A DNA stretch of 64,000 bases, taken from NCBI RefSeq assembly GCF_001518815.1, contig NZ_CP013987.1, forward strand, positions 3,122,501 to 3,186,500, given 5' to 3'. This document shows, in pieces, positions 1 to 64,000 of this stretch. The notes beneath the pieces were generated by a model, which was not told the DNA's origin, made no database searches, and saw only the letters and a program-made list of their open reading frames with translations. Within the stretch, counting starts at the first letter, position 1. Each line of letters starts with the position of its first letter. This stretch comes from Pseudomonas oryzihabitans (GTDB lineage: Bacteria; Pseudomonadota; Gammaproteobacteria; Pseudomonadales; Pseudomonadaceae). Both the position numbers and the translations under genes were made by a program.

Positions 1-2
1 GC

Positions 3-227
3 TTTCTCGGCGTCGGCGCGGTGGTGGGTAGCTCCGATCTCATCGTCACCCTGCCCCGGCATATCGGCACCACCCTCGCGGCCACCTATGGTCTCAAGGT
101 CCATGAGTGCCCGGTGCCGATCGAGGGCTTCGCGGTCAGGCAGCACTGGCATGCGCGCTATCACCAGGATGCCGGCAATCGCTGGCTACGTGGGGTGCTG
201 ATGGAGCTCTTCGGCCACGGGCGTTAG
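3..227 (+). CDS. LysR-family regulator, C-terminal fragment
   Basis: The gene enters from outside the window and only its last 74 codons are visible. The reading contains DLIVTLPRHIG near the start and QHWHARYHQDAGNRWLR near the end. The latter is the usual tail of the periplasmic-binding-like effector domain of LysR transcriptional regulators (WHxR...D...RWLR). The helix-turn-helix and the target genes lie outside the window. A strong hairpin terminator follows directly. Family assignment is fairly secure; the regulated pathway cannot be inferred. Confidence 0.75.
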   Translation, partial: FLGVGAVVGSSDLIVTLPRHIGTTLAATYGLKVHECPVPIEGFAVRQHWHARYHQDAGNRWLRGVLMELFGHGR

Positions 228-246
228 CGCAGCGGCCGGAAACGAA

Positions 247-273
247 AAAGCCCCAGCTCAGGGCTGGGGCTTT
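247..273. terminator. Bidirectional hairpin terminator
   Basis: An 11-bp perfect stem (AAAGCCCCAGC / GCTGGGGCTTT) with a 5-base loop sits between the convergent LysR-type gene and ibpA. A-tracts and T-tracts flank the GC stem, so it can terminate transcription from both sides. Confidence 0.85.
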
Positions 274-293
274 GGGGCAGGACGCCTGGACGA

Positions 294-740
294 TCAGTTG
301 TCCAGGGCCGGGCGCTGGCCGGAGATGGCGATGCGCTTGGGCTTGGCTTCTTCCGGGATCACCCGCACCAGCTCGATGCTCAGCAGGCCATGCTTGAGAT
401 CGGCGCCCTGCACCTCGATATGGTCGGCGAGGCGGAAGGACAGCTTGAAGGCGCGTTGGGCGATGCCCTGATGCAGGAATGTCACGCTCTCGGCGCTGTT
501 TTCGCGCCGGCCGCCCTTGACGGTGAGAACGCCACGCTCGACTTCGATTTCCAGGTCATCTTCCTGGAGACCGGCGGCGGCGATCACGATGCGATACTGG
601 TCGTCACCGTGCTTCTCGACGTTGTAGGGCGGATAGGAACTGCCAGCGTCGTTGCGCAAGGCGGATTCGAACAGGTCGTTGAACCGGTCGAAGCCAACGG
701 AATGACGGAAGAGCGGGGCCAGGGACAGTACGTTGCTCAT
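294..740 (-). CDS. ibpA: Small heat shock protein IbpA/Hsp20
   Basis: This 148-residue protein is an ATP-independent holdase that binds aggregating proteins in the cytoplasm and passes them to DnaK/ClpB. The alpha-crystallin domain spans roughly residues 37-130, with the typical YRIVIAAAGL strand and the GVLTVKG segment. The N-terminus (LAPLFRHSVGFDRFNDLF) and length match the bacterial IbpA family. The start is supported by an AGGAG ribosome site 8 bases upstream, which is itself masked by a ROSE-like RNA structure. A sigma-32-like promoter lies further upstream. Confidence 0.95.
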   Translation of the reverse strand: MSNVLSLAPLFRHSVGFDRFNDLFESALRNDAGSSYPPYNVEKHGDDQYRIVIAAAGLQEDDLEIEVERGVLTVKGGRRENSAESVTFLHQGIAQRAFKLSFRLADHIEVQGADLKHGLLSIELVRVIPEEAKPKRIAISGQRPALDN

Positions 741-812
741 GGTGAATCTCCTGATAGGTTCAGCAAGTTTCGGTATTGCCTGCGGGACCCGACTTCGGCA
801 TCCCGCACGAAC
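741..812 (-). promoter_or_regulatory. ROSE-type RNA thermometer in the ibpA leader
   Basis: On the minus strand the leader ends TTGCT, nine bases, then AGGAGATTCACC before the ATG. TTGCT can pair with the AGGAG ribosome site, with one unpaired G. This is the signature of ROSE elements (repression of heat shock gene expression), which melt at heat-shock temperature. A separate upstream hairpin (stem 781-787 with 801-807, plus an inner stem around GCCGAAGTCGGG) matches the multi-hairpin layout of such leaders. ROSE control of ibpA is known in Pseudomonas; folding was done by eye. Confidence 0.8.
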
Positions 813-814
813 CT

Positions 815-843
815 AGATAGGAATTCCCCAACAAATTTCAAGG
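815..843 (-). promoter_or_regulatory. Putative sigma-32 heat-shock promoter of ibpA
   Basis: On the minus strand CCTTGAAA (843-836) is followed after 13 bases by TCCTATCT (822-815). The first matches the sigma-32 -35 element (CTTGAA). The second is a weak match to the -10 element CCCCATNT. Spacing is within the accepted range and the position is right for the 70-80 base structured leader. Confidence 0.6.
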
Positions 844-869
844 CCCAATCCCGACGAACGGTAGTGACG

Positions 870-1028
870 CTATTTCTTCTTCGGCTTGCGCTTTTTCTTC
901 TTGGCTGCAGCCAGCGGCAGCGCCTGCTCGAAGGCCGAGCGCACCTCCTGCAGGCGACGCTCCTTGAGGTCGTGGATGCGCTTGCCGCGCTCGGTAGTGA
1001 AGTCGATGAGGTTGCTGTCGTCGCTCAT
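870..1028 (-). CDS. Small basic protein of unknown function
   Basis: A 52-residue protein begins MSDDSNLIDFTTERGKRIHDLKERRLQEVRSAFEQ and ends in a lysine-rich tail (AAAKKKKRKPKKK). The chosen ATG overlaps the stop of the upstream AlkB-like gene by four bases (ATGA), so the two are probably translationally coupled. An upstream in-frame start exists but would read through the AlkB-like gene. The mid region is predicted helical and the tail could bind nucleic acid. I recognise no named domain. Confidence 0.65.
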   Translation of the reverse strand: MSDDSNLIDFTTERGKRIHDLKERRLQEVRSAFEQALPLAAAKKKKRKPKKK

Positions 1029-1609
1029 GTGGCTATCCGGCGAAAGGTGAGATTCAGCCGTACCCCGCTGGCTTTGCGGGTCTTGGCGATCTGGTGCTGC
1101 CAATGATGCTGGGTCGCGCCGCCCATGACCAGCAGGCTGCCGTGACCGAGTTCCAGGGAATGGCCGATGCGGCTGCTGCCCTTGCGGCGGAAATCGAAAC
1201 GTCGCGCAGCACCCAGGTTGAGCGAGGCGATCAGCGGATTGGGGCCGAGACTGGCCTCGTCATCGCTGTGCCAGCCCATGGAGTCCTGGCCGTCGCGATA
1301 GCGGTTGAGCAGCACGCCATTGAAGCCGTGGCCACAAGCCGCCTCGACGGCTTCGCGGATCCGCTGCAGCAGTGGCGTCCAGGGCAAGGCGGCATGATCC
1401 AGGCCGGCATAGCCGTAGACGACCCCTGCATCGGCGTACCAGGCGACCTGTCGCGGCACCGGATGCCAGCGGCCGAACACCCGCACCTGCGGTTGGCTCC
1501 AGGGCGTCTCGGCGTCGAGTTGCCGCAGCCAGGCGTCGGCGGTGTCCGCCGGCAGCCAGTGCGGATGAAAATCCAGCTCGGCATCGGCCAGGTGCAGGAC
1601 ATCGGCCAT
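1025..1609 (-). CDS. AlkB-like 2-oxoglutarate/Fe(II) dioxygenase
   Basis: This 194-residue protein belongs to the AlkB superfamily, which repairs alkylated bases by oxidative demethylation using Fe(II) and 2-oxoglutarate. The iron-binding HxD motif is in WHSDDEASLGPNPLIASLNLG. The distal His and the 2-oxoglutarate-binding arginines lie in the C-terminal part (LVMGGATQHHWQHQ, then GVRLNLTFRR). The start MADVLHL gives the family length; a longer frame upstream overlaps the next gene. It is followed by a coupled small basic protein gene. Confidence 0.9.
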   Translation of the reverse strand: MADVLHLADAELDFHPHWLPADTADAWLRQLDAETPWSQPQVRVFGRWHPVPRQVAWYADAGVVYGYAGLDHAALPWTPLLQRIREAVEAACGHGFNGVLLNRYRDGQDSMGWHSDDEASLGPNPLIASLNLGAARRFDFRRKGSSRIGHSLELGHGSLLVMGGATQHHWQHQIAKTRKASGVRLNLTFRRIAT

Positions 1610-1611
1610 GG

Positions 1612-1878
1612 CTAGACGCGCAAATCCACCTGGACGCCCACCTGCTCCGGCTCCTCCAGGACCTGGGCCCGTTCGGCGCCGAGCCCCTGGCGCAGGGCTT
1701 CGCGCCGACGGCGCCGGCGGCGGGCTTCGCGATCCAGGGTGGCCTCGTCTTCCAAGGGGGTCTGCCCGGTCTGCGCGGCCGATTCCACCGGCGCCACGGG
1801 GGCGACCGGCGGTCGTAACGGCGCCGGGTCCAGCTGGTTGGGCGGGGTTACGCCCACAGGCGGAACGATGGGAATCAT
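1612..1878 (-). CDS. Proline-rich small conserved-type protein
   Basis: An 88-residue product starts MIPIVPPVGVTPP and continues with repeated Pro-Val-Ala segments (PPVAPVAPVE). A strongly basic run DREARRRRRRREALRQ follows. It sits just upstream of the AlkB-like gene with two bases between the stop and the next ATG, so they are probably cotranscribed. It is divergent from rapA. No catalytic motif is visible and I cannot assign a function. Confidence 0.6.
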   Translation of the reverse strand: MIPIVPPVGVTPPNQLDPAPLRPPVAPVAPVESAAQTGQTPLEDEATLDREARRRRRRREALRQGLGAERAQVLEEPEQVGVQVDLRV

Positions 1879-2005
1879 GACGGGGACCTCGAATTTGGAG
1901 CGGCGCCTGACGGACTGCGGCAAAGAGCACCGCCCTGGGGTTGGGCTTATGACTCCGCTTTCGCTAAAATAGCCGGCTTTTTGATAGCTGGGGAGAAGCT
2001 TCTAC

Positions 2006-4840
2006 ATGGCGTCACATCAACCGGGACAACGCTGGATCAGTGACAGCGAGGCCGAACTGGGCCTGGGAACCATCCTGGCCCTGGACGGCCGCCTGCTCAC
2101 GGTGCTCTATCCAGCCACCGGTGAGACGCGCCAGTATGCCCAGCGCAATGCGCCCCTGACCCGGGTGCGCTTCGCCCCGGGCGACGAGGTGACGCATTTC
2201 GAGGGCTGGAAGCTCACCGTGCGGGAGGTCTCCGAAGAGGATGGCCTGCTGACCTATCACGGCTTCACGGCGGAGCGCGAGGCACGCAGCGTGCCCGAGG
2301 CCCAGCTGTCGAACTTCATCCAGTTCCGCCTGGCCAGCGATCGCCTGTTCGCCGGGCAGATCGATCCCCTGCCCTGGTTCGGCCTGCGCTATCACACCCA
2401 CGAGCACCGCAACCGCCTGCTGCAGTCCAGCCTCTGGGGCCTGGGCGGCGTCCGCGCCCAGCCGATCCCGCACCAGCTGCACATCGCCCGTAGCGTGGCC
2501 GACCGGGTCGCGCCACGCGTCCTGCTGGCCGACGAAGTGGGCCTGGGCAAGACCATCGAGGCCGGTCTGGTGATCCATCGCCAGCTCCTCAGCGGTCGCG
2601 CCAGCCGGGTGCTGATCCTGGTCCCGGAAAATCTCCAGCACCAGTGGCTGGTGGAGATGCGCCGCCGCTTCAACCTGGAAGTCGCGCTGTTCGACGCCGA
2701 GCGCTTCATGGCCAGCGAAGACGGCAATCCCTTCGAGGATGCCCAGCTCGCCCTGGTCTCCCTGGACTGGCTGGTGCGCGACGAAAAGGCCCAGGATGCC
2801 GCCTTCGCCGCCGGTTGGGACCTGCTGGTGGTCGACGAGGCCCACCACCTGGTCTGGCACCCCGAGGGCGCCAGCCGCGAATACAGCCTGGTCGAACAAC
2901 TGGGTGAGGTCATCCCCGGAGTACTGCTGCTCACCGCGACCCCCGAGCAGCTGGGCCAGGACAGCCACTTCGCTCGTCTGCGCCTGCTCGATCCCAGCCG
3001 CTTCCATGACTTCGCCGCCTTCCAGCAGGAGTCCCAGCACTACCGCCCGGTCGCCGAAGCCGTGCAGGAACTGCTCGATGCCGGCGCCCTGAGCCCGGCG
3101 GCCCAGGACGCCATCGGTGGCTTCCTCGGCCAGGAAGGCGAGACCCTGCTGGCCGCTGCGGCCGCCGGTGATGCCGATGCCCGTGCCCGCCTGGTCCGCG
3201 AACTGCTGGATCGCCACGGCACCGGCCGCGTGCTGTTCCGCAACACCCGCGCCGCGGTCAAGGGCTTTCCCGAGCGCGAATTGCATGCCCATGCCCTGCC
3301 CTTCCCGGATGCCTATCTGGACGAAGGCGTCATGCCCGGCCAGTCACTGCAACCGGAAACCGAATTCGCGCCGGAAGACGACAACGATCGCTGGTGGCGC
3401 CACGACGGCCGCGTCGAATGGCTGATCGACACCCTCAAGGCGATCAAGCCGCACAAGGTGCTGGTCATCTGCGCGCGCATGGAAACCGCCCTGGACCTGG
3501 AAGATGCCCTGCGGCTGAAGTCCGGCATCCCGACCACGGTGTTCCACGAGGGCATGAGCATCCTCGAACGCGACCGCGCCGCCGCCTACTTCGCCGATGA
3601 GGAATTCGGCGCCCAGGTGCTGATCTGTTCCGAGATCGGCAGTGAAGGCCGCAACTTCCAGTTCGCCCACCACCTGGTGCTGTTCGACCTGCCGGCCCAC
3701 CCGGACCTGCTGGAGCAGCGCATCGGCCGTCTGGACCGGATCGGCCAGCGCCACACCATCCAGCTGCACGTGCCCTACCTCGAAGGCAGCCGCCAGGAGC
3801 GGCAGTTCCAGTGGTACCACCAGGCGCTCAACGCCTTCCTGGCCACCTCGCCCACCGGCAGCGCCCTGCAGGCGCGCTTCGCCGGCGAGCTGGACGAGCA
3901 ACTGGCCGGTGGCGACGACGCCGCCTGGCAGACCCTGCTGGAACAGGGCGCCGAAGCCCGTGCCACCCTGGAAACCGAGCTGCACAACGGCCGTGACCGC
4001 TTGCTGGAACTCAACTCCTCTGGCGCCGGTGCCGGCGAGCAACTGGTCGAGGACATCCTCGAACAGGACGACCAGTTCGCCCTGCCGATGTACATGGAAG
4101 AGCTGTTCAATGCCTTTGGCATCGACAGCGAGGACCATTCCGACAACGCCCTGATCCTCAAGCCCAGCGAGAAGATGCTCGACGCCGGCTTCCCCCTCGG
4201 CGACGACGAAGGCGTGACCATCACCTACGACCGTAACGTGGCCCTGGTCCGCGAGGACATGCAGTTCCTGACCTGGGAACACCCCATGGCCCAGGGCGGC
4301 ATGGACCTGGTGATGTCCGGCTCCATGGGCAACACCGCCGTGGCGCTGATCAAGAACAAGGCGCTCAAGCCGGGCACCGTGCTGCTGGAACTGATCTACA
4401 TCAGCGAGGCGGTGGCGCCGCGCGCCCTGCAGCTGGGTCGCTACCTGCCACCGCTGGCGATTCGCTGCCTGCTGGACGCCAACGGCAACGACCTGGCCGC
4501 CCGGGTGGCCTTCGAGACCCTCAACGATCAATTGGAAAGCGTGCCGCGCACCAGCGCCAACAAGTTCGTCCAGGCCCAGCGCGACTCCCTGGCCAAGCTG
4601 ATCGGCGGCGGCGAAGGCAAGGCCCTGCCCCGCCACGAGGAACGCGTCGCCAAGGCGCGCCAGGCGTACCTCTCGGGCATGGACGAGGAAATCGCCCGCC
4701 TGGAGGCCCTGCGCGCGGTCAACTCCAGCGTCCGCCAGGACGAGATCGACCGGCTGCGCCAGCAGCGCGAAGAAGGCCTGACCTACCTGGACAAGGCTTC
4801 GCTGCGCCTGGAAGCCATTCGGGTGCTGGTGGCGGGTTGA
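2006..4840 (+). CDS. rapA: RNA polymerase recycling ATPase RapA (HepA)
   Basis: RapA is a Swi2/Snf2-family ATPase that binds RNA polymerase and helps release it from stalled post-termination complexes. The 944-residue length fits the family. N-terminal Tudor-like domains occupy about residues 1-110. Motif I is [14 protein letters not shown] near residue 175, the DEAH box is VVDEAHHL near 280 and LLTATPEQL is motif III. The C-terminal helicase lobe contains [13 protein letters not shown] and [12 protein letters not shown] (motifs V and VI). A long C-terminal RapA-specific region follows. A perfect palindrome just after the stop likely terminates it. Confidence 0.97.
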
Positions 4841-4844
4841 GTGG

Positions 4845-4868
4845 AAGGGCTTCGTTAACGAAGCCCTT
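4845..4868. terminator. Palindromic terminator after rapA
   Basis: A perfect 24-bp palindrome, AAGGGCTTCGTT followed by its reverse complement, starts four bases after the rapA stop. It is immediately followed by TAGCG rather than a long T-tract, so termination is likely but not proven. Confidence 0.65.
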
Positions 4869-4880
4869 TAGCGATACCTA

Positions 4881-4932
4881 TCGCGGCCATGGGCCGCTCC
4901 TACAGTTCTGCAGGAGCGGCCCATGGCCGCGA
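4881..4932. repeat. REP-like 21-bp perfect inverted repeat
   Basis: Positions 4881-4901 are the exact reverse complement of 4912-4932, separated by 10 bases. The core (GGAGCGGCCCATGGCCGCGA) is the type of extragenic palindrome scattered through Pseudomonas genomes. It probably forms a cruciform or stable RNA hairpin; other copies of this exact form were not found in the window. Confidence 0.8.
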
Positions 4933-4955
4933 GTGCTTTAACTGGGAATCAATGC

Positions 4956-5250
4956 TGGGCTTCGCTGGCGCTCAACCCAACCTACGGAACCGCTCAGTCC
5001 CGTAGCGTGGAAAACGGCGTAGCCTTTTCCACTGGGCGTCCAAGCCAAGGGCGCCCTCACCCCAACCCTCTCCCAAGGGGGGAGGGAGCTATACGAGCAG
5101 GCGTTCAGCTGCATCAGCTCCGGCAAGCTCGTGATCGGTCGCCGCGCCTAGCCGTAGGTTGGGCTGAGACGGCCCCACCGTCGAAGCCCAACACACCGCG
5201 ATCGCCGGATAACTCCCGTTGGGCTTCGCTAGCGCTCAACCCAACCTACA
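4956..5250. repeat. Extragenic repeat cluster between rapA and entA
   Basis: Two near-identical direct copies of TGGGCTTCGCTGGCGCTC plus AACCCAACCTAC lie at 4956-4986 and 5220-5250. A related inverted copy sits around 5153-5192 (GTAGGTTGGGCTGAGACGG ... CGAAGCCCAAC). Between them are GTAGCGTGGAAAACGGCGTA-type sequence and a CCTCACCCCAACCCTCTCCC-type segment (about 5054-5073). Both are familiar intergenic repeat classes. No gene is evident here. Confidence 0.65.
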
Positions 5251-5258
5251 GAAATCCC

Positions 5259-6014
5259 TCACGCCGCCAGGGTCGCGCCGCCGTCCACCACGATGTCCTG
5301 CATGGTGATATGGCTGGCCAGGTCCGAGGCGAGGAACAGCACGGTGTTGGCGATCTCGTCGGGCTGGGCGATCTTGCGCAGCGGGATGCCGAGCTTGAAG
5401 TCTTCCGGCAGGCCGTCCACCAAGCGCTGATAGCCTTCGGGCGAACCGAGCATGCCGGCCAGCATGGGGGTCGCCGTGGAGCCGGGCGAAACCACGTTGC
5501 AGCGCACGCCCGAGCCCGCCAGTTCCAGGGCCACGCAGTGGCTCAGGGACACCAGCGCCGCCTTGGAGGTGCAATAGCCGGCCATCTGCAGGCGCGGCAC
5601 ATGGGCGGCGTTGGAGGCGATGTTGACGATGGCGCCGCGGCCCTGGGCCTTGAACAGCGGCACCAGCTGGCGGAACAGGTAGAAGGGGCCGGAGACGTTA
5701 ACGTCCAGCAGCGCCTGCCAGTCGTCCAGGCTCAGGCTGTCGCTGGTGCCCAGGCGCAGCACACCGGCGCCATTGACCAGCACGTCCAGGCGCCGCTCTT
5801 CGGCCAGCAGGGCCTGGCAGACGTCCTCGACCTGGGCCGCGTCGGCAACATCCAGCAGTTGGGTGCGAAAGGGATAGCTGCTCTCGGCGAATTGCCGGTC
5901 AAGGCCGATTACCTCGGCGCCGGCCGCCTGGAAGCGGCGTGCCACCTGCAGGCCGATGCCCTGCCCTGCGCCGGTCACCCAGACGCGCTTGCCGGTGAAA
6001 TCCAGTTGCGTCAT
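5259..6014 (-). CDS. entA: 2,3-dihydro-2,3-dihydroxybenzoate dehydrogenase
   Basis: EntA oxidises 2,3-dihydro-2,3-dihydroxybenzoate to 2,3-dihydroxybenzoate with NAD+, the last step of DHB formation. The 251-residue protein is a short-chain dehydrogenase. The N-terminal Rossmann motif is VTGAGQGIG, NGAGVL follows, and the catalytic YxxxK is YCTSK. The start MTQLDFTGK follows the entB stop by about 10 bases; a longer frame would overlap entB. It is the last gene of the entC-entE-entB-entA operon. Confidence 0.93.
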   Translation of the reverse strand: MTQLDFTGKRVWVTGAGQGIGLQVARRFQAAGAEVIGLDRQFAESSYPFRTQLLDVADAAQVEDVCQALLAEERRLDVLVNGAGVLRLGTSDSLSLDDWQALLDVNVSGPFYLFRQLVPLFKAQGRGAIVNIASNAAHVPRLQMAGYCTSKAALVSLSHCVALELAGSGVRCNVVSPGSTATPMLAGMLGSPEGYQRLVDGLPEDFKLGIPLRKIAQPDEIANTVLFLASDLASHITMQDIVVDGGATLAA

Positions 6015-6024
6015 CAAGGGCTCC

Positions 6025-6888
6025 CTAGGCGCGAGCGCGCAGCAGGTCCAGCCAGCCCTGCAGGGTCGGCTGGGCGGCGAGATCGGCAAAGGTGACCGGC
6101 AGGCCGCGCTTCTGCCATTCCCCCACCAGGGTCATGACCTGCACCGAATCCAGACCGAAGTCGGTGAGGTTGTCGTCCAGCGCCGGCTCCTCGTCGTCGG
6201 CGTCCAGCAGCGGCTGGACCTGGGCACGCAGCCAGGCTTCGTCGAGCACCGCCGCGCCCGCGCCGGTGACCTGGGCGGTGCTGAGGGTGCTGCCGCAGCG
6301 AGTAGCCACGTAGCGCAGCGCCATGCGGTGCTCTTCTTCGCTGAAGTCGGCCACGGCGTCGCCGATCAGGAAGGCCTGGATGTCCCGCATGAAGGCGTCG
6401 GTGCAGGTGGTCAGGCAGCCGATGTGGGCATAGACGCCGCAGACGATCAGCTGGTCGCGGCGCCACTCGGTCATCAGGTCCTGCAGGTTGGATCTATGGA
6501 AGGCGCTGTAGCGCCACTTGGTCAGGACCACGTCATCGCCCTTGGGAGCCAACTCCTCTACCACTTGCTGCAGCGCAGGATCGGCCTGGGTCAGGCCAGG
6601 GCCCCACATGTCGTTGAGCAGGGCACGGTCGGCTGGCGGCTGGTCCGTGGGCTGGGCGGTATAGACCACCGGCATGCCCTGGGCATCGGCCCAGGCACGC
6701 AGCGCGGCGATGTTGGCCACCACCTGGGCGATCAGCGGGCTGTTGTCGCCATAGAACTCGACGAAATAGCGCTGCATGTCGTGGATCAGCAGCACGGCGC
6801 GATCGGCCACAGGCGTCCAGGCGACCTTGTTGGCGGGAAAGCCGGCGGGCTGGGGCAAGGGATAGGACGCAAGACGGGGAATAGCCAT
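6025..6888 (-). CDS. entB: Isochorismatase / aryl carrier protein EntB
   Basis: This bifunctional 287-residue protein hydrolyses isochorismate to 2,3-dihydro-2,3-dihydroxybenzoate. It also carries activated DHB on a phosphopantetheine arm. The isochorismatase domain spans about residues 1-205 (LLIHDMQRYFV, and LIVCGVYAHIGCLTTC with the catalytic-region Cys). The aryl carrier domain at about 215-285 contains FGLDSVQVMTL, where the serine is the pantetheine attachment site. It lies between entE and entA and is probably cotranscribed. A separate PPTase, not in this window, is needed to activate it. Confidence 0.95.
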   Translation of the reverse strand: MAIPRLASYPLPQPAGFPANKVAWTPVADRAVLLIHDMQRYFVEFYGDNSPLIAQVVANIAALRAWADAQGMPVVYTAQPTDQPPADRALLNDMWGPGLTQADPALQQVVEELAPKGDDVVLTKWRYSAFHRSNLQDLMTEWRRDQLIVCGVYAHIGCLTTCTDAFMRDIQAFLIGDAVADFSEEEHRMALRYVATRCGSTLSTAQVTGAGAAVLDEAWLRAQVQPLLDADDEEPALDDNLTDFGLDSVQVMTLVGEWQKRGLPVTFADLAAQPTLQGWLDLLRARA

Positions 6889-6896
6889 GAGAAACC

Positions 6897-8518
<1,622 letters not shown>

Positions 8519-8522
<4 letters not shown>

Positions 8523-9706
8523 GTAGGGCTCTCCTCGTCGAGCAAACCACAGGCGGCACGCATGGTGCCCAGTTTGGCGGTGACCTCGGCCCATTCCGCT
8601 GCGGGGTCGGATGCCTCGACGATGCCGGCGCCGGCGAACAGCCGCAGCCAGTCGTCCTGCACCGTACCGCAGCGGATGGTGACCACCCACTCGCCATTGC
8701 CCTGGGCATCGCACCACCCCACCATGCCGGTGAACAGGCCGCGGTCGAAGGGCTCGATGCGCTCGATCAGCTGGCGCGCCGCGGCCGTGGGATAGCCGCA
8801 GACGGCCGGCGTCGGATGCAGGCGGCAGGCGAGTTGCAGCGCCGAGGTGCGACTGTCGGCCAGTTCGCCGTCGATGGCGGTGGACAGGTGCCACATGGCA
8901 TTGGTGCTGAGCAGCGACGGCGCTTCGGGGACGTCCAGCCGGCTGCACAACGGCGCCAGCTGCTGGCGGATGTCCTCGATCACCAGTCGGTGCTCGTAGT
9001 GGTCCTTGCTGGAATCCAGCAGGTCGCGGGCCACCCGCTGGTCTTCCACCGGATCGGCCTGGCGCTTGGCGGAGCCCGCCAGGGGATTGGTGTATACCCG
9101 GGCGCCCTGCTTGCGCACCAGCAACTCGGGGCTGACCCCGACCAGCTCACCGCCCTCGGCGGTCGGGATGCGGAATTGATAGCCAGTGGGATTCTGCCGC
9201 GCCAGGTTCGCCAGGATGACGTCCACATCGGCGGGTTCGGCCAGACGAATCTCCTGAATCCGCGACAGCACCGCCTTGCTCAGTTCACCGCGACGGAAGG
9301 CCTCGATGGCCTCCTCCACCGCCAGGCAGAAGCCGTCCGCGCTGGGCAGGTTGCGCACCTCACGCACCTGCGCCGGTGTGATCGGCGCACGGCTGACCGG
9401 CGCCGAGCGGGCCACCCAGGCATGCTCCCGAGGGACATAGAGGCAGGAGGGCCTGGTGGTATCGAAGGGAATGGCGCCCATGATCACCGGCTCGGCGATG
9501 CCGGCCTGGCGGGCACGGGCGAAGGCCTCTTCCACGGCGTGCAGGAACAGGCTATCTCGGTGCGCGCCGCCGCTGGCCGGTGTCTCGACCCGGGCGCAGA
9601 TGCCCTGTCCCTGCAGGACGCGATCACCCGACTGGAACAGGAACGCGGCCTGTTCCCGACGATCGGCAGCTACCTGCTCGACCCTCTCAGCCCTCTTGCT
9701 CGTCAT
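8519..9706 (-). CDS. entC: Isochorismate synthase EntC
   Basis: EntC converts chorismate to isochorismate and commits it to siderophore synthesis. The 395-residue protein has the chorismate-binding fold with conserved segments [71 protein letters not shown] and [24 protein letters not shown]. It is the first gene of the minus-strand ent operon. A near-consensus Fur site lies about 20 bases upstream of its ATG, so iron repression is expected. Confidence 0.95.
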
Positions 9707-9727
9707 TTCGATGAACCTCTACACGAA

Positions 9728-9742
9728 TGATAATGCTTATCA
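9728..9742. promoter_or_regulatory. Fur box upstream of entC
   Basis: TGATAATGCTTATCA matches the 7-1-7 Fur inverted repeat TGATAATNATTATCA at all but one position. It lies 21 bases upstream of the entC ATG in the 273-bp divergent region shared with the fepB-like gene. Confidence 0.88.
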
Positions 9743-9941
9743 ATAATCGGAAGCTAACTTTTGTCTGACGAAAAGTCAATTCGTTAGGGACCAAACGATT
9801 TTCTCGATGGGCATGCAAGCCCTTGATATAGCTCGTTTATCGCCATCCGGCGGCGACTACACAAGCCAGATCCAGTCCGATGGCGGCTGCCCTCTCGATA
9901 CCTGATCACTGGAATGGCTTGCCGGCTCCGGGTGCTTCTTT

Positions 9942-9960
9942 GAAAATGAGAGTGATTATC
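9942..9960. promoter_or_regulatory. Fur box upstream of fepB-like gene
   Basis: GAAAATGAGAGTGATTATC matches 15 of 19 positions of the classical Fur consensus (GATAATGATAATCATTATC). It lies 19 bases upstream of the ATG of the binding protein gene. Confidence 0.8.
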
Positions 9961-9979
9961 TTACAACTGGAAGGCGTTC

Positions 9980-10948
9980 ATGTTCAGCTTGTCGTCATTG
10001 TTTCGCATTCTCACCACCCTGGCTGTCGCCACCCTGGCGCTGGGTGGTACCGCCCAGGCGGCGGACTGGCCGCGAGAGATCAACGCCGATGGCAGCCAGG
10101 TGACCCTGCACGCCAAGCCACAGCGCATCGTCTCCACCAGTGTCACCCTTACCGGTTCCCTGCTGGCCATCGGCGCTCCGGTGGTAGCCAGTGGCGCCAC
10201 CTCGCCCAACAACAGATTCGCCGATGACCAGGGCTTCCTCCGCCAATGGGGCGAGGTCGCCAAGGAGCGCGACGTGAAGCGGCTGTACATCGGCGAAGCC
10301 AATGCCGAGGCAGTGGCCGCCGAGGCCCCTGATCTGATCTTGGTCAGCGCCGCCGGCAACGACTCGGCCCTGCGTCTGGTCGATCAACTAAAGGCCATCG
10401 CTCCGGTGCTGGTGGTGGGTTACGACAATCGCAGCTGGCAACAGGTGGTGGAGCTGCTGGGCCAGGCTACCGGTCGCGAGGACGCCGCCGCCAAGGTGGT
10501 CAACGACTTCGCCGGGCGCGTCACCGACCTCAAGGCGCGCCTGCAACTGCCGCCGCAACCGGTATCCGCCTTCGTCTACAGCCCGGCGACGCGGCAGGCC
10601 AATCTCTGGACCGCCGCCTCCTCCCAGGGTCAGTTGCTGGAAAGCCTGGGCTTCAAACTCGCCGCGCTGCCAGTCGGTCTCGCCACGGGCCACAGCCAGG
10701 GTCAGCGCCATGACATCCTGCAGCTGGCCGGCGAGAACGTCGCCACCGGTCTCAACGGCCAGACCTTCCTGCTGTTCGCTGCGGACGCCAAGGAGGCCGA
10801 GGCGGTGCGCAGCAATCCGCTGCTGGCACACCTGCCGGCGGTCAAGGAGAACCGCGTGGAGGCGCTGGGCGCCGAGACCTTCCGCCTCGATCCCTACAGC
10901 GCCAACCTGCTGCTGGATCGACTGGAAAAGCGCTACGCCAAGCCCTGA
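9980..10948 (+). CDS. fepB: Periplasmic ferric-siderophore binding protein (FepB-like)
   Basis: This binds the ferric catecholate siderophore in the periplasm and hands it to the FepDGC transporter. The 322-residue protein begins with a signal peptide (about residues 1-28, ending GGTAQA before ADW). The class III periplasmic-binding fold follows, with [27 protein letters not shown] and [15 protein letters not shown]. FepB and related catecholate binders share this length. It is divergent from entC and has its own Fur-like site. A repeat-rich spacer separates it from the convergent exporter gene. Confidence 0.92.
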
Positions 10949-11095
10949 ACCGGGCAATCGCGGAAAACGCTACGCCAAACCTTTAGCTATCCGTAGGGTG
11001 GACAACGGCGCAGCCTTGTCCACCACTCCCTGCCGTGAACCCCAGTGGAAAACGCTGCGCGGTTTTCCACGCTACGCCAGGCGCACCGGAGCGGA
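10949..11095. repeat. Repeat-rich spacer between convergent fepB and entS
   Basis: The spacer holds several copies of the GGAAAACGCTACGCC / GTAGGGTGGACAACGGCGCA type of extragenic repeat, both direct and inverted (for example 10962-10976 and 11045-11080). These can fold into hairpins and probably act as the shared terminator. No gene is present. Confidence 0.5.
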
Positions 11096-12325
11096 TCAGG
11101 CGCCGAGGCTTTCAGCTCGACGCAGACCGCTGGCCAGCGCCCAGCACAGGGCAGCCACCAGCATGGCGACCAGACCGAAGACGAACGCTGCCTGCGCCGG
11201 CAACATCAGGCTGGCCAGGCCGCCGAACAGCGCCGCGCCGATGGCCTCGCCACCAATATTTTGTGCCGTCCACAGGGCATTGATCCGCCCCAGCAGGCGA
11301 TCCGGGGTCAGGCGCTGGATCAGCGCGTACTGCACCAGCGAATTGAGGGCGCCCAGGTAGCCGAACAGCACCAGGCACAGCGCGGATAGCCAGAAGCCAG
11401 GTAACAGCGCGAAGAACGCTACCGCCAGAAAGGTGGCCACCGCGCTCATCAGCAGGGTACGCCCAGGGCGTGGCGCCTGGTTCAGTCGACCACTGGTGAG
11501 GGCGCCGAGGGCAGCACCCAGGGGGGCGGCGGCATAGAGCCAGCCCAGGTGTCCGGTATCCAGCCCCCAGCTCTCCCCCAGCGCGGGATAGAGCACCCGC
11601 ACCGCATTGGCCATGGTCACCAGGGCGCCGACCAGGGCCACGGCACCCAGCAGCCGGTTCTCGAACAGAAAGGCAATGCCGCCACCCAGGGCCTGCCAGG
11701 GCGATTCGCGCGGCTGCTCCGGCGGCGGCAGCGGCGGTAAGCGCAGCAGCACCAGCAGGGTGATCAGGGTACCGAAGGCCGTCAGCCCGTAATTCCAGAC
11801 GACACCGCTCTGGGCGATCAGCAGCGTTCCCAGTGGCGGCGCGATGATGGCCGCCACCCGCACGCTGAGCATGTTCAAGGCGCCGGCCTGCACCATGGAT
11901 TCCCGACCGACCAGGATCGGTGTCACCGCCAGCAGCGCGGTGACGCCCAGGGCGCCGAAGAAGCCATCCCACAGCGCCAGCAGGTAGATAGCCGTCAACG
12001 ATGGCTCGGGCAGGCTGGCGTTGATGGCCAGGCCGATGAAGCCCAGGCCGCAAATGGAGCGGGCGGCGAGGATCAGCCGGCGCCGCTCCAGGCGGTCGGC
12101 CAGCACCCCGCCGGTGAGCAGGCCGACGAACATGCCGATGCCGGCCATGCTCAGTGCCAGGCCTACCTTGAGCGGCGAGTCGGTCAGGGCCTGGACCTGG
12201 ATGGGCACCGCCACGGCGAGCAGCCCGAGAGAGAGTACGGACACCAGACGGGCGATGAACAGGGTACGAAAGGCGGCGTGGGACCTGAGCAGGCCGAAGT
12301 CGAGCAGGAAGGACGTCTTGGACAT
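11096..12325 (-). CDS. entS: Siderophore exporter of the major facilitator superfamily (EntS)
   Basis: EntS moves newly made enterobactin from cytoplasm to periplasm. The 409-residue protein shows about 12 hydrophobic segments and the MFS signature GLLTGGVLADRLERRRL between helices 2 and 3. The N-terminus LLDFGLLRSHAAFRTLFIARLVSVLSLGLLAVAVPIQV resembles EntS. It is flanked by fepB and fepDGC, as expected for this function. It is divergent from fepD across a 126-bp region with a weak Fur-like palindrome. Confidence 0.9.
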   Translation of the reverse strand: MSKTSFLLDFGLLRSHAAFRTLFIARLVSVLSLGLLAVAVPIQVQALTDSPLKVGLALSMAGIGMFVGLLTGGVLADRLERRRLILAARSICGLGFIGLAINASLPEPSLTAIYLLALWDGFFGALGVTALLAVTPILVGRESMVQAGALNMLSVRVAAIIAPPLGTLLIAQSGVVWNYGLTAFGTLITLLVLLRLPPLPPPEQPRESPWQALGGGIAFLFENRLLGAVALVGALVTMANAVRVLYPALGESWGLDTGHLGWLYAAAPLGAALGALTSGRLNQAPRPGRTLLMSAVATFLAVAFFALLPGFWLSALCLVLFGYLGALNSLVQYALIQRLTPDRLLGRINALWTAQNIGGEAIGAALFGGLASLMLPAQAAFVFGLVAMLVAALCWALASGLRRAESLGA

Positions 12326-12384
12326 GAATCACCGGAAAAACACAGGGGACGCTATCGAGCCGCCGAGGCAAGGCTGTTAGCATG

Positions 12385-12399
12385 TAATACAGACTATCA
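12385..12399. promoter_or_regulatory. Weak Fur-like site between entS and fepD
   Basis: TAATACAGACTATCA matches about 10 of 14 informative positions of the 7-1-7 Fur consensus. Placement between the two divergent iron genes is right, but the match is much weaker than at the entC and fepB promoters. Confidence 0.4.
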
Positions 12400-12451
12400 T
12401 GTGTTAATACGCCTTGTTCTCATCCACTCCCTCTCCTGCCTGCCGTCGCGG

Positions 12452-13447
12452 ATGATCATGCGCCGCTTCCTTATCCTCGGCTGTGCGGGTCTGTCGCTGC
12501 TCCTGGTGATGGCCGCGAGCCTGGCGCTCGGCTCCACCGCCATACCGCTGGCCGACGTCTGGCAGGCACTGGGCCACGGCTGCAGCGATCCCGCCTGCCT
12601 CATCGTGCGCGAGGCGCGCCTGCCGCGAACGCTTGCCGGCCTGCTCGCCGGCGCGGCGCTGGGCGTGGCCGGCACCCTGATGCAGGCGCTGACGCGCAAC
12701 CCCCTCGCCGACCCGGGCATCCTCGGCGTCAATGCCGGTGCCAGTTTCGCCGTGGTGCTGGGCATCGCCCTGTTCGGCGCCAGCGGTCCCGAGCATTACC
12801 TGGGCTATGCCTTCGGCGGCGCCCTGCTGGCCAGCCTGGTGGTGCTGCTGGCCGGCATCGCCGGTGGCGGCGGCTTCAACCCCATGCGCCTGGTGCTGGT
12901 GGGGGTGGCCCTAGGGGCCATGCTCGAAGGCGTCAGCTCCGGTATCGCCCTGCTCGATCCGCTGGTGTACGACCAACTGAGATTCTGGCAATTCGGCTCC
13001 CTGGACGTGCGCCAGTTCAAGCTGCTGCGCAGCGCCAGCCTGCCGGTGCTGGGTGGGGTGGCTATCGCCCTGCTGCTGGCTCCGGCACTGAATGCCCTGA
13101 GTTTGGGCACCGATCTGGCCGTAGCCCTCGGCACCCGGGTCCGCCAGACCCAACTGCTCGGCCTGCTGGCCATCACCCTGCTCTGCGGCGCGGCAGCCGC
13201 GGCAGTGGGGCCCATCGCCTTCGTCGGCCTGATGGTGCCGCACCTGGGCCGCTGGGCCATCGGCGAAGACCATCGCTGGCTGCTGCCCTTCGTCCTGCTG
13301 TTCACCCCCAGCCTGCTGCTGACCGCCGACATCGTTGGTCGCCTGCTGGTGACCAATGAGCTGCGCGTCTCGGTGGTGACCGCCTTCCTCGGCGCACCGC
13401 TGCTGATCTGGCTGGCGCGCCGCCAGCGCCAGGGAGGTCGGGCATGA
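12452..13447 (+). CDS. fepD: Ferric-siderophore ABC permease FepD
   Basis: One of the two inner-membrane permease subunits of the FecCD/BtuC family. The 331-residue protein has multiple hydrophobic helices. Family motifs are REARLPRTLAGLLAGAALGVAGTLMQALTRNPLADPGILGVNAGASFAVV and, near the end, GPIAFVGLMVPHLGRWAIGEDHRWLLPF. The start is MIMRRFLILGCAG (12452); ATG 12458 is an alternative. Its stop overlaps the fepG ATG by four bases. It likely pairs with FepG. Confidence 0.94.
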   Translation: MIMRRFLILGCAGLSLLLVMAASLALGSTAIPLADVWQALGHGCSDPACLIVREARLPRTLAGLLAGAALGVAGTLMQALTRNPLADPGILGVNAGASFAVVLGIALFGASGPEHYLGYAFGGALLASLVVLLAGIAGGGGFNPMRLVLVGVALGAMLEGVSSGIALLDPLVYDQLRFWQFGSLDVRQFKLLRSASLPVLGGVAIALLLAPALNALSLGTDLAVALGTRVRQTQLLGLLAITLLCGAAAAAVGPIAFVGLMVPHLGRWAIGEDHRWLLPFVLLFTPSLLLTADIVGRLLVTNELRVSVVTAFLGAPLLIWLARRQRQGGRA

Positions 13448-14442
13448 ACCGCCCTGATCGCCTGCGCCTGCCCGGGGTGCTGCTCGCCCTGTTTGGCGGC
13501 GCCCTGCTGCTGGCGACGTTCGCCCTGGGCAGCGGCAGCCTGACCCTGAGTCCTTCCCAGGTACTGGCCGCCCTGTTCGGCGAGGCTCCGCGCGGCATCG
13601 AGCTGGTGGTCACCCAGTGGCGCCTGCCGCGGGTGGCCCTGGCGCTGCTGATCGGCGTCGCCCTGGGCCTGAGCGGCGCGCTGTTCCAGTCGCTGCTGCG
13701 CAATCCCCTGGGCAGCCCGGACATCATGGGCTTCAACACCGGCGCCTACAGCGGGGTACTGGTCGCGCTGGTGCTGTTCCAGGCCAGCATCCTCTGGAGC
13801 ACCACCGCCGCCCTGATCGGCGGCCTGGCCAGCGCCGCCCTGGTCTATGCCCTCACCTGGCGCGGCAGCGGCGTGGATACCCTGAGACTCATCATCGTCG
13901 GCATCGGCGTGCGCGCCTTGCTGATGGCGCTCAACACCTGGCTGATCGTGCATGCCTCCCTGGAAGCCGCCTTCAGCGCGGGCCTGTGGAGCGCCGGCTC
14001 ACTCAACGGGGTGACCTGGGCCAAGGCCTGGCCGGCGGTGATCTTCATCCTGCTGGCGGGTGCGGCCAGCCTGGCGCTGAGTCGCCGGCTGTTCCTGCTG
14101 GAGATGGGCGACGACACCGCCTGCGCCTTGGGCGTCCCGGTGGAGCGCACCCGGCTGTCGCTGCTGGGCCTCGGCGTGGTGCTCACCGCCGCCGGCACCG
14201 CCGTGGCCGGGCCGATCTCCTTCGTCGCCCTGGCCGCGCCGCAGATCGCCCGCCGCCTGACCGGCACCCAGCGCCTGGCGCTGCCTGCCGCCGCACTCAC
14301 CGGCGCGGTCCTGTTGCTGGGCGCGGATCTCATCGCCCAGAGCCTGTTCCTGCCCTATGTCCTGCCGGTGGGCCTGGTCACGGTGAGCCTGGGTGGGCTC
14401 TACCTGATCGGCCTGCTTATCTGGGAGTCCCGCCGCTCATGA
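13444..14442 (+). CDS. fepG: Ferric-siderophore ABC permease FepG
   Basis: Second permease subunit of the FecCD family, 332 residues, rich in hydrophobic helices. It carries QWRLPRVALALLIGVALGLSGALFQSLLRNPLGSPDIMGFNTGAYSG and GPISFVALAAPQIARRLTG, the paired counterparts of the FepD motifs. The ATG overlaps the fepD stop, and its own stop overlaps the fepC ATG (ATGA in both cases). The three genes are therefore tightly coupled. Confidence 0.94.
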   Translation: MNRPDRLRLPGVLLALFGGALLLATFALGSGSLTLSPSQVLAALFGEAPRGIELVVTQWRLPRVALALLIGVALGLSGALFQSLLRNPLGSPDIMGFNTGAYSGVLVALVLFQASILWSTTAALIGGLASAALVYALTWRGSGVDTLRLIIVGIGVRALLMALNTWLIVHASLEAAFSAGLWSAGSLNGVTWAKAWPAVIFILLAGAASLALSRRLFLLEMGDDTACALGVPVERTRLSLLGLGVVLTAAGTAVAGPISFVALAAPQIARRLTGTQRLALPAAALTGAVLLLGADLIAQSLFLPYVLPVGLVTVSLGGLYLIGLLIWESRRS

Positions 14443-15245
14443 ACGACGCCCCTTCCTCGCGCCTGCACGCCGAGCGCCTGACCCTGGGCTATGGCCGCAA
14501 GCTGATCGCCGAGGACCTCTCACTGACCATTCCCGATGGCGAACTGACGGTCATCATCGGTCCCAACGGCTGCGGCAAGTCGACCCTGCTGCGCACCCTG
14601 AGCCGGCTACTGGCGCCCAGCCAGGGCCAGGTCTGGCTGGACGGCCAGGCGATCCAGAGCTATCGCACCAAGGAGGTCGCGCGCCGCCTGGGCCTTCTGC
14701 CACAGAGCTCCCAGGCGCCGGGCGACATCTCGGTGCGCGACCTGGTGGCCCGCGGACGCTATCCGCACCAGACACTGTTCGGTGGCGTGCGCGCCGACGA
14801 CGAGCGCGCCGTTACGCACGCCATGCAGGCCACCGGCGTCTTCGAACTGGCCGACCGGGCGGTGGACACCCTGTCCGGCGGCCAACGCCAGCGGGTGTGG
14901 ATCGCCATGGCTCTGGCCCAGGAGACCCCACTGCTGCTGCTCGACGAGCCCACCACCTGGCTCGACATCACCCACCAGATCGACCTCCTGGAATTGCTGG
15001 AAGACCTCAATCGCCAACAGGGCCATACCCTGGTGATGGTGCTGCACGACCTCAACCACGCCTGTCGCTACGCCACCCACCTGGTGGCCATGCGCGACGG
15101 CAAGGTACTGGCCACCGGCCGCCCGCGCGACGTGGTCACCCCCGAATTGATCAAGGCGGTCTATGACCTGGACTGCCTGATCATCGACGACCCAGTGGCC
15201 GGGACGCCCATGGTGGTACCCCTGGCGCGGCGTTCGGCCGGCTAG
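14439..15245 (+). CDS. fepC: Ferric-siderophore ABC transporter ATPase FepC
   Basis: This ATP-binding subunit powers FepDG. The 268-residue protein has the Walker A motif GPNGCGKST, the Q-loop LPQSSQAPGDISV, the signature LSGGQRQRVWIAMALAQ, the Walker B motif LLLLDEPTTWLD and the switch histidine in MVLHDLNHACRYA. The start MNDAPSSRLHAERLTLGYG is set by the ATGA overlap with fepG; the open frame extends far upstream but would shadow fepG. Its 3' end overlaps the convergent entF stop by four bases. Confidence 0.95.
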   Translation: MNDAPSSRLHAERLTLGYGRKLIAEDLSLTIPDGELTVIIGPNGCGKSTLLRTLSRLLAPSQGQVWLDGQAIQSYRTKEVARRLGLLPQSSQAPGDISVRDLVARGRYPHQTLFGGVRADDERAVTHAMQATGVFELADRAVDTLSGGQRQRVWIAMALAQETPLLLLDEPTTWLDITHQIDLLELLEDLNRQQGHTLVMVLHDLNHACRYATHLVAMRDGKVLATGRPRDVVTPELIKAVYDLDCLIIDDPVAGTPMVVPLARRSAG

Positions 15246-18200
15246 AGCCCTTTCAGCGCCCGATTGAGCACCGGACCGATCTGCGCCAGCTGGGCCGGGG
15301 CGATGATGTCGACGTGGGCGCAGTCCACCTCGTGGGCCTGCAGGCGGGTGATCCAGGGCGCCCAGGTAGCCTTGACGTCCATTCCCACCGGCAGGGTACG
15401 CCGGGCGACGAACATCAGCGCCTCGCCGTCGAAGCGAGCGCTGTGCGCCGTGGCCAGCAGCCGTACCGAATCGGCGTAGTTGCCCTCGATGGTGGCGAAC
15501 AGCTCCGCCCCCTCCCCCAGCGCCGGATCGGCCAGGCCCTGCTGGGCGGCGAGGAAGGCCTCGCGCTCGCGATTGACCTCGGCCAGCACTTCCGGGTCCA
15601 GCTCGCGCTGGCCCTCACGCTCATGCCAGTTCTGGGTTTCCGGCGGATAGGTGTCGAGCAGGCCCAGGAAGGCGACCTCCTCTCCGGCCGCCTGCAGTCG
15701 CGCCGCCAGCCCCTGGGCCAGGGTGCCGCCCAGGGAGTAGCCGAGCAGATGATAAGGCCCCTGCGGCTGCACCTCGCGCAGGGTGTCCAGATGGCGCTGG
15801 ATGACGGCGTCCAGATCGGCGCCCTGGGCCAGGGCGCCGTCCGGACGCGGCGACTGGATGCCGAGCAGCGACCAGCGCGGATCCAGATGCCGCTGCAGCA
15901 CGCTGAATTGCCAGGCGAAGCCCGAGGCCGGATGGAAGCAGAACAAGGTGGGACCGTCGCCCGGGCGCAGCGGCAGCAGGGTCTCGAAGCCGGCACGGGT
16001 TTCGCGGGCCGCGTCCTGCTCCAGCTGGCGCGCCAGGCGGGCGACGCTGGAGGCCACCATGATCTGGCCGATGGACACCGGTTGCGCCAGACGTCGCCGC
16101 AGGTTGGCCGCCAGGGTCATGGCCAGCAAAGAATGGCCGCCAAGGGCAAAGAAGTCGTCATCCGCGCCCACGATGGCGCAACCGAGCACCTCGGAGAAGG
16201 CCGCCGCCAGCTCGCTTTCCAACCCCAGCGCCAGCGGTCGACTCGCGGCCCTGGCCACGCCCTGGGGCGCCGGTAGCGCCTTGCGATCCAGCTTGCCGGT
16301 GGCACCCAGGGGGAATTCCTCCAGCTCCACCAGGGCCACGGGCACCAGATGTGGCGGCAGCTGATCCGCGAGGCGGGCGCGCAGGCGCTCCAGGTCCAGC
16401 ACCGCACCCGGCTGGGCGAGCAGATAGCCCACCAGTTGGCGGGCATCGCCCCCGGCGCCATTGGCCGCCTCGCCCAGCACTCGGGCATGGGTGACGGCCT
16501 GGCCGACGCCCGGCAGCGCGAGCAGGGCATGATCGATTTCCGCCAGTTCGATGCGCTGGCCACGGATCTTGACCTGGTCATCGCTACGGCCCAGGTAGTC
16601 GACCACGCCTTCGGGCAGCCAGCGGGCGACGTCGCCGGTGCGATAGAGGCGCTCGCCCTGTCCGTCGGGCGCGGCAATGAAGCGTGCGGCGGTCAGATCC
16701 GGGCGCCCCAGGTAGCCATCGGCGAGCTGCACCCCGCTCAGATAGAGCTCGCCGGCTACGCCCGGCGGTACCGGCCGCAAGCGTTCGTCGAGGATATGCA
16801 GCCCGGTGTTCCACACCGGCTTGCCGATGGGCACGCTGCTGCCGGTGACGGCCGCCAGGGCAGCACCATGGGCCGGATGGTAGGAAACGTCCACCGCCGC
16901 CTCGGTGGGGCCATAGAGATTGTGCAGGGGCGCGCCGACCCGGCGCTCCCAGGTGCGGGCCAACTCGGTGGGCAGGGCCTCGCCGCTGCAGAAGACCTGG
17001 CGCAGGCTGGCGCAACGGGCGACGGTCGCGGGCTCATCCAGGGCGGCGACGAAGGCCGCCAGCATCGAGGGCACGAAGTGCACCGTGGTCACCCGCTCCC
17101 GGGCGAACAGCTCCTGCAGCGCCTCGGGATCGCGGTGGGCCTCGGGCGGGGCCAGGTACAGGCGAGCCCCCACCAAGAGCGGCCAGAAGAATTCCCAGAC
17201 CGAGACATCGAAGCTGCTTGGCGTCTTCTGCAAGACGGTGTCGCCAGCGCCGATCGGATAGCTGTCCTGCATCCACAGCAGGCGATTGACGATGGCGGCA
17301 TGACCTACCACTACGCCCTTGGGGCGGCCCGTGGAACCGGAGGTGTAGAGCACATAGGCCGGATCGCTGGGCCGCGGCCCCTCGAACACCGGATCTCGAT
17401 CAAGCACCTCCAGGGGCGCGTCGAGGATCAGCACCTGGCCCTCACTCAGCATCGGGAAGCGCCCGCGCTGGCTGGCATCGGTCACCAGCACCCGTGGTCG
17501 GGCGTCATCGAGCATCAGTTGCAGGCGTTCATCAGGATAGCCGCTATCGAGTGGCAAATAGGCGGCGCCCAGTTCGACGGTGGCCAGCAGCGCCAGGGAC
17601 AGGAACACCGAGCGCGGCAGCGCCACCGCGACGATGTCGCCCCGCCCGACCCCGGCCGCGCTCAGGCGCTGGGCCAGGGCCAGCACCTGCTGGCGGGTCT
17701 CGGCATAGCTGAAGGCATACTGCAGATCGGCCAACGCCGGTGCCAGGGGGGTTCGCGCGGCCTGGTCGGCCAGCAGGGTCGCCAGGGTGACCGCTGGCAG
17801 CGGGCGTTCGGTGGCGTTGATCTCGGCCAGCCAACTGCGGTCCATCGGCGCCAGCAGGTCGGCATCGCCCAGAGGGAGCCCGGGCTGCCCGGCGAATTGC
17901 TCCGCCAGCAGCCCGAAGCGGTCGGCGTGGCCCTGCAGCAGGTTGGCGGCGTAGCGCTCGGCGTTGCCGAGCAGCTTGATGTCCAGCGCGCCGCTGGCCT
18001 CCAGGTAGAGGGCGATCTCCATGTCGCGCACCGGCCCCGAGGCCAGTTCGTGGGTGATGCCCGGCACCCCGGCGAAATCCAGGGCGAAATCGAACAACTT
18101 GAGGTTGATGACCGGCCCGGTCAGGGGCTCGGCATCGCCCGGCCGGCCGAGATCGCGGGCGATCTGCTCGGCGTCGTAGCGCTGGTGACGACGTACTTTC

Positions 18201-19180
18201 TTGAGCTCGGCGGCCAGCACCGTGGCCAGCTCCGGCAGCGTCTGGCCGGTGGCCGTGCGCACGCCCAGGGGCAGGACGTTGAGCGTCGCCCCACCTGACT
18301 TGAGCGCCACTGACCCCATGCGACGCATGAAGATGAAACCGGCGCTGAAGGCCGGCTGGCCACTGAGGCGGGCGAACCAGGTGGCGGTCAGGGCCACCGC
18401 CAGATCGGCCGGCGTCACCCCTTGGGCCTTGCCATGCTCGGCCAACCTGGCGAACACCTCGGCAGGTACCCGGGCACGGGCTTCCACCACCCGCGGCGTG
18501 GGCACCTGCCCGGCCAGCCCCCCGGGCGCCAGGGACGCGGCCGGCGGCAGCGCAGCCCCCCGCTCGCGCCAGAAGGCTTCGTCGCGCTCGCGGACGGCCG
18601 ACTGCTGATAGTCCTGGTATTCACGCACCACCTCGGCAAAGGAGACGAAGGGCGAGGCCTCGGCCGTCTCACCGCGCACCGCGGCGCTGTACAGGGCGGC
18701 CACCCGCTTGGCCAGGGCGGCGAAGCCATAGCCATCGATCAGCAGGTGGTGATAGCGCTGGTACCAGAACAGGTGATCGTCACCCAGCTGGTAAATCCGA
18801 TTGAGCCACAGCGGACCGCCGCTGGTAGCCCTCAGGTCGCCGTCGAGATCGGCGCGAATGGATGCCCGCGCGGTACCTTCCGGATCGGCTGCCCCGCGCA
18901 GGTCCAGCCACTCGGGTGTGGGGATGGCAGCGTCGGTATCTATCCACTGCACCAGCTCGCCCTCGCGTTCAGCGAAGTTGAGCCGCAGGCTATCCAGCTC
19001 GCCCAGGCCCTGGACGATGGCCGCCACCAGCGCCTCGGCCTTGAGCGGCCCGCGCAGTTCGACCAGATGGGCCACGGCGAAGGCATTGGCATGGGGCGAC
19101 AGCTGATCGGCCAGCCAGATGCCGGGTTGGGCGGCGACCAGGGGCAGTTCGGAAAAGGCGCAAGAGGGCGTAGAGGACAC
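15242..19180 (-). CDS. entF: Enterobactin synthase NRPS EntF (C-A-T-TE)
   Basis: EntF activates serine, condenses it with EntB-bound 2,3-dihydroxybenzoate, then trimerises and cyclises DHB-Ser. The 1312-residue protein has a condensation domain (HHLLIDG near residue 143) and an adenylation domain (YTSGSTGRPKG near 615). A thiolation domain (GGHSLLAM near 1012) and a thioesterase (GYSLGG near 1144) follow. Residues read at the specificity positions are D,V,W,H,F,S,L,V,D, the serine code of EntF. The GTG start at 19180 has GGAG upstream and follows the mbtH stop; the longer frame overlaps mbtH. Confidence 0.96.
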   Translation of the reverse strand: MSSTPSCAFSELPLVAAQPGIWLADQLSPHANAFAVAHLVELRGPLKAEALVAAIVQGLGELDSLRLNFAEREGELVQWIDTDAAIPTPEWLDLRGAADPEGTARASIRADLDGDLRATSGGPLWLNRIYQLGDDHLFWYQRYHHLLIDGYGFAALAKRVAALYSAAVRGETAEASPFVSFAEVVREYQDYQQSAVRERDEAFWRERGAALPPAASLAPGGLAGQVPTPRVVEARARVPAEVFARLAEHGKAQGVTPADLAVALTATWFARLSGQPAFSAGFIFMRRMGSVALKSGGATLNVLPLGVRTATGQTLPELATVLAAELKKVRRHQRYDAEQIARDLGRPGDAEPLTGPVINLKLFDFALDFAGVPGITHELASGPVRDMEIALYLEASGALDIKLLGNAERYAANLLQGHADRFGLLAEQFAGQPGLPLGDADLLAPMDRSWLAEINATERPLPAVTLATLLADQAARTPLAPALADLQYAFSYAETRQQVLALAQRLSAAGVGRGDIVAVALPRSVFLSLALLATVELGAAYLPLDSGYPDERLQLMLDDARPRVLVTDASQRGRFPMLSEGQVLILDAPLEVLDRDPVFEGPRPSDPAYVLYTSGSTGRPKGVVVGHAAIVNRLLWMQDSYPIGAGDTVLQKTPSSFDVSVWEFFWPLLVGARLYLAPPEAHRDPEALQELFARERVTTVHFVPSMLAAFVAALDEPATVARCASLRQVFCSGEALPTELARTWERRVGAPLHNLYGPTEAAVDVSYHPAHGAALAAVTGSSVPIGKPVWNTGLHILDERLRPVPPGVAGELYLSGVQLADGYLGRPDLTAARFIAAPDGQGERLYRTGDVARWLPEGVVDYLGRSDDQVKIRGQRIELAEIDHALLALPGVGQAVTHARVLGEAANGAGGDARQLVGYLLAQPGAVLDLERLRARLADQLPPHLVPVALVELEEFPLGATGKLDRKALPAPQGVARAASRPLALGLESELAAAFSEVLGCAIVGADDDFFALGGHSLLAMTLAANLRRRLAQPVSIGQIMVASSVARLARQLEQDAARETRAGFETLLPLRPGDGPTLFCFHPASGFAWQFSVLQRHLDPRWSLLGIQSPRPDGALAQGADLDAVIQRHLDTLREVQPQGPYHLLGYSLGGTLAQGLAARLQAAGEEVAFLGLLDTYPPETQNWHEREGQRELDPEVLAEVNREREAFLAAQQGLADPALGEGAELFATIEGNYADSVRLLATAHSARFDGEALMFVARRTLPVGMDVKATWAPWITRLQAHEVDCAHVDIIAPAQLAQIGPVLNRALKGL

Positions 19181-19191
19181 AGGAACTCCAG

Positions 19192-19398
19192 TCAGAAAAG
19201 CAGAGAGGCGGCCGGGCGGATATCGCGCCAGTGGCTGGCCAGCCAATCGTCACAAGCCGCGCGCAGCGCGGGCCCGAACACCGGCTCCCAGCCGGAGGGA
19301 ACGGTCATGGCCTCCGGCCAGAGGCTGCACTGGCCCCGGGCATTGCGCAGAATCAGCAGCACCTGCGCGGGATCGTCGAAGGGATTGAGAGCGTCCAT
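19192..19398 (-). CDS. ybdZ: MbtH-like NRPS partner protein (YbdZ)
   Basis: A 68-residue MbtH family protein that binds and stabilises NRPS adenylation domains, here presumably EntF. The family core is visible: NPFDDPAQVLLILRNARGQCSLWP, then PSGWEPVFG and a tryptophan in CDDWLASHW. Three conserved tryptophans are present. It sits between fes and entF on the same strand, as ybdZ does in enterobactin loci, with 11 bases to the entF start. Confidence 0.93.
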   Translation of the reverse strand: MDALNPFDDPAQVLLILRNARGQCSLWPEAMTVPSGWEPVFGPALRAACDDWLASHWRDIRPAASLLF

Positions 19399-19419
19399 CG
19401 GACCTCCTGGCAGTAGGGA

Positions 19420-20670
19420 TTAGCGGTGGGCGTCGGCTGCGACCAGGGGTTGCCAGAGCCGGACCAGGCCATCGAGCAGGCCCCCGCGCCACCAGAGGGC
19501 ATCATGGCCCCCATCGATCTCGCGATAGTCGAGGTCATGACCCTGCTCGCGCAGGCGCTCGACCAAGGCACGGGAAGCTTCGAGGATGGCCGGTTCGCGC
19601 AGTCCCGCCTCGATGAACAGCCGCAAGGGATGCCTGCTTCCCTGCCCGCTTTCCAGCGCCTCGAACAGCCGTCCCGGCGCGCCGCGCAGCGGCCACCAGA
19701 AGGAGCCGGACTGGCTCAGGGCGCAACCGAAGCGCTCCGGCCAGTGCAGCGCCGCATAGAGCGCGGCCAATCCGCCAAAACTTTGCCCGGCGACGACAGT
19801 GGAGGGCGCTGACTGGGCATGAGGCGCCCAGTCGCGCACCTGAGGCAGCAACTCTTCCTGCACCGCCCGCCAGAACGCGGGATTGCAGGGCAGCTCGCTG
19901 CCGCGTAGGGCACGGTCACTGTTGTCGATCAGCAAATAGACCGCCTCCGGGAGCTGGCCGGCATCGGTGAGCTGCTGCAGCGGCGTGCCTATGGGCATTG
20001 CCTCCGCCCAAAACTGACCATCCAGCAGGATGGCCAGCGGTCGCTCCATAGGGGTGGTATTGCCAGTCGTGAAGACCCAGACCGGGCGACTGTTACCCAA
20101 CTGGATGCTGTCCCACTGATACTGCTGCATTCTTGATGGGGCAGCCGGAGACAGACTGCGGTCATCGAAGGACGCCCAGGCTGGCTGCGCTGGTGCGCCT
20201 GGCAGATGCACGCCAGATACCGCCAGTCCTCGGCCACCCTGCCAGGCACGGCGGGGATTGAGCCGGTCGGCCTGGGCCAGGGGAAAGACGCTGCGCCACC
20301 ACAGACGGATACCCTGGAGGTCAGGTTGGGACTCGTCTTCGAAAGCGGCCGGCTGCCCGGTAGGGATGAGGCAGTAGCTGCCACGCCAGCCTCCGTCCAG
20401 CTCGGTCTCCCAGGCCCAGACATCGGTGCCCGGCAAGCGGGTGAGGCTCTGCGGCAAGCCCGGCTGGTGATGGTCGGTGACGCCAGTAATGTTGAGCCAG
20501 ACCCGCTGGGTATTAGAGTGTTCGGCCGTGCCCTGGGGATCACGCCAGAGAAAGGTCAGGCGATAGCGCCTGCCCACGGTGGGTTCGATCAGCGGCGTGC
20601 CGCGGCAGGCGACGGCCTGCCACCAGGACTCGCTGCCCACATCGTCCCGCTGGAAGAGTGAATCTTTCAT
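19420..20670 (-). CDS. fes: Enterochelin esterase Fes
   Basis: Fes hydrolyses the trilactone of ferric enterobactin in the cytoplasm to release iron. The 416-residue protein has an N-terminal Fes domain (TFLWRDPQGTAEHSNTQRVWLNITGVTDHH) and a C-terminal alpha/beta-hydrolase esterase domain. The nucleophile elbow is VVAGQSFGGLAALYAALHWPERFG. A late histidine (REIDGGHDALWWRG) completes the expected catalytic triad. It lies between the receptor gene and ybdZ in one minus-strand unit. Confidence 0.94.
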   Translation of the reverse strand: MKDSLFQRDDVGSESWWQAVACRGTPLIEPTVGRRYRLTFLWRDPQGTAEHSNTQRVWLNITGVTDHHQPGLPQSLTRLPGTDVWAWETELDGGWRGSYCLIPTGQPAAFEDESQPDLQGIRLWWRSVFPLAQADRLNPRRAWQGGRGLAVSGVHLPGAPAQPAWASFDDRSLSPAAPSRMQQYQWDSIQLGNSRPVWVFTTGNTTPMERPLAILLDGQFWAEAMPIGTPLQQLTDAGQLPEAVYLLIDNSDRALRGSELPCNPAFWRAVQEELLPQVRDWAPHAQSAPSTVVAGQSFGGLAALYAALHWPERFGCALSQSGSFWWPLRGAPGRLFEALESGQGSRHPLRLFIEAGLREPAILEASRALVERLREQGHDLDYREIDGGHDALWWRGGLLDGLVRLWQPLVAADAHR

Positions 20671-20752
20671 CGCATCTCAGTGCATCGTGGAAGAGATCTT
20701 CATGGCCTGCATCGCGCCGACCGACCCGAGCTTGGCCCGGTCGGCTTAAACC

Positions 20753-22942
20753 TCAGAAGTCGTAACGCGCCCCGACCATCACGCTGCGCGAGGGGCCCTG
20801 GAAGTTGAAGGTGGAGACCGAACCTACGCGCGACCAGTATTCCTTGTCGAGAAGGTTGTTCACGTCCAGGGTCGCGGTGAGCTGCTTGGTCACGGGATAG
20901 GAGAACTTGGCATCCACCGTGGCATAGCCGGGGGCGGACACGGTGACTCCAGAGGTCTGGTTGGTCTGGGAGAAATCGCTCATCGCGGTCACCCCGCCGC
21001 CGATGCTCAGACCGGTCAGCGGGCCACCCGCCAGGGTGTACTTGGTCCACAGCGAGGCCATGTGCTTGGGCATGGCTTCGAACAGGGTATTGCCATCACC
21101 GCTGAGGTTCTGGGTATCCATGTAGGTGTAGCCAGCAAGCATTTCCCACTGCTCGGTGAGCTTGCCGCTGACCTCGATCTCGGCACCCTTCACCCGCGTC
21201 TTGCCGGAGCTGTCGGAATAGGTGGTGATGGCCACGCCGTTGGCGTCGAAGGGCCGGGCTGCCCGGTTCTCGTCGGTCAGCTGGAAGATCGACAGCCGTG
21301 CGTTCATGTCGCCGTTGAAGTAGCTGCCCTTGATCCCGAGCTCGTACTGGTCACCCTCGCGCGGATCCAGCGCCTTGCCCTGGTCATCCAGCTCGCTCTG
21401 CGGTTTGTAGACCTTGGAATAGCTGGCATAGAGGGAGTGATAGTCGTCCAGGTCGTAGACGGTGCCCAGATAGGGAGTGACGAAGCCGCTGTGCTTCTGG
21501 CTCTCCCCCGCCTCGGCGCCGCTGGCCAGGGTGGTGGTATAAGCCTCGCCCTTGTACCAGGAGACGCGCGCACCGCCGATCAGCGCCAGGCGCTCGATGG
21601 GCCGGAAGGTGACCTTGGAATAAAGACCGAACTCGCGATCCTCGCCACTGAAATCGGTCTGATAGGCACGGGCCGGCTTGGCGAAGCGTGTCGGCGAATA
21701 GCTGTTCACATTGACCGTACCCAGGACGCTGTTGCCGTTCTGGTAGTCGGTGTCGTAGTGCTTGTAGTCCGTCCCGACGACGAATTCGCTGACCTGCCCT
21801 AGCGCCTCGAACGGCTGGCTGTAGCTGGCGTCGAGGGAGTAGGCATCCTGCTCGAAGTCCCGGGTACTGGCGCGAATGCTCGTGTTGCCGTTGGCCTGCA
21901 CCGCCCCACCGGTGAAGGCATAGAGGTAATCCGCCTCCCGGTGCGAGGCTCGGGCGGCGATGCGCCCATAGCCGCCGTTATCGAACCTGTGGGTCAGCTC
22001 GAAGATGCCGTCGGTGGTCTTGCCATCGAAGTAGTTCCAGTCCGCCCCTAGGAAGCGCGACTGGCTGAAGTCCAGCAGATTGCCTTGGGCGTCTGTGGGA
22101 TAGCCATTGTGCGGGGTGAGGTTCTTGACCTGATGGATCAGACCGAAGGAAAGCTGGGTGGCGTCCGACAGATCGATGTCCAGGTCGCCGTAGTAGCTCT
22201 GGTCAGTATTGGCGTTGTAGTCCACCTCGCCATTGCTGTCGGCACGCGAGGCGACGAAACGACCGCGAACGTTCTTGCTCGCGGTGAGCGGGCCGGCCAG
22301 GTCGATTTCCTGGTAGTTGGTGTCCCAGGAGCCGTAGCGCCCGGTGATATGGCCCTGAAAATCCTCGGTGCCGCGCTTGCGCACCATGTTGACGATACCG
22401 CCCAGCTCGCTGGTGCTGTTGAACAGCCCCGAGGGGCCACGCATGATCTCGACTCGGTCGAAGGGCGACAGGATGGGCACGGTGCCGAAGATGCTGGTCA
22501 TAGGCGCCGGCAGCCCGTCGACGTTGTATTCGTCGTATTCGTAACCACGCGAATAGATGGAGGAACGCCCGCTGTCGTTGGTGAGCACCCGCAGCCCGGC
22601 GGTGGACTTGGCCAGCTCGTCCAGGGTGTTGAAGTTGCGATCCTTGATGTACTCGCTGGTGTAGGAGGTGATCGACTGGGGAATGTCGCGCAGTGCCGCC
22701 GGCGTCTTGGTGCCCACGGTCGCCGAATCCACGGTATAGCCACCGGTCTGCTCCGAGGGCGCCATGTCATAGAGGCGATTGCCTTCGATGGTCAGGGTGT
22801 CCAGCTCCGTGGCGCTCTGCTCCGCGACCGAGGCGGCGAGCACCGTCAGGGGAAAGGGAATCAGGGCGCCGATCAGGAGTAGCTGACGAAGCGCTCCACG
22901 TGGCTGGCGGACGGGCTGGCAGAGGGTTCCTTGGGTGTTCAT
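20753..22942 (-). CDS. TonB-dependent siderophore receptor
   Basis: This 729-residue outer-membrane receptor presumably imports the ferric siderophore. A signal peptide ends near ALIPFPLTVLAA. A TonB-box-like ELDTLTIEG follows at about residue 50, then the plug (RDIPQSITSYTSEYIKDR, DRVEIMRGPSGLFNSTSELGGIVNMVRKR) and the barrel ending GARYDF, with the terminal aromatic residue. The plug style (RDIPQSI, NVDGLPAP) resembles the FhuE/FoxA/pyoverdine-receptor class more than FepA/PfeA. The ATG follows AAGGATCACC. A Fur-like site lies 90 bases upstream. It heads the unit receptor-fes-ybdZ-entF. Confidence 0.9.
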   Translation of the reverse strand: MNTQGTLCQPVRQPRGALRQLLLIGALIPFPLTVLAASVAEQSATELDTLTIEGNRLYDMAPSEQTGGYTVDSATVGTKTPAALRDIPQSITSYTSEYIKDRNFNTLDELAKSTAGLRVLTNDSGRSSIYSRGYEYDEYNVDGLPAPMTSIFGTVPILSPFDRVEIMRGPSGLFNSTSELGGIVNMVRKRGTEDFQGHITGRYGSWDTNYQEIDLAGPLTASKNVRGRFVASRADSNGEVDYNANTDQSYYGDLDIDLSDATQLSFGLIHQVKNLTPHNGYPTDAQGNLLDFSQSRFLGADWNYFDGKTTDGIFELTHRFDNGGYGRIAARASHREADYLYAFTGGAVQANGNTSIRASTRDFEQDAYSLDASYSQPFEALGQVSEFVVGTDYKHYDTDYQNGNSVLGTVNVNSYSPTRFAKPARAYQTDFSGEDREFGLYSKVTFRPIERLALIGGARVSWYKGEAYTTTLASGAEAGESQKHSGFVTPYLGTVYDLDDYHSLYASYSKVYKPQSELDDQGKALDPREGDQYELGIKGSYFNGDMNARLSIFQLTDENRAARPFDANGVAITTYSDSSGKTRVKGAEIEVSGKLTEQWEMLAGYTYMDTQNLSGDGNTLFEAMPKHMASLWTKYTLAGGPLTGLSIGGGVTAMSDFSQTNQTSGVTVSAPGYATVDAKFSYPVTKQLTATLDVNNLLDKEYWSRVGSVSTFNFQGPSRSVMVGARYDF

Positions 22943-23031
22943 GGTGATCCTTGTGACCGTGGCGTTGCAGCCGACGCCGTGCACTTGAAGGCTGCTCTTC
23001 GCGGCATCGCGCGAGGGCCAGCACTTTAAAT

Positions 23032-23050
23032 GATAAAAACTCTCATTATC
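23032..23050. promoter_or_regulatory. Fur-box-like site upstream of the receptor operon
   Basis: GATAAAAACTCTCATTATC retains both perfect outer arms of the Fur consensus and matches 14 of 19 positions. It is about 90 bases upstream of the receptor ATG, so it likely governs the receptor-fes-ybdZ-entF unit. Confidence 0.72.
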
Positions 23051-23244
23051 AAATGTTACGTTAAGCAATAGTCGTTTGCATCGCAGCGCACAGGCAGCCG
23101 CGATCCGCGCCCAGAGGCCGGGGCGGAATCAGGAAGAAGACTAGGAACTTATCGAGCGGACCAGATCGGTCCGGCGGAAAGGGGTCAGGCGACGTCCCGA
23201 CAGGGCGCGCCGCAGCCGACTGGTGGCGCGTTACTGGTGGCGCG

Positions 23245-23508
23245 TTAGAGACCGGAAACCGCGGGCGTCTTGGCGGCCACCTGGCCAATCACCGGGCTGG
23301 GCAGCCGGCAGACGATCTCGCCGATGGCATTCATCCGTGCGAGGCCACCATCACCCTTGCAGGCGTGGTAGTCGGCAAGGTGTTCGGAAGGCGAATTGCG
23401 CAGCCCCTGATCGACCGCGACTACCAGGGCGATGATCCCCAGGCCTAGAGCAACGATTTCGAGCGTGCTGCGGGTACGATACCAATGGATCGGTCGCGAA
23501 AGGCTCAT
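23245..23508 (-). CDS. Small single-span membrane protein, unknown
   Basis: An 87-residue protein begins MSLSRPIHWYRTRSTLEI. It has one hydrophobic segment (VALGLGIIALVVAV, about residues 19-34) and then a hydrophilic tail with two cysteines (HACKGDGG, GEIVCRLPSP) suited to a periplasmic disulfide. The ATG follows CTGGAGCCACC, a good ribosome site. The tandem sequence CTGGTGGCGCGTTA lies at its 3' end. No domain is recognised. The preceding 176 bases to the receptor gene contain only the Fur-like site. Confidence 0.6.
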   Translation of the reverse strand: MSLSRPIHWYRTRSTLEIVALGLGIIALVVAVDQGLRNSPSEHLADYHACKGDGGLARMNAIGEIVCRLPSPVIGQVAAKTPAVSGL

Positions 23509-23820
23509 GGTGGCTCCAGGAAGGGGACGAGCGTCGGCTGCAGGGCTTCCTACTCTAATCGCCCTGCCATGAATGTAAACAGCCATTACTCGGTGGAGGC
23601 CTGAGCGTCGCGGTTCACCTGCTGGCGCTTACATCCGCGCTTGGTGGAAACAAACCCTGCGCCCAATCGCCCTGCCCTATTGGACAAGCCAGAGCGCGGG
23701 CTTTCAGACCCGAGCATCCTTGGGCAGAAAGGCGCGATCAAGCTCTGCGCTACGGTCATCCCGCGCCCAGCCGATCTGCCTGGTCGCTATCCAGGAGCTC
23801 AGACCGGCAGTCGCCTCTCC
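23509..23820. other. Intergenic, no feature seen
   Basis: About 312 bases between a small membrane protein gene and a lipoprotein gene. I see no coding pattern, terminator hairpin or recognisable repeat in it beyond the ribosome site of the preceding minus-strand gene. Confidence 0.5.
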
Positions 23821-24102
23821 TCAGGGATTTTCCTTGGCAGGGGTCTTGATGTAGCCGGGTACCGCGGAATCTGGCGGCGTATGGCGCCCTTCGGTAGCCG
23901 CAGCCCCATTGGCCTGGGCGCGATCCTCCGCCGCCTTGGCCTGCTCCTGGGAGGCACGGTCGACCTTGCCCTCGGCGGCCTTTTCCTGGGCATGCTGGGC
24001 ATGCGTCTGGGCGTCCCGGGCATGGTCTTCGGAGGTCTTGTCACAGGCCGCCAGGGTGACGGCGCTGACCAGTACGAGGGACGACAACAGAGCTTTCGAC
24101 AT
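23821..24102 (-). CDS. Small hydrophilic lipoprotein, unknown function
   Basis: This 93-residue product has a lipoprotein signal: MSKALLSSLVLVSAVTLAAC with the lipobox LAAC at residues 17-20. The mature part is short, charged and rich in Ala, Lys, Glu, Gln and His (HARDAQTHAQHAQEKAAEGKVDRASQEQ), predicted to be helical. It probably sits on a membrane facing the periplasm. No enzymatic motif is present. A longer upstream reading exists, but the lipobox fixes this start. Confidence 0.7.
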   Translation of the reverse strand: MSKALLSSLVLVSAVTLAACDKTSEDHARDAQTHAQHAQEKAAEGKVDRASQEQAKAAEDRAQANGAAATEGRHTPPDSAVPGYIKTPAKENP

Positions 24103-24234
24103 TGGGTATTCCTGACAATGGAGACTTCTCAGAGACCCGGCCGGGTGCACGTTGGTTTCTGGTCGGCCCTGCCCGCCTTGTGACTTGAGGTGTGCCTCTC
24201 AGGTCGAGCCTGCCGCACACCGCTGTCTTGGCGT

Positions 24235-24786
24235 TCAGCCAAGAACTCCATCCAGGCAATTCGTCTTCCTGCGCAGTAGGCGCACGTCACACCACAGGTG
24301 CACCTTTGAGACGAAGGTCCCCCCTACCGCCACCGCCATCGGCTCCACACCAAAGGTCAGGAAACCCGCCCGCTCATACAGCGCCCGGGCAGCCTGATTA
24401 CCCTCGGTCACCGTCAGCTGAACGACCTTGAGCGTGGCAATATCCTTCGCATACGTCAGCAGCTCGGCCAGCAAGGCTCCGCCTATTCCCAGCCGTCTAT
24501 GCCGATCAGGCACGTACAGACCAAACAGCGTCGCCTTGTGCCGCACCTTCTCCCGCGTTTCGAGCCGGAGCCCGGCCACGCCCAGCAAGGCCTTTCCTTC
24601 CGTCGCTCCCCAGACCAGCTCCCGCACCTGATCGCCGACCTGCAGCCGCCGCTCCCACCAATCGAGTGGCAGTCCTTCTCGTTCCTGCACGCTGGACGTA
24701 AAGGCCTCCGGGTACCTGGCATAGGCTTCCAGCATCAGTTGCCTATAGGCCGGCGCGAATTCAGGTCCCAGACGGTGAATCTTCAT
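24235..24786 (-). CDS. GNAT family N-acetyltransferase
   Basis: A 183-residue GCN5-related acetyltransferase that would transfer acetyl from acetyl-CoA to an unknown amine. The acetyl-CoA pyrophosphate loop is seen in LFGLYVPDRHRRLGIGGALLAELL (RxxGxG/A form). The following NQAARALYERAGFLTFG is motif B. The start MKIHRLGPEFAPAYRQLMLEAY is the usual opening strand. It is transcribed alone, and nothing nearby suggests its substrate. Confidence 0.88.
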   Translation of the reverse strand: MKIHRLGPEFAPAYRQLMLEAYARYPEAFTSSVQEREGLPLDWWERRLQVGDQVRELVWGATEGKALLGVAGLRLETREKVRHKATLFGLYVPDRHRRLGIGGALLAELLTYAKDIATLKVVQLTVTEGNQAARALYERAGFLTFGVEPMAVAVGGTFVSKVHLWCDVRLLRRKTNCLDGVLG

Positions 24787-25102
24787 CGTGCCTCGATCGT
24801 GAGGGAAAGTCGGATAAGCATCCATCGATCACCGGCTCAGGTAAGGGATCAAGGCATTCAGCCTTCGTCATGCTATCAAAGGAGTCCTGGCGCCCTACCC
24901 CATTGCAACCGCAGGACCGGCCCGCTCACCGAACGAAACCGATGATTAGGACCGTCTGACACCGCCAGGCTCTCCAACTCAACCGCCGGTCATTCCGGGT
25001 GAATCCTGAGGCGGTTGGCAGGTCACTAAGTGCCATTATATTGATACTACAACGTCAGTCGTCAGACGTTGATATCCACCCTGTCAGCAGTCTGGGCCCC
25101 CT
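24787..25102. other. Divergent intergenic region, no clear motif
   Basis: About 316 bases between the divergent acetyltransferase and diguanylate cyclase genes. Promoters for both must lie here. The part near 25035-25070 is AT-richer and contains GTCAGTCGTCAGACG, a short imperfect repeat, but I cannot name a regulator site. Confidence 0.4.
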
Positions 25103-27094
25103 ATGAAAACCTCTCCAGAGCTTGGTCGGCTTGTCGATCAGACGCTTGCCGTGCCCGTGGGGCCCTTTTCCTTCGCACCGGTGCTGGAGCGCCTGTTTCA
25201 TCAGGACATCCATGAACAGCGCAGCCGCCATCTCACCCGCTGCCTCCTCATCGGGACCTTGAGCTACAACAGCTTCCTGCTCTGGTGGTGGCTGCTGATG
25301 GAAGATGCCCTGCCGTGGGCAGCCGGCCAGATGCTGGGAATAGCCACCCCCTTCACGCTGCTGGTCATCTGCCTGCTGCGGGTGGCCCCCATTCGTTGGC
25401 GCGAAGCCCTGGCCCTGCTGCCGTTCTACGTCGGCCTGCTGGTGGTCTACAACCTGGTGATCAATGGCCCGGCCGGCAAGGAAATGAACCAGACGCTGTT
25501 CATTTTCACCTGGCCGCTGATGCTCACCTTCGTCAACACCTGCATGAAGAGCGCTCTGCCGCCTGCCCTTGCGTTCAACGGCTTCGCGCTAACAGTCATC
25601 TGCATCGCCGTTCACGAGGCCCCCGTGTCGACCATCGTGGGCGGTTTGATGATCACCAATGCCGTCGTGATGGCGTTCTTTTCCCTCCTGGCCAGTTACT
25701 GGCTCAATGTCGAGGGTCGTCGCACCTATCTGTACAAGTTGCGCGAAGAAGTCCGCCTGGCGTCCTTGAATTCGGCCAACCAGGACCTGCAGATCCTCTC
25801 GGAAACGGACTCGCTCACTGGCCTCGCCAATCGCCGTCAGCTGCGTCCGCTGCTCGAAGCCTTCTGGCAATCGCGCCTGGCAGGTGAGCAAGGCGCCGTG
25901 CTCCTGATCGATGTGGATCATTTCAAGCGCTACAACGATCACTATGGCCACCTCGCCGGCGACGAATGCCTACGCACCGTGGCTACCACCTTGGCGGTCG
26001 GCCTGGGCGCTGGCGACCTGGTTGGCCGTTACGGTGGCGAAGAGTTTGTCGTCATCCTCAGGCACGTCGGTCCGGCCCAGGCACTCGCTGCGGCGGAAAC
26101 CATCCTGCAACGCATTCGTGACCTGCAGATTCCGCATCAGGGGCGTCAGGACGACAAGACCTATGTCACCGTCAGCATAGGCATCGCGCGCAGCGGCATC
26201 GTCGGCTTGAGTACTGCGGACGATCTGCTGGATTGCGCGGATCGAGCCCTCTACCGCGCCAAACGCGATGGCCGTGATCGGGTGTTCGAAGGTGGGGTCG
26301 AGGCCGTCCTGGGTGCGCCTCTGGAGCATGCGGATCTGCTCACGCCGGACGATGTCCGCAAGGGACTCGCCAGTAATGAATTCCTGTTGCACTACCAACC
26401 CATCTACCGCGTTCAGCCGCAGCAGGTGATCGGCTACGAGGCGCTGCTGCGCTGGAAGCACCCTACCCTCGGCATGGTATCGCCGGACATCTTCATTCCG
26501 CTGGCCGAACAGGGCAACTTCATCATCGCCCTGGGCGAATGGGTGGTGAAGGAGGCCTGCCTGGCAGCCAGCCAGTGGCCGCCTCACCTGAGCGTCTCCA
26601 TCAATCTTTCACCGTTGCAGTTTGCCGACCCCATGCTGCACGAACGGGTATCCGCGGCGCTCAGGCTCTCCCGTCTCGCGCCTAGTCGGCTGGTCCTGGA
26701 AGTCACCGAAGGTGTGGAACTGGTCATTGATACCAAGACCCGCCAGTCCTTTGCCCTCCTCCAGCTGCTGGGCATCCGCATGGCCCTGGATGATTTCGGC
26801 AGTGGCTATGCCGGGCTGGGCCCCATCCTGGAGCTACCCTTCCAGCTGATCAAGCTTGATCGCCGGATTCTGGCCATCCAGGACGAGGAGCAACGCGGGC
26901 AGGTCCTGACCTCGTTGCTGTTATTGGGCCAGGCGATGAAGCTGGAAGTACTTTGCGAAGGCGTGGAAAACGCGGCGCAGCTGGCGCTGCTGCAACAGCT
27001 GGGCGTTCGGCTCGCACAGGGCTACCTGCTCGGCAGACCCGAGGCAGATCCCGTTTCCCAGGAGAGATTGCCCCTGGAAATCGAGAATTACTAA
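25103..27094 (+). CDS. Membrane GGDEF-EAL cyclic-di-GMP enzyme
   Basis: The 663-residue protein has about five N-terminal membrane spans (roughly residues 45-205) with no named sensor domain. A GGDEF domain (about 230-390) and an EAL domain (about 415-655) follow. The synthase motif is intact as GGEEF. The phosphodiesterase domain keeps EALLRW, SINLSPLQF, EVTEG, LDDFGSGYAG, IKLD and CEGVEN. Both c-di-GMP synthesis and breakdown are therefore possible, and net activity cannot be judged. It stands alone. Confidence 0.93.
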   Translation: MKTSPELGRLVDQTLAVPVGPFSFAPVLERLFHQDIHEQRSRHLTRCLLIGTLSYNSFLLWWWLLMEDALPWAAGQMLGIATPFTLLVICLLRVAPIRWREALALLPFYVGLLVVYNLVINGPAGKEMNQTLFIFTWPLMLTFVNTCMKSALPPALAFNGFALTVICIAVHEAPVSTIVGGLMITNAVVMAFFSLLASYWLNVEGRRTYLYKLREEVRLASLNSANQDLQILSETDSLTGLANRRQLRPLLEAFWQSRLAGEQGAVLLIDVDHFKRYNDHYGHLAGDECLRTVATTLAVGLGAGDLVGRYGGEEFVVILRHVGPAQALAAAETILQRIRDLQIPHQGRQDDKTYVTVSIGIARSGIVGLSTADDLLDCADRALYRAKRDGRDRVFEGGVEAVLGAPLEHADLLTPDDVRKGLASNEFLLHYQPIYRVQPQQVIGYEALLRWKHPTLGMVSPDIFIPLAEQGNFIIALGEWVVKEACLAASQWPPHLSVSINLSPLQFADPMLHERVSAALRLSRLAPSRLVLEVTEGVELVIDTKTRQSFALLQLLGIRMALDDFGSGYAGLGPILELPFQLIKLDRRILAIQDEEQRGQVLTSLLLLGQAMKLEVLCEGVENAAQLALLQQLGVRLAQGYLLGRPEADPVSQERLPLEIENY

Positions 27095-27147
27095 GGCACT
27101 TGCCTTTCGTTCTAGGTACGTCCCGAAAGTGCTCAGACAGGGCCCGA

Positions 27148-27546
27148 CTAGAGGCCGGCCAATCCGTCCAGCACCGCTGTGCAGATAGCGGTGCCATAGG
27201 TCAGTACGCCCAGCGGTACCCCAACCGCTGCGCCCAGGATCAAGGCGCACCCTAAGACGGCCAAGAGCGGTACCCCGAACACCCGCTGTCCCAGAAAAGA
27301 GCCAGATCCGTTGTCCTCAAGCACGTCGGTCCGGGAGGTATTCGAAGGACTCCCGGTATCAGCCTTGGCGCGCGGGGATTGAATGTCCTGACCACGCGAG
27401 GGCGTGGCCCTGCCTTCCATCTCGATGAGGCCGGCGATGTCGGCGAGAGTGCCGCTGTTGCGGGTGATCTGCTCATGAGCAGCGCGGAGCGAATCGGGCT
27501 TAGCGGTGCGGCCTGCGCCGCGAGGAGGTCTTCGTGAGGCAGTCAT
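27148..27546 (-). CDS. Hypothetical protein with C-terminal membrane segments
   Basis: A 132-residue product. Residues 1-95 are polar (RAAHEQITRNSGTLADIAGLIEMEGRATPSRGQD). The end is one long hydrophobic stretch (VPLLAVLGCALILGAAVGVPLGVL and TAICTAVLDGLAGL) that could form one or two spans. It is convergent with the GGDEF-EAL gene. No family is recognised, and coding status rests on length and hydrophobic pattern only. Confidence 0.45.
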   Translation of the reverse strand: MTASRRPPRGAGRTAKPDSLRAAHEQITRNSGTLADIAGLIEMEGRATPSRGQDIQSPRAKADTGSPSNTSRTDVLEDNGSGSFLGQRVFGVPLLAVLGCALILGAAVGVPLGVLTYGTAICTAVLDGLAGL

Positions 27547-27988
27547 ACGGGTGGAGAATGGCCGAGATAAGACGAGAGTGGCAGAAAGCTTATTAACATT
27601 ACCTGTATAGCTAGCTAATTGCCATTACCTCTCCAAGACGGGACGTCCAAGCGCCCAAACCGGGGCCATCCAGGTGTCATCAGGCGCGATAGGCGCCCCC
27701 TTCTTCTGCAGGCCTATCGCGTTTCAGTTGCCCCGCCCTTCTGCGTTCCTTGGGTGCCATACCAAACACGCGTTTGACACACCCGACCTTCATCCGTGGC
27801 GAAGCGACCAGCAGTCGCCTCCAGGCTAGCTGTGTTTATACCGAGCCCGCCTGTCGCAACCTGCGGCCTGCGCTCTCCACGCTATCGACGCCTGCATCCG
27901 GGGCAGAACCAGCTGACGTCCCCAACGTTCTCCCGCGGCGCCGCCATCGTCGGAGAGCCGAGTGTCGCACTGCGCTCGATTGATACGT
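27547..27988. other. Intergenic with one inverted repeat
   Basis: A 442-base stretch without a credible gene. It contains a 9-bp perfect inverted repeat GCGATAGGC (27686-27694) / GCCTATCGC (27712-27720), a likely terminator or REP-type hairpin. Short overlapping open frames here have no recognisable content. Confidence 0.45.
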
Positions 27989-28470
27989 CTAGATACGGAA
28001 ACCATTTACCAGCCGCTGTAGGCGACCGGCTTCGGCTTCCAACGCCACACAGGCCACAAGCGTGGTCTGGAGGTTGTCCACACTCTGCTGATTGAACAGG
28101 TTGATTTTGCTTATGTCCTTGTTCAAGGTCTCGGCCACCGAACTCTGCTCCTCGGTGGCTGTAGCCACGGATTGATTCTGGCTGTCGATATCAACGATAT
28201 GCTCCGTCACGCGCCCTAACCGCACGCCAGCGGGCTTGGCTACATGCATGCTGTGGTCGCTATGTCGCTGGCGCTCATGCATGAGCGCCACGGTCTTCTG
28301 AGATCCGTTTTGCAACTCCTCAATCATCTGCTGAGCCAACCCCTGTGTCCGGCTGGCCAAGGAGCGAATTTCGTCTGCTACCACCGCGAAACCACGACCG
28401 GCCTGGCCGGCGCGCGCCGCTTCGATAGCGGCGTTGAGCGCCAGCAGATTGGTCTGGTCGAAAATACTCC
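27989..28470 (-). pseudogene. Methyl-accepting chemotaxis protein, 3' fragment
   Basis: Reading the minus strand from about 28470 gives [23 protein letters not shown], then [22 protein letters not shown]. This is the hairpin tip of the MCP signalling domain. Its C-terminal coiled coil ends at LVNGFRI. The sensor, membrane and HAMP parts are absent. The frame is interrupted exactly where the opposite-strand SNF2 helicase fragment begins. The remnant cannot signal and is best called a truncated pseudogene. Confidence 0.85.
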
Positions 28471-29762
28471 GGATGATCGGCGAGGGCGGCTACCAACCGA
28501 CCGAGTTCATCAAGCGCTACCTCCCGGACGGCTACTTCGAACTGCTGGTGGTGGACGAGGGACACGAGTACAAGAACAGCGGTTCGGCCCAGGGCCAGGC
28601 CATGGGAGTGCTGGCAGCAAAAGCGCGCAAGACGCTGCTGCTGACGGGCACACTCATGGGCGGCTACGCCGACGACCTGTTCTACCTCCTGTTCCGGATC
28701 CTCTCCCGGCGCATGATCGAGGACGGCTACCGACCGAACGCGCGCGGCAGCATGGCCCCTGCGGCCATGTCGTTCATGCGCGACCACGGCGTGCTCAAGG
28801 ACATCTACACCGAGCGCAACAGCCAATCGCACAAGACGGCCCGGGGCAAGAAGCTCTCGGTACGGACGGTGAAGGCCCCAGGCTTCGGCCCCAAAGGCAT
28901 CCATCGCTTCGTGCTGCCCTTCACCGTGTTCCTCAAGCTCAAGGACATCGGCGGCAATGTGCTGCCGGCGTACCAAGAGGAGTTCGTCGACATCCCGATG
29001 GAGGCGCACCAGGACGCGGCCTATCGGCAGCTGGCCAGCAAACTGACCGCGGAGCTCCGCCAGGCCCTGGCACGGCGAGACACAACCCTTCTCGGGGTGG
29101 TGCTCAATGTGCTGCTGGCCTGGCCGGACTGCTGTTTCCGGCCGGAGGTGGTGAAACACCCTCGGACCCGGGACACCTTGGCCAGGGTTGATGCGATCTT
29201 CGACGAAGACCAGGCGAGCCCCAAGGAGGAGGCGCTGATCGAGCTGTGCCGTCAGGAGAAGGCGCTGAGCCGCAAGGTGCTGGCCTACACCGTCTACAGC
29301 GGCACCCGGGACACGACTAGCCGACTCAAGCGCTTGCTCGAGCAAGCCGGTCTGAAGGTGGCGGTACTGCGTGCTTCGGTGGACACGGCCCGGCGCGAGG
29401 ATTGGATCCTCGACCAGGTTGACCGCGGCGTCGACGTGCTGGTCACCAACCCGGAGCTAGTGAAGACCGGTCTAGATCTCTTGGATTTCCCGACAATCGT
29501 CTTCCTGCAGACGGGCTACAACGTCTACACCCTGCAACAGGCAGCGCGACGTTCGTGGCGGATCGGGCAGAAGCAGGCGGTACGTGTGCTGTTCTTCGGC
29601 TATGCCGGCAGTTCGCAGATCACCTGCCTGCAGCTGATGGCCAAGAAGATCGCGATGGCTCAGAGCTCGTCGGGAGACGTTCTGGAATCAGGGCTCGATG
29701 CGTTGAACCAAGATGGTGATTCGGTCGAGATGGCGTTGGCTAGGCAATTGGTCAATGGATGA
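28466..29762 (+). pseudogene. SNF2-type helicase, 5'-truncated
   Basis: The readable product starts around [18 protein letters not shown]. It includes the motif II box VVDEGHEYKN, motif III LLLTGTLMGG and the C-terminal helicase lobe with VTNPELVKTGLDLL and QQAARRSWRIGQ (motif VI). Motif I (Walker A) and everything before it are missing because the sequence switches to antisense chemotaxis receptor at about 28466. Similar large helicases occur on integrative elements and plasmids, so this is probably the tail of a lost mobile element. Without Walker A it should be inactive as an ATPase. Confidence 0.8.
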
Positions 29763-29767
29763 CAACA

Positions 29768-29792
29768 GCTCCGCTTCGGCGGGGCTTTCTAT
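29768..29792 (+). terminator. Terminator after the SNF2 fragment
   Basis: GCTCCGC, a TTCG tetraloop, GCGGGGC and then a TTTCT-rich tail form a compact stem of seven pairs (one G-T). It lies six bases past the stop codon. Confidence 0.75.
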
Positions 29793-30011
29793 TTCCGATA
29801 GCCCAGGGAAGCACCTGCCAGCATCCCGTTAAATACGCCAGACCAACGCATAAGTCGCGTATTTATTTACGTACAATTTTGTGTATCATGAGCGTGCGCG
29901 TGCCATACCTATGACTAAGCTAACTACTTTGATCGCACCGGCACGACAATCGAATTGACTTAGACGATCACACCTACCTACCGCTATCTAATGACTTTGA
30001 GGCCACAGCGC

Positions 30012-30293
30012 ATGAGTGCACTCCTAGACCGGGCTGAACAGGCAGTGTCCGCTACAGCAATGGTTCGGGGCTTTAGCGCGAAATTGAAAGAGGTCACCAG
30101 TGGTGAGGTCACTCACCTAGTTATTTTCAAGGACAACGAGCCGGCTGCAGTGTTAGTAGGCGTAGAGGCCTACCAAGCTCTGCAGGACGAACTCGAAGAC
30201 CTCCGTGCTGAGCGGCTCGCCATTGAGCGCCTTTCCACCTTGGATAAACAGAAGACAGTGAGCCTTGAGGACATGGAGGCTCGCTTCGAATAG
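30012..30293 (+). CDS. Antitoxin of the Phd/YefM family
   Basis: A 93-residue antitoxin that should bind and neutralise the adjacent RelE-type toxin and repress their shared promoter. The core is SATAMVRGFSAKLKEVTSGEVTHLVIFKDNEPAAVLVGVEAYQALQDELEDL, the typical Phd/YefM DNA-binding fold followed by a helical toxin-binding tail. The preferred start is MSALLDRAEQ (30012); MTLRPQRM at 29991 is possible but has no ribosome site. The toxin gene starts 10 bases after its stop. Confidence 0.85.
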   Translation: MSALLDRAEQAVSATAMVRGFSAKLKEVTSGEVTHLVIFKDNEPAAVLVGVEAYQALQDELEDLRAERLAIERLSTLDKQKTVSLEDMEARFE

Positions 30294-30303
30294 GCGAAGG
30301 TTG

Positions 30304-30579
30304 ATGAAATGGAGCGTTCGGTTTCACCCTGATGTCGAGCACGATCTCGCCCAGCTAGGCAAAGCTGAGGCGAAAAGGGTACTCAAAGTTATCCGGGAAC
30401 GGATCGCTGAAAGTGAACCTGAAAAAATTGGCAAGCCACTCCGCGGCGCCCTCGCAGGGCATCGCGGGATCAGGACGGGCGATGTACGCATCGTTTACAG
30501 GATCGAAGGCACGGAAATCATACTGGTCCTATGTGTAGGGGCCAGACGTGATGACGAGGCTGCCAATAGAAGAGTCTGA
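30304..30579 (+). CDS. RelE/ParE-superfamily toxin
   Basis: This 91-residue toxin is probably an mRNA interferase, or a related RelE-fold toxin. Family features are MKWSVRFHPDVEHDLAQLGKAEAKRVLKVI, the strand pair GKPLRGALAGHRGIRTGDVRIVYRIEG and the end VLCVGARRDDEAANRR. It is immediately downstream of the Phd/YefM antitoxin, and a strong terminator follows. The pair sits in an accessory zone next to truncated mobile DNA, consistent with horizontal gain. Confidence 0.87.
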   Translation: MKWSVRFHPDVEHDLAQLGKAEAKRVLKVIRERIAESEPEKIGKPLRGALAGHRGIRTGDVRIVYRIEGTEIILVLCVGARRDDEAANRRV

Positions 30580-30585
30580 CGAGAT

Positions 30586-30610
30586 CCCCCGCTTCGGCGG
30601 GGTTTCTTTT
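30586..30610 (+). terminator. Terminator after the toxin-antitoxin pair
   Basis: CCCCGC-TTCG-GCGGGG followed by TTTCTTTT starts 11 bases past the toxin stop: a six-pair stem with a stable tetraloop and T-tract. Confidence 0.9.
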
Positions 30611-31029
30611 GCCTATTGCTCATCGACCACACGCCGCTTGTCACGCAAGACGGCCGCTAGCTGCCAAAATCTTCGAAAGAGACGGTTATCAGCTAGGAGA
30701 AACGTCTCGAAAACGACAGCTCTCGACCCAAAGCTGCCGTTGGCGGAGGGCAGCTAACGGCCAGCAGCGCGAAGAAGCTCCACCCGGGCACTGGCAATGG
30801 CAATGGCAATGGCAATGGCAACTCCTAAGAGGTCCTCCAACTGACGGTGTGCGCCGTACCTCACAAACCGCCATCAAGGCCCGACGCTATGTGTGCCAGC
30901 AGACAGACGCCGCACATCCAGACTTCCACACTGAATGGGCACCCCCTCAAAGGTGTCGTGCCCGCGGCAATAGCGTGAAAGGCATCTCCGCGTCGTTGTC
31001 TACGTATCGCGTTGAATGCTAAGGAAAAC
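30611..31029. other. Leader region of the cyclic glucan synthase gene
   Basis: A 419-base stretch without a convincing gene. Its one clear structure is a five-copy hexanucleotide repeat at 30792-30821, listed separately. The promoter of the giant downstream gene must lie here, but I cannot point to its -35 and -10. Confidence 0.4.
30792..30821. repeat. (TGGCAA)x5 tandem hexanucleotide repeat
   Basis: Five perfect head-to-tail copies of TGGCAA, 208 bases before the ribosome site of the cyclic glucan synthase gene and outside any credible coding region. Such arrays can slip during replication and change promoter or leader spacing. Confidence 0.9.
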
Positions 31030-34000
31030 ATGGATAGGCAGTGGCTTCGAGCAATCCAGCGGTTGCGGCATCCCGCGCCGCGCACCTTCCAGTACGAGCC
31101 GGCCTTGCGCGCGGAACTGTTCAGTCTGGAGCAGATGGCCGCCCACGGCGCTCATCTCGCCCGACAACATCGGCTGAGCTCCCATACCACCTCGGACGCC
31201 CTACTTCATCGCCTTGCTGAGAACGCCGCCGTACTGGCCAGCAGTGGCCAGGCGATGACCATGGCCGCGCTGTCTAATCAACGCGCCACGCCAGCGGCCA
31301 CCTGGCTACTCGACAATTTCTATCTAGTCGAAGAGCAGATACGCACCGCCCAGAAACACCTGCCCAAAGGCTACTGCCGTGAGCTGCCTGGTCTGGAAGA
31401 CGGGCCCTCTCGCACCTTTCCACGGGTGTATGACATCGCGCTGGAAACCATCTCCCACGGCGACGGCCGCGTCGACAGCGATAATCTGAGCCGTTTCGTC
31501 ACCGCTTATCAAGCGGTAACGCCCTTGACCCTGGGCGAGCTGTGGGCCATTCCCATCATGTTGCGCCTGGCGTTGATCGAAAATCTTCGGCGTGTCGCAT
31601 CACAGGTGATGGCTAGCTGGACCGACCGCAACCTCGCCAACGACTGGGCCGACCGTTTCATTTCCACCGCAGAGCACGACGCCAAGAGCGTAGTGCTGCT
31701 GGTGGCCGACCTCGCACGCTCTGCGCCGCCGATGACCAGCGCCTTCGTTGCGGAGCTCTCGCGACGTTTGCAGGGCCAGAGTACCTCACTGGTTCTGCCG
31801 ATGACCTGGGTCGAACAGGCCCTGGCGGAGTCCGGTCAAAGTGTCGAACGCCTTATTCATCTCGATGGCCAACTGCAGGCCACGGAGCAGGTGTCGATCA
31901 GTAACAGCATCAACAGCTTGCGGCTGCTATCGGCAGCGGACTGGCGCGAGTTCGTCGAACGCATGAGCGGCGTTGAACAAGCGCTGGCCAAAGACCCGGC
32001 TGACATCTACCGTCGCATGGATTTCGCCACTCGCGATCACTACCGCCACGCCATCGAGCGCCTGGCGCGCAGCTGCTCGCATTCCGAGATCGACATCGCG
32101 CAGGCGGCCATCGGGCTCTGCGACGCCGCTGCCGAGCAGGATCCGCTAAAGAGGCACGTCGGTTTCTACCTGGTGGGCGCGGGACTGGCCACACTGGAAA
32201 TACAGCTGGGTGCCCGGCGCTCCCTGGTGGAGCGCTGCCGCAGGATACTGCGCGGCGCGCCTATGGCGTTCTTCGTCGTGCCCGTCATAGCGCTCAGCGT
32301 GCTGTTGGCCTGGCCTTTCTTCACCTGGTCTAGAGCGGACGGATGGGGGCTCTGGACGATAGTGCTGCTTGGCGGGCCGATCATGGTAATGACCAGCCAG
32401 CTGGCTATCGCGCTAGTAAACCGCCTGGTGACCCTAACGCTGCTGCCGGACATTCTGCCCCGCATGGATCTCAGCGCCGGCATTCCCCCCGAGGCACGCA
32501 CACTGGTCGTGGTGCCAACGCTGATCGGTAGCGTTCAGGATGTGGAAGAACTGATCGATGGCATGGAGGTACGCTTTCTCGCCAATCGGGACGCTAACCT
32601 GCACTTCGCCTTGCTCACCGATTTCATGGATGCCCAGAGCGAAGTCCTCGAGAGTGACGCGTCGATACTGCACTACGCGAGCCAGGCGGTCGAAGCCCTG
32701 AACCTGAAGTATCTGGAAACCGGCCCGGCCCGGTTCTTCCTGCTGCATCGCCCGCGGCGGTGGAATCCCACCGAACAGCGCTGGATAGGCCACGAGCGCA
32801 AGCGCGGCAAGATAGCGGACCTCAATGCGCTACTACGCGGGCATGGCGCTGGACGCTTCTCCCTGGTCGTCGGCAACTTTTCTGCTCTGCCGAGGATCAG
32901 CTACGTCATCACGCTGGATACCGACACCCAACTGCCGCGCGAGGTGGCGCGGCAGCTTCTGGGTGCGATCTGCCACCCGCTCAACCAACCGCGCTTTGAT
33001 GGGCGCCAGAAACGCATCACGAGCGGCTACGCGATTCTGCAACCTCGTATCGGCATCAGCCTGCCGAGCATCGCCCGCTCCGCGTACGCTCAGCTGTTCG
33101 GCAGCGACGCTGGCGTGGATCCCTATACGCGCTCCGTTTCCGACGTCTACCAGGACTTGTTCGGCAACGGTTCATTCATCGGCAAAGGGATCTATGCCGT
33201 GGATGCCTTCGAACATGCCCTGCAGGACCGCTTTCCCGAAAACCGTATTCTCAGCCACGACCTGATCGAGGGCTGTTATGCCCATTCCGGCCTGATCAGT
33301 GATGTACAACTCTATGAAGAGCATCCGGCGCGCTACAGCACCGACGCCAAACGCCGTCATCGCTGGATACGCGGAGACTGGCAGTTATTGCCGTGGCTGA
33401 TGCCCTGGACACCGAAATCCGACGGTAGCCTGGAGCCGAATCGCCTGACGCACCTGGCCTACTGGAAGATCATCGACAACCTGCGTCGTAGCCTGGAGCC
33501 AGCCGCCTTTCTCGGGGTATTGCTATGGGGTTGGTTTGCCAGCTCTCACCCGCTGGCGTGGAGCCTTGGCGTATTGCTGCTGGTGATCACCCACCCCCTG
33601 ACCAGCGCCTCGCTGGAGCTGCTGCACAAAGCCCCGGACATCCAGCTCGGTCAGCACCTGAAGGTGGTCCTTCGCAGTGCCACCCAGCAGATCACGCGTG
33701 CGTTGCTGAGCCTGGTGTGGCTACCCTTCGAAGCCTTCAGCAGCCTGGACGCCATCGGCCGCACGCTGTGGCGCCTAACCATCAGTCGCCGCCATCTACT
33801 GCAATGGAATTCGTCGCGCGAAGTGGAGCGCAGCAGCCGCAACGACCTACCGAGCCTGTATCGGCTGATGTGGGTGGCACCCCTGCTGGCCATCGTCGTG
33901 GCCGCCGCCTTGCTGCTGGGTGACGCCCCCTGGGTATCGGCAATCGCCGCGCCTTTCCTGCTGGCCTGGCTGCTGGCACCGGCCGTCGCCTATCGGTTGA

Positions 34001-37000
34001 GCCAGCCAAGTGGCCCATCGATGTTCACGCCTTCTCCCGCGGAGCAGCAATTTCTGCGCGGCCTGACGCGCAAGACCTGGGCCTTCTTCGACGATCATGT
34101 GGGCCCTGGCGATAACTGGCTGCCACCGGACAACATTCAGGAGCAGCCAACGGCGGTGACCGCCCACCGAACCTCGCCAACCAACATGGGCATGGCGCTA
34201 CTGTCCCACCTGGCGGCCCATGACTTCGCCTACCTGAGCGGGGGCCGCCTGCTCACACGATTGGATAAGACACTGGCCAGCATGTCGCGGCTGGAGCGTC
34301 ATCGCCGCCACTTCTACAACTGGTACGACACCCAGACCCTGCAACCGCTGCCGCCGCGCTACGTGTCCACGGTGGACAGCGGCAATCTGGCTGGCCTGCT
34401 ACTGACGCTGCGCTCCGGGCTTTATGAATTGCCGCACGCGCCACTGCTCAGCCCTGACTGGTGCAGTGGCATGGCGGACTGCCTTGCCGTGCTGCGAGGG
34501 GCAATACAGGCGAGCGAACTGGATGAGCGCCTGCTCGACGGCGCGCACAGCGAATTGGCGTCCGCCCATACGCTTGAAGGTCTGAAAGAGATCAGTACCG
34601 TCCTGCAGCGCCTGATCGTTTGGGCCGAGGCTCTGAAACCCGCGCTAGAAGTGGCTCCCGAAGCCGACTACTGGCGTCTGGCATTGCTCGCTCAATGCGA
34701 GGATCTCCACGGCGAGTTGGCCAGCCTGATCCTGCCCGGCTCCCCCCTGGCGTCGGCCAGCTGGCATGAGCTGGCGCAGCTGGAGGTTACGCAGTGGCCT
34801 GTGGCCGAGCAGCCTCAGGTACGGGCGGTAATCGCCCAGGCCAAGGAGCGCATCGTCACCGCGCTGCGCCTGGCGGATCTCACTGCCGACCTGGCCGACA
34901 TGGACTTCACCTTCCTCTACAACTCGCAACGCGAGCTGCTGACCATTGGCTACAACGTCGAGGAACAACGCCTGGACGGCGGCTACTATGATCTCCTGGC
35001 GTCGGAAGCACGTCTGACCAGTTTCCTGGCCATCGCGCAGGGACAACTGCCACAGGAAAGTTGGTTCACCCTCGGCCGGCTGTTGACGAGCAACGGCGGC
35101 AATCCCGTATTGCTGTCCTGGACCGGCTCGATGTTCGAGTACCTGATGCCGATGCTGGTCATGCCCAACCATGCCGGCACCCTGCTCGACCAGACCTGCC
35201 GCGCGGCCGTGGCGAGACAGATCGAATACGGCCAGCAACTGGGCCTGCCATGGGGCGTATCCGAGTCCGGCTACAGCACCCTGGACGCGCATCTCAACTA
35301 CCAGTACCGGGCCTTCGGCGTACCCGGGCTCGGTCTCAAGCGCGGGCTTGGCGAAGACCTGGTGATGGCACCCTATGCCTCGGTGCTGGCGCTGATGGTA
35401 GCGCCAGAAGCCGCGTGCAAGAATCTCCAACGCCTGGCCGGCATGGGCATGGCTGGCCGCTATGGCCTGTATGAAGCGATCGACTTCACCAGCGCCCGCT
35501 TGCCTCCAGGGCAGAGCGCCGGACTCATTCAGTCGTTCATGGCGCACCATCAGGGCATGAGCCTGCTGTCATTGACCCATGTCTTGCTCGATCGGCCTAT
35601 GCAGCGCCGCTTCGAAGCCAATCCGCAGTTCCAGGCCACGTCCCTGCTGCTGCAGGAGCGGGCGCCGAAAAGCGCCGCGCAGTACCTGCACACTGCCAAT
35701 GCCTCGCTGGAAGGCCAGGTCTCCCGTGCCAATGAGAACAAGCTACGGGTCTACACCGATCCTTGCCGCCGGCACCCGGCGGTGCAGTTGCTTTCCAACG
35801 GCCGATATCATGTGATGATCAGTAATGCCGGCGGCGGCTATAGCCGCCGCGATGATCTTGCCGTCACGCGCTGGCAGGAAGACATCACTTGCGATAACAC
35901 CGGCACCTTCTGTTACCTCCGCGATGTGGACAACGGCGACTTCTGGTCGTCGGCGCACCAGCCGACCTTACGCAAGACGGAGGGCTTCGAGGCGATCTTC
36001 ACCGATGCCAGGGCCGAATTTCGGGTCCGCGAACGTGATTTCGATGTCCATACCGAAATCGTCGTCTCGCCGGAAGACGACATCGAATTACGGCGCCTGC
36101 ACATCAGCAATCGCAGTGGACGGCGCCGAACCCTGGAGCTTACCAGCTACGCGGAAGTGGTCCTGGCCCCTGCCTTGAGCGACGCCTTGCACCCAGCATT
36201 CAGCAAGCTGTTCGTGCAAAGCGAACTGCTCACACCACTGCAGGCCATCCTGTGTAGCCGGCGGCCACGCTCCAGTGATGAAAAGGTGCCGTGGTTGTGT
36301 CACCTACTGGCGGTCCACGATGCGGACATCGCGGCAATCTCCTACGAAACCGATCGAGCCCGCTTCATCGGACGTGGGCGGAACCTGACGTACCCCGCCG
36401 CCATGGATGCTGAGGCACTTTCCGGTACCGCCGGCGCGGTGCTCGATCCCATCGTGGCCATCCGCTGCCGGATCACCTTCGACCCAGGCCAGATCGCCAC
36501 CATCGACCTGGTGACCGGCGTGAGCGACAACCGTGAGGGTTGCCTCCAGCTGATCAACAAATACCGCGACCGCCGCCTTGCTGACCGCGTCTTCGACCTG
36601 AGCTGGACCCACAGCCAGGTGCTTTTGCGCCAGCTCAACACCTCCCACGCCGAGGCGCGGATGTTCGAGCAGATGGCTGCGTCCATCATCTATACCAATC
36701 CCTCACTGCGGGCCGCACCGAGTATCCTCGCGGCCAATCAGCGCAATCAAAGCGGCCTCTGGGGCCAGGCGATCTCGGGCGACCGACCCATAGTGCTGCT
36801 GCAGATTTCCACGGCTATCCATATCGATCTAGTGCGCAAGCTGGTGCAGGCTCACGCCTACTGGCGACACAAAGGGCTTAGTGTCGATCTGGTGATCTGG
36901 AACGAAGACCAAGCGGGCTATCGGCAGGAACTGCAGGACTCGATCATGGAGCTGGTCACCTCGGGCAGCGAGGCGCACTTGATCGATCGGCCAGGTGGCA

Positions 37001-39594
37001 TCTTCGTCCGCCCGGCGCAACAGCTCTCCCATGAGGATCGTGTGCTGATGCTGGCGGTCGCTCACCTGGTGTTCAGCGACGAGCGCGGCAGTCTCGCCGA
37101 ACAGGTCCACCGGCGCCGCGCGGAACCGAGGCTACCTGCTTTCGATGCCAAGCTATTGCCCAGCGTCGTTCCGACCGCTGCGACTCCGCTGGCCGATGCG
37201 TCCCTGATCCTCGGCAACCCCCATGGCGGCTTCAGCGCCGATGGCAAGGAATACGTCATTCACTCGCATGGTGGACAGCGCACGCCAGCGCCCTGGGTGA
37301 ACGTGCTGGCAAACCCCAACTTCGGCAGCGTGATTTCGGAAAGTGGCAACGCCTACACCTGGTATGAAAATGCCCACGAATTCCGCCTGACCCCGTGGCG
37401 CAATGATCCGGTCAGTGACCCAGGCGACGAGACCTTCTACCTACGCGACGAGGACAGCGGCCACTACTGGTCGCCCACACCCTTGCCCCGCCCTGGCAAG
37501 GGTACTTACGTGACCCGGCACGGCTTCGGCTACAGCGTCTTCGAACACGAGGAAGACGGTATTCGCAGCGAGCTGTGGGTCTATGTATCGCTTCAGGATC
37601 CGGTCAAGTTCTCGCACCTGAAAATCCATAACGCTACAGATCGACCTCGGCGGCTATCGATCACCGGCTACGTGGCCTGGGTACTCGGAGATCTTCGCGA
37701 GAAATCCTGCATGCACGTGGTCAGCGAGGCCGACCCGAACAGCGGCGCGCTCCTGGCACGCAACAGCTACTCCATCGAGTTCCCAGGCCGGGTGGCCTTC
37801 TTCGATGTCGATATGCCGATCGCCAGCAGTACCGCCGGCCGCTGTGACTTCATCGGCCGCAACGGACATCTCGCGGCGCCGGCAGCGATGGCACAGCCCA
37901 ACCTGTCCGGGCGCAGCGGCCCAGGGCTCGATCCTTGCGCTGCCCTACGGGTGGATATGCAACTGGTGCCTGGCGAGAAGCGCAGCGTCACCTTTCGGCT
38001 CGGCGCGGCGCAGGATGCCACCTCGGCATCGCATCTGGTGCTACGCATGCGGGGCAACGTCACCGCAGAAGCGGAATTGCAATGCGTCCGCGAGCACTGG
38101 CACGACACGCTCGGCAAGCTGCAGATCAATACGCCAGAGCCGGCCGTGGACGTACTGGTCAATGGCTGGCTGATGTATCAGGTGATCGCTTGCCGCTTCT
38201 GGGCCCGCAGTGGCTATTACCAATCCGGCGGGGCGTTCGGTTTCCGCGATCAGTTGCAGGACAGCATGGCCATGCTGCATGCCGATCCGACCGCGGTTCG
38301 TCGGCACCTCCTGCTGTGCGCTGCTCATCAATTCATCGAAGGTGATGTGCAGCATTGGTGGCACCCGCCCTTGGATCGCGGTGTGCGTACCCGCTGCTCC
38401 GACGACTATCTCTGGCTGGCCTGGGCGACCAGCCGCTACGTCAAGGTCACGGGAGATGCCAGCGTACTCTCGGAAACCGTGGGCTACCTGGAAGGACGCG
38501 CGCTGAACGCTGGTGAACAGTCCTATTACGACCTGCCGACCCACTCCCCCTTACGAGAGACGCTATACCAGCATTGCGTGAGGGCCATTGAGCACAGCCT
38601 GGCGCGTGGCGCTCACGGCTTGCCGCTGATGGGTGACGGCGACTGGAACGATGGCATGAACCGCGTCGGCGAAGGGGGCAAGGGCGAAAGCGTCTGGCTC
38701 GGTTTCTTTGGCTACGACGTGCTCCGCCGCTTCGCCACCACCGCCCTGCTCCATGACGATGCCGCCTTTGCCAAGCGCTGCGAAGAAGAGGCCGAGACCT
38801 TGCGCCTCAGCCTCGATGCGCACGCGTGGGACGGAGACTGGTATCGCCGCGCCTACTTCGACGATGGTACGCCCCTGGGTTCGGCTGGCAATGATGAATG
38901 CCGCATCGACTCCATCGCTCAGAGCTGGTCGGTGCTGTCGGGCGCAGCGCCGGAGCCGCGCCAACGCGCGGCCATGGCGTCTCTGGAGCAGCACCTCATG
39001 CGTCGTGATATCGGCCTGGTGCAGCTGCTTGATCCGCCCTTCGACCAGGGTGTATTTGATCCTGGCTACATCAAGGGCTATGTACCCGGTGTTCGCGAGA
39101 ACGGTGGGCAGTACACCCATGCGGCGGTGTGGGCGGGCATGGCGTTTGCCGAGTTGGGAGACAGTGCCCGGGCATGGGAGCTACTGCGGATGATCAATCC
39201 AGTCGGCCACGGGAACGATGCCACCGCCATCTACAAAGTCGAGCCCTATGTCGTGGCTGCCGATGTCTATGGCATGCCGCCCCACGAAGGACGGGGTGGT
39301 TGGAGCTGGTACACCGGCTCCGCCGGCTGGATGTATCAGCTGATCGTCGAGTCGCTCCTCGGCGTGCAACGCAGCGGCAGCCAGTTGCGCATCCGCCCGG
39401 TGCTACCGGCAGAGTGGGCGACCTTCAGCCTGGAGTATCGGTTCGGCACCACCCTCTACCGCATTGCACTTTCCCGCGGCGACCTGCCCCAGCCGACCAT
39501 TCAAATGGACGGCACGATGGTGCAAGGCGACAGCATCGATTTGATCGACGATGGCCTGGAGCATCAGGTCGATGTGCGCTGGCCGGACAACTAG
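31030..39594 (+). CDS. ndvB: Cyclic beta-1,2-glucan synthase (Cgs/NdvB type)
   Basis: This roughly 2854-residue inner-membrane enzyme should build and cyclise beta-1,2-glucan from UDP-glucose. The GT84 transferase core is near residues 600-800: VITLDTDTQLPREVARQLL, NRILSHDLIEG and RHRWIRGDWQLLPWL. Hydrophobic spans flank it (MAFFVVPVIALSVLLAWPFF near 415; others near 830-1000). The C-terminal half holds the GH94-like phosphorylase repeats, including GDGDWNDGMNRVG and GVRENGGQYTHAAVWAGMAF. Length matches the very large alphaproteobacterial Cgs. ATG 31030 follows AAGGAAA; ATG 31012 is an alternative. It stands alone. Confidence 0.92.
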   Translation: MDRQWLRAIQRLRHPAPRTFQYEPALRAELFSLEQMAAHGAHLARQHRLSSHTTSDALLHRLAENAAVLASSGQAMTMAALSNQRATPAATWLLDNFYLVEEQIRTAQKHLPKGYCRELPGLEDGPSRTFPRVYDIALETISHGDGRVDSDNLSRFVTAYQAVTPLTLGELWAIPIMLRLALIENLRRVASQVMASWTDRNLANDWADRFISTAEHDAKSVVLLVADLARSAPPMTSAFVAELSRRLQGQSTSLVLPMTWVEQALAESGQSVERLIHLDGQLQATEQVSISNSINSLRLLSAADWREFVERMSGVEQALAKDPADIYRRMDFATRDHYRHAIERLARSCSHSEIDIAQAAIGLCDAAAEQDPLKRHVGFYLVGAGLATLEIQLGARRSLVERCRRILRGAPMAFFVVPVIALSVLLAWPFFTWSRADGWGLWTIVLLGGPIMVMTSQLAIALVNRLVTLTLLPDILPRMDLSAGIPPEARTLVVVPTLIGSVQDVEELIDGMEVRFLANRDANLHFALLTDFMDAQSEVLESDASILHYASQAVEALNLKYLETGPARFFLLHRPRRWNPTEQRWIGHERKRGKIADLNALLRGHGAGRFSLVVGNFSALPRISYVITLDTDTQLPREVARQLLGAICHPLNQPRFDGRQKRITSGYAILQPRIGISLPSIARSAYAQLFGSDAGVDPYTRSVSDVYQDLFGNGSFIGKGIYAVDAFEHALQDRFPENRILSHDLIEGCYAHSGLISDVQLYEEHPARYSTDAKRRHRWIRGDWQLLPWLMPWTPKSDGSLEPNRLTHLAYWKIIDNLRRSLEPAAFLGVLLWGWFASSHPLAWSLGVLLLVITHPLTSASLELLHKAPDIQLGQHLKVVLRSATQQITRALLSLVWLPFEAFSSLDAIGRTLWRLTISRRHLLQWNSSREVERSSRNDLPSLYRLMWVAPLLAIVVAAALLLGDAPWVSAIAAPFLLAWLLAPAVAYRLSQPSGPSMFTPSPAEQQFLRGLTRKTWAFFDDHVGPGDNWLPPDNIQEQPTAVTAHRTSPTNMGMALLSHLAAHDFAYLSGGRLLTRLDKTLASMSRLERHRRHFYNWYDTQTLQPLPPRYVSTVDSGNLAGLLLTLRSGLYELPHAPLLSPDWCSGMADCLAVLRGAIQASELDERLLDGAHSELASAHTLEGLKEISTVLQRLIVWAEALKPALEVAPEADYWRLALLAQCEDLHGELASLILPGSPLASASWHELAQLEVTQWPVAEQPQVRAVIAQAKERIVTALRLADLTADLADMDFTFLYNSQRELLTIGYNVEEQRLDGGYYDLLASEARLTSFLAIAQGQLPQESWFTLGRLLTSNGGNPVLLSWTGSMFEYLMPMLVMPNHAGTLLDQTCRAAVARQIEYGQQLGLPWGVSESGYSTLDAHLNYQYRAFGVPGLGLKRGLGEDLVMAPYASVLALMVAPEAACKNLQRLAGMGMAGRYGLYEAIDFTSARLPPGQSAGLIQSFMAHHQGMSLLSLTHVLLDRPMQRRFEANPQFQATSLLLQERAPKSAAQYLHTANASLEGQVSRANENKLRVYTDPCRRHPAVQLLSNGRYHVMISNAGGGYSRRDDLAVTRWQEDITCDNTGTFCYLRDVDNGDFWSSAHQPTLRKTEGFEAIFTDARAEFRVRERDFDVHTEIVVSPEDDIELRRLHISNRSGRRRTLELTSYAEVVLAPALSDALHPAFSKLFVQSELLTPLQAILCSRRPRSSDEKVPWLCHLLAVHDADIAAISYETDRARFIGRGRNLTYPAAMDAEALSGTAGAVLDPIVAIRCRITFDPGQIATIDLVTGVSDNREGCLQLINKYRDRRLADRVFDLSWTHSQVLLRQLNTSHAEARMFEQMAASIIYTNPSLRAAPSILAANQRNQSGLWGQAISGDRPIVLLQISTAIHIDLVRKLVQAHAYWRHKGLSVDLVIWNEDQAGYRQELQDSIMELVTSGSEAHLIDRPGGIFVRPAQQLSHEDRVLMLAVAHLVFSDERGSLAEQVHRRRAEPRLPAFDAKLLPSVVPTAATPLADASLILGNPHGGFSADGKEYVIHSHGGQRTPAPWVNVLANPNFGSVISESGNAYTWYENAHEFRLTPWRNDPVSDPGDETFYLRDEDSGHYWSPTPLPRPGKGTYVTRHGFGYSVFEHEEDGIRSELWVYVSLQDPVKFSHLKIHNATDRPRRLSITGYVAWVLGDLREKSCMHVVSEADPNSGALLARNSYSIEFPGRVAFFDVDMPIASSTAGRCDFIGRNGHLAAPAAMAQPNLSGRSGPGLDPCAALRVDMQLVPGEKRSVTFRLGAAQDATSASHLVLRMRGNVTAEAELQCVREHWHDTLGKLQINTPEPAVDVLVNGWLMYQVIACRFWARSGYYQSGGAFGFRDQLQDSMAMLHADPTAVRRHLLLCAAHQFIEGDVQHWWHPPLDRGVRTRCSDDYLWLAWATSRYVKVTGDASVLSETVGYLEGRALNAGEQSYYDLPTHSPLRETLYQHCVRAIEHSLARGAHGLPLMGDGDWNDGMNRVGEGGKGESVWLGFFGYDVLRRFATTALLHDDAAFAKRCEEEAETLRLSLDAHAWDGDWYRRAYFDDGTPLGSAGNDECRIDSIAQSWSVLSGAAPEPRQRAAMASLEQHLMRRDIGLVQLLDPPFDQGVFDPGYIKGYVPGVRENGGQYTHAAVWAGMAFAELGDSARAWELLRMINPVGHGNDATAIYKVEPYVVAADVYGMPPHEGRGGWSWYTGSAGWMYQLIVESLLGVQRSGSQLRIRPVLPAEWATFSLEYRFGTTLYRIALSRGDLPQPTIQMDGTMVQGDSIDLIDDGLEHQVDVRWPDN

Positions 39595-39842
39595 AGCTGC
39601 GCAATGCCAGCGCGCTCCGAGCCCTTCGCAGCAGCGCGCGAGACAGAGGGACAGGACTTGACGACGCAGGACCGGCGAAAAGCCGCATCATGCAAGGATA
39701 TCCCTGATATTCACGACTGGGACAGGGCCATCTGAACGAACTGCTGGTCTGGTCTACGAACAAAAGCACAGCGACCTGCCTCGCGAACTCCCAGAAGGGC
39801 ACTACACAGCAACATCGCTCATACACCCATGAGGAAGCCGTT

Positions 39843-40043
39843 ATGCTTGCTTACTTCGTCGTTTCAAAAAGTTCGGGAAACATCATTCGGGTCACCAGGC
39901 GCGACGTCAGGCCAGCGGACTCCGCAACCGTCACCTTCCTCGAGGCGTTGCCCAGCGAACTGGCTAGCTACGAGTCTGCACACGCACGCGGCCAGGACCT
40001 GATCAACATCGCCGATACGGCGAGCCATCTCAGCAGCACCTGA
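39843..40043 (+). CDS. Small hypothetical protein, paralog of the one at 45149
   Basis: A 66-residue product, MLAYFVVSKSSGNIIRVTRR, ending INIADTASHLSST. It is closely similar throughout to the 65-residue protein at 45149-45346. The shared ribosome site GAGGAAGCCGTT precedes both. Each copy is followed by a Crp/Fnr-type regulator sequence, intact downstream but decayed here. No domain is recognised. Conservation of the reading frame between the copies supports it being coding. Confidence 0.7.
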   Translation: MLAYFVVSKSSGNIIRVTRRDVRPADSATVTFLEALPSELASYESAHARGQDLINIADTASHLSST

Positions 40044-40081
40044 CACCAAGGGAGCATTCGTGGGTGACGCCAGGCGTATAG

Positions 40082-40378
40082 AACCGCCACCATTCGATAG
40101 ACCAGCAGCTGTGTCGTTGGCTGTTATTATCGCTGGATCGTCTGCCTGGCGATCAGCTGAACATGACCCCGGAATTGATCGCCAACATGCTCGGCGTACG
40201 TCGCGAAGGGGTCACCGAGGCCGCGGGCAAACTGCAGCGCTAGGGCGTTATCGAATACAGCCGCGGCCACATCACGGTACTCGACCGTAAGCAACTCGAA
40301 CAATTGAGTTGCGAATGCTATGCCGTAGTGAAAAAGGAAACCGATCACCTGCTGTCATATCTGCCGATACGCAGTTAA
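40082..40378 (+). pseudogene. Crp/Fnr-type regulator, truncated copy
   Basis: This is a near-identical copy of the 3' part of the Crp/Fnr gene at 45422-46144 (positions 45848-46144). The first 463 bases after the spacer have been deleted, joining the upstream spacer at GCGTATAG directly to AACCGCCACC. In addition the CAG codon in AAACTGCAGCGCCAG reads TAG here (40242-40244). Only the HTH region remains and it lacks a start, so it should be non-functional. Confidence 0.92.
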
Positions 40379-40503
40379 GACACGTGCACACGAAGCTAGA
40401 GGCGGGTACTAGCTCAGCATGAAAAAGGCGCCCATCGAGCTGATTGACTCCCTGAAACAAAAAGCCCGGCGCTATAGCCAGGCTAAATTTCATCTCCCAC
40501 GAA

Positions 40504-40752
40504 TCACCGAGGGGCTGGCTCTTGATCGTCATTCTCACCTGTCACTGGTTCATCGAAAGCGTCTGAATCTTCTTTAGGCAGGCTGACCGAATCTATCTCA
40601 TCAGGACGCAACTCCTCGGCTGGGTCAGGTTCAGCTGCGTGTGCGCTCAGGAATTCGGAGGGCATCACGTATGGTCCGTGCAATGCTCTTGCGAGCAGGG
40701 CTGAGGCGTTCGGCGAACTGAATCTTTGCCACCTACTAGTTGGGACAATCAT
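40504..40752 (-). CDS. Small acidic protein with shared ECF-like promoter
   Basis: An 82-residue product. The N-terminus is basic (MIVPTSRWQRFSSPNASALLARALHG) and the C-terminal half very acidic (AAEPDPAEELRPDEIDSVSLPKEDSDAFDEPVTGEND). The ATG at 40752 follows GTGAGGTGG. The element at 40792-40834, shared with two other small genes in this zone, sits 40 bases upstream, which supports this start over ATG 40665. No family recognised. Confidence 0.55.
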   Translation of the reverse strand: MIVPTSRWQRFSSPNASALLARALHGPYVMPSEFLSAHAAEPDPAEELRPDEIDSVSLPKEDSDAFDEPVTGENDDQEPAPR

Positions 40753-40791
40753 TTACCACCTCACAGGGAGACCGTGAATGGCCTCAATAGA

Positions 40792-40834
40792 TTCGAGGTA
40801 GAAAACTATGAGATGTTCAGTAGCCACTACTACC
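40792..40834 (-). promoter_or_regulatory. ECF-sigma-like promoter, copy A
   Basis: Minus strand GGTAGTAGTGGCTACTGAAC, with GAAC as -35 (40818-40815). After GAACAT there are 16 bases and then TCGAA (40796-40792). The layout matches AlgU/sigma-E-type promoters (GAACTT-N16/17-TCTGA). The 16 bases upstream of GAAC are conserved in copies B and C, which is not part of the AlgU consensus. Confidence 0.55.
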
Positions 40835-40856
40835 GGTAGTCTTTATTATTGTGGAA

Positions 40857-41042
40857 CTAGCTTTTTTCCCTATCCGCTCCTAGAGAGCGAGATAAAAGAA
40901 AATGCTGACGAAGTTTTTCGGCTTTTTGCCTGCGTACCTCAGCTTTTCGATACTGCCTCTCTTCTGGGGTAGACGGCAGACAGCCTGAACGCGCGCCACT
41001 ACCCACTACACCTCTAACATCTTCAGCCATTTTGATTCTCAT
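40857..41042 (-). CDS. Small basic helical protein, family member 1
   Basis: A 61-residue product, MRIKMAEDVRGVVGSGARSG, with a basic helical stretch TPEERQYRKAEVRRQKAEKLRQ. It aligns with the 60-residue protein at 49905-50087: GAR..., LxPTxEExQxRxAExR, then RSxxADR near the end. Both also share the upstream promoter element. ATG 41030 (MAEDVRG) is an alternative start. The function is unknown; conserved sequence plus conserved promoter suggests a real small gene family. Confidence 0.55.
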   Translation of the reverse strand: MRIKMAEDVRGVVGSGARSGCLPSTPEERQYRKAEVRRQKAEKLRQHFLLSRSLGADREKS

Positions 41043-41062
41043 TTTGCTAAGTTTGCTCGATA

Positions 41063-41105
41063 TTGGAAACGTCCTTGAGCTTTCTGTTCAGTGGCCACTA
41101 TTACC
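41063..41105 (-). promoter_or_regulatory. ECF-sigma-like promoter, copy B
   Basis: Minus strand GGTAATAGTGGCCACTGAAC with GAAC at 41089-41086. After GAACAG there are 16 bases, then TCCAA (41067-41063). It lies 21 bases upstream of the small gene ATG at 41042. The -35 is good and the -10 is a partial match. Confidence 0.55.
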
Positions 41106-41108
41106 AGC

Positions 41109-41727
41109 CATCTGAAGCTTGACCGATCATCCGCACACCACGTCGCGCTAACGGGGGCTAGTCTTTATAAAGCGTTTACTTTACCGCTTATGCTTGAGCG
41201 ATCCGTATTATAGCGTTTAATTATCCAGTGGCGTCATGGTCCATCGAAGGAAAGAGTAATGAAAGGCGACCCACAGAAGTGGACTACTTCTTCCTACGCT
41301 CGGGGATTTCGCGCGGCTCTTGTTTTAGAGCAGGCATAAAAAAGCCCGCCTCAGTGGGCGGGCTTCAAAGTCGTCTGCATCTTCTATACGCACAAAATTG
41401 GCAAGATAGGGAAATAATTGCTCAAACGCTCGCTACCGTCGAGCGGCAATATGACCCAGTAGCCCTTCTTCTGTTACCACGGTGTTAGTACGACTAAGCG
41501 CCTGGGTCACTAGATCCTCGCAGCGCTTACCGATGCCACCGCACCACCGGCGGCACGTCTGCTCGGGGCGTGCATCCGGGTCCCAGCTGTTCATGTAGTA
41601 GCATGCTTTGAGCGAGACGACTATGTCTGTGGATCGGTGCCATTCTACCCGCGTAGCTCAGGGATCGGCCAGGCAGTGGCCGCCTTCCATACAAACAGCC
41701 GTGGCGCTGGTTACTCAGGGCGCGGGA
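41109..41727. other. Intergenic with one terminator
   Basis: About 620 bases between the small-gene promoter and the decayed prophage module. It includes the hairpin listed at 41343-41366 and nothing else I can name. An open frame across 41228-41488 runs through that hairpin and is not credible. A short GTCCA tandem repeat lies just after it near 41787-41800, inside the first phage pseudogene. Confidence 0.45.
41343..41366. terminator. Hairpin terminator
   Basis: AAGCCCGCC (41343-41351) pairs with GGCGGGCTT (41358-41366) around a 6-base loop, with an A-tract before it. This is a factor-independent terminator form, oriented best for minus-strand transcription because the A-tract becomes U-rich. 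Its source gene is not evident. Confidence 0.75.
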
Positions 41728-42057
41728 TCAGGAATCCATGGCATCGACCTTGCGTGCCTTGCCCGTGCTGTACTTGGCCACCAGTCCAGTCCAGTCCAGT
41801 GACGATAGCTGATGGTGTAGCGGAGCGTGCAGCAGGTAGTCCAAGTCGCGCTGCTCCTGCGGGCTAAGGCCGCTGCCAGATTGCACTTCCAGGTGGCCGG
41901 CGTCATAGAGCTTCTGTCAGGCCTGCTTGCTGGTGTTGTCGATGATCTGGGCGGACAGGCAGCGGACGACTGCACTTAGGATGTCACGGTAATGCTTATG
42001 GTGAGTCTCCGGTGCGATGCGTGCCGTGCGGGCCGCGGCGGTTGCTCGATTCGTCGT
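41728..42057 (-). pseudogene. Prophage gene remnant with in-frame stop
   Basis: The frame reads TNRATAARTARIAPETHHKHYRD, then ILSAVVRCLSAQIIDNTSK, QA, a TGA stop (41917-41919), then QKLYDAGHLEVQSGSGLSPQ and EQRDLDYLLHA to KARKVDAMDS. Sequence character is continuous across the stop, which suggests a TGG-to-TGA change. The expected start reads ACG, so the initiation codon also seems lost. It resembles a short late-control gene of Pseudomonas prophages, but I cannot name it firmly. Confidence 0.65.
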
Positions 42058-42265
42058 GCTGCATCCACTGCAGGGTGGCCAGCAGCTGTTCCAAGTGCAG
42101 GAGGCGGTGGCTCAGGGTGAAGACCAGATCCTCTACGGGCAGCGCCTGGCCAGGGGTGTAGTCGACCCAGCTGGTACCAGCACAGGCGTCGCACGCCCTC
42201 TCGTAGATGACGCCTTTGGTGACGCCTCCCCTGTGACCTATCACGCAACGCGAAATCAGCTTCAC
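41996..42265 (-). CDS. Phage-type hypothetical protein
   Basis: An 89-residue open frame starts MKLISRCVIGHRGGVTKGVIYERACDACAG. Paired cysteines (CDAC) and a helical LSHRLLHLEQLLATLQWMQ segment follow. It overlaps the next remnant, as compact phage genes do, and lies downstream of the nuclease remnant. It is the only member of this module without a visible lesion. It may still be dead, since the surrounding module is decayed. Confidence 0.5.
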   Translation of the reverse strand: MKLISRCVIGHRGGVTKGVIYERACDACAGTSWVDYTPGQALPVEDLVFTLSHRLLHLEQLLATLQWMQHDESSNRRGPHGTHRTGDSP

Positions 42266-42278
42266 CTTCCGGGTGAGG

Positions 42279-43127
42279 TCAGGGCCGTGCTACTTGCGCA
42301 TTAGTCCTTCGGTCGATCTCCTCAATGATCAGGACCTTCTCGCTCTGGGCGCGTGACATGTCACGCTGGTTTTTTTCCTGCGCCGCTCTGTCGATGGTGC
42401 TGCTGTCTTTCCAAGACAGGAACCGGTCATCCTGACCTCGACCAGAGCGCAGACCCTGGGCGGTAGATATACGGACGAAGCATTGGCTGCGCTGCTCCTC
42501 CAATACGCGGCACCTTCGGCGCAGCTCATCGTCCGTAGCAGTACCCATGCGAAGCGCAGCAATAGCGTGTATTTCGTCGACAAGCTCCTGAGCGTTATCA
42601 GGAGCAGCTACGTGTGCCTTGTCGAGGTGGCTTGGCAGAACGACTAGGGACCGCCCCAAGATCTGGGCGGCTATGTCGTGGATCGTGTGCTGCATAGTGA
42701 TCACTGGATGACCTCGATTCTGGGTAGGCGCAAATAAGCGGTGATGGCTAGGCGCATCCTCAAAGCCAACGCAGACCCAAGCCAAGAAACCTGCTTCGCT
42801 CAGATGGTCCAGGGTCTCACGCTGCACCGGGGAAACAGTGCTCTTGTGCACACGGTTCAGCTTGAACCCAATCCGCGTACCGAAATAGCCGCAGCGCGCT
42901 AGATCGATGCAGATGTCAGGGATGCCAACCGTTACGCCCTGCCCCTGTAACTTCTTAGCCGTAGTCGCGTCGCGTTTGCCGCCTTTAGGGACGTGGTAGA
43001 TCACTTTCGGGTACTGCAGGTCGAGCCAGTCGAACAGTTGCTTTTGCTCAATGGCTTCCCTGTCATTCCGGCGGGTCTTTGGGCGCGAATAGCGCGGCGG
43101 GGCTCAGGGCATGAGGGCGGCGGTCAT
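42279..43127 (-). pseudogene. VRR-NUC nuclease gene with early stop codon
   Basis: From ATG 43127, which overlaps the upstream remnant's stop, the frame reads MTAALMP, a TGA at codon 8 (43104-43106), then APPRYSRPKTRRNDREAIEQ and KQLFDWLDLQYPKVIYHVPKGGKR... up to GIPDICIDLA. FDWL...YPK.IYHVPKGGKR with GIPDI is a VRR-NUC fold of the kind found in phage genomes. A long tail with no recognised domain follows (AQELVDEIHAIAALRMG ... VLIIEEIDRR). Restart at GTG 43004 would lose the first helix. Confidence 0.7.
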
Positions 43128-43441
43128 GCAGCACCCGCTTTGGCCAGCAGCCCATGGCAGCGCTGCAGCAGCTTGTCTTGGGCATCGTAACGGTTCTCGA
43201 ATCGGCGCTTCCAAGGGTGGATGGCAATCAGGCCGGGCATGCCGGTTCCATCCTGATGGCGGCTAGCGCGCAGCGGTAGCAGGCGCAGGTGGGCGCCGGA
43301 CCAGGCGCGACCTTCGATGTGGTGGATGCTCACGAGTAGGTTCAGGCGGCCATCCAGCCGACGTGCGATGCAGCCCAGGCTGGACACAGCATTATGGAAG
43401 CGCTTTTCCGCGGCGCTAAGTGTCTTACCCTTCATCGCCAT
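43124..43441 (-). pseudogene. Ref-family phage recombination nuclease, motif-damaged
   Basis: The 105-residue frame MAMKGKTLSAAEKRFHNAVS ... VSIHHIEGRAWSGAHLRLLPLRASRHQDGTGMPGLIAIHP resembles Ref-type RecA-dependent nucleases of phages. From memory the family has cysteines and a histidine at GCIAC and PLCAGHHQDG. Here they read GCIAR and PLRASRHQDG, so the metal-site residues look replaced. The frame is open but the protein is likely inactive. It overlaps the previous and next remnants. Confidence 0.55.
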
Positions 43442-43646
43442 CGACCAGGAGGTTACCGATCGCGCGGCGTGGTGCCGGGGCCGGCGCATTGCGCTCGCGC
43501 TCCACCGACTGGGCAAGCTCCTGCTCGCGGAAGTGGATATGGGCCTCGGTCTGCTGGATCTAGGGGTCCGTGACGGAGCCGCGATTGAATCCCTGGTCAT
43601 AGGCCAGGCGGCGGGCTTCGGTCATCTTTTGCTTGGTGAACATCAT
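43425..43646 (-). pseudogene. Small phage gene with internal stop
   Basis: The frame begins MMFTKQKMTEARRLAYDQGF (ATG 43646) and reaches a TAG at 43560-43562 after SVTDP. It then continues in the same frame as IQQTEAHIHFREQELAQS and VERERNAPAPAPRRAIGNL to a TAA at 43425. The continuous, protein-like composition across the stop points to a nonsense mutation. The 3' end overlaps the Ref-like gene as in compact phage operons. Confidence 0.6.
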
Positions 43647-43764
43647 GCTACGTCGGCCTCCGGCCAGATGATGCGAGCCGAGGTCAGCGCATCGTCGCGG
43701 GTTACTTGGGCGCCGACCATTGCGAACGGCGGTCGGCCAGGGAATAGAACGAACCAGCAGGGCT

Positions 43765-43992
43765 TCATGCGGCACTTCGACGAGTGCTTTCCCACTCGAA
43801 CAGGACGAAGCCGCCACCCTCGCGGAGCCGGTCAGCAGTGCGTTCGCCTACGCTCGCCTCGAACTTGGCAGCCGAGAGGGACGGTCGGCTTCATCTCCTC
43901 GTAGCGCTTGTACACCACTTCAACGATGCTCATGCGCTCGAAGTCGTTGTCACGACTGGCGCCTAAATCATCGATAACCAGTAGGACTGGCC
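43765..43992 (-). pseudogene. DnaC-like phage replication ATPase, 3' fragment with frameshift
   Basis: The minus strand reads RPVLLVIDDLGASRDNDFER, then MSIVEVVYKRYEEMKPTV, which is the Walker B region of DnaC/IstB-type helicase loaders. Then the frame breaks near 43880. The adjacent frame continues AKFEASVGERTADRLREGGG, FVLFEWESTRRSAA, which is the normal C-terminus. The N-terminal half with Walker A is missing. It is the most upstream recognisable remnant of this phage replication module. Confidence 0.75.
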
Positions 43993-44249
43993 TGGGGCGG
44001 CAGGACTTCTACATCGAGGAGCGTGTACTCCCGATCTGGAACTTGCATAAGGCATAGCCAGCGCGAAGACAGCGTCCATAGTTCTCGGTCTGCATCCACG
44101 GACGACTTTGCTGCTGACTAGCGTAACCGTCATCTTGGCGCTGATTGCTAAGCCAGGCGCGAGGCCCACCGGTCGGGCATGGAAGGAAAAAAACGATAAT
44201 GAGCAGTCTAAGGAAAAGCCAGAAGTGAAATCCGTGGAGACGGTGAGTT

Positions 44250-44372
44250 GTGGCACGGAAAATTTTGAGGTCGAGAAAAAGCGTCGCCTACGTTGGTATC
44301 CTGCTGTTCATCGCAGTTGCAGGAACGGTCGTCATTGTAGTTTTGCCGTTCTTCCTATTTGATTATTGGTAG
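44250..44372 (+). CDS. Candidate 40-residue membrane peptide
   Basis: GTG-initiated frame: basic N-terminus (VARKILRSRKSVAYV), then a hydrophobic helix (GILLFIAVAGTVVIVVLPFFLF) ending DYW. A one-span topology with a positive-inside N-terminus is clear. The ribosome site is poor (GGTGAGTT). It resembles the 33-residue ORF at 48797-48898 in having one span and a terminal FD-aromatic-W tail. This is a candidate only. Confidence 0.35.
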   Translation: MARKILRSRKSVAYVGILLFIAVAGTVVIVVLPFFLFDYW

Positions 44373-45148
44373 AGCGCACACCCGCGGAGGCGCTGCCCGG
44401 ACATGCTGAATCCCACAGCTATCACTGGCGCTAGAGCGGTTTCTTGCGGGATACTCACTACCCTATTGGAATAGAAGCACAGGAGGTGCTCATGGTCCTT
44501 ACGGTACGGTTTCAGCTCAGGCTCACCAACTTGGAAGCGGATTTGGTCAATCGTTTTGCTGAAACGCTTCAAAATCGCTCACGCCGCTGACCTCAAGCTC
44601 TAGGTTCAAACCGATCTTGAGCAAGCCCTCACTGACGCAGGCAAACTCAGCAAAGAACAGGAGTTTTGTCTTGCATGGGCTCGTACCAACTGTCCAGACC
44701 TATATACCAAGGAGTGAATGAAGATGACGGACTCTCTCGTCGGGCGTGACCCCTATAAAGCGCTTCCTATCGTAGACGGCCCTGTTCAAGGCCAAACCCA
44801 TGCTTGGCCACACCGCTCATTCCAAGTGGACTCATCTCCAGGAAGCCTTGGATCACTTCCCTCTATCGTTACCTATCACCTAAATCAGCATCAACACCTC
44901 GGCTGGGTTTGGTCGCTAGCGCAGCCATCCTGACACCACTTGAACAGGGGCGTACTGGTACAGATATAAATGGCGATTAGGCATCCTTTGAGGCAATCCT
45001 CCAGTGGGTCGAGGCCTGAAAAGTGGATTTCCTTGCAGTAGTGCTTAACGGGCCCTGAAAGATGCTGAGCGAAGGCATCGGTCGTATCTCACTTCGCCTT
45101 TTGCGAGCCACACAGCAAGATCGCTGAAACAGGCACGAGGAAGCCGTT
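44373..45148. other. Gene-poor stretch before the Crp/Fnr unit
   Basis: A 776-base region without a convincing gene. Short fragments look protein-like in one frame (around 44602-44717, reading DLEQALTDAGKLSKEQEFC, LAWARTNCPDLYTKE), but they have no start, so at most this is an eroded gene. The immediate upstream of the 65-residue gene carries its ribosome site. Confidence 0.4.
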
Positions 45149-45346
45149 ATGCTCGCCTATTTCGTCGTTTCACAAAGTTCGGGCAATATCATCCAGGTCA
45201 CCCGGCGCGACGTCAGGCCGGCGGACTCCGCAACCGTCACCATCCTTAAGGCGTCGCCCAGCGAGCTGGATCGCTACGAGTCTGCACACGCCCGCGGTCA
45301 AAACCTGATCAACATCGCCGATACGAGTCGTCCCAGCAGCACCTGA
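45149..45346 (+). CDS. Small hypothetical protein upstream of Crp/Fnr regulator
   Basis: A 65-residue product, MLAYFVVSQSSGNIIQVTRR, ending NIADTSRPSST. It is highly similar to the 66-residue product at 39843-40043, with the same ribosome site (GAGGAAGCCGTT). The Crp/Fnr-type gene begins 76 bases downstream, so the pair is probably cotranscribed. There is no recognisable domain. Confidence 0.72.
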   Translation: MLAYFVVSQSSGNIIQVTRRDVRPADSATVTILKASPSELDRYESAHARGQNLINIADTSRPSST

Positions 45347-45421
45347 GGCCAAGGGAGCATGCGTGGGTGACGCCAGGCGTATAGTGACGGCTCAATCCGA
45401 CCGCACTGCCGAAGAGAAGCT

Positions 45422-46144
45422 ATGCCCGAAGACTCCAAGCCGCAACGCAATAGCTTGTTGGCTGCTCTACCTGACGACGTCCAGCAACGGCTCTCTTCGC
45501 ACCTGGAGCTCGTCCATCTGGCGCTGGGTCAGGTGCTCTATGAATCTGGTGAGTCCGTACGCTACGTCTACTTCCCCACCGACTCGATCGTTTCGCTGCT
45601 CAACGTGATGGAAAACGGCGCCACGGCGGAAATCGCCGTGGTGGGTAATGAAGGCTTGGTGGGTATCTCGCTGTTCATGGGCGGAGAGAGCACACCTAGC
45701 CGCGCCGTGGTACAGAGCGGCGGCTATGCGTATCGGCTGCAAGGTCAGCGCCTAACGGAAGAATTCGATCGACATGGTGACATGCTGGTGCTGATGCTGC
45801 GATATACCCAGGCACTGATCACCCAGATGTCGCAGACCGCTGTCTGCAACCGCCACCATTCGATAGACCAGCAGCTGTGCCGTTGGCTGTTATTGTCGCT
45901 GGATCGTCTGCCTGGCGATCAGCTGAACATGACCCAGGAATTGATCGCCAACATGCTCGGCGTACGTCGCGAAGGGGTCACCGAGGCCGCGGGCAAACTG
46001 CAGCGCCAGGGCATTATCGAATACAGCCGCGGCCACATCACGGTACTCGACCGTAAGCAACTCGAACAGCTGAGTTGCGAATGCTATGCCGTAGTGAAAA
46101 AGGAAACCGATCGCCTGCTGTCATATCTGCCGATACGCAGTTAA
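45422..46144 (+). CDS. Crp/Fnr-family transcriptional regulator
   Basis: The 240-residue protein has a cyclic-nucleotide-binding-like N-terminal domain (LGQVLYESGESVRYVYFPTDSIVSLLNVMENGATAEIAVVGNEGLVGI) and a C-terminal winged-helix region. The HTH is MTQELIANMLGVRREGVTEAAGKLQRQGIIEYSRGHITVLD. No Fnr-type N-terminal cysteine cluster is present, so oxygen sensing by Fe-S is unlikely. This is the complete copy; the paralogous copy at 40082 is deleted and nonsense-mutated. Confidence 0.92.
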   Translation: MPEDSKPQRNSLLAALPDDVQQRLSSHLELVHLALGQVLYESGESVRYVYFPTDSIVSLLNVMENGATAEIAVVGNEGLVGISLFMGGESTPSRAVVQSGGYAYRLQGQRLTEEFDRHGDMLVLMLRYTQALITQMSQTAVCNRHHSIDQQLCRWLLLSLDRLPGDQLNMTQELIANMLGVRREGVTEAAGKLQRQGIIEYSRGHITVLDRKQLEQLSCECYAVVKKETDRLLSYLPIRS

Positions 46145-46278
46145 GACACGTACAGCCCTTGCAGCGTGAATGGATCGTCAACATGCCTGTAGGCAAAAAC
46201 GCCCATCACACATCCAGTCTGACTGTCCGAGCCGGTGCCACGACCCAGCGCATTATGCCCAGAGCATTTCTGGAGAGA

Positions 46279-48375
46279 TCACGCTGTAGACAAGCGCTGC
46301 TGGCTAAGAAAGTAGGACATATCCATGGCCTCCAAGGGTTTACTGAAAAAAAACCCTTGGGCCTGATCGCATCCGCTATTCATAAAAAAATCTGCTTCGG
46401 CAGAGGTTTCTATGCCTTCAGCTATCACCGTGAGGCCTAGGCTTTTCGCCATTGAGAGCATGGCACCGACCACCGCCTCCCTGCCGCTATCCAATTCGAT
46501 ATCATGAACAAATGACCTGTCTATTTTTAGAAAATCAAAGGGCATACGGGTCAAGTATGAAAAGCTCGAATAACCGGTACCAAAATCATCGAGTGCAAGC
46601 AAAACGCCCGCCTCTTTCAGCACCTCCAACCTTATCAAGCATTCGCTCAAATCCTTTATAAAAATCGTCTCCGTTACTTCTAGCTGCAGTAGACCCGGAT
46701 CCAGCTTACAATCGCGCAAAACCGTAGAAACGTAGTCTGCGTAGGAGTCGTCTTCCAACTCCAACGCCGACACATTGACGGCGATTTTGATCTCCCCTAA
46801 ACCCAGCGACTTCCATTGGCCTATTTGGGTACAGGCTTCCTTTATCGCCCACCGACCTAACGCCACCACCAATCTCGTCGCCTCAGCGACGGGAATAAAA
46901 CTATTTGGCGCAACTTCTCCCAAAGCGTCATTGCGCCATCTCATCAACGCTTCAACACCTACAACCGCACCGTTCGAAAGATCGATCTTAGGCTGGTAGA
47001 CAAGCCTGATCTCGTTAAGATCGATGCACTGACGTAGACCCTCCTCGATTTTCTGCCGCTCCTGGGCCTGAGCGCCTATTTCATTACTAAAGAAGGTATA
47101 CCCGTTTCGGCCGTTCTGTTTCGTCCGGTACATGGCAGTGTCAGCTTGCGCAATGAGCGAATCTATATCGACATGTTCTTGCGGAGAAAACCCTATACCC
47201 ATACTGATCGTAATATGAATTTCTTGATGATCTATCAAATAAGGTTCATTGCAACTAGATATGATTTTTTTCGCGACTTTCTCGGCAGCTTCGCGACTCT
47301 TGAGTCCTGCGAGCAATACTAAAAACTCATCGCCTCCCTGTCTGCTTACCGTATCTTCCTCCCGCACACATCCCGACAGTCGAGCAGCAACCGAAACCAG
47401 AAGCTTATCGCCCACCGAGTGGCCAAAGGAATCGTTTATCCCTTTGAAGTTATCCAAGTCTAGAAAGAGTATCGCGACGTTTGAATGGTTCCTAACGGCG
47501 GATCGCAATGATTGTGCTGCCCTGTCACGGAACAACAGGCGATTGGGCAGATGGGTCAACTGATCATGCTCCGCCAGATAAGTCATCTTGGCCTTCATGG
47601 CGCGCTCCATCGAGACATCATGGAATACGATGACAGCCCCCGTTACAGCCCCCTTCTCATCGATCATTGGCGCGGTGGAGTCCTCGATGTCTATTGATCC
47701 ACCGTTACGCCTCAGGAGGACAGCGCCTGCACTCAATCCTGTAGGTGCTAGCTTACTCAGCGCCAGTTCTACCGGATGAGGTATATCGCCAAATGCCCCA
47801 TCAAGCTTGACTTTCATGACGTCGCTAACGGGCTTCCCTTTTGCCAACTCTTTCGGCCATCCCGTCAGCTTCTCAGCGGCGGGATTGATATATTCAACCT
47901 TTCCTTCACCGTCAGTACCTATGACTCCGTCACTGATGGAATCCAGGGTGATCTTTGCTCTCGACAGAGCGCTATTGCGTACGCGGTATCCTTCAGAACC
48001 TGTCCAAACGTCTTGTAACACCTGTATCAGGAGGCGAGGATGGGATAACTCATCACCTATATAGATATGCGCGCCTTCTTGAAGGGCGAAATCTACACGT
48101 GCGCGGAATGACTCCGACCCTAAAAGCAGAACAGGAATAGGAGAGCTTTTTTTGGCGGCGGCGCTCAAGAGCTCTAGGATTTTAACGGGCTTCAGGACGC
48201 TCTTTGTCAGTACCAGGACAATAACATCTGGCTTCTCTTCACCCTTGAGCGCCTCGAGCGCAGAGCCAACACTATTAAATTGGGAAACACCAAAGACAGT
48301 AGACGTAGAACCAAGGCTTTTTATGAATCCAGTGGCTCGTGCCTTCGTAGAAACAACCATCAGATTGACGTCCAT
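46279..48375 (-). CDS. PAS-GGDEF-EAL cyclic-di-GMP protein
   Basis: A 698-residue cytoplasmic-type protein. The N-terminal part (about 1-125) is receiver-like (DVIVLVLTK, PVLLLG). A PAS domain (about 140-260, VEYINPAAEKLTGWP), a GGDEF domain with intact RQGGDEF (about 275-430) and an EAL domain with EALMRW, VNVSALELE, EVTETIF, LDDFGTGYSSF and KIDRSFV (about 445-690) follow. No membrane span is visible. Codon use is AT-richer than in the neighbours, suggesting separate acquisition. ATG 48375 follows AGAGGTGG; GTG 48414 is an alternative. Confidence 0.9.
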   Translation of the reverse strand: MDVNLMVVSTKARATGFIKSLGSTSTVFGVSQFNSVGSALEALKGEEKPDVIVLVLTKSVLKPVKILELLSAAAKKSSPIPVLLLGSESFRARVDFALQEGAHIYIGDELSHPRLLIQVLQDVWTGSEGYRVRNSALSRAKITLDSISDGVIGTDGEGKVEYINPAAEKLTGWPKELAKGKPVSDVMKVKLDGAFGDIPHPVELALSKLAPTGLSAGAVLLRRNGGSIDIEDSTAPMIDEKGAVTGAVIVFHDVSMERAMKAKMTYLAEHDQLTHLPNRLLFRDRAAQSLRSAVRNHSNVAILFLDLDNFKGINDSFGHSVGDKLLVSVAARLSGCVREEDTVSRQGGDEFLVLLAGLKSREAAEKVAKKIISSCNEPYLIDHQEIHITISMGIGFSPQEHVDIDSLIAQADTAMYRTKQNGRNGYTFFSNEIGAQAQERQKIEEGLRQCIDLNEIRLVYQPKIDLSNGAVVGVEALMRWRNDALGEVAPNSFIPVAEATRLVVALGRWAIKEACTQIGQWKSLGLGEIKIAVNVSALELEDDSYADYVSTVLRDCKLDPGLLQLEVTETIFIKDLSECLIRLEVLKEAGVLLALDDFGTGYSSFSYLTRMPFDFLKIDRSFVHDIELDSGREAVVGAMLSMAKSLGLTVIAEGIETSAEADFFMNSGCDQAQGFFFSKPLEAMDMSYFLSQQRLSTA

Positions 48376-48414
48376 CACCACCTCTGTCTGGCCAGCCTGT
48401 TTTAATATATCCAC

Positions 48415-49904
48415 CGCACAATGAAGCCATGAATCACGTAGCGCGTTCGACTGAATCTATCTATAAAATAACGATCATCAAATTATATTAAACCAAACAA
48501 ACCCCTAATATCTGCAATACATCCAGGACCTCACGCGCATCCTGGCACGGAGTCAAGAGCACCATTGTGTGGAGCACCCACTAAAACCCTGCAGTCTACT
48601 TTTTTAAAAATCGGATTTTTTTAAAAAAATCAAAGACACTGCTACTAGGAGGCCGTCGAAACGAAATAATAACCTAGGTATCCCCTTCGCAATCTAAAGC
48701 CGCTCAGAACCCTTTAGGGACTTCGATTATCGCCAACAGGAGGGAGAGCTACTTTTCTATTATCAGAGAGATACTCAGGTCATCCAAAACGGTCCTCTAC
48801 CAAGAATCAAAAACAAGACTGGACAACAGTACCAGCAAGACCACGCCGATCAGCAAAAAATACAATATACCTTCTGTAGACGTTGAATCTTTTAGCATAT
48901 CTTCCTTATCAACCTATACGCGTGCCACACGCAACGCGTGAAGTCACAAAACAACCAAATGCAACAAATACTGCAACCATTGGCATTCGCATTTAATTCA
49001 TAGCGGCGCAAATACCCAGCCACGAATACGGCTAGAAAATCGCATCTACAGCAATGCTGTCGACCACTACCATTGGCAGGAACAGCTAAATCTTCCAGAC
49101 AGGATCAGCCCTGCATCCAATCGTATTCTTACAAAAGCACACCAAGCATTCCAAGTGAAGGACACTTGGCTGCCACACGCCTTCATGGGCCATTTTTAAT
49201 TATTGATCCGCCCTCTACATCAAGAGCGGAATGCCTATGAGCGCCCTATCCATTACGCCGCGCCGATAAAACTAGGCAATAAGAGGGAATCCCTTCCCAC
49301 CCTTGACAGCGCCATCTAATTCCAGCCAACGAAGCCATTCACCGACGCCTTGGACCTGTTATGCCCAAGCCTTCGTGCCAATTACAGACTCGCTATAATC
49401 AAATTCTGCACCCAAGGGCATGCGTTCAGTACTCACGGTATATCTTAAGCTGCATTATAAGTGCAAAAAAGGGAGTTTTCCGCTACTCATATTTCCCTGC
49501 TTTCAGTGACGCAAGCGGCAAACTTGAATGCAGCGTTCGGCATCTGGACCTTGGATATCTGACCCACCAGACCCTGGTCATTACGACAGCTATGAGAATG
49601 ATGCGCCCCACGGCAAGGCTTGTCGGTGAACAGCTGAGAGTCAGACAGCCGTAGCCCGCCCGTCTCGCTATCCGTGGTAGTGCTTGAGCTCGAGGAGTCG
49701 ACGTCCTTTGAGGGGATTCAGGGAGATCAAAGCTTCGGAAAGAGCTAGATGCCATTACCGAATAGGTCAATCGCCTGGCACGCCTACCAAAGCCTATCGG
49801 TAAAACGCCCACTCCCCAAAAATCAACCAGCGCATCGACAGGATGAGCAGTAAAGAAAAGCGGCTCTTTATTACCAAAAAAAGTGACTGATTCAGTTCGC
49901 CACG
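48415..49904. other. Long AT-richer gene-poor region
   Basis: About 1.5 kb with almost no coding signal. The only credible item is the 33-residue ORF at 48797-48898. A run of A- and T-tracts at 48598-48635 (TTTTTTAAAAA and ATTTTTTTAAAAAAAT) could form a weak hairpin or a bent-DNA segment. Frames at 49361-49654 and 49483-49812 overlap on opposite strands and show no protein-like content. Confidence 0.45.
48797..48898 (-). CDS. Candidate 33-residue single-span membrane peptide
   Basis: ATG with an AAGGA ribosome site four bases ahead. The peptide is MLKDSTSTEGILYF, a strongly hydrophobic helix (LLIGVVLLVLLSSLVF), then DSW and a stop. One span, a short polar N-terminus and a terminal FDSW give the look of a small membrane regulator. 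It stands alone in a gene-poor region. Too short for family recognition. Confidence 0.45.
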   Translation of the reverse strand: MLKDSTSTEGILYFLLIGVVLLVLLSSLVFDSW

Positions 49905-50087
49905 CTAGGGAACCAACTTGTCGTTCCTGTCAGCTGTTATTGAACGGTCCGACAGTTCTCGTTGGCGCCGCTTCGCCATTTTCTCTAAACGTAATTCAGC
50001 ATTCCTGGTTTGCGTTTCTTCCAGGGTAGGTCGTAAATCTTCCGGTCGCGCTCCGGCGTTTGTCCGAGTGTTGGATTTATCATCCAT
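49905..50087 (-). CDS. Small basic helical protein, family member 2
   Basis: A 60-residue product, MDDKSNTRTNAGARPEDLRP, with a helical basic stretch TLEETQTRNAELRLEKMAKRRQ. It aligns with the 61-residue protein at 40857-41042 and has the same promoter element 33 bases upstream of its ATG. The ATG follows AGGAGAACATAG. Function unknown, but the shared sequence and promoter make it a likely real gene. Confidence 0.62.
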   Translation of the reverse strand: MDDKSNTRTNAGARPEDLRPTLEETQTRNAELRLEKMAKRRQRELSDRSITADRNDKLVP

Positions 50088-50119
50088 CTATGTTCTCCTG
50101 TAAGCGGCATTCGCCTACA

Positions 50120-50162
50120 TCAGAAGTGTTACGATGCTCGCCGTTCAGTGGCCACTATTACC
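50120..50162 (-). promoter_or_regulatory. ECF-sigma-like promoter, copy C
   Basis: Minus strand GGTAATAGTGGCCACTGAAC with GAAC at 50146-50143. After GAACGG there are 16 bases and then TCTGA (50124-50120), a full match to the AlgU -10. This is the best of the three copies and lies 33 bases upstream of the small gene ATG. Confidence 0.65.
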
Positions 50163-50361
50163 AGCGGTCTAAAGCCACACAGTGACTGGGGACCGGATGC
50201 CTTTCGGCACACGCTCTCGCGTCCGGATCCCGCGGGTCAGCGAGCCCTGGCAAGAGCCAGGCATTACCTAGACGGCCGAGGGGATGCACAGCTTGCAGTA
50301 CCCCTGCAGATCGACTGCCCACAACGACCTCCCCACTCCAGATCTGCCTTAACGGTATCGA

Positions 50362-50556
50362 TCACATCAGCAATTGGGCCAAGCACGCCATTAGGCCAGT
50401 CAGAGCAATGCCGCCGATCACGGGTAAGAGGATCCAGAACGGGTTCTTCTGTTGCCTACGAAATCGCATCGACTTGGCGAGTACGGCACTCACCTTGGCC
50501 TGGGAGGCATCGATGCGACGGCGCGACTCAGCGCGGGCTTGAGCATGAGTATTCAC
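50362..50556 (-). CDS. Small single-span membrane protein
   Basis: GTG start preceded by TAAAGGAGTCGATC, a strong ribosome site. The 64-residue product has a basic helical N-terminal half (HAQARAESRRRIDASQAKVS). One hydrophobic segment follows near the C-terminus (FWILLPVIGGIALTGLMACLAQLLM). A longer reading upstream lacks a ribosome site. No family recognised. The upstream 200 bases to the small helical gene's promoter hold nothing I can name. Confidence 0.6.
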   Translation of the reverse strand: MNTHAQARAESRRRIDASQAKVSAVLAKSMRFRRQQKNPFWILLPVIGGIALTGLMACLAQLLM

Positions 50557-50802
50557 GATCGACTCCTTTAGCGGCAGCGGCCTCCGCAGTCTTTTTGAAG
50601 AACGGAGACCGGTTGATAGTGCCTCCCGCCAAAATTGACTATTAGCCGGGAGATCCAACGCTTACGCCGGTGTCGACTTGACGATCTCTATCGGAGAACT
50701 GACCGCCTACTCGCGGTCTGCTAGCCAACAAGCTGGCACTTGAGCACATCCTGTTCCGGTGCCATGCGACACATTATCCAATCGCGGGTGGCGGCGCGCG
50801 GG

Positions 50803-51261
50803 CTACACTACGTGTAGACCCGCCAGTTCCACGGTTTCAGCACTGAACGCTGTCGGATGGCGATTTACGATAGCTTCGAAGATACTCCGCATCACCGCAT
50901 CGGACTCGAAATCGGTGCGACACCGAAGCAGACCGGAATGGGAGACGCTGCGCTGCACTGCGGCAATTAGCCCACCAGCGCAGAGGCTCTTGATGATGTT
51001 ATGCGGTAAACGCCCCGAGCGGCGCAACGTCGTTACGGCCTCGGCGAGGACATCGAGAATCTCCTCCTCCGCGGCTGAGAAGGGTCCCGTACCAAGCCTG
51101 CCTTTTTTCAGCAAGTAGCGGCGGGCCAGATTAAGCGCATGATGATCCAACTCGGCCTGGACCCTTGTGTTCATAACGCCACGCGCTTTAAGGCTGCTTT
51201 CCAGTGCGATGAGATAATCCCAGTTGAGGGACTGAGAAATCTGTGCGACGACACGATCCAT
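50803..51261 (-). CDS. Hypothetical helical protein
   Basis: A 152-residue product starts MDRVVAQISQSLNWDYLIALES. It is predicted mainly helical with a mid segment AEEEILDVLAEAVTTLRRSGRLPHNIIKSL. It has balanced amino-acid content and no large composition bias, which supports coding. The ATG has only a weak ribosome site. No domain recognised; it sits between the small-protein zone and the MvaT-like gene. Confidence 0.45.
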   Translation of the reverse strand: MDRVVAQISQSLNWDYLIALESSLKARGVMNTRVQAELDHHALNLARRYLLKKGRLGTGPFSAAEEEILDVLAEAVTTLRRSGRLPHNIIKSLCAGGLIAAVQRSVSHSGLLRCRTDFESDAVMRSIFEAIVNRHPTAFSAETVELAGLHVV

Positions 51262-51893
51262 AGTGACTGTCCATGCAAGAGCTAGCCTCAATGGCAGTCT
51301 GATAGCATCCGATAAGTATCGTTCCCGACCGTCCGTCTCGACACACGGAGGCCGTCATAACCCTGGAGCGTACTGACCTCTCGCTCCGCCTCCGAGCCAG
51401 ATCTTTCGATCTCTCCGCTCCCAACACGGATTAGTTTAGCGAAGCACCGGGATTGAAGCGGGCGGACCTACGTCGTAGTAATGTCATGAACCGCCATCTC
51501 GGATTGCACAAGGACGAAGCTTAAAGATGCGTTTATAGAAAATTATGGAATGAAGATGTGTCTAGCTCATACGCGGTTGCCAAAAAACTATTTATTAGCA
51601 ATTGGCTGGAATGCCAGAGTTTAAGGCGAGTACGCAATCATTCCAGGTAATGGCCATAGAAGATCGTATCAGCTTAGAGCACATTGGTAGACGTTCGGAC
51701 GTCGGGGGTTCGACACGCTGATCAGGACAGCGATCCATCGCACCAAACTATACTTAATCTATCGAAGCCTACCGCTGATCAGCAACACCGCCATCTATTA
51801 AAACACGGGAAAAATTATTTCATCTTTGCTATAGCCATTTACAGATGAAAAAAGCTATAACGGCAGCTACTGACTAATCTGGAGGAGATCACA
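51262..51893. other. Intergenic upstream of mvaT, with tRNA-like scrap
   Basis: About 630 AT-richer bases. At 51670-51713, AGAGCACATTGGTAGACG and GTCGGGGGTTCGA recall the D-arm and T-arm of a tRNA, but there is no anticodon arm or acceptor stem. At best it is a tRNA relic left by an integrating element. The mvaT promoter and the ribosome site GGAGGAG (51881-51887) lie at the 3' end. Confidence 0.4.
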
Positions 51894-52274
51894 ATGTCCT
51901 TGATCCAAGAGTACCGTCAAACCGAAGCTGCCATTGAAGAATTGAAGCAACGCTTGGAACAGTTGAACACTGATGAGCGTCTGCAGAAAGAGCTCGAGTT
52001 CGAAAAACAGCTACGTGCCCTGCTAGGCGAACACAACAAGTCGCTTCGCGACGTCATTGCCGTTCTGGACACAGAAGCCGGCATCAAAAGCACCGATCGC
52101 AGGAGTAACTCTGCCGCTGCAGCACAGCAGCGGCGGCCCCGCTCGTTGAAACGCTATAAGCACCCAGAAACTGGCGAAGTCATCGAAACTAAGGGTGGCA
52201 ACCACAAGATACTGAAAGCCTGGAAAGCTGAGCACGGCGCCGACGTAGTCGAAGGCTGGCTTCAGAGCGAGTAA
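51894..52274 (+). CDS. mvaT: H-NS-family silencer, MvaT type
   Basis: A 126-residue xenogeneic silencer of the Pseudomonas MvaT/MvaU family, which binds AT-rich foreign DNA. The N-terminal coiled-coil oligomerisation part (MSLIQEYRQTEAAIEELKQR ... FEKQLRALL, SLRDVIAVLD) is typical. The C-terminal DNA-binding region has KRYKHPETGEVIETKGGNHK and LKAWKAEHG. It resembles MvaT more than MvaU. The gene may be an extra copy located in this accessory zone. GGAGGAG six bases upstream supports the start. Confidence 0.93.
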   Translation: MSLIQEYRQTEAAIEELKQRLEQLNTDERLQKELEFEKQLRALLGEHNKSLRDVIAVLDTEAGIKSTDRRSNSAAAAQQRRPRSLKRYKHPETGEVIETKGGNHKILKAWKAEHGADVVEGWLQSE

Positions 52275-52439
52275 TCACCTCCCAGCGCCGCATCAAGCAT
52301 GCGACTCATACCAAGGTTGAGTCGCTGCACTATCAGTACTTCTGATGTTCCCGTAGGGAAAGCTCAACGCATCAGTAGTCGCCGCTTCGCTTCTACCGTT
52401 CGTCGGTGTCAAGCTTGCTGGGAACCCTTTCGCTGATTA

Positions 52440-52455
52440 CTGTCTATCCATACAG
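52440..52455. promoter_or_regulatory. LexA/SOS box
   Basis: CTGTCTATCCATACAG is a perfect CTGT-N8-ACAG SOS box. It lies 24 bases before the first ATG of the five-gene imuA-imuB-dnaE2 unit. LexA control of this mutasome operon is well established in Pseudomonas. Confidence 0.9.
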
Positions 52456-52478
52456 TACCCTGAAAGGAGGTTTTCCCC

Positions 52479-52598
52479 ATGTCCATTTCGCGCCCCATCC
52501 CTCGTCTCTGCCACGGTTGTCCCGGTCGTTCTGTCGAGTACCAGAAGGTCATGGCTTCAGGGATTGAGCAGGTGGGCCGCTATGGACATGCTTGGTGA
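52479..52598 (+). CDS. First gene of the SOS operon: 39-residue Cys-containing peptide
   Basis: ATG preceded by AAAGGAGG and only 24 bases from the LexA box. The peptide MSISRPIPRLCHGCPGRSVE continues to GRYGHAW and contains a CHGC pair that could bind a metal. Its last codons overlap the start of the next ORF, so the two are likely coupled. Short and unrecognised, but the strong ribosome site and the position behind an SOS box argue that it is translated. Confidence 0.55.
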   Translation: MSISRPIPRLCHGCPGRSVEYQKVMASGIEQVGRYGHAW

Positions 52599-53025
52599 TG
52601 AGCAGGACACCTTCGAACAGCAGCAGTCCCTCTTCCGTCCTACGGAGCTGATGTACTGCCGCAACCTTGTTGATCTGCTGACTGAAGAACTGGACCAGGT
52701 GCGTCAGTGCTTGGGGCAAGCCCAGCGCGCCAATCGGATTTTGGTCGCTGAGCGGGATGTCCTGACGGCGGAGGTACAGCGCCACCGACTGCGCTACGTC
52801 CAGTTCGTACAGGAAGAGAACCAACGCCACGTGCCACGGGGTGACCGGCTCATTCCGGACGACCGCGGCGACCCACTCTCGCGTGCCCAGTGTCATATCC
52901 TGCGGCTGGAGTCGATGAACTCCATCCTGCACGCAGACCTCTTCAAGGTACGCGCGCAGCTGCAGATCCTGCTTACCGAACGAGACAGCACGCCGTCGGC
53001 GCCGACGGGGGTGCAGCATGGATAA
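52582..53025 (+). CDS. SOS operon coiled-coil protein, unknown
   Basis: The 147-residue product begins MDMLGDEQDTFEQQQSLFRP. It is mostly helical with heptad-like stretches (DLLTEELDQVRQCLGQAQR; LRLESMNSILHADLFKVRAQLQILLTER), suggesting a coiled coil. Its end overlaps the imuA start by eight bases, and it lies in the SOS-box operon. I recognise no domain. By position it may serve the ImuA-ImuB-DnaE2 mutasome. ATG 52564 would also be in frame; 52582 follows the coupled stop better. Confidence 0.65.
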   Translation: MDMLGDEQDTFEQQQSLFRPTELMYCRNLVDLLTEELDQVRQCLGQAQRANRILVAERDVLTAEVQRHRLRYVQFVQEENQRHVPRGDRLIPDDRGDPLSRAQCHILRLESMNSILHADLFKVRAQLQILLTERDSTPSAPTGVQHG

Positions 53026-53650
53026 CGCCGCCACCAATGTCGTTGCGCTTGACTCCCTGCTAGACAGTCGCCGCGTATGGCGCGGGCAGAGTCCTCACGT
53101 CGACGATGCCAGCACCCAGCCAACCGGGCACGCCTCGCTCGACGCCCAACTGCCCCTTGGTGGTTGGCCTGATGCAGCGCTCACCGAAATCCTGAGCGAG
53201 CGACCGGGCCTGGGTGAGCTGACCCTCGTGTGGCCAACACTGGCGCGCCTTACTACCGCCGGCGAACGCGTCGTGCTGATCGCCCCTCCCTACCTGCTCT
53301 ACCCGCATGCGTGGCTGCAGGCCGGCGTTGATCTTAGCCGGCTGAGCGTCATTCAGGTCCAGGGCAAGGACGTGCTGTGGGCGGCAGAGCAGTGCCTGCG
53401 CTCCGGTAGCTGCGGAGCAGTGCTCTGCTGGCCAAGCCGGGCGGACGATCGCGCGCTGCGCCGACTGCAGGTTGCTGCAGAGACGGGGCAGACCCTTGCC
53501 TTTGCGTTCCGCCACCAGCGGGAAGCCGTCAATGCCTCACCTGCAGCGCTTCGCCTGGTGCTCGAGGGTTCGCCTCAGCAGCTGCGGGTGCTCAAGTGCC
53601 GCGGCGGCAACCCACCGGCGACTGCGCTGGCGTATCAGGTCTGGCATTGA
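53018..53650 (+). CDS. imuA: Mutasome protein ImuA
   Basis: A 210-residue RecA-like, SulA/ImuA family protein required with ImuB and DnaE2 for damage-induced mutagenesis. Recognisable stretches are ASLDAQLPLGGWPDAALTEIL, the RecA-like core with the strand ERVVLIAPPYLLYP, and CGAVLCWPSRADDRALRRLQ. A C-terminal RLVLEGSPQQLRVLKCRGG tail follows, common to ImuA. The ATG overlaps the upstream coiled-coil gene's stop. imuB starts 12 bases after its stop. Confidence 0.9.
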   Translation: MDNAATNVVALDSLLDSRRVWRGQSPHVDDASTQPTGHASLDAQLPLGGWPDAALTEILSERPGLGELTLVWPTLARLTTAGERVVLIAPPYLLYPHAWLQAGVDLSRLSVIQVQGKDVLWAAEQCLRSGSCGAVLCWPSRADDRALRRLQVAAETGQTLAFAFRHQREAVNASPAALRLVLEGSPQQLRVLKCRGGNPPATALAYQVWH

Positions 53651-53662
53651 GGGACGACCGCC

Positions 53663-55078
53663 ATGAAATGGGCCTGCATTTTTTTCCCGCAGTTCGCGTT
53701 GGACGGTGTGCTGCGCAACTGTCCTGACCCAGACGAACCCCTGGTACTGCTCCACGGGCCTATCCAGCGCAGGATCATCAAGGCGGCGAACCCGGCGGCG
53801 TTGGCGCTGGGGGTCCGGCCGGATATGACCTACACCGCTGCCCAAGCAATCTGCCCGCGGTTTGCGACGGTGGAGTACGACGAGGCGGCGTTGCGGCGCC
53901 AGCACGAGCTGCTCGCAGCCTGGGCCTATGGCTTCAGCTCCCAGGTCAGCCTGCACTTTGCCGACGCCTTGGTGCTTGAGGTGCAGTCGAGCCTGCCGCT
54001 CTTCGGCCCATGGCCCAGGTTTGAATCGCGCCTGCGCCAGGAGCTCACGGCGCTCGGCTTCGGCCATCGGATCACCCTGGCACCCAACCCGGTCGCTGCC
54101 CGGGTGTTGGCCAACGCCGGCGACAGCCTGGCAGTTCGGGACGACGCAGGCCTAGCCAGCGCGATGCGGACGCTGCCGGTGGCGCTCTTGGGCTTCGAGC
54201 CAGAGATCGTGCAGACCCTGAGTCGCATGGGGCTACGTCAGCTCAGCCAGGTGCTGGCGCTGCCCCGGGCGCAGCTTGCCCGACGCTTCCCCCTGAGCCT
54301 GCTCAACCACCTCGATCAGATGCTCGGCAGCAAGGTCCTGCCCATGGAGTTTTTTCTGCCACCGACCACCTTCACGCTCCGCATCGAGCTCAACTTCGAT
54401 GTCGAGTCGACCCAGGCGCTGCTGTTCCCGCTGCGTCGCCTGACCTCGGATCTGGCCACATACCTCGCCGGCCGGGATATGGGGGCGCAACGCTTCACCC
54501 TGCGCCTAGAACATCGCGAGGCGCCGACAACCGAGATCGTTGTGGGTCTGCTGGCACCCGAGCGTGACCCGGCGCTGTTGTTCGAATTTGCCCGGGGCCG
54601 TCTGGAGCCCACCCAGGTGGTTGAGCCAGTGCTTGCCATCGGCCTGGTCGCCGACGAGCTACCCTCGTTCGTCCCTCAGCACCGCGGCCTCTTCGATGAG
54701 CGTCCGCAACAGACCATGAGCTGGGAGCAGCTGCGCGAGCGACTTCGGTCGCGCCTGGGCGACGACGCGGTCTATGCGATCGGCGCCCAGGGCGATCACC
54801 GGCCGGAGCGGTCCTGGCGGCGCGATACGCCTTCGCTTGCACTCCAAGCATTAGGACCGAATCGGCGGCCTGGCTGGCTGCTGCCGGCGCCGGAGCCTCT
54901 GGATGTCGATCAGCCACGCGTCCTAAGCGGGCCGGAGCGTATCGAGAGTGGCTGGTGGGACGGTGAGGATGCCCGTCGGGACTACTACGTGTTGGAGCTC
55001 GCCGACGGACGCACGGCCTGGGCCTTCCAATCGCCAGCCGAAGGGCCGGGCTGGTGGGTGCAGGGGTGGTTTGCGTGA
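53663..55078 (+). CDS. imuB: Y-family polymerase-like mutasome protein ImuB
   Basis: The 471-residue protein has the Y-family polymerase fold but is known in this family to lack polymerase activity and to act as a hub that binds the sliding clamp, ImuA and DnaE2. The start [18 protein letters not shown] has no acidic metal-binding residue where active polymerases have one. Conserved ATGs and segments are [35 protein letters not shown]-type sequence and [25 protein letters not shown]. Its stop overlaps the dnaE2 GTG by four bases. Confidence 0.92.
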
Positions 55079-58000
55079 CACCCGGCTATGCGGAGCTGCA
55101 CTGCCTGTCGAACTTCAGCTTCCAGCGCGGTGCCTCCAGCGTCGATCAGCTGTTCGAACGGGCCAAAGCCATGGGCTATGAGGCGCTGGCCATCACAGAC
55201 GAGTGCACCCTCGCCGGCATCGTGCGCGCCTGGCAGGCGTCGGAGAAGCACGACGTCCGGCTGATCCTGGGCGCGGAGTTTCAAGTGGCTCAGGGCCCCA
55301 AGCTGGTGCTGCTGGTAGAAGACCTGCAGGGGTACCAGCAGCTGTGCCGGCTGATTACCCTCGCCCGCCGGCGTGCGGATAAGGGCAGCTACCGGCTGCT
55401 GCGCGAGGACCTCGGCCAGGTCGCCGGCCTCGTCGCGCTTTGGGTACCGGAGCGGGGAGCGGAGGCGGAGGCAACGCGCTGGCTCTTGGAGGTGTTTCCC
55501 GACCGGCTATGGATCGCTACGGGGCTGCACTTCGATCAGGACGACCAGGTGCGGCTGCAGCAGCTTCAAGGGCTGGGGGCGGCCTTGGGCCTACCGCTGG
55601 TAGCCGCTGGCGACGTGCACATGCACTGCCGCGGGCGCCGGGCCCTGCAGGACACCATCACCGCGATCCGCCATCACGTCCCGGTAGCTGAAGCCGGCCA
55701 GCTGCTCTTTCCGAACGGGGAGCGTCACCTGCGCACTCGTGAAGCCTTGGCGAGGTGCTATCCGCCCGAGCTACTGGCGGAGACCCTGCGCGTCGCCGAG
55801 CGCTGCACCTTCAGTCTGGCCGAGCTGCGCTATCAATACCCCAGCGAGGTGGTACCGGAGGGTCATACGGCCACCAGCTGGCTGCGTGTGCTCACTGAGG
55901 AGGGCTGTGCATGGCGCTGGCCCGAGGGCGTCTCGGATCGACTGCGCGTCCAGATTGAGAAAGAGCTGCAGCTGATCGCCGTCAAGGCATACGAGAGTTA
56001 CTTCCTGACGGTGCACGACATCGTACGCTTCGCACGGCAGAAGGGAATCCTCTGCCAGGGTCGGGGCTCGGCCGCCAACTCGGCGGTCTGCTTTGCACTG
56101 GGCATTACCGAACTAGATCCAACCCGGATCAATCTCCTGTTCGAGCGTTTCATCAGCCATGAACGCGATGAGCCGCCGGACATCGACGTGGACTTCGAGC
56201 ATGACCGGCGGGAAGAGGTCATCCAGTACATCTTCCGCCGTTACGGCCGGCAGCGCGCCGCGCTCACCGCAGTGGTATCCACCTATCACGCTGCCGGCGC
56301 CGTCCGAGACGTGGCCAAAGCCCTGGGTCTTCCCCCGGATCAGATCACAGCGCTTGCAGACTGCTGTGGCCGCTGGACCGACAATCTGCCGCCACCGGCG
56401 CGCCTGCGTGAGTCGGGGTTCGATCCTGATAGTCCCCTCATTCACCGGATCCTAGTGCTCACCGGTGAATTGATCGGATTCCCGCGCCACCTCTCCCAAC
56501 ACCCGGGCGGTTTCGTCATCGCCGACCAGACGCTGGATACCCTGGTGCCGGTCGAGAACGCGGCCATGGAGGGTAGGACGGTCATCCAATGGGACAAGGA
56601 CGATCTCGATGCGATGGGCCTGCTCAAGGTCGACATCCTCGCCCTGGGCATGCTCAGCGCGCTGCGCCGGTGCTTCGACCTGGTCAAAGCTTACCGGGGC
56701 AAGGAACTGACCCTGGTGACCGTGCCTCAAGAGGACAAGCCGACCTACGCGATGATCAGCCGGGCGGACACGCTTGGCGTGTTCCAGATCGAGTCGCGTG
56801 CGCAGATGGCCATGCTGCCGCGGCTGAAGCCGCAGACCTTTTACGACCTGGTGATCGAGGTGGCTATCGTCCGGCCGGGCCCCATCCAGGGAGGGATGGT
56901 TCACCCGTACCTGCGCCGGCGGACGGGCCAGGAAGAGATCAGCTACCCGCCGGAGCTGGAGCGCGTCTTCGGCCGGACCCTGGGTGTGCCCCTGTTCCAG
57001 GAACAAGTGATGGAGCTTGCCATCCTTGCCGCCGACTACACCCCGGGGGAAGCCGATCAGCTGCGGCGCAGCATGGCGGCGTGGAAGCGTCATGGCGGAC
57101 TGGAGCCACACCGGGAGCGGCTCACCTCACGCATGCGCGCTAACGGCTACACCGCCGAGTACGCCGCGGACATCTTCCGGCAAATCGAGGGGTTCGGCAG
57201 CTACGGTTTTCCCGAATCCCATGCGGCCAGCTTCGCCCTGCTGACCTACGCGAGCTGCTGGCTCAAATGCCACGAACCGGCAGCTTTTGCTGCGGCGCTG
57301 ATTAACTCCTACCCCATGGGTTTCTACAGCCCAGACCAGATCCTGCAGGACGCCCGGCGCCACCGGTTGCAAACCCTGCCGGTGGACGTGACCTGCAGCG
57401 ACTGGGATTGCAGCCTCGAGGCTGTCGCGGATAGCCGGCAACCCGCCATCAGGATGGGGCTGCGCATGGTGCGAGGCCTGGCCGAGAAACACGGCCGCGC
57501 GGTCGAACAGGCTCGCAGGCAGCAACCGTTTCGAGATATCACAGATCTGTGCCTACGTGCCGGTCTTGATGCCAAAGCACGCGAGCACCTCGCCGATGCA
57601 GGAGCGCTTAAGGGGTTGGCTGGTCATCGCTTCCAAGCACGATGGGCAATGGCCGCAATCGAGCCACAGCTTCCGCTTTTCGCTGAGGGCGCAGTCGTTG
57701 TAGAGGAGATCCAGGAACTGGTCGCTCCCACCACGGGTGAAGACCTCCATTCCGACTATGCCTCGTTGGGTACTACCCTAGGCCCCCATCCTCTTACCCT
57801 GCTCCGCCCCGAATTCATGGCTCAGCGTCTTATGAGCTCTCGTGACCTCAAGGAGCGACGCCACGGTCAGCCAGCGCGGATCGCCGGACTGGTTGTCGGT
57901 CGGCAACGCCCAGGCACTGCCAGCGGTGTGACCTTCGTAACGCTGGAAGATGAATTCGGGATGGTGAATGTGGTGGTCTGGCGCACCCTGGCGGAGCGTC

Positions 58001-58149
58001 AGCGACGGGAGCTGGTCGCGTCTCAGCTGATGCGTGTGGATGGCACCATTGAGACGCGAGATGGGGTGCTGCATGTGGTGGCGGGTAGGCTGCAGGACAT
58101 TAGTGAGCTATTACAGGGGCTGGATACACGCAGCCGCGATTTCCACTAG
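55075..58149 (+). CDS. dnaE2: Error-prone DNA polymerase III alpha DnaE2
   Basis: A 1024-residue C-family polymerase that copies past lesions in the SOS response. The N-terminal PHP domain begins [27 protein letters not shown]. The palm carries [20 protein letters not shown] with the catalytic aspartates. [18 protein letters not shown] and [22 protein letters not shown] follow, the latter being the DnaE2 region. An OB-fold end ([30 protein letters not shown]) completes it. The GTG at 55075 overlaps the imuB stop; a longer frame to 55054 would extend into imuB. Confidence 0.95.
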
Positions 58150-58191
58150 GGACTTTACCCTTGTTATAACCAGGCCAAGTGACCGTGCTGG

Positions 58192-58962
58192 CTATTTCTT
58201 ACGTGCCAGCCTATCAGCAGCTTGGTCTAAACATCCGCTTTCCCCACCCAATGCTCTCGTGGCCTTTGCAGATGCCCGGAGCAACAATTCGCTTGCATGA
58301 ACCACTTGCTTATCTGCGAGGCGATCAACAGGCCCCGACAGGGTCAGAGCACCTTGCAAAAGTTGGCCGGGCCCAAAGACAGGGACGGATACCGCGGCGA
58401 TTTCCGGGTCTCGCTCGCCCGAGGAGGATGCCCAATAGCACTCAGCAACGTCAGGCAGGTCACTAGCGGCCTTGTGCCCAAACACTCTAAGCACCTTTCC
58501 GGATGCACCTACGGCTAACGGAAAGCGATCGCCCTCGTGTACCGATACCTTGATGGCGCGCTTGGGCTCAACGCGAAAAAGCACGACTCTGCTCTCTCCT
58601 TCCTCGACGTAGAAGGAGGAGGTTTCTCCTGTTTCGTCCGAGAGATCCTGCAACAGAGGATAGAGGATGTCGCGTAGACGAAAGGACGTCTGGTAAAGGT
58701 TGGCCAACCGTGACGGCTCATGACCGATGGTGAACTGTCCATCTGCCAATCGCCGGATAAATCCTGCTTTTTCGATGGAGCTAACCAGGCGCAGGATCGT
58801 GCTCTTGTACAGCCCCGTGCGCCGGGCAAGCTCCGCCAGCGTTAGGACAGGATGATCGGCGTCGAACGCGCCCAGTATCGCGAAAGCGCGGTCGACGGCA
58901 GCGACGCCTTCGGAACTGCCACGGGCAGAGGAATCGGTTTGTTCGAGATCGGCAGGGGTCAT
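58192..58962 (-). CDS. IclR-family transcriptional regulator
   Basis: A 256-residue regulator with an N-terminal winged helix (VDRAFAILGAFDADHPVLTLAELARRTGLYKSTILRLVSSIEKAGFIRR) and a C-terminal IclR effector domain (RDILYPLLQDLSDETGETSSFYVEEGESRVVLFRVEP ... FPLAVGASGKVLRVF). ATG 58962 is preferred over the upstream TTG 59001. An 11+11-bp inverted repeat upstream could be its own operator. It faces the catabolic genes that follow and likely senses their substrate. Confidence 0.93.
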   Translation of the reverse strand: MTPADLEQTDSSARGSSEGVAAVDRAFAILGAFDADHPVLTLAELARRTGLYKSTILRLVSSIEKAGFIRRLADGQFTIGHEPSRLANLYQTSFRLRDILYPLLQDLSDETGETSSFYVEEGESRVVLFRVEPKRAIKVSVHEGDRFPLAVGASGKVLRVFGHKAASDLPDVAECYWASSSGERDPEIAAVSVPVFGPGQLLQGALTLSGPVDRLADKQVVHASELLLRASAKATRALGGESGCLDQAADRLARKK

Positions 58963-58994
58963 AGGCTCTATCGGGAGCAATCGTTCAAGGGCGC

Positions 58995-59039
58995 GGAGCA
59001 ATGCTCCAGATTCGCTCCAGTGTAGCCGCTGGAGCGAAT
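58995..59039. promoter_or_regulatory. Inverted repeats upstream of iclR
   Basis: ATTCGCTCCAG (59010-59020) and its exact reverse complement CTGGAGCGAAT (59029-59039) are spaced by 8 bases. A second palindrome GGAGCAATGCTCC (58995-59007) adjoins. They lie between iclR and the MFS stop, so IclR autoregulation or a terminator is possible. Confidence 0.55.
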
Positions 59040-59064
59040 CGGCAGCCAGAACGACGTTCTACCC

Positions 59065-60384
59065 TCAATCTTCGCGAAGGAATAATTTCAGTGACCCCGC
59101 CAACAGGGCCGCAGCGAAAAGAATGCAGCCCATGACCATCAAGCCTGCGGTAAAGGATTGAGTTTGCTCCTTCAGGTAGCCCATAAGGTAGGGGCCAACA
59201 AATCCACCAAATGCACCGATCGAGTTAATGAGTGCGATACCGCCCGCAGCTGCCTGACCAGTTAGGAATTTGGCAGGCAAGGTATAGAAGATCGTCTTGG
59301 CTGAGATGGTGCCGACCATCGCCAGGGTGATGCCGATAAGCGCCGGTACCAAGGCATTCATGTTCAGCGCGAAGATCAGCGCCAGGCCGCCGAGTACGAG
59401 TGCTACGACAAGGTTGAAAATCCCCTTGCCGGTACGATCAACGTGTTTGGCCCAAATCAACAGCCCCAAGGTAGAGAAAAAATAGGGGATGGCTGCGATC
59501 CAACCAATCATTCCGAACTCGACCCCCTGGCTCTTGAGCATCTGTGGCAACCAGATACCAATACCGTAAGTGCCAAGGGTGAAGCTGAAGGTGATCAGAC
59601 TGAGAATCCAGACCCGAGGATCTTTCAGCGCATCGCGAAAACCGTGGTTCTTCTCAGACTTGGTTCCTTCGCTAGCAACCATTTCCTTCAAGGCTTCCCG
59701 CTCTTCAATCGACAGCCATTTTGCTTCGTCTGGGCGATTGGCTAGTAGACGCAGGGTGATGAAGCCGAGCACGCAGGCTGGCAGCCCTTCAATGATGAAC
59801 ATCCATTGCCATCCTTCCAGGCCCCAAACACCGTGCATCTGCAGCAGCCAGATGGAAAGCGGCCCGCCTACCAAGAAGGAAACAGGCGTGGCTACCGTGA
59901 ACCAGGCGAGCACCCGCGTGCGATAGCGGGCAGGAAACCACAGGGTGAGGAAGAAGATCACGCCGGGGAAGAAGCCAGCTTCGGCCACGCCCAATAGGAA
60001 GCGCACCACATAAAAGCTATAGGGGCCGACCACAAAAGCCGTAGCCGCGGCGGCCACCCCCCAGGTGATCATGATGCGCGCCATCCAGAGTCGGGCGCCG
60101 AAACGATACATCGCAAGGTTGCTGGGTACTTCACAGAGGCAGTAGCCGACGAACATGATGCCTGCCCCGAGTCCGAACTGGGCAGCCGTAAGGCCCAATG
60201 AACCCGTCATTTGCAAGGCGGCATAACCCACGCTGGTGCGATCTAGGTAGTTGAAGAAGTAAGCAAGCGCCAGCAGTGGAATCAGACGCCACGCAGCCTT
60301 GCGCATGGCACGACTCTGTAACTCTGTAGAAGCCTCTACCTGAACTTTAGAAGTCAGGTGGGCCGGTGCGGTGGTATTCACCAT
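59065..60384 (-). CDS. MFS carboxylate transporter (ACS family)
   Basis: A 439-residue transporter with about 12 membrane spans, likely proton-coupled import of an organic acid. It has a basic amphipathic N-terminus before LIPLLALAYFFNYLDRTSVGYAALQMTGSLGLTAAQFG, which with GAGIMFVGYCLCEVPSNLAMYRFGARLWMARI is the anion:cation symporter (GudP/ExuT-like) signature. Beyond this the substrate cannot be read. It lies with the CoA-transferase and lyase genes on the same strand. Confidence 0.9.
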   Translation of the reverse strand: MVNTTAPAHLTSKVQVEASTELQSRAMRKAAWRLIPLLALAYFFNYLDRTSVGYAALQMTGSLGLTAAQFGLGAGIMFVGYCLCEVPSNLAMYRFGARLWMARIMITWGVAAAATAFVVGPYSFYVVRFLLGVAEAGFFPGVIFFLTLWFPARYRTRVLAWFTVATPVSFLVGGPLSIWLLQMHGVWGLEGWQWMFIIEGLPACVLGFITLRLLANRPDEAKWLSIEEREALKEMVASEGTKSEKNHGFRDALKDPRVWILSLITFSFTLGTYGIGIWLPQMLKSQGVEFGMIGWIAAIPYFFSTLGLLIWAKHVDRTGKGIFNLVVALVLGGLALIFALNMNALVPALIGITLAMVGTISAKTIFYTLPAKFLTGQAAAGGIALINSIGAFGGFVGPYLMGYLKEQTQSFTAGLMVMGCILFAAALLAGSLKLFLRED

Positions 60385-60469
60385 GACGATACCTCGTTGT
60401 TGTTCTTATAGGGTCTGTGGCTCATGAAGGGAGAGCGACGACAGACCGCGTTGCTGCCCCAGAGCTCAC

Positions 60470-61672
60470 TCAGTCACCCCGGATAGTGCCGCCCCGCTCC
60501 AATCTTTCGATGTCTGCGGCGGTATACCCCAACTGCTCTAAAAGGCTTCTCGAATGGCTACCTAGCTCAGGAACGTCCAATCGGGTCCCGAAGCGTTCCC
60601 CATTCATTTCAATGGGCAGCATCGGCACTTTCACGGCCTCCCCACTAGGTAGCGAAACGTCAGCCATGCCTCCCGAGGCCAAGAGATGAGGATCGTCGAC
60701 CAGATCCTGCGGTCGTTGAATGGGAGAGAACGGCAGACCAGCCTTTTCGCAAAGGGTCATGACGGTCTGCTTGTCGAGGCCATTGAGTCGCTCACGGATC
60801 CTGGGCAACAAAACATCACGCGCTTGAACACGCTGATTGTTGCGAGCCAATTCGGGATCCTGAGCCCACTCTGGGAAGTCGAAAGCCTCGCAGAAGGCCT
60901 GCCACTGGGTGTCACTCACAACACCCATGAATACTTGGGCATCCTCTTCACTGGTTTCGAACACGTCGTAAACTGCCCACGCGGAGATACGACTGGGCAT
61001 TGGTGCTGCCGCTTTGCCGGTAACGGCCTTCTGCATCATGTGCTGGGCAACGAGGAACGCTGAGTTCTCAAACAGGCCCGTCTGAACAAACTGACCACGG
61101 CCGGTAGTACCGCGCTGTAGTAACGCTGCCAAAATGGAAATGGCGCTAAACATACCGCCCATGACGTCGTTGACCGAAGCGCCCGCACGCAATGGGCGAC
61201 CTACCGGCCCCGTCATGTAGGCCAGGCCCGTCATCATCTGCACCACCTCGTCGAGCGCGGTACGGTTCTGGTAAGGGCCAGGGAGGAAGCCTTTCATCGA
61301 GCTGTAGATAATGTCCGGCTTGATCGCCTTTACCTGCTCGTAGCCAAGGCCCAGCTTTTCCATGGCGCCTGCCCGGAAGTTCTCCGTCACGACGTCAGCA
61401 GTAGCAATGAGCTTCTTCACCGCCTCCAGGCCTTCTGGAGACTTCATATCAACCGCAAAGCTCTTTTTGTTGCGGTTGTAGGTCATCCAGTAGCCGGCGC
61501 CAGACCCCATCAGCCGACGGGTGTTATCGCCCTCAGGTACGGGTTCGACCTTGATGACTTCTGCGCCCAAGTCCGCCAGAACCAAACCGCAGGTGGGGCC
61601 CATCACCATGTGAACAAACTCGATGACCCGAATGCCGGCGAGCGGCAGCGCTTTTTCCTCAAAATTGTTCAT
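60470..61672 (-). CDS. CaiB/BaiF-type (class III) CoA-transferase
   Basis: A 400-residue formyl-CoA transferase/CaiB-like protein that would move CoA onto a carboxylic acid. It begins GIRVIEFVHMVMGPTCGLVLADLGAEVIKVEP. The catalytic-type aspartate sits in AGASVNDVMGG, and DLVDDPHLLASGGMADV is near the end. Its ATG overlaps the stop of the HMG-CoA-lyase-like gene by four bases, so both act in one pathway. By context it should activate a substrate acid with CoA for cleavage by the lyase. Confidence 0.93.
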   Translation of the reverse strand: MNNFEEKALPLAGIRVIEFVHMVMGPTCGLVLADLGAEVIKVEPVPEGDNTRRLMGSGAGYWMTYNRNKKSFAVDMKSPEGLEAVKKLIATADVVTENFRAGAMEKLGLGYEQVKAIKPDIIYSSMKGFLPGPYQNRTALDEVVQMMTGLAYMTGPVGRPLRAGASVNDVMGGMFSAISILAALLQRGTTGRGQFVQTGLFENSAFLVAQHMMQKAVTGKAAAPMPSRISAWAVYDVFETSEEDAQVFMGVVSDTQWQAFCEAFDFPEWAQDPELARNNQRVQARDVLLPRIRERLNGLDKQTVMTLCEKAGLPFSPIQRPQDLVDDPHLLASGGMADVSLPSGEAVKVPMLPIEMNGERFGTRLDVPELGSHSRSLLEQLGYTAADIERLERGGTIRGD

Positions 61673-62610
61673 ACAGCCTCCTGCGCATAGGTGAAATTCT
61701 TACCCACACCTGCGTCAGGGATGAAACCGTAAAGCGCCTCGCCAGGCAGTCCTTTAACCAACCATTCGCGCGCCGCTACCAGACGATCGATGTCGATGCC
61801 TGTGCGCAGCCCCATGGCTTCCAGGAGATACACCAGATCCTCGGTCACGATGTTGCCCGATGCGCCGGGAGCGTAAGGGCAACCACCCAGACCGCCTTGA
61901 GACCCGTCGAAGACAGTCACTCCGGCTTCCAGCGCCGCCACGACGTTCGCCAGTCCCTGACCTCGGGTGTTGTGGAAATGAGCGCTGCCGGCGCGTTGGC
62001 CGACTTCAATCCGAAGCTGATTGAACAACCGACGAACCTGGACGGGGGTGGCATACCCGACGGTGTCCGACAGGCCGATCTCGTCGACTCCGAGTTCGGC
62101 CATACGCGTGGCCATGCGCAGGCATTCGTCATCCGTGACCACGCCTTGGATCGTGCAACCGAAGGCCGTGGATAGACCGGCCTCGATCTGAATGTCGGGG
62201 TAATGCTCATCACGCAATGCAACAACGTCGCGAACCTCATCGAAGACCTGAGCGTGGGTCTTCCGAATATTGGCCAGGGAATGCGGCTCGCTCACGGAAA
62301 TGGGGAGCGTGACTTTGTGTACGCCGGCAGAGAAGGCTGCTTGAGCGCCTTTGAGATTCGGAACGAGAGCCGTGACATAAAGGCCCGGCAGAGTCAGGGC
62401 ATGGGCAACCACGTCAGCACAGTCCGCCATTTGCGGCAGCAGTTTCGGAGAAACGAAGGAACCTACTTCGATCTCTCTGATACCCGAAGCCGCAAGTGCG
62501 CTGATCCACTCACACTTGAGGTGGGTCGGCATCGTCGCCTTTACACTCTGCAAGCCGTCCCGAGGGCCGACTTCGCTCACGAGAATGTCATTTGGGTACA
62601 GATCGCTCAC
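61669..62610 (-). CDS. HMG-CoA-lyase-like enzyme
   Basis: A 313-residue aldolase of the HMG-CoA lyase family, which cleaves 3-hydroxy-acyl-CoA compounds of the HMG-CoA type. It has EVGPRDGLQS near the N-terminus and SAHFHNTRGQG (metal-binding His). GLGGCPYAPGASGNIVTEDLVYLL contains the catalytic cysteine loop. Paired with a CoA-transferase and an IclR regulator, it may cleave a hydroxy-diacid-CoA other than HMG-CoA. The leading gene of the minus-strand pair, it is divergent from the lactonase gene. Confidence 0.9.
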   Translation of the reverse strand: MSDLYPNDILVSEVGPRDGLQSVKATMPTHLKCEWISALAASGIREIEVGSFVSPKLLPQMADCADVVAHALTLPGLYVTALVPNLKGAQAAFSAGVHKVTLPISVSEPHSLANIRKTHAQVFDEVRDVVALRDEHYPDIQIEAGLSTAFGCTIQGVVTDDECLRMATRMAELGVDEIGLSDTVGYATPVQVRRLFNQLRIEVGQRAGSAHFHNTRGQGLANVVAALEAGVTVFDGSQGGLGGCPYAPGASGNIVTEDLVYLLEAMGLRTGIDIDRLVAAREWLVKGLPGEALYGFIPDAGVGKNFTYAQEAV

Positions 62611-62680
62611 GGTGATTCTCCCTTGCGGTTGGGGAGCCCGAAGAACAGGACAGCAATCGAAACGACTCGAATTTTTATGC

Positions 62681-62860
62681 TTGTTCTGTCAGGCAGAATA
62701 TCGTTCTGTTTAAAGTATCTTCACTTTTGATCTGCCCTGTCAACGGCACGAAAGGTCGTTCAGCGGTAGATGCCGGGCCTATCCGGCGGGGGTTGACAGC
62801 AGAGACGAATAGCGCATCATTGTTCTGTCCAAAGAAATACCGTTCTATTAGACAGAACAA
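62681..62860. promoter_or_regulatory. Operator-like TTCTGTC repeats in the divergent region
   Basis: TTGTTCTGTC occurs at 62681-62690 and again at 62820-62829, and its exact inverse GACAGAACAA at 62851-62860. Further half sites are GTTCTGT (62703-62709) and GTTCTAT (62842-62848). Such paired half sites between divergent catabolic genes are typical IclR-family binding regions. They are placed to control both the lyase/CoA-transferase unit and the lactonase gene. Confidence 0.65.
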
Positions 62861-62938
62861 TTAATTTGACTAGATCCAGTGATTGATCCGCTCGGGCGCT
62901 ACGAGTTGGAGACAAGCACGCTGGTCAGGAGAACTGTT

Positions 62939-63871
62939 ATGAGCCTGTTTGCGCCGCCCAAAGAACGCTCTACCGAAGTGTTCACCCGTATGCCCGAAGA
63001 GTTTTGGCGTGACGGTGACTCCGACTGGGTTAGGGCCAACAAACCTGGCCAGCGGGTAGCAAACTTCTTGGAAGGGCCATCCTTTGATCGAGATGGGAAT
63101 CTCTATGTGACGGACATTCCCTATGGCCGGATCTTCCGCATCTCTGCCAGCGGTGAGTGGGAACTGATCGTCGAATACGATGGCTGGCCGAACGGCTTGA
63201 AGATCCACCAGGACGGTCGGCTGTTCGTGGCGGACTACCGGAAAGGCGTCTTGGTCGTGGATCCTGTGAATGGTCGGATTGAGCCCTTTCTCACCCATAG
63301 GCGAAGTGAGAGTTTCAAAGGCGTCAATGACCTCTTCTTCGATGCTGACGGGTGCCTCTACTTCACCGACCAGGGGCAGACCGGTATGCACGACCCTAGT
63401 GGCAGAGTGTTTCGGTACGATCCCACCAGCACTCGTCTCGATTGCCTGCTGGACAACGGCCCTAGCCCAAACGGGCTGGTTCTAGATCTCGAAGAGAAGG
63501 CACTGCTCGTGGCCATGACACGCGGTAATGCCATTTGGCGGCTGCCGTTACAGGGCGATAGCCAGACATCGAAGGTCGGTGTGTTCGCCGCCATGGCGGG
63601 CGGCGTGAGTGGGGCTGACGGTCTAGCACTAGATAAGGCTGGCAGCCTTTATGTCTGCGACGCGGGCCACGGCTGCGTCTGGAGCTTCGACCGATTCGGT
63701 GTACCCCTCTACTGCTATCGCACGTGCACGAGCGGTCGCACGCTGACCAATCTGGCCTTTGGCGGGACTGACGGGCGCGAACTCTACATAACGGATTCGT
63801 CCACCGGCACCGTGCTCAGAACGGTCACAGAGCAAGCCGGCAAACCCTTGTTCTCCCACCGCGAAATCTAA
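62939..63871 (+). CDS. SMP-30/gluconolactonase-family hydrolase
   Basis: A 310-residue six-bladed beta-propeller hydrolase that opens sugar-acid or similar lactones using a divalent metal. Visible metal-site regions are FLEGPSFDRDGNLYVTD (first Glu), FKGVNDLFFDADGCLYFTDQG, NGPSPNGLVLD and GADGLALDKAGSLYVCDAG. The ATG follows AGGAGAACTGTT. It is divergent from the lyase gene across the operator-like region, so it probably feeds the same pathway. Confidence 0.9.
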   Translation: MSLFAPPKERSTEVFTRMPEEFWRDGDSDWVRANKPGQRVANFLEGPSFDRDGNLYVTDIPYGRIFRISASGEWELIVEYDGWPNGLKIHQDGRLFVADYRKGVLVVDPVNGRIEPFLTHRRSESFKGVNDLFFDADGCLYFTDQGQTGMHDPSGRVFRYDPTSTRLDCLLDNGPSPNGLVLDLEEKALLVAMTRGNAIWRLPLQGDSQTSKVGVFAAMAGGVSGADGLALDKAGSLYVCDAGHGCVWSFDRFGVPLYCYRTCTSGRTLTNLAFGGTDGRELYITDSSTGTVLRTVTEQAGKPLFSHREI

Positions 63872-63968
63872 CTAGCCATCGCATCCGACGCTAGACCCTC
63901 CTGCCGTCCGCAATCCGCAGGCCGCTAGGTATCACCCTACAAATAAGAACCAATAAGAAGAGGGATCC

Positions 63969-64000
63969 ATGCTGACCATCCTGAGCTACACCATGATCGT
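63969..64000 (+). CDS. Start of a further gene, truncated by the window end
   Basis: ATG after AAGAGGGATCC with the reading MLTILSYTMI. The opening hydrophobic residues suggest a membrane transporter. It resembles the first residues of CitMHS citrate carriers, but 10 codons do not prove that. It lies 97 bases after the lactonase gene on the same strand. Confidence 0.4.
   Translation, partial: MLTILSYTMI

Follow-up and report, generated by a model that had tools for sequence, protein, structure and literature searches.

An accessory, mobile mutasome operon of the Pseudomonas oryzihabitans group with a probable leader ORF and a candidate clamp-binding protein ahead of imuA

In a 64-kb stretch of a 4.83 Mb chromosome of the Pseudomonas oryzihabitans group (G000:C1:3122501-3186500, hereafter the window), an imuA-imuB-dnaE2 operon is headed by two small ORFs, P1 and P2. 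The second of them is a real gene, kept under purifying selection near the level of imuA and imuB. The whole operon is an accessory, horizontally moving mutasome lineage of the P. oryzihabitans group which is borne by plasmids as well as by chromosomes. P2 carries an N-terminal QxxLF sequence similar to the motif by which proteins bind the replication sliding clamp, and on this motif rests the tentative proposal that the accessory mutasome has in P2 a partner or manager which is induced in the SOS response and binds the clamp, a serious possibility which we place just short of evenly balanced. P1 probably serves as a translated leader to which P2 is coupled.

Architecture of the Accessory Operon

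All elements of the operon lie on one strand in the order LexA box, P1, P2, imuA, imuB and dnaE2 (Table 1). A reading of the sequence alone (the sequence-only reading) had already described two small ORFs between the LexA box and imuA, each overlapping its downstream neighbor, and this was confirmed with overlaps of 17 nt (P1/P2) and 8 nt (P2/imuA). Family scans of dnaE2 used positions 55081-58149. Just upstream of the operon and on the same strand, a gene of the MvaT/MvaU silencer family is located (51894-52274).

Table 1. Features of the accessory mutasome operon in the window.
Feature	Position in the window	Strand	Evidence or remark
Conserved promoter-proximal block, TACCGTTCGTCG...TGATTA	52394..52439	+	Similarity between copies starts nearby
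LexA box, CTGTCTATCCATACAG	52440..52455	+	Box in 8/8 operon loci compared
Shine-Dalgarno of P1, AAAGGAGG	52463..52470	+	Sequence; AAAGGAGG kept in 8/8 loci
P1, 39-codon ORF, probable leader	52479..52598	+	dN/dS 0.305; 17-nt overlap with P2
Shine-Dalgarno-like AGGTGGG of P2, within the P1 3' end	52570..52576	+	Sequence
P2, 147 aa, helical, probably coiled-coil	52582..53025	+	dN/dS 0.066; AlphaFold2
QQSLF, P2 residues 14-18, a form of the beta-clamp-binding motif	52621..52635	+	Q14, L17 and F18 invariant
imuA	53018..53650	+	NCBIfam NF033429, 225.7 bits (cutoff 150); 8-nt overlap with P2
imuB	53663..55078	+	Pfam IMS, 40.3 bits (cutoff 23.2)
dnaE2	55054..58149, ORF from first GTG (start provisional)	+	Above the NCBIfam error-prone DNA polymerase cutoff

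The box at the head of the operon is the sole exact CTGT-N8-ACAG in the window. As 0.59 such matches are expected by chance, a single perfect box proves little, and its weight comes from conservation: a box stands at the equivalent place in all eight operon loci compared, 21-23 nt before P1. The perfect LexA box noted earlier is borne out, and an SOS box precedes the first gene of this mutasome operon, which is presumably under LexA control in the cell. The core mutasome of the same strain features a degenerate box with one mismatch (CTGTATAAATATACAT; G000:C1 at about 1,732 kb, L054:4025-4040), whereas the accessory box is perfect.

Distribution and Mobility

The core set of imuA-imuB-dnaE2, the second one in this genome, lies at G000:C1:1732706 and is devoid of P1 and P2. 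The accessory operon was found whole in G000, G001, G009, G012 and G003 (on the YY7 plasmid) and on NZ_CP044073. On NZ_CP044072, P1, P2, imuA and imuB are open and most of dnaE2 is gone; the gene is cut shortly after its start, beside different sequence (L002, from about position 3168 onward). Accessory remnants occur in G010 and G008.

A P2-type gene with QxxLF was present in 6/6 accessory operons and in none of 71 others, the latter comprising 10 core operons of the genus (from eleven rows, G010 appearing twice) and 61 operons outside the genus, which were taken from the higher-scoring ImuB rows and form a non-random sample. Likewise, similarity searches gave no P2 match in these 61 operons or in the 10 core operons. 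ImuB itself was matched at 1e-100 in 310 of 398 family genomes. In 44 of the 61 operons outside the genus, a LexA box lies only 20-114 nt before imuA and leaves no room for P2, and two of the 61 are cut off by a contig edge 216-283 nt upstream of imuA. Four of the six accessory operons matched by tblastn and showed QxxLF directly; for G009, which also matched, the ORF was read from an upstream start and the motif was taken from the alignment of close copies. The sixth, G005, was counted as accessory by the ImuB tree and has a QVILF-bearing ORF at the equivalent place. In this tree (35 rows) the diverged G005 operon joins the accessory clade with 97/91 support, on a long branch. The survey of co-occurrence suggested by the sequence-only reading accordingly ties P2 to one lineage and not to imuB in general.

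Resemblance to the window copy sets in at 52360-52394 and, for those close copies that are whole, stops at 58145-58150. The flanks (1.5-3 kb in seven copies) are unrelated, except for a left flank common to the two mobI plasmids and one shared right-hand piece of 234 nt. The borders are sharp and fall just before the promoter and just after dnaE2 (window 52360-58150; L044-L048, L053, L003). A search for an empty site found the right flank of the window copy in only 1/12 other genomes of the genus. The operon has mobI and a partition gene of ParM/StbA type in its vicinity on two plasmids (L003 and L004, about 2.3-5.5 kb).

In G001 and G010 (L055, L057), core imuB is matched as two segments in different frames and seems broken; G001 keeps a whole accessory imuB. 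Decayed P2 fragments were observed in G006, G008 and G011 (L049, L050, L051), together with a decayed imuA-imuB in G008 (L056). Such fragments suggest past presence and subsequent loss of the accessory operon.

Wider searches kept returning to the same group. Profile A2 matched 11/398 family genomes, ten of them within the genus, and these ten include the decayed copies of G006, G008 and G011 and a broken copy in G010. A candidate relative outside the genus (G225) was dropped, its ORF being hemerythrin-like by eye, and a weak match in G012 (C2:176600) without an N-terminal QxxLF was not counted. At order level, 4/390 genomes matched, two in the genus and two (G642, G519) with short internal matches; at class level, profile A4 matched 1/369 genomes, namely its own. 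A search of genome contigs gave five loci, all previously located, and plasmid searches always returned the same three records, from P. oryzihabitans and P. psychrotolerans. No P2 relative was confirmed in viral contigs, and phages gave no match with the solitary copy described below as query.

P2 as a Gene and Protein

The 147-residue protein proposed earlier before imuA proved to be a real gene. In the six close copies (window, G001, G009 and three plasmids, with the broken G010 copy excluded), pN is 0.031 vs. a pS of 0.354, and the dN/dS of P2 is comparable to the values of imuA (0.050) and imuB (0.052). The gene is read from the ATG at 52582; an alternative TTG start would give 153 aa. The P2 of G005 is a very diverged ORF of 117 residues which was missed by tblastn at 1e-4 and found by the profile. 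Searches of Pfam, NCBIfam, PHROGs, PADLOC and PDB yielded no significant match for P2, with weak matches below the cutoffs only.

The AlphaFold2 model of the window protein features a short helix (residues 11-16) followed by helices 20-83 and 98-135 (pLDDT 78.3, pTM 0.36), and the same layout was predicted for the solitary homologue with helices 14-19, 23-96 and 102-153 (pLDDT 70.8, pTM 0.32), both runs drawing on one set of six sequences. In two of the plasmid copies the long helix is longer by 7 residues, one heptad, as expected for a coiled coil. Heptad periodicity exceeded that of shuffled sequences in two of four P2 sequences, the shuffles that did as well among 2000 numbering 38 for the window and 8 for the solitary copy, and not for the G012 operon (490) and G005 (1325). 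P2 is helical in the models and probably a coiled-coil protein, which would presumably be dimeric.

The QxxLF Sequence and the Role of P2

All four intact P2 lineages feature QxxLF near residue 14, in the forms QQSLF (window), QQELF (G012 operon), QQELF (solitary copy) and QVILF (G005); the sequence-only reading made no mention of it. Q14, L17 and F18 belong to the 17 invariant columns of alignment A2 (three operon lineages plus the solitary copy), and in both models the motif sits just before the long predicted helix. It is lost in the decayed G006 copy. In the available part of its description, the bacterial clamp motif is QL(S/D)LF and given as C-terminal (PMC9690074); QQSLF fits it at 4/5 positions, and the motif of P2 is N-terminal. 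By chance, about 0.007 QxxLF would be expected per N terminus of 25 residues. In a background of 142 ORFs (65,408 aa, many of them mutually orthologous), QxxLF occurred within the first 40 residues of 1/142 ORFs, and Qx[SDE]LF occurred once, in P2 itself. The motif is a short one, and attention was drawn to it only in hindsight. The 23 QxxLF strings of this background comprised eight QLPLF in DnaE2, seven QxLLF in ImuB, one in P2 and seven elsewhere. In the core and accessory operons scanned, QLPLF of DnaE2 (residue 872 of the 1031-aa frame) and QxLLF of ImuB (residue 251) are conserved. As ImuB here also holds such a conserved string, a QxxLF need not mean clamp binding, and as DnaE2 already has QLPLF, a further contact with the clamp may be unnecessary for the mutasome.

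The sequence-only reading had proposed both small proteins as new mutasome partners or regulators and had suggested a pulldown with the sliding clamp. For P2 the idea of a new partner is reasonable, since it has no significant family match and is linked to one ImuA-ImuB-DnaE2 lineage, and its clamp-motif-like sequence fits the suggested pulldown; the idea is not supported for P1 as a CHGC protein.

Instead of a clamp-binding partner, P2 could be a structural component of the mutasome whose helices contact ImuA, ImuB or DnaE2, with QxxLF being incidental. The overlap with imuA, the confinement to one ImuB lineage and the helical models would all suit such a subunit, but few residues of the protein are as well conserved as those of the motif, even in the solitary copy with no adjacent mutasome, and we consider this explanation unlikely.

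This solitary homologue (G012:C2:15465-15965) comprises 166 residues and starts 21 nt after a LexA box of its own. Its neighbors include a tyrosine integrase, a resolvase and a replication-initiator-like protein, and no match to imuA, imuB or dnaE2 was found in the 14 kb searched around it (L052). With its own LexA box, P2 may be induced on its own, and its activity may not wholly depend on the mutasome. This arrangement would also be expected if P2 were a free-standing, SOS-induced clamp blocker acting as a replication brake like Caulobacter SocB, for which adjacency to imuABC would merely be a convenient means of co-induction; SocB, according to the accessible text, binds the clamp by the usual clamp motif and stops elongation (PMC9690074). 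Nevertheless, P2 overlaps imuA in the accessory operons and has spread with imuABC, and only one intact solitary copy was found; the blocker is likewise considered unlikely. The main proposal, in which P2 binds the clamp on behalf of the accessory mutasome, draws on the purifying selection, the restriction of P2 to accessory operons, the grouping of G005 with them in the ImuB tree, the invariant motif residues and their place before the long helix, the one-heptad insertion, the constant spacings around P1 and the LexA box of the solitary copy. Against it stand the low pTM of both models, the two P2 sequences that did not pass the heptad test, the strong divergence of the G005 gene and its long branch, and plasmid NZ_CP044072, where P2 persists with most of dnaE2 lost. 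It is retained as a tentative proposal.

P1 as a Probable Leader

The 39-aa ORF P1 follows the Shine-Dalgarno AAAGGAGG, and its overlap with P2 is exactly 17 nt in 8/8 loci, in which P1 is 39 or 62 aa long. The Shine-Dalgarno-like sequence of P2 varies among the three operon lineages as AGGTGGG, AGGTAGG and AAGGTAGGG. Codons 29-39 of P1, which contain the P2 ribosome site and the overlap, are nearly fixed in close copies, and across lineages the cysteines and most other residues of P1 vary. The CHGC highlighted by the sequence-only reading did not hold up as a conserved motif of P1: it is broken in 3/7 close copies (one without the second Cys, two without the Gly), its counterparts being CHGRP in NZ_CP044072, CHRCP in the other two plasmids and RHTAP in the G012 operon, whose P1 contains no Cys at all. 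In G005, P1 is a 62-codon ORF of different sequence without CHGC. A role of P1 in binding zinc or another metal was rejected for this variability of the cysteines, among close copies as well as lineages.

The fixed overlap, the retention of codons 29-39 and the variable CHGC point to a leader in which the act of translation is more important than the peptide it yields, and P1 would thereby be translationally coupled to P2. Were P1 a functional micropeptide instead, metal-binding or other, its dN/dS below 1 in the close copies (synonymous change is also low, 0.18 vs. 0.35 for P2, both figures stemming from pooled and hence non-independent pairs) would be accounted for; the breakage or absence of CHGC and the coincidence of the conserved codons with the P2 ribosome site and overlap make this quite improbable.

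A hairpin over P1 was favorable in a consensus fold. Whole-fold z-scores of five P1 regions were -1.18, 0.66, -0.46, -0.04 and -2.11. Pairing of the first 48 nt of P1 with the P2 start was reached by 3, 3, 23, 16 and 8 of 200 dinucleotide shuffles (window, NZ_CP044072, YY7, G012 and G005, respectively), and by 19, 51 and 174 of 300 sequences in a synonymous control which keeps the P1 protein (window, G012 and G005). Pairing was thus stronger than in most dinucleotide shuffles, but not clearly stronger than in the synonymous versions, and this stricter control removed most of the hairpin signal; Rfam gave no match. A hairpin gating P2 is possible.

Proposed Mechanism and Significance

If P2 is a clamp-binding partner, release of LexA would induce the accessory operon, and a ribosome loading at the strong Shine-Dalgarno of P1 would finish P1 and thereby reach the start of P2, which lies within P1 by 17 nt, so that P2 would be made in step with induction. 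Its N-terminal QxxLF would then bind the hydrophobic cleft of the replication sliding clamp. By holding this cleft during damage, P2 could allow the mutagenic ImuA-ImuB-DnaE2 rather than the replicase to gain access, and this presumed effect on polymerase exchange would resemble the role of UmuD in managing Pol V, realized via an unrelated fold.

Were this true, the mutasome would have a fourth component in the form of a clamp-motif protein dedicated to it and co-expressed with it, and polymerase exchange could be addressed directly. A further-reaching version is conceivable although rather unlikely: a mobile mutasome brings its own clamp manager, a coiled-coil protein of an origin separate from that of UmuD, which serves DnaE2 in the way that UmuD serves its polymerase and also moves by itself within an integrative island. 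In that case, the choice of polymerase after DNA damage in a newly entered host would lie with a mobile element.

Comparison with Known Systems

The accessory operon shares the imuA-imuB-dnaE2 order, the LexA box and the overlapping or closely spaced genes with ImuABC operons of the proteobacterial type, and differs from them in the two extra ORFs before imuA. In P. putida, the lexA2-imuA-imuB-imuC operon also has an extra gene that ends at the start of imuA; there, however, it encodes a LexA repressor, and here a helical protein without significant match to LexA. The sequence-only reading was right that the window operon holds no lexA2 ORF, but this absence is unremarkable, since 44 of the 61 sampled operons outside the genus also lack the gene and P. 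aeruginosa, in the available text, has a single lexA (PMC5261740). A regulator (e.g., of LexA, RecA or transcription) standing in for lexA2 and taking no part in polymerase exchange is very improbable for P2, which occupies the place that lexA2 takes before imuA in 15/61 operons outside the genus but has no significant match to a DNA-binding family.

Similar to the proposal for P2, UmuD is a small SOS-induced partner encoded with its polymerase, and its N-terminal arm contacts the clamp. P2, in contrast, is helical in the models and matches no UmuD or peptidase family, a LexA/UmuD-type peptidase domain being absent at E up to 1 in Pfam and NCBIfam. Translated leaders that are coupled to a following gene are a known class, with which P1 shares a strong ribosome site and a short ORF overlapping the next start; a literature search for such a leader in an SOS mutagenesis operon listed one paper, on integrons. 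UmuD and UmuC are described as acting in a checkpoint (PMC3901139, as far as the available text goes). SocB can be set beside P2, by its description in the text at hand, as another protein with a clamp motif (PMC9690074).

In the accessible portions of three papers, the mutasome partners named are lexA, ImuB-C, SRAP, YolD and RecA, and P2 is not among them (PMC12926913, PMC6511836, PMC3765255). In the open-access literature searched, the titles, abstract openings and passages covered describe no P2-like gene. In mycobacteria, the mutasome reaches the clamp via a motif in ImuB itself (PMC10421592, available text), and the polymerase is said, in the part at hand, to lack a clamp motif (PMC3901139). 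Unlike this polymerase, DnaE2 here has its own QLPLF, and P2 need not be the sole clamp contact.

Mobile mutasomes have precedents in imuA2B2C2 of pRalta, likewise with a LexA box, and in ICEPni2, and the available text mentions no extra genes for either (PMC4151985, PMC7466150). Carried by plasmids and found at several unlike sites in chromosomes, the accessory operon is also relevant to the way in which an acquired mutasome increases mutation in its recipient, an effect which, according to the accessible part of the report, was earlier shown for pRalta (PMC4151985).
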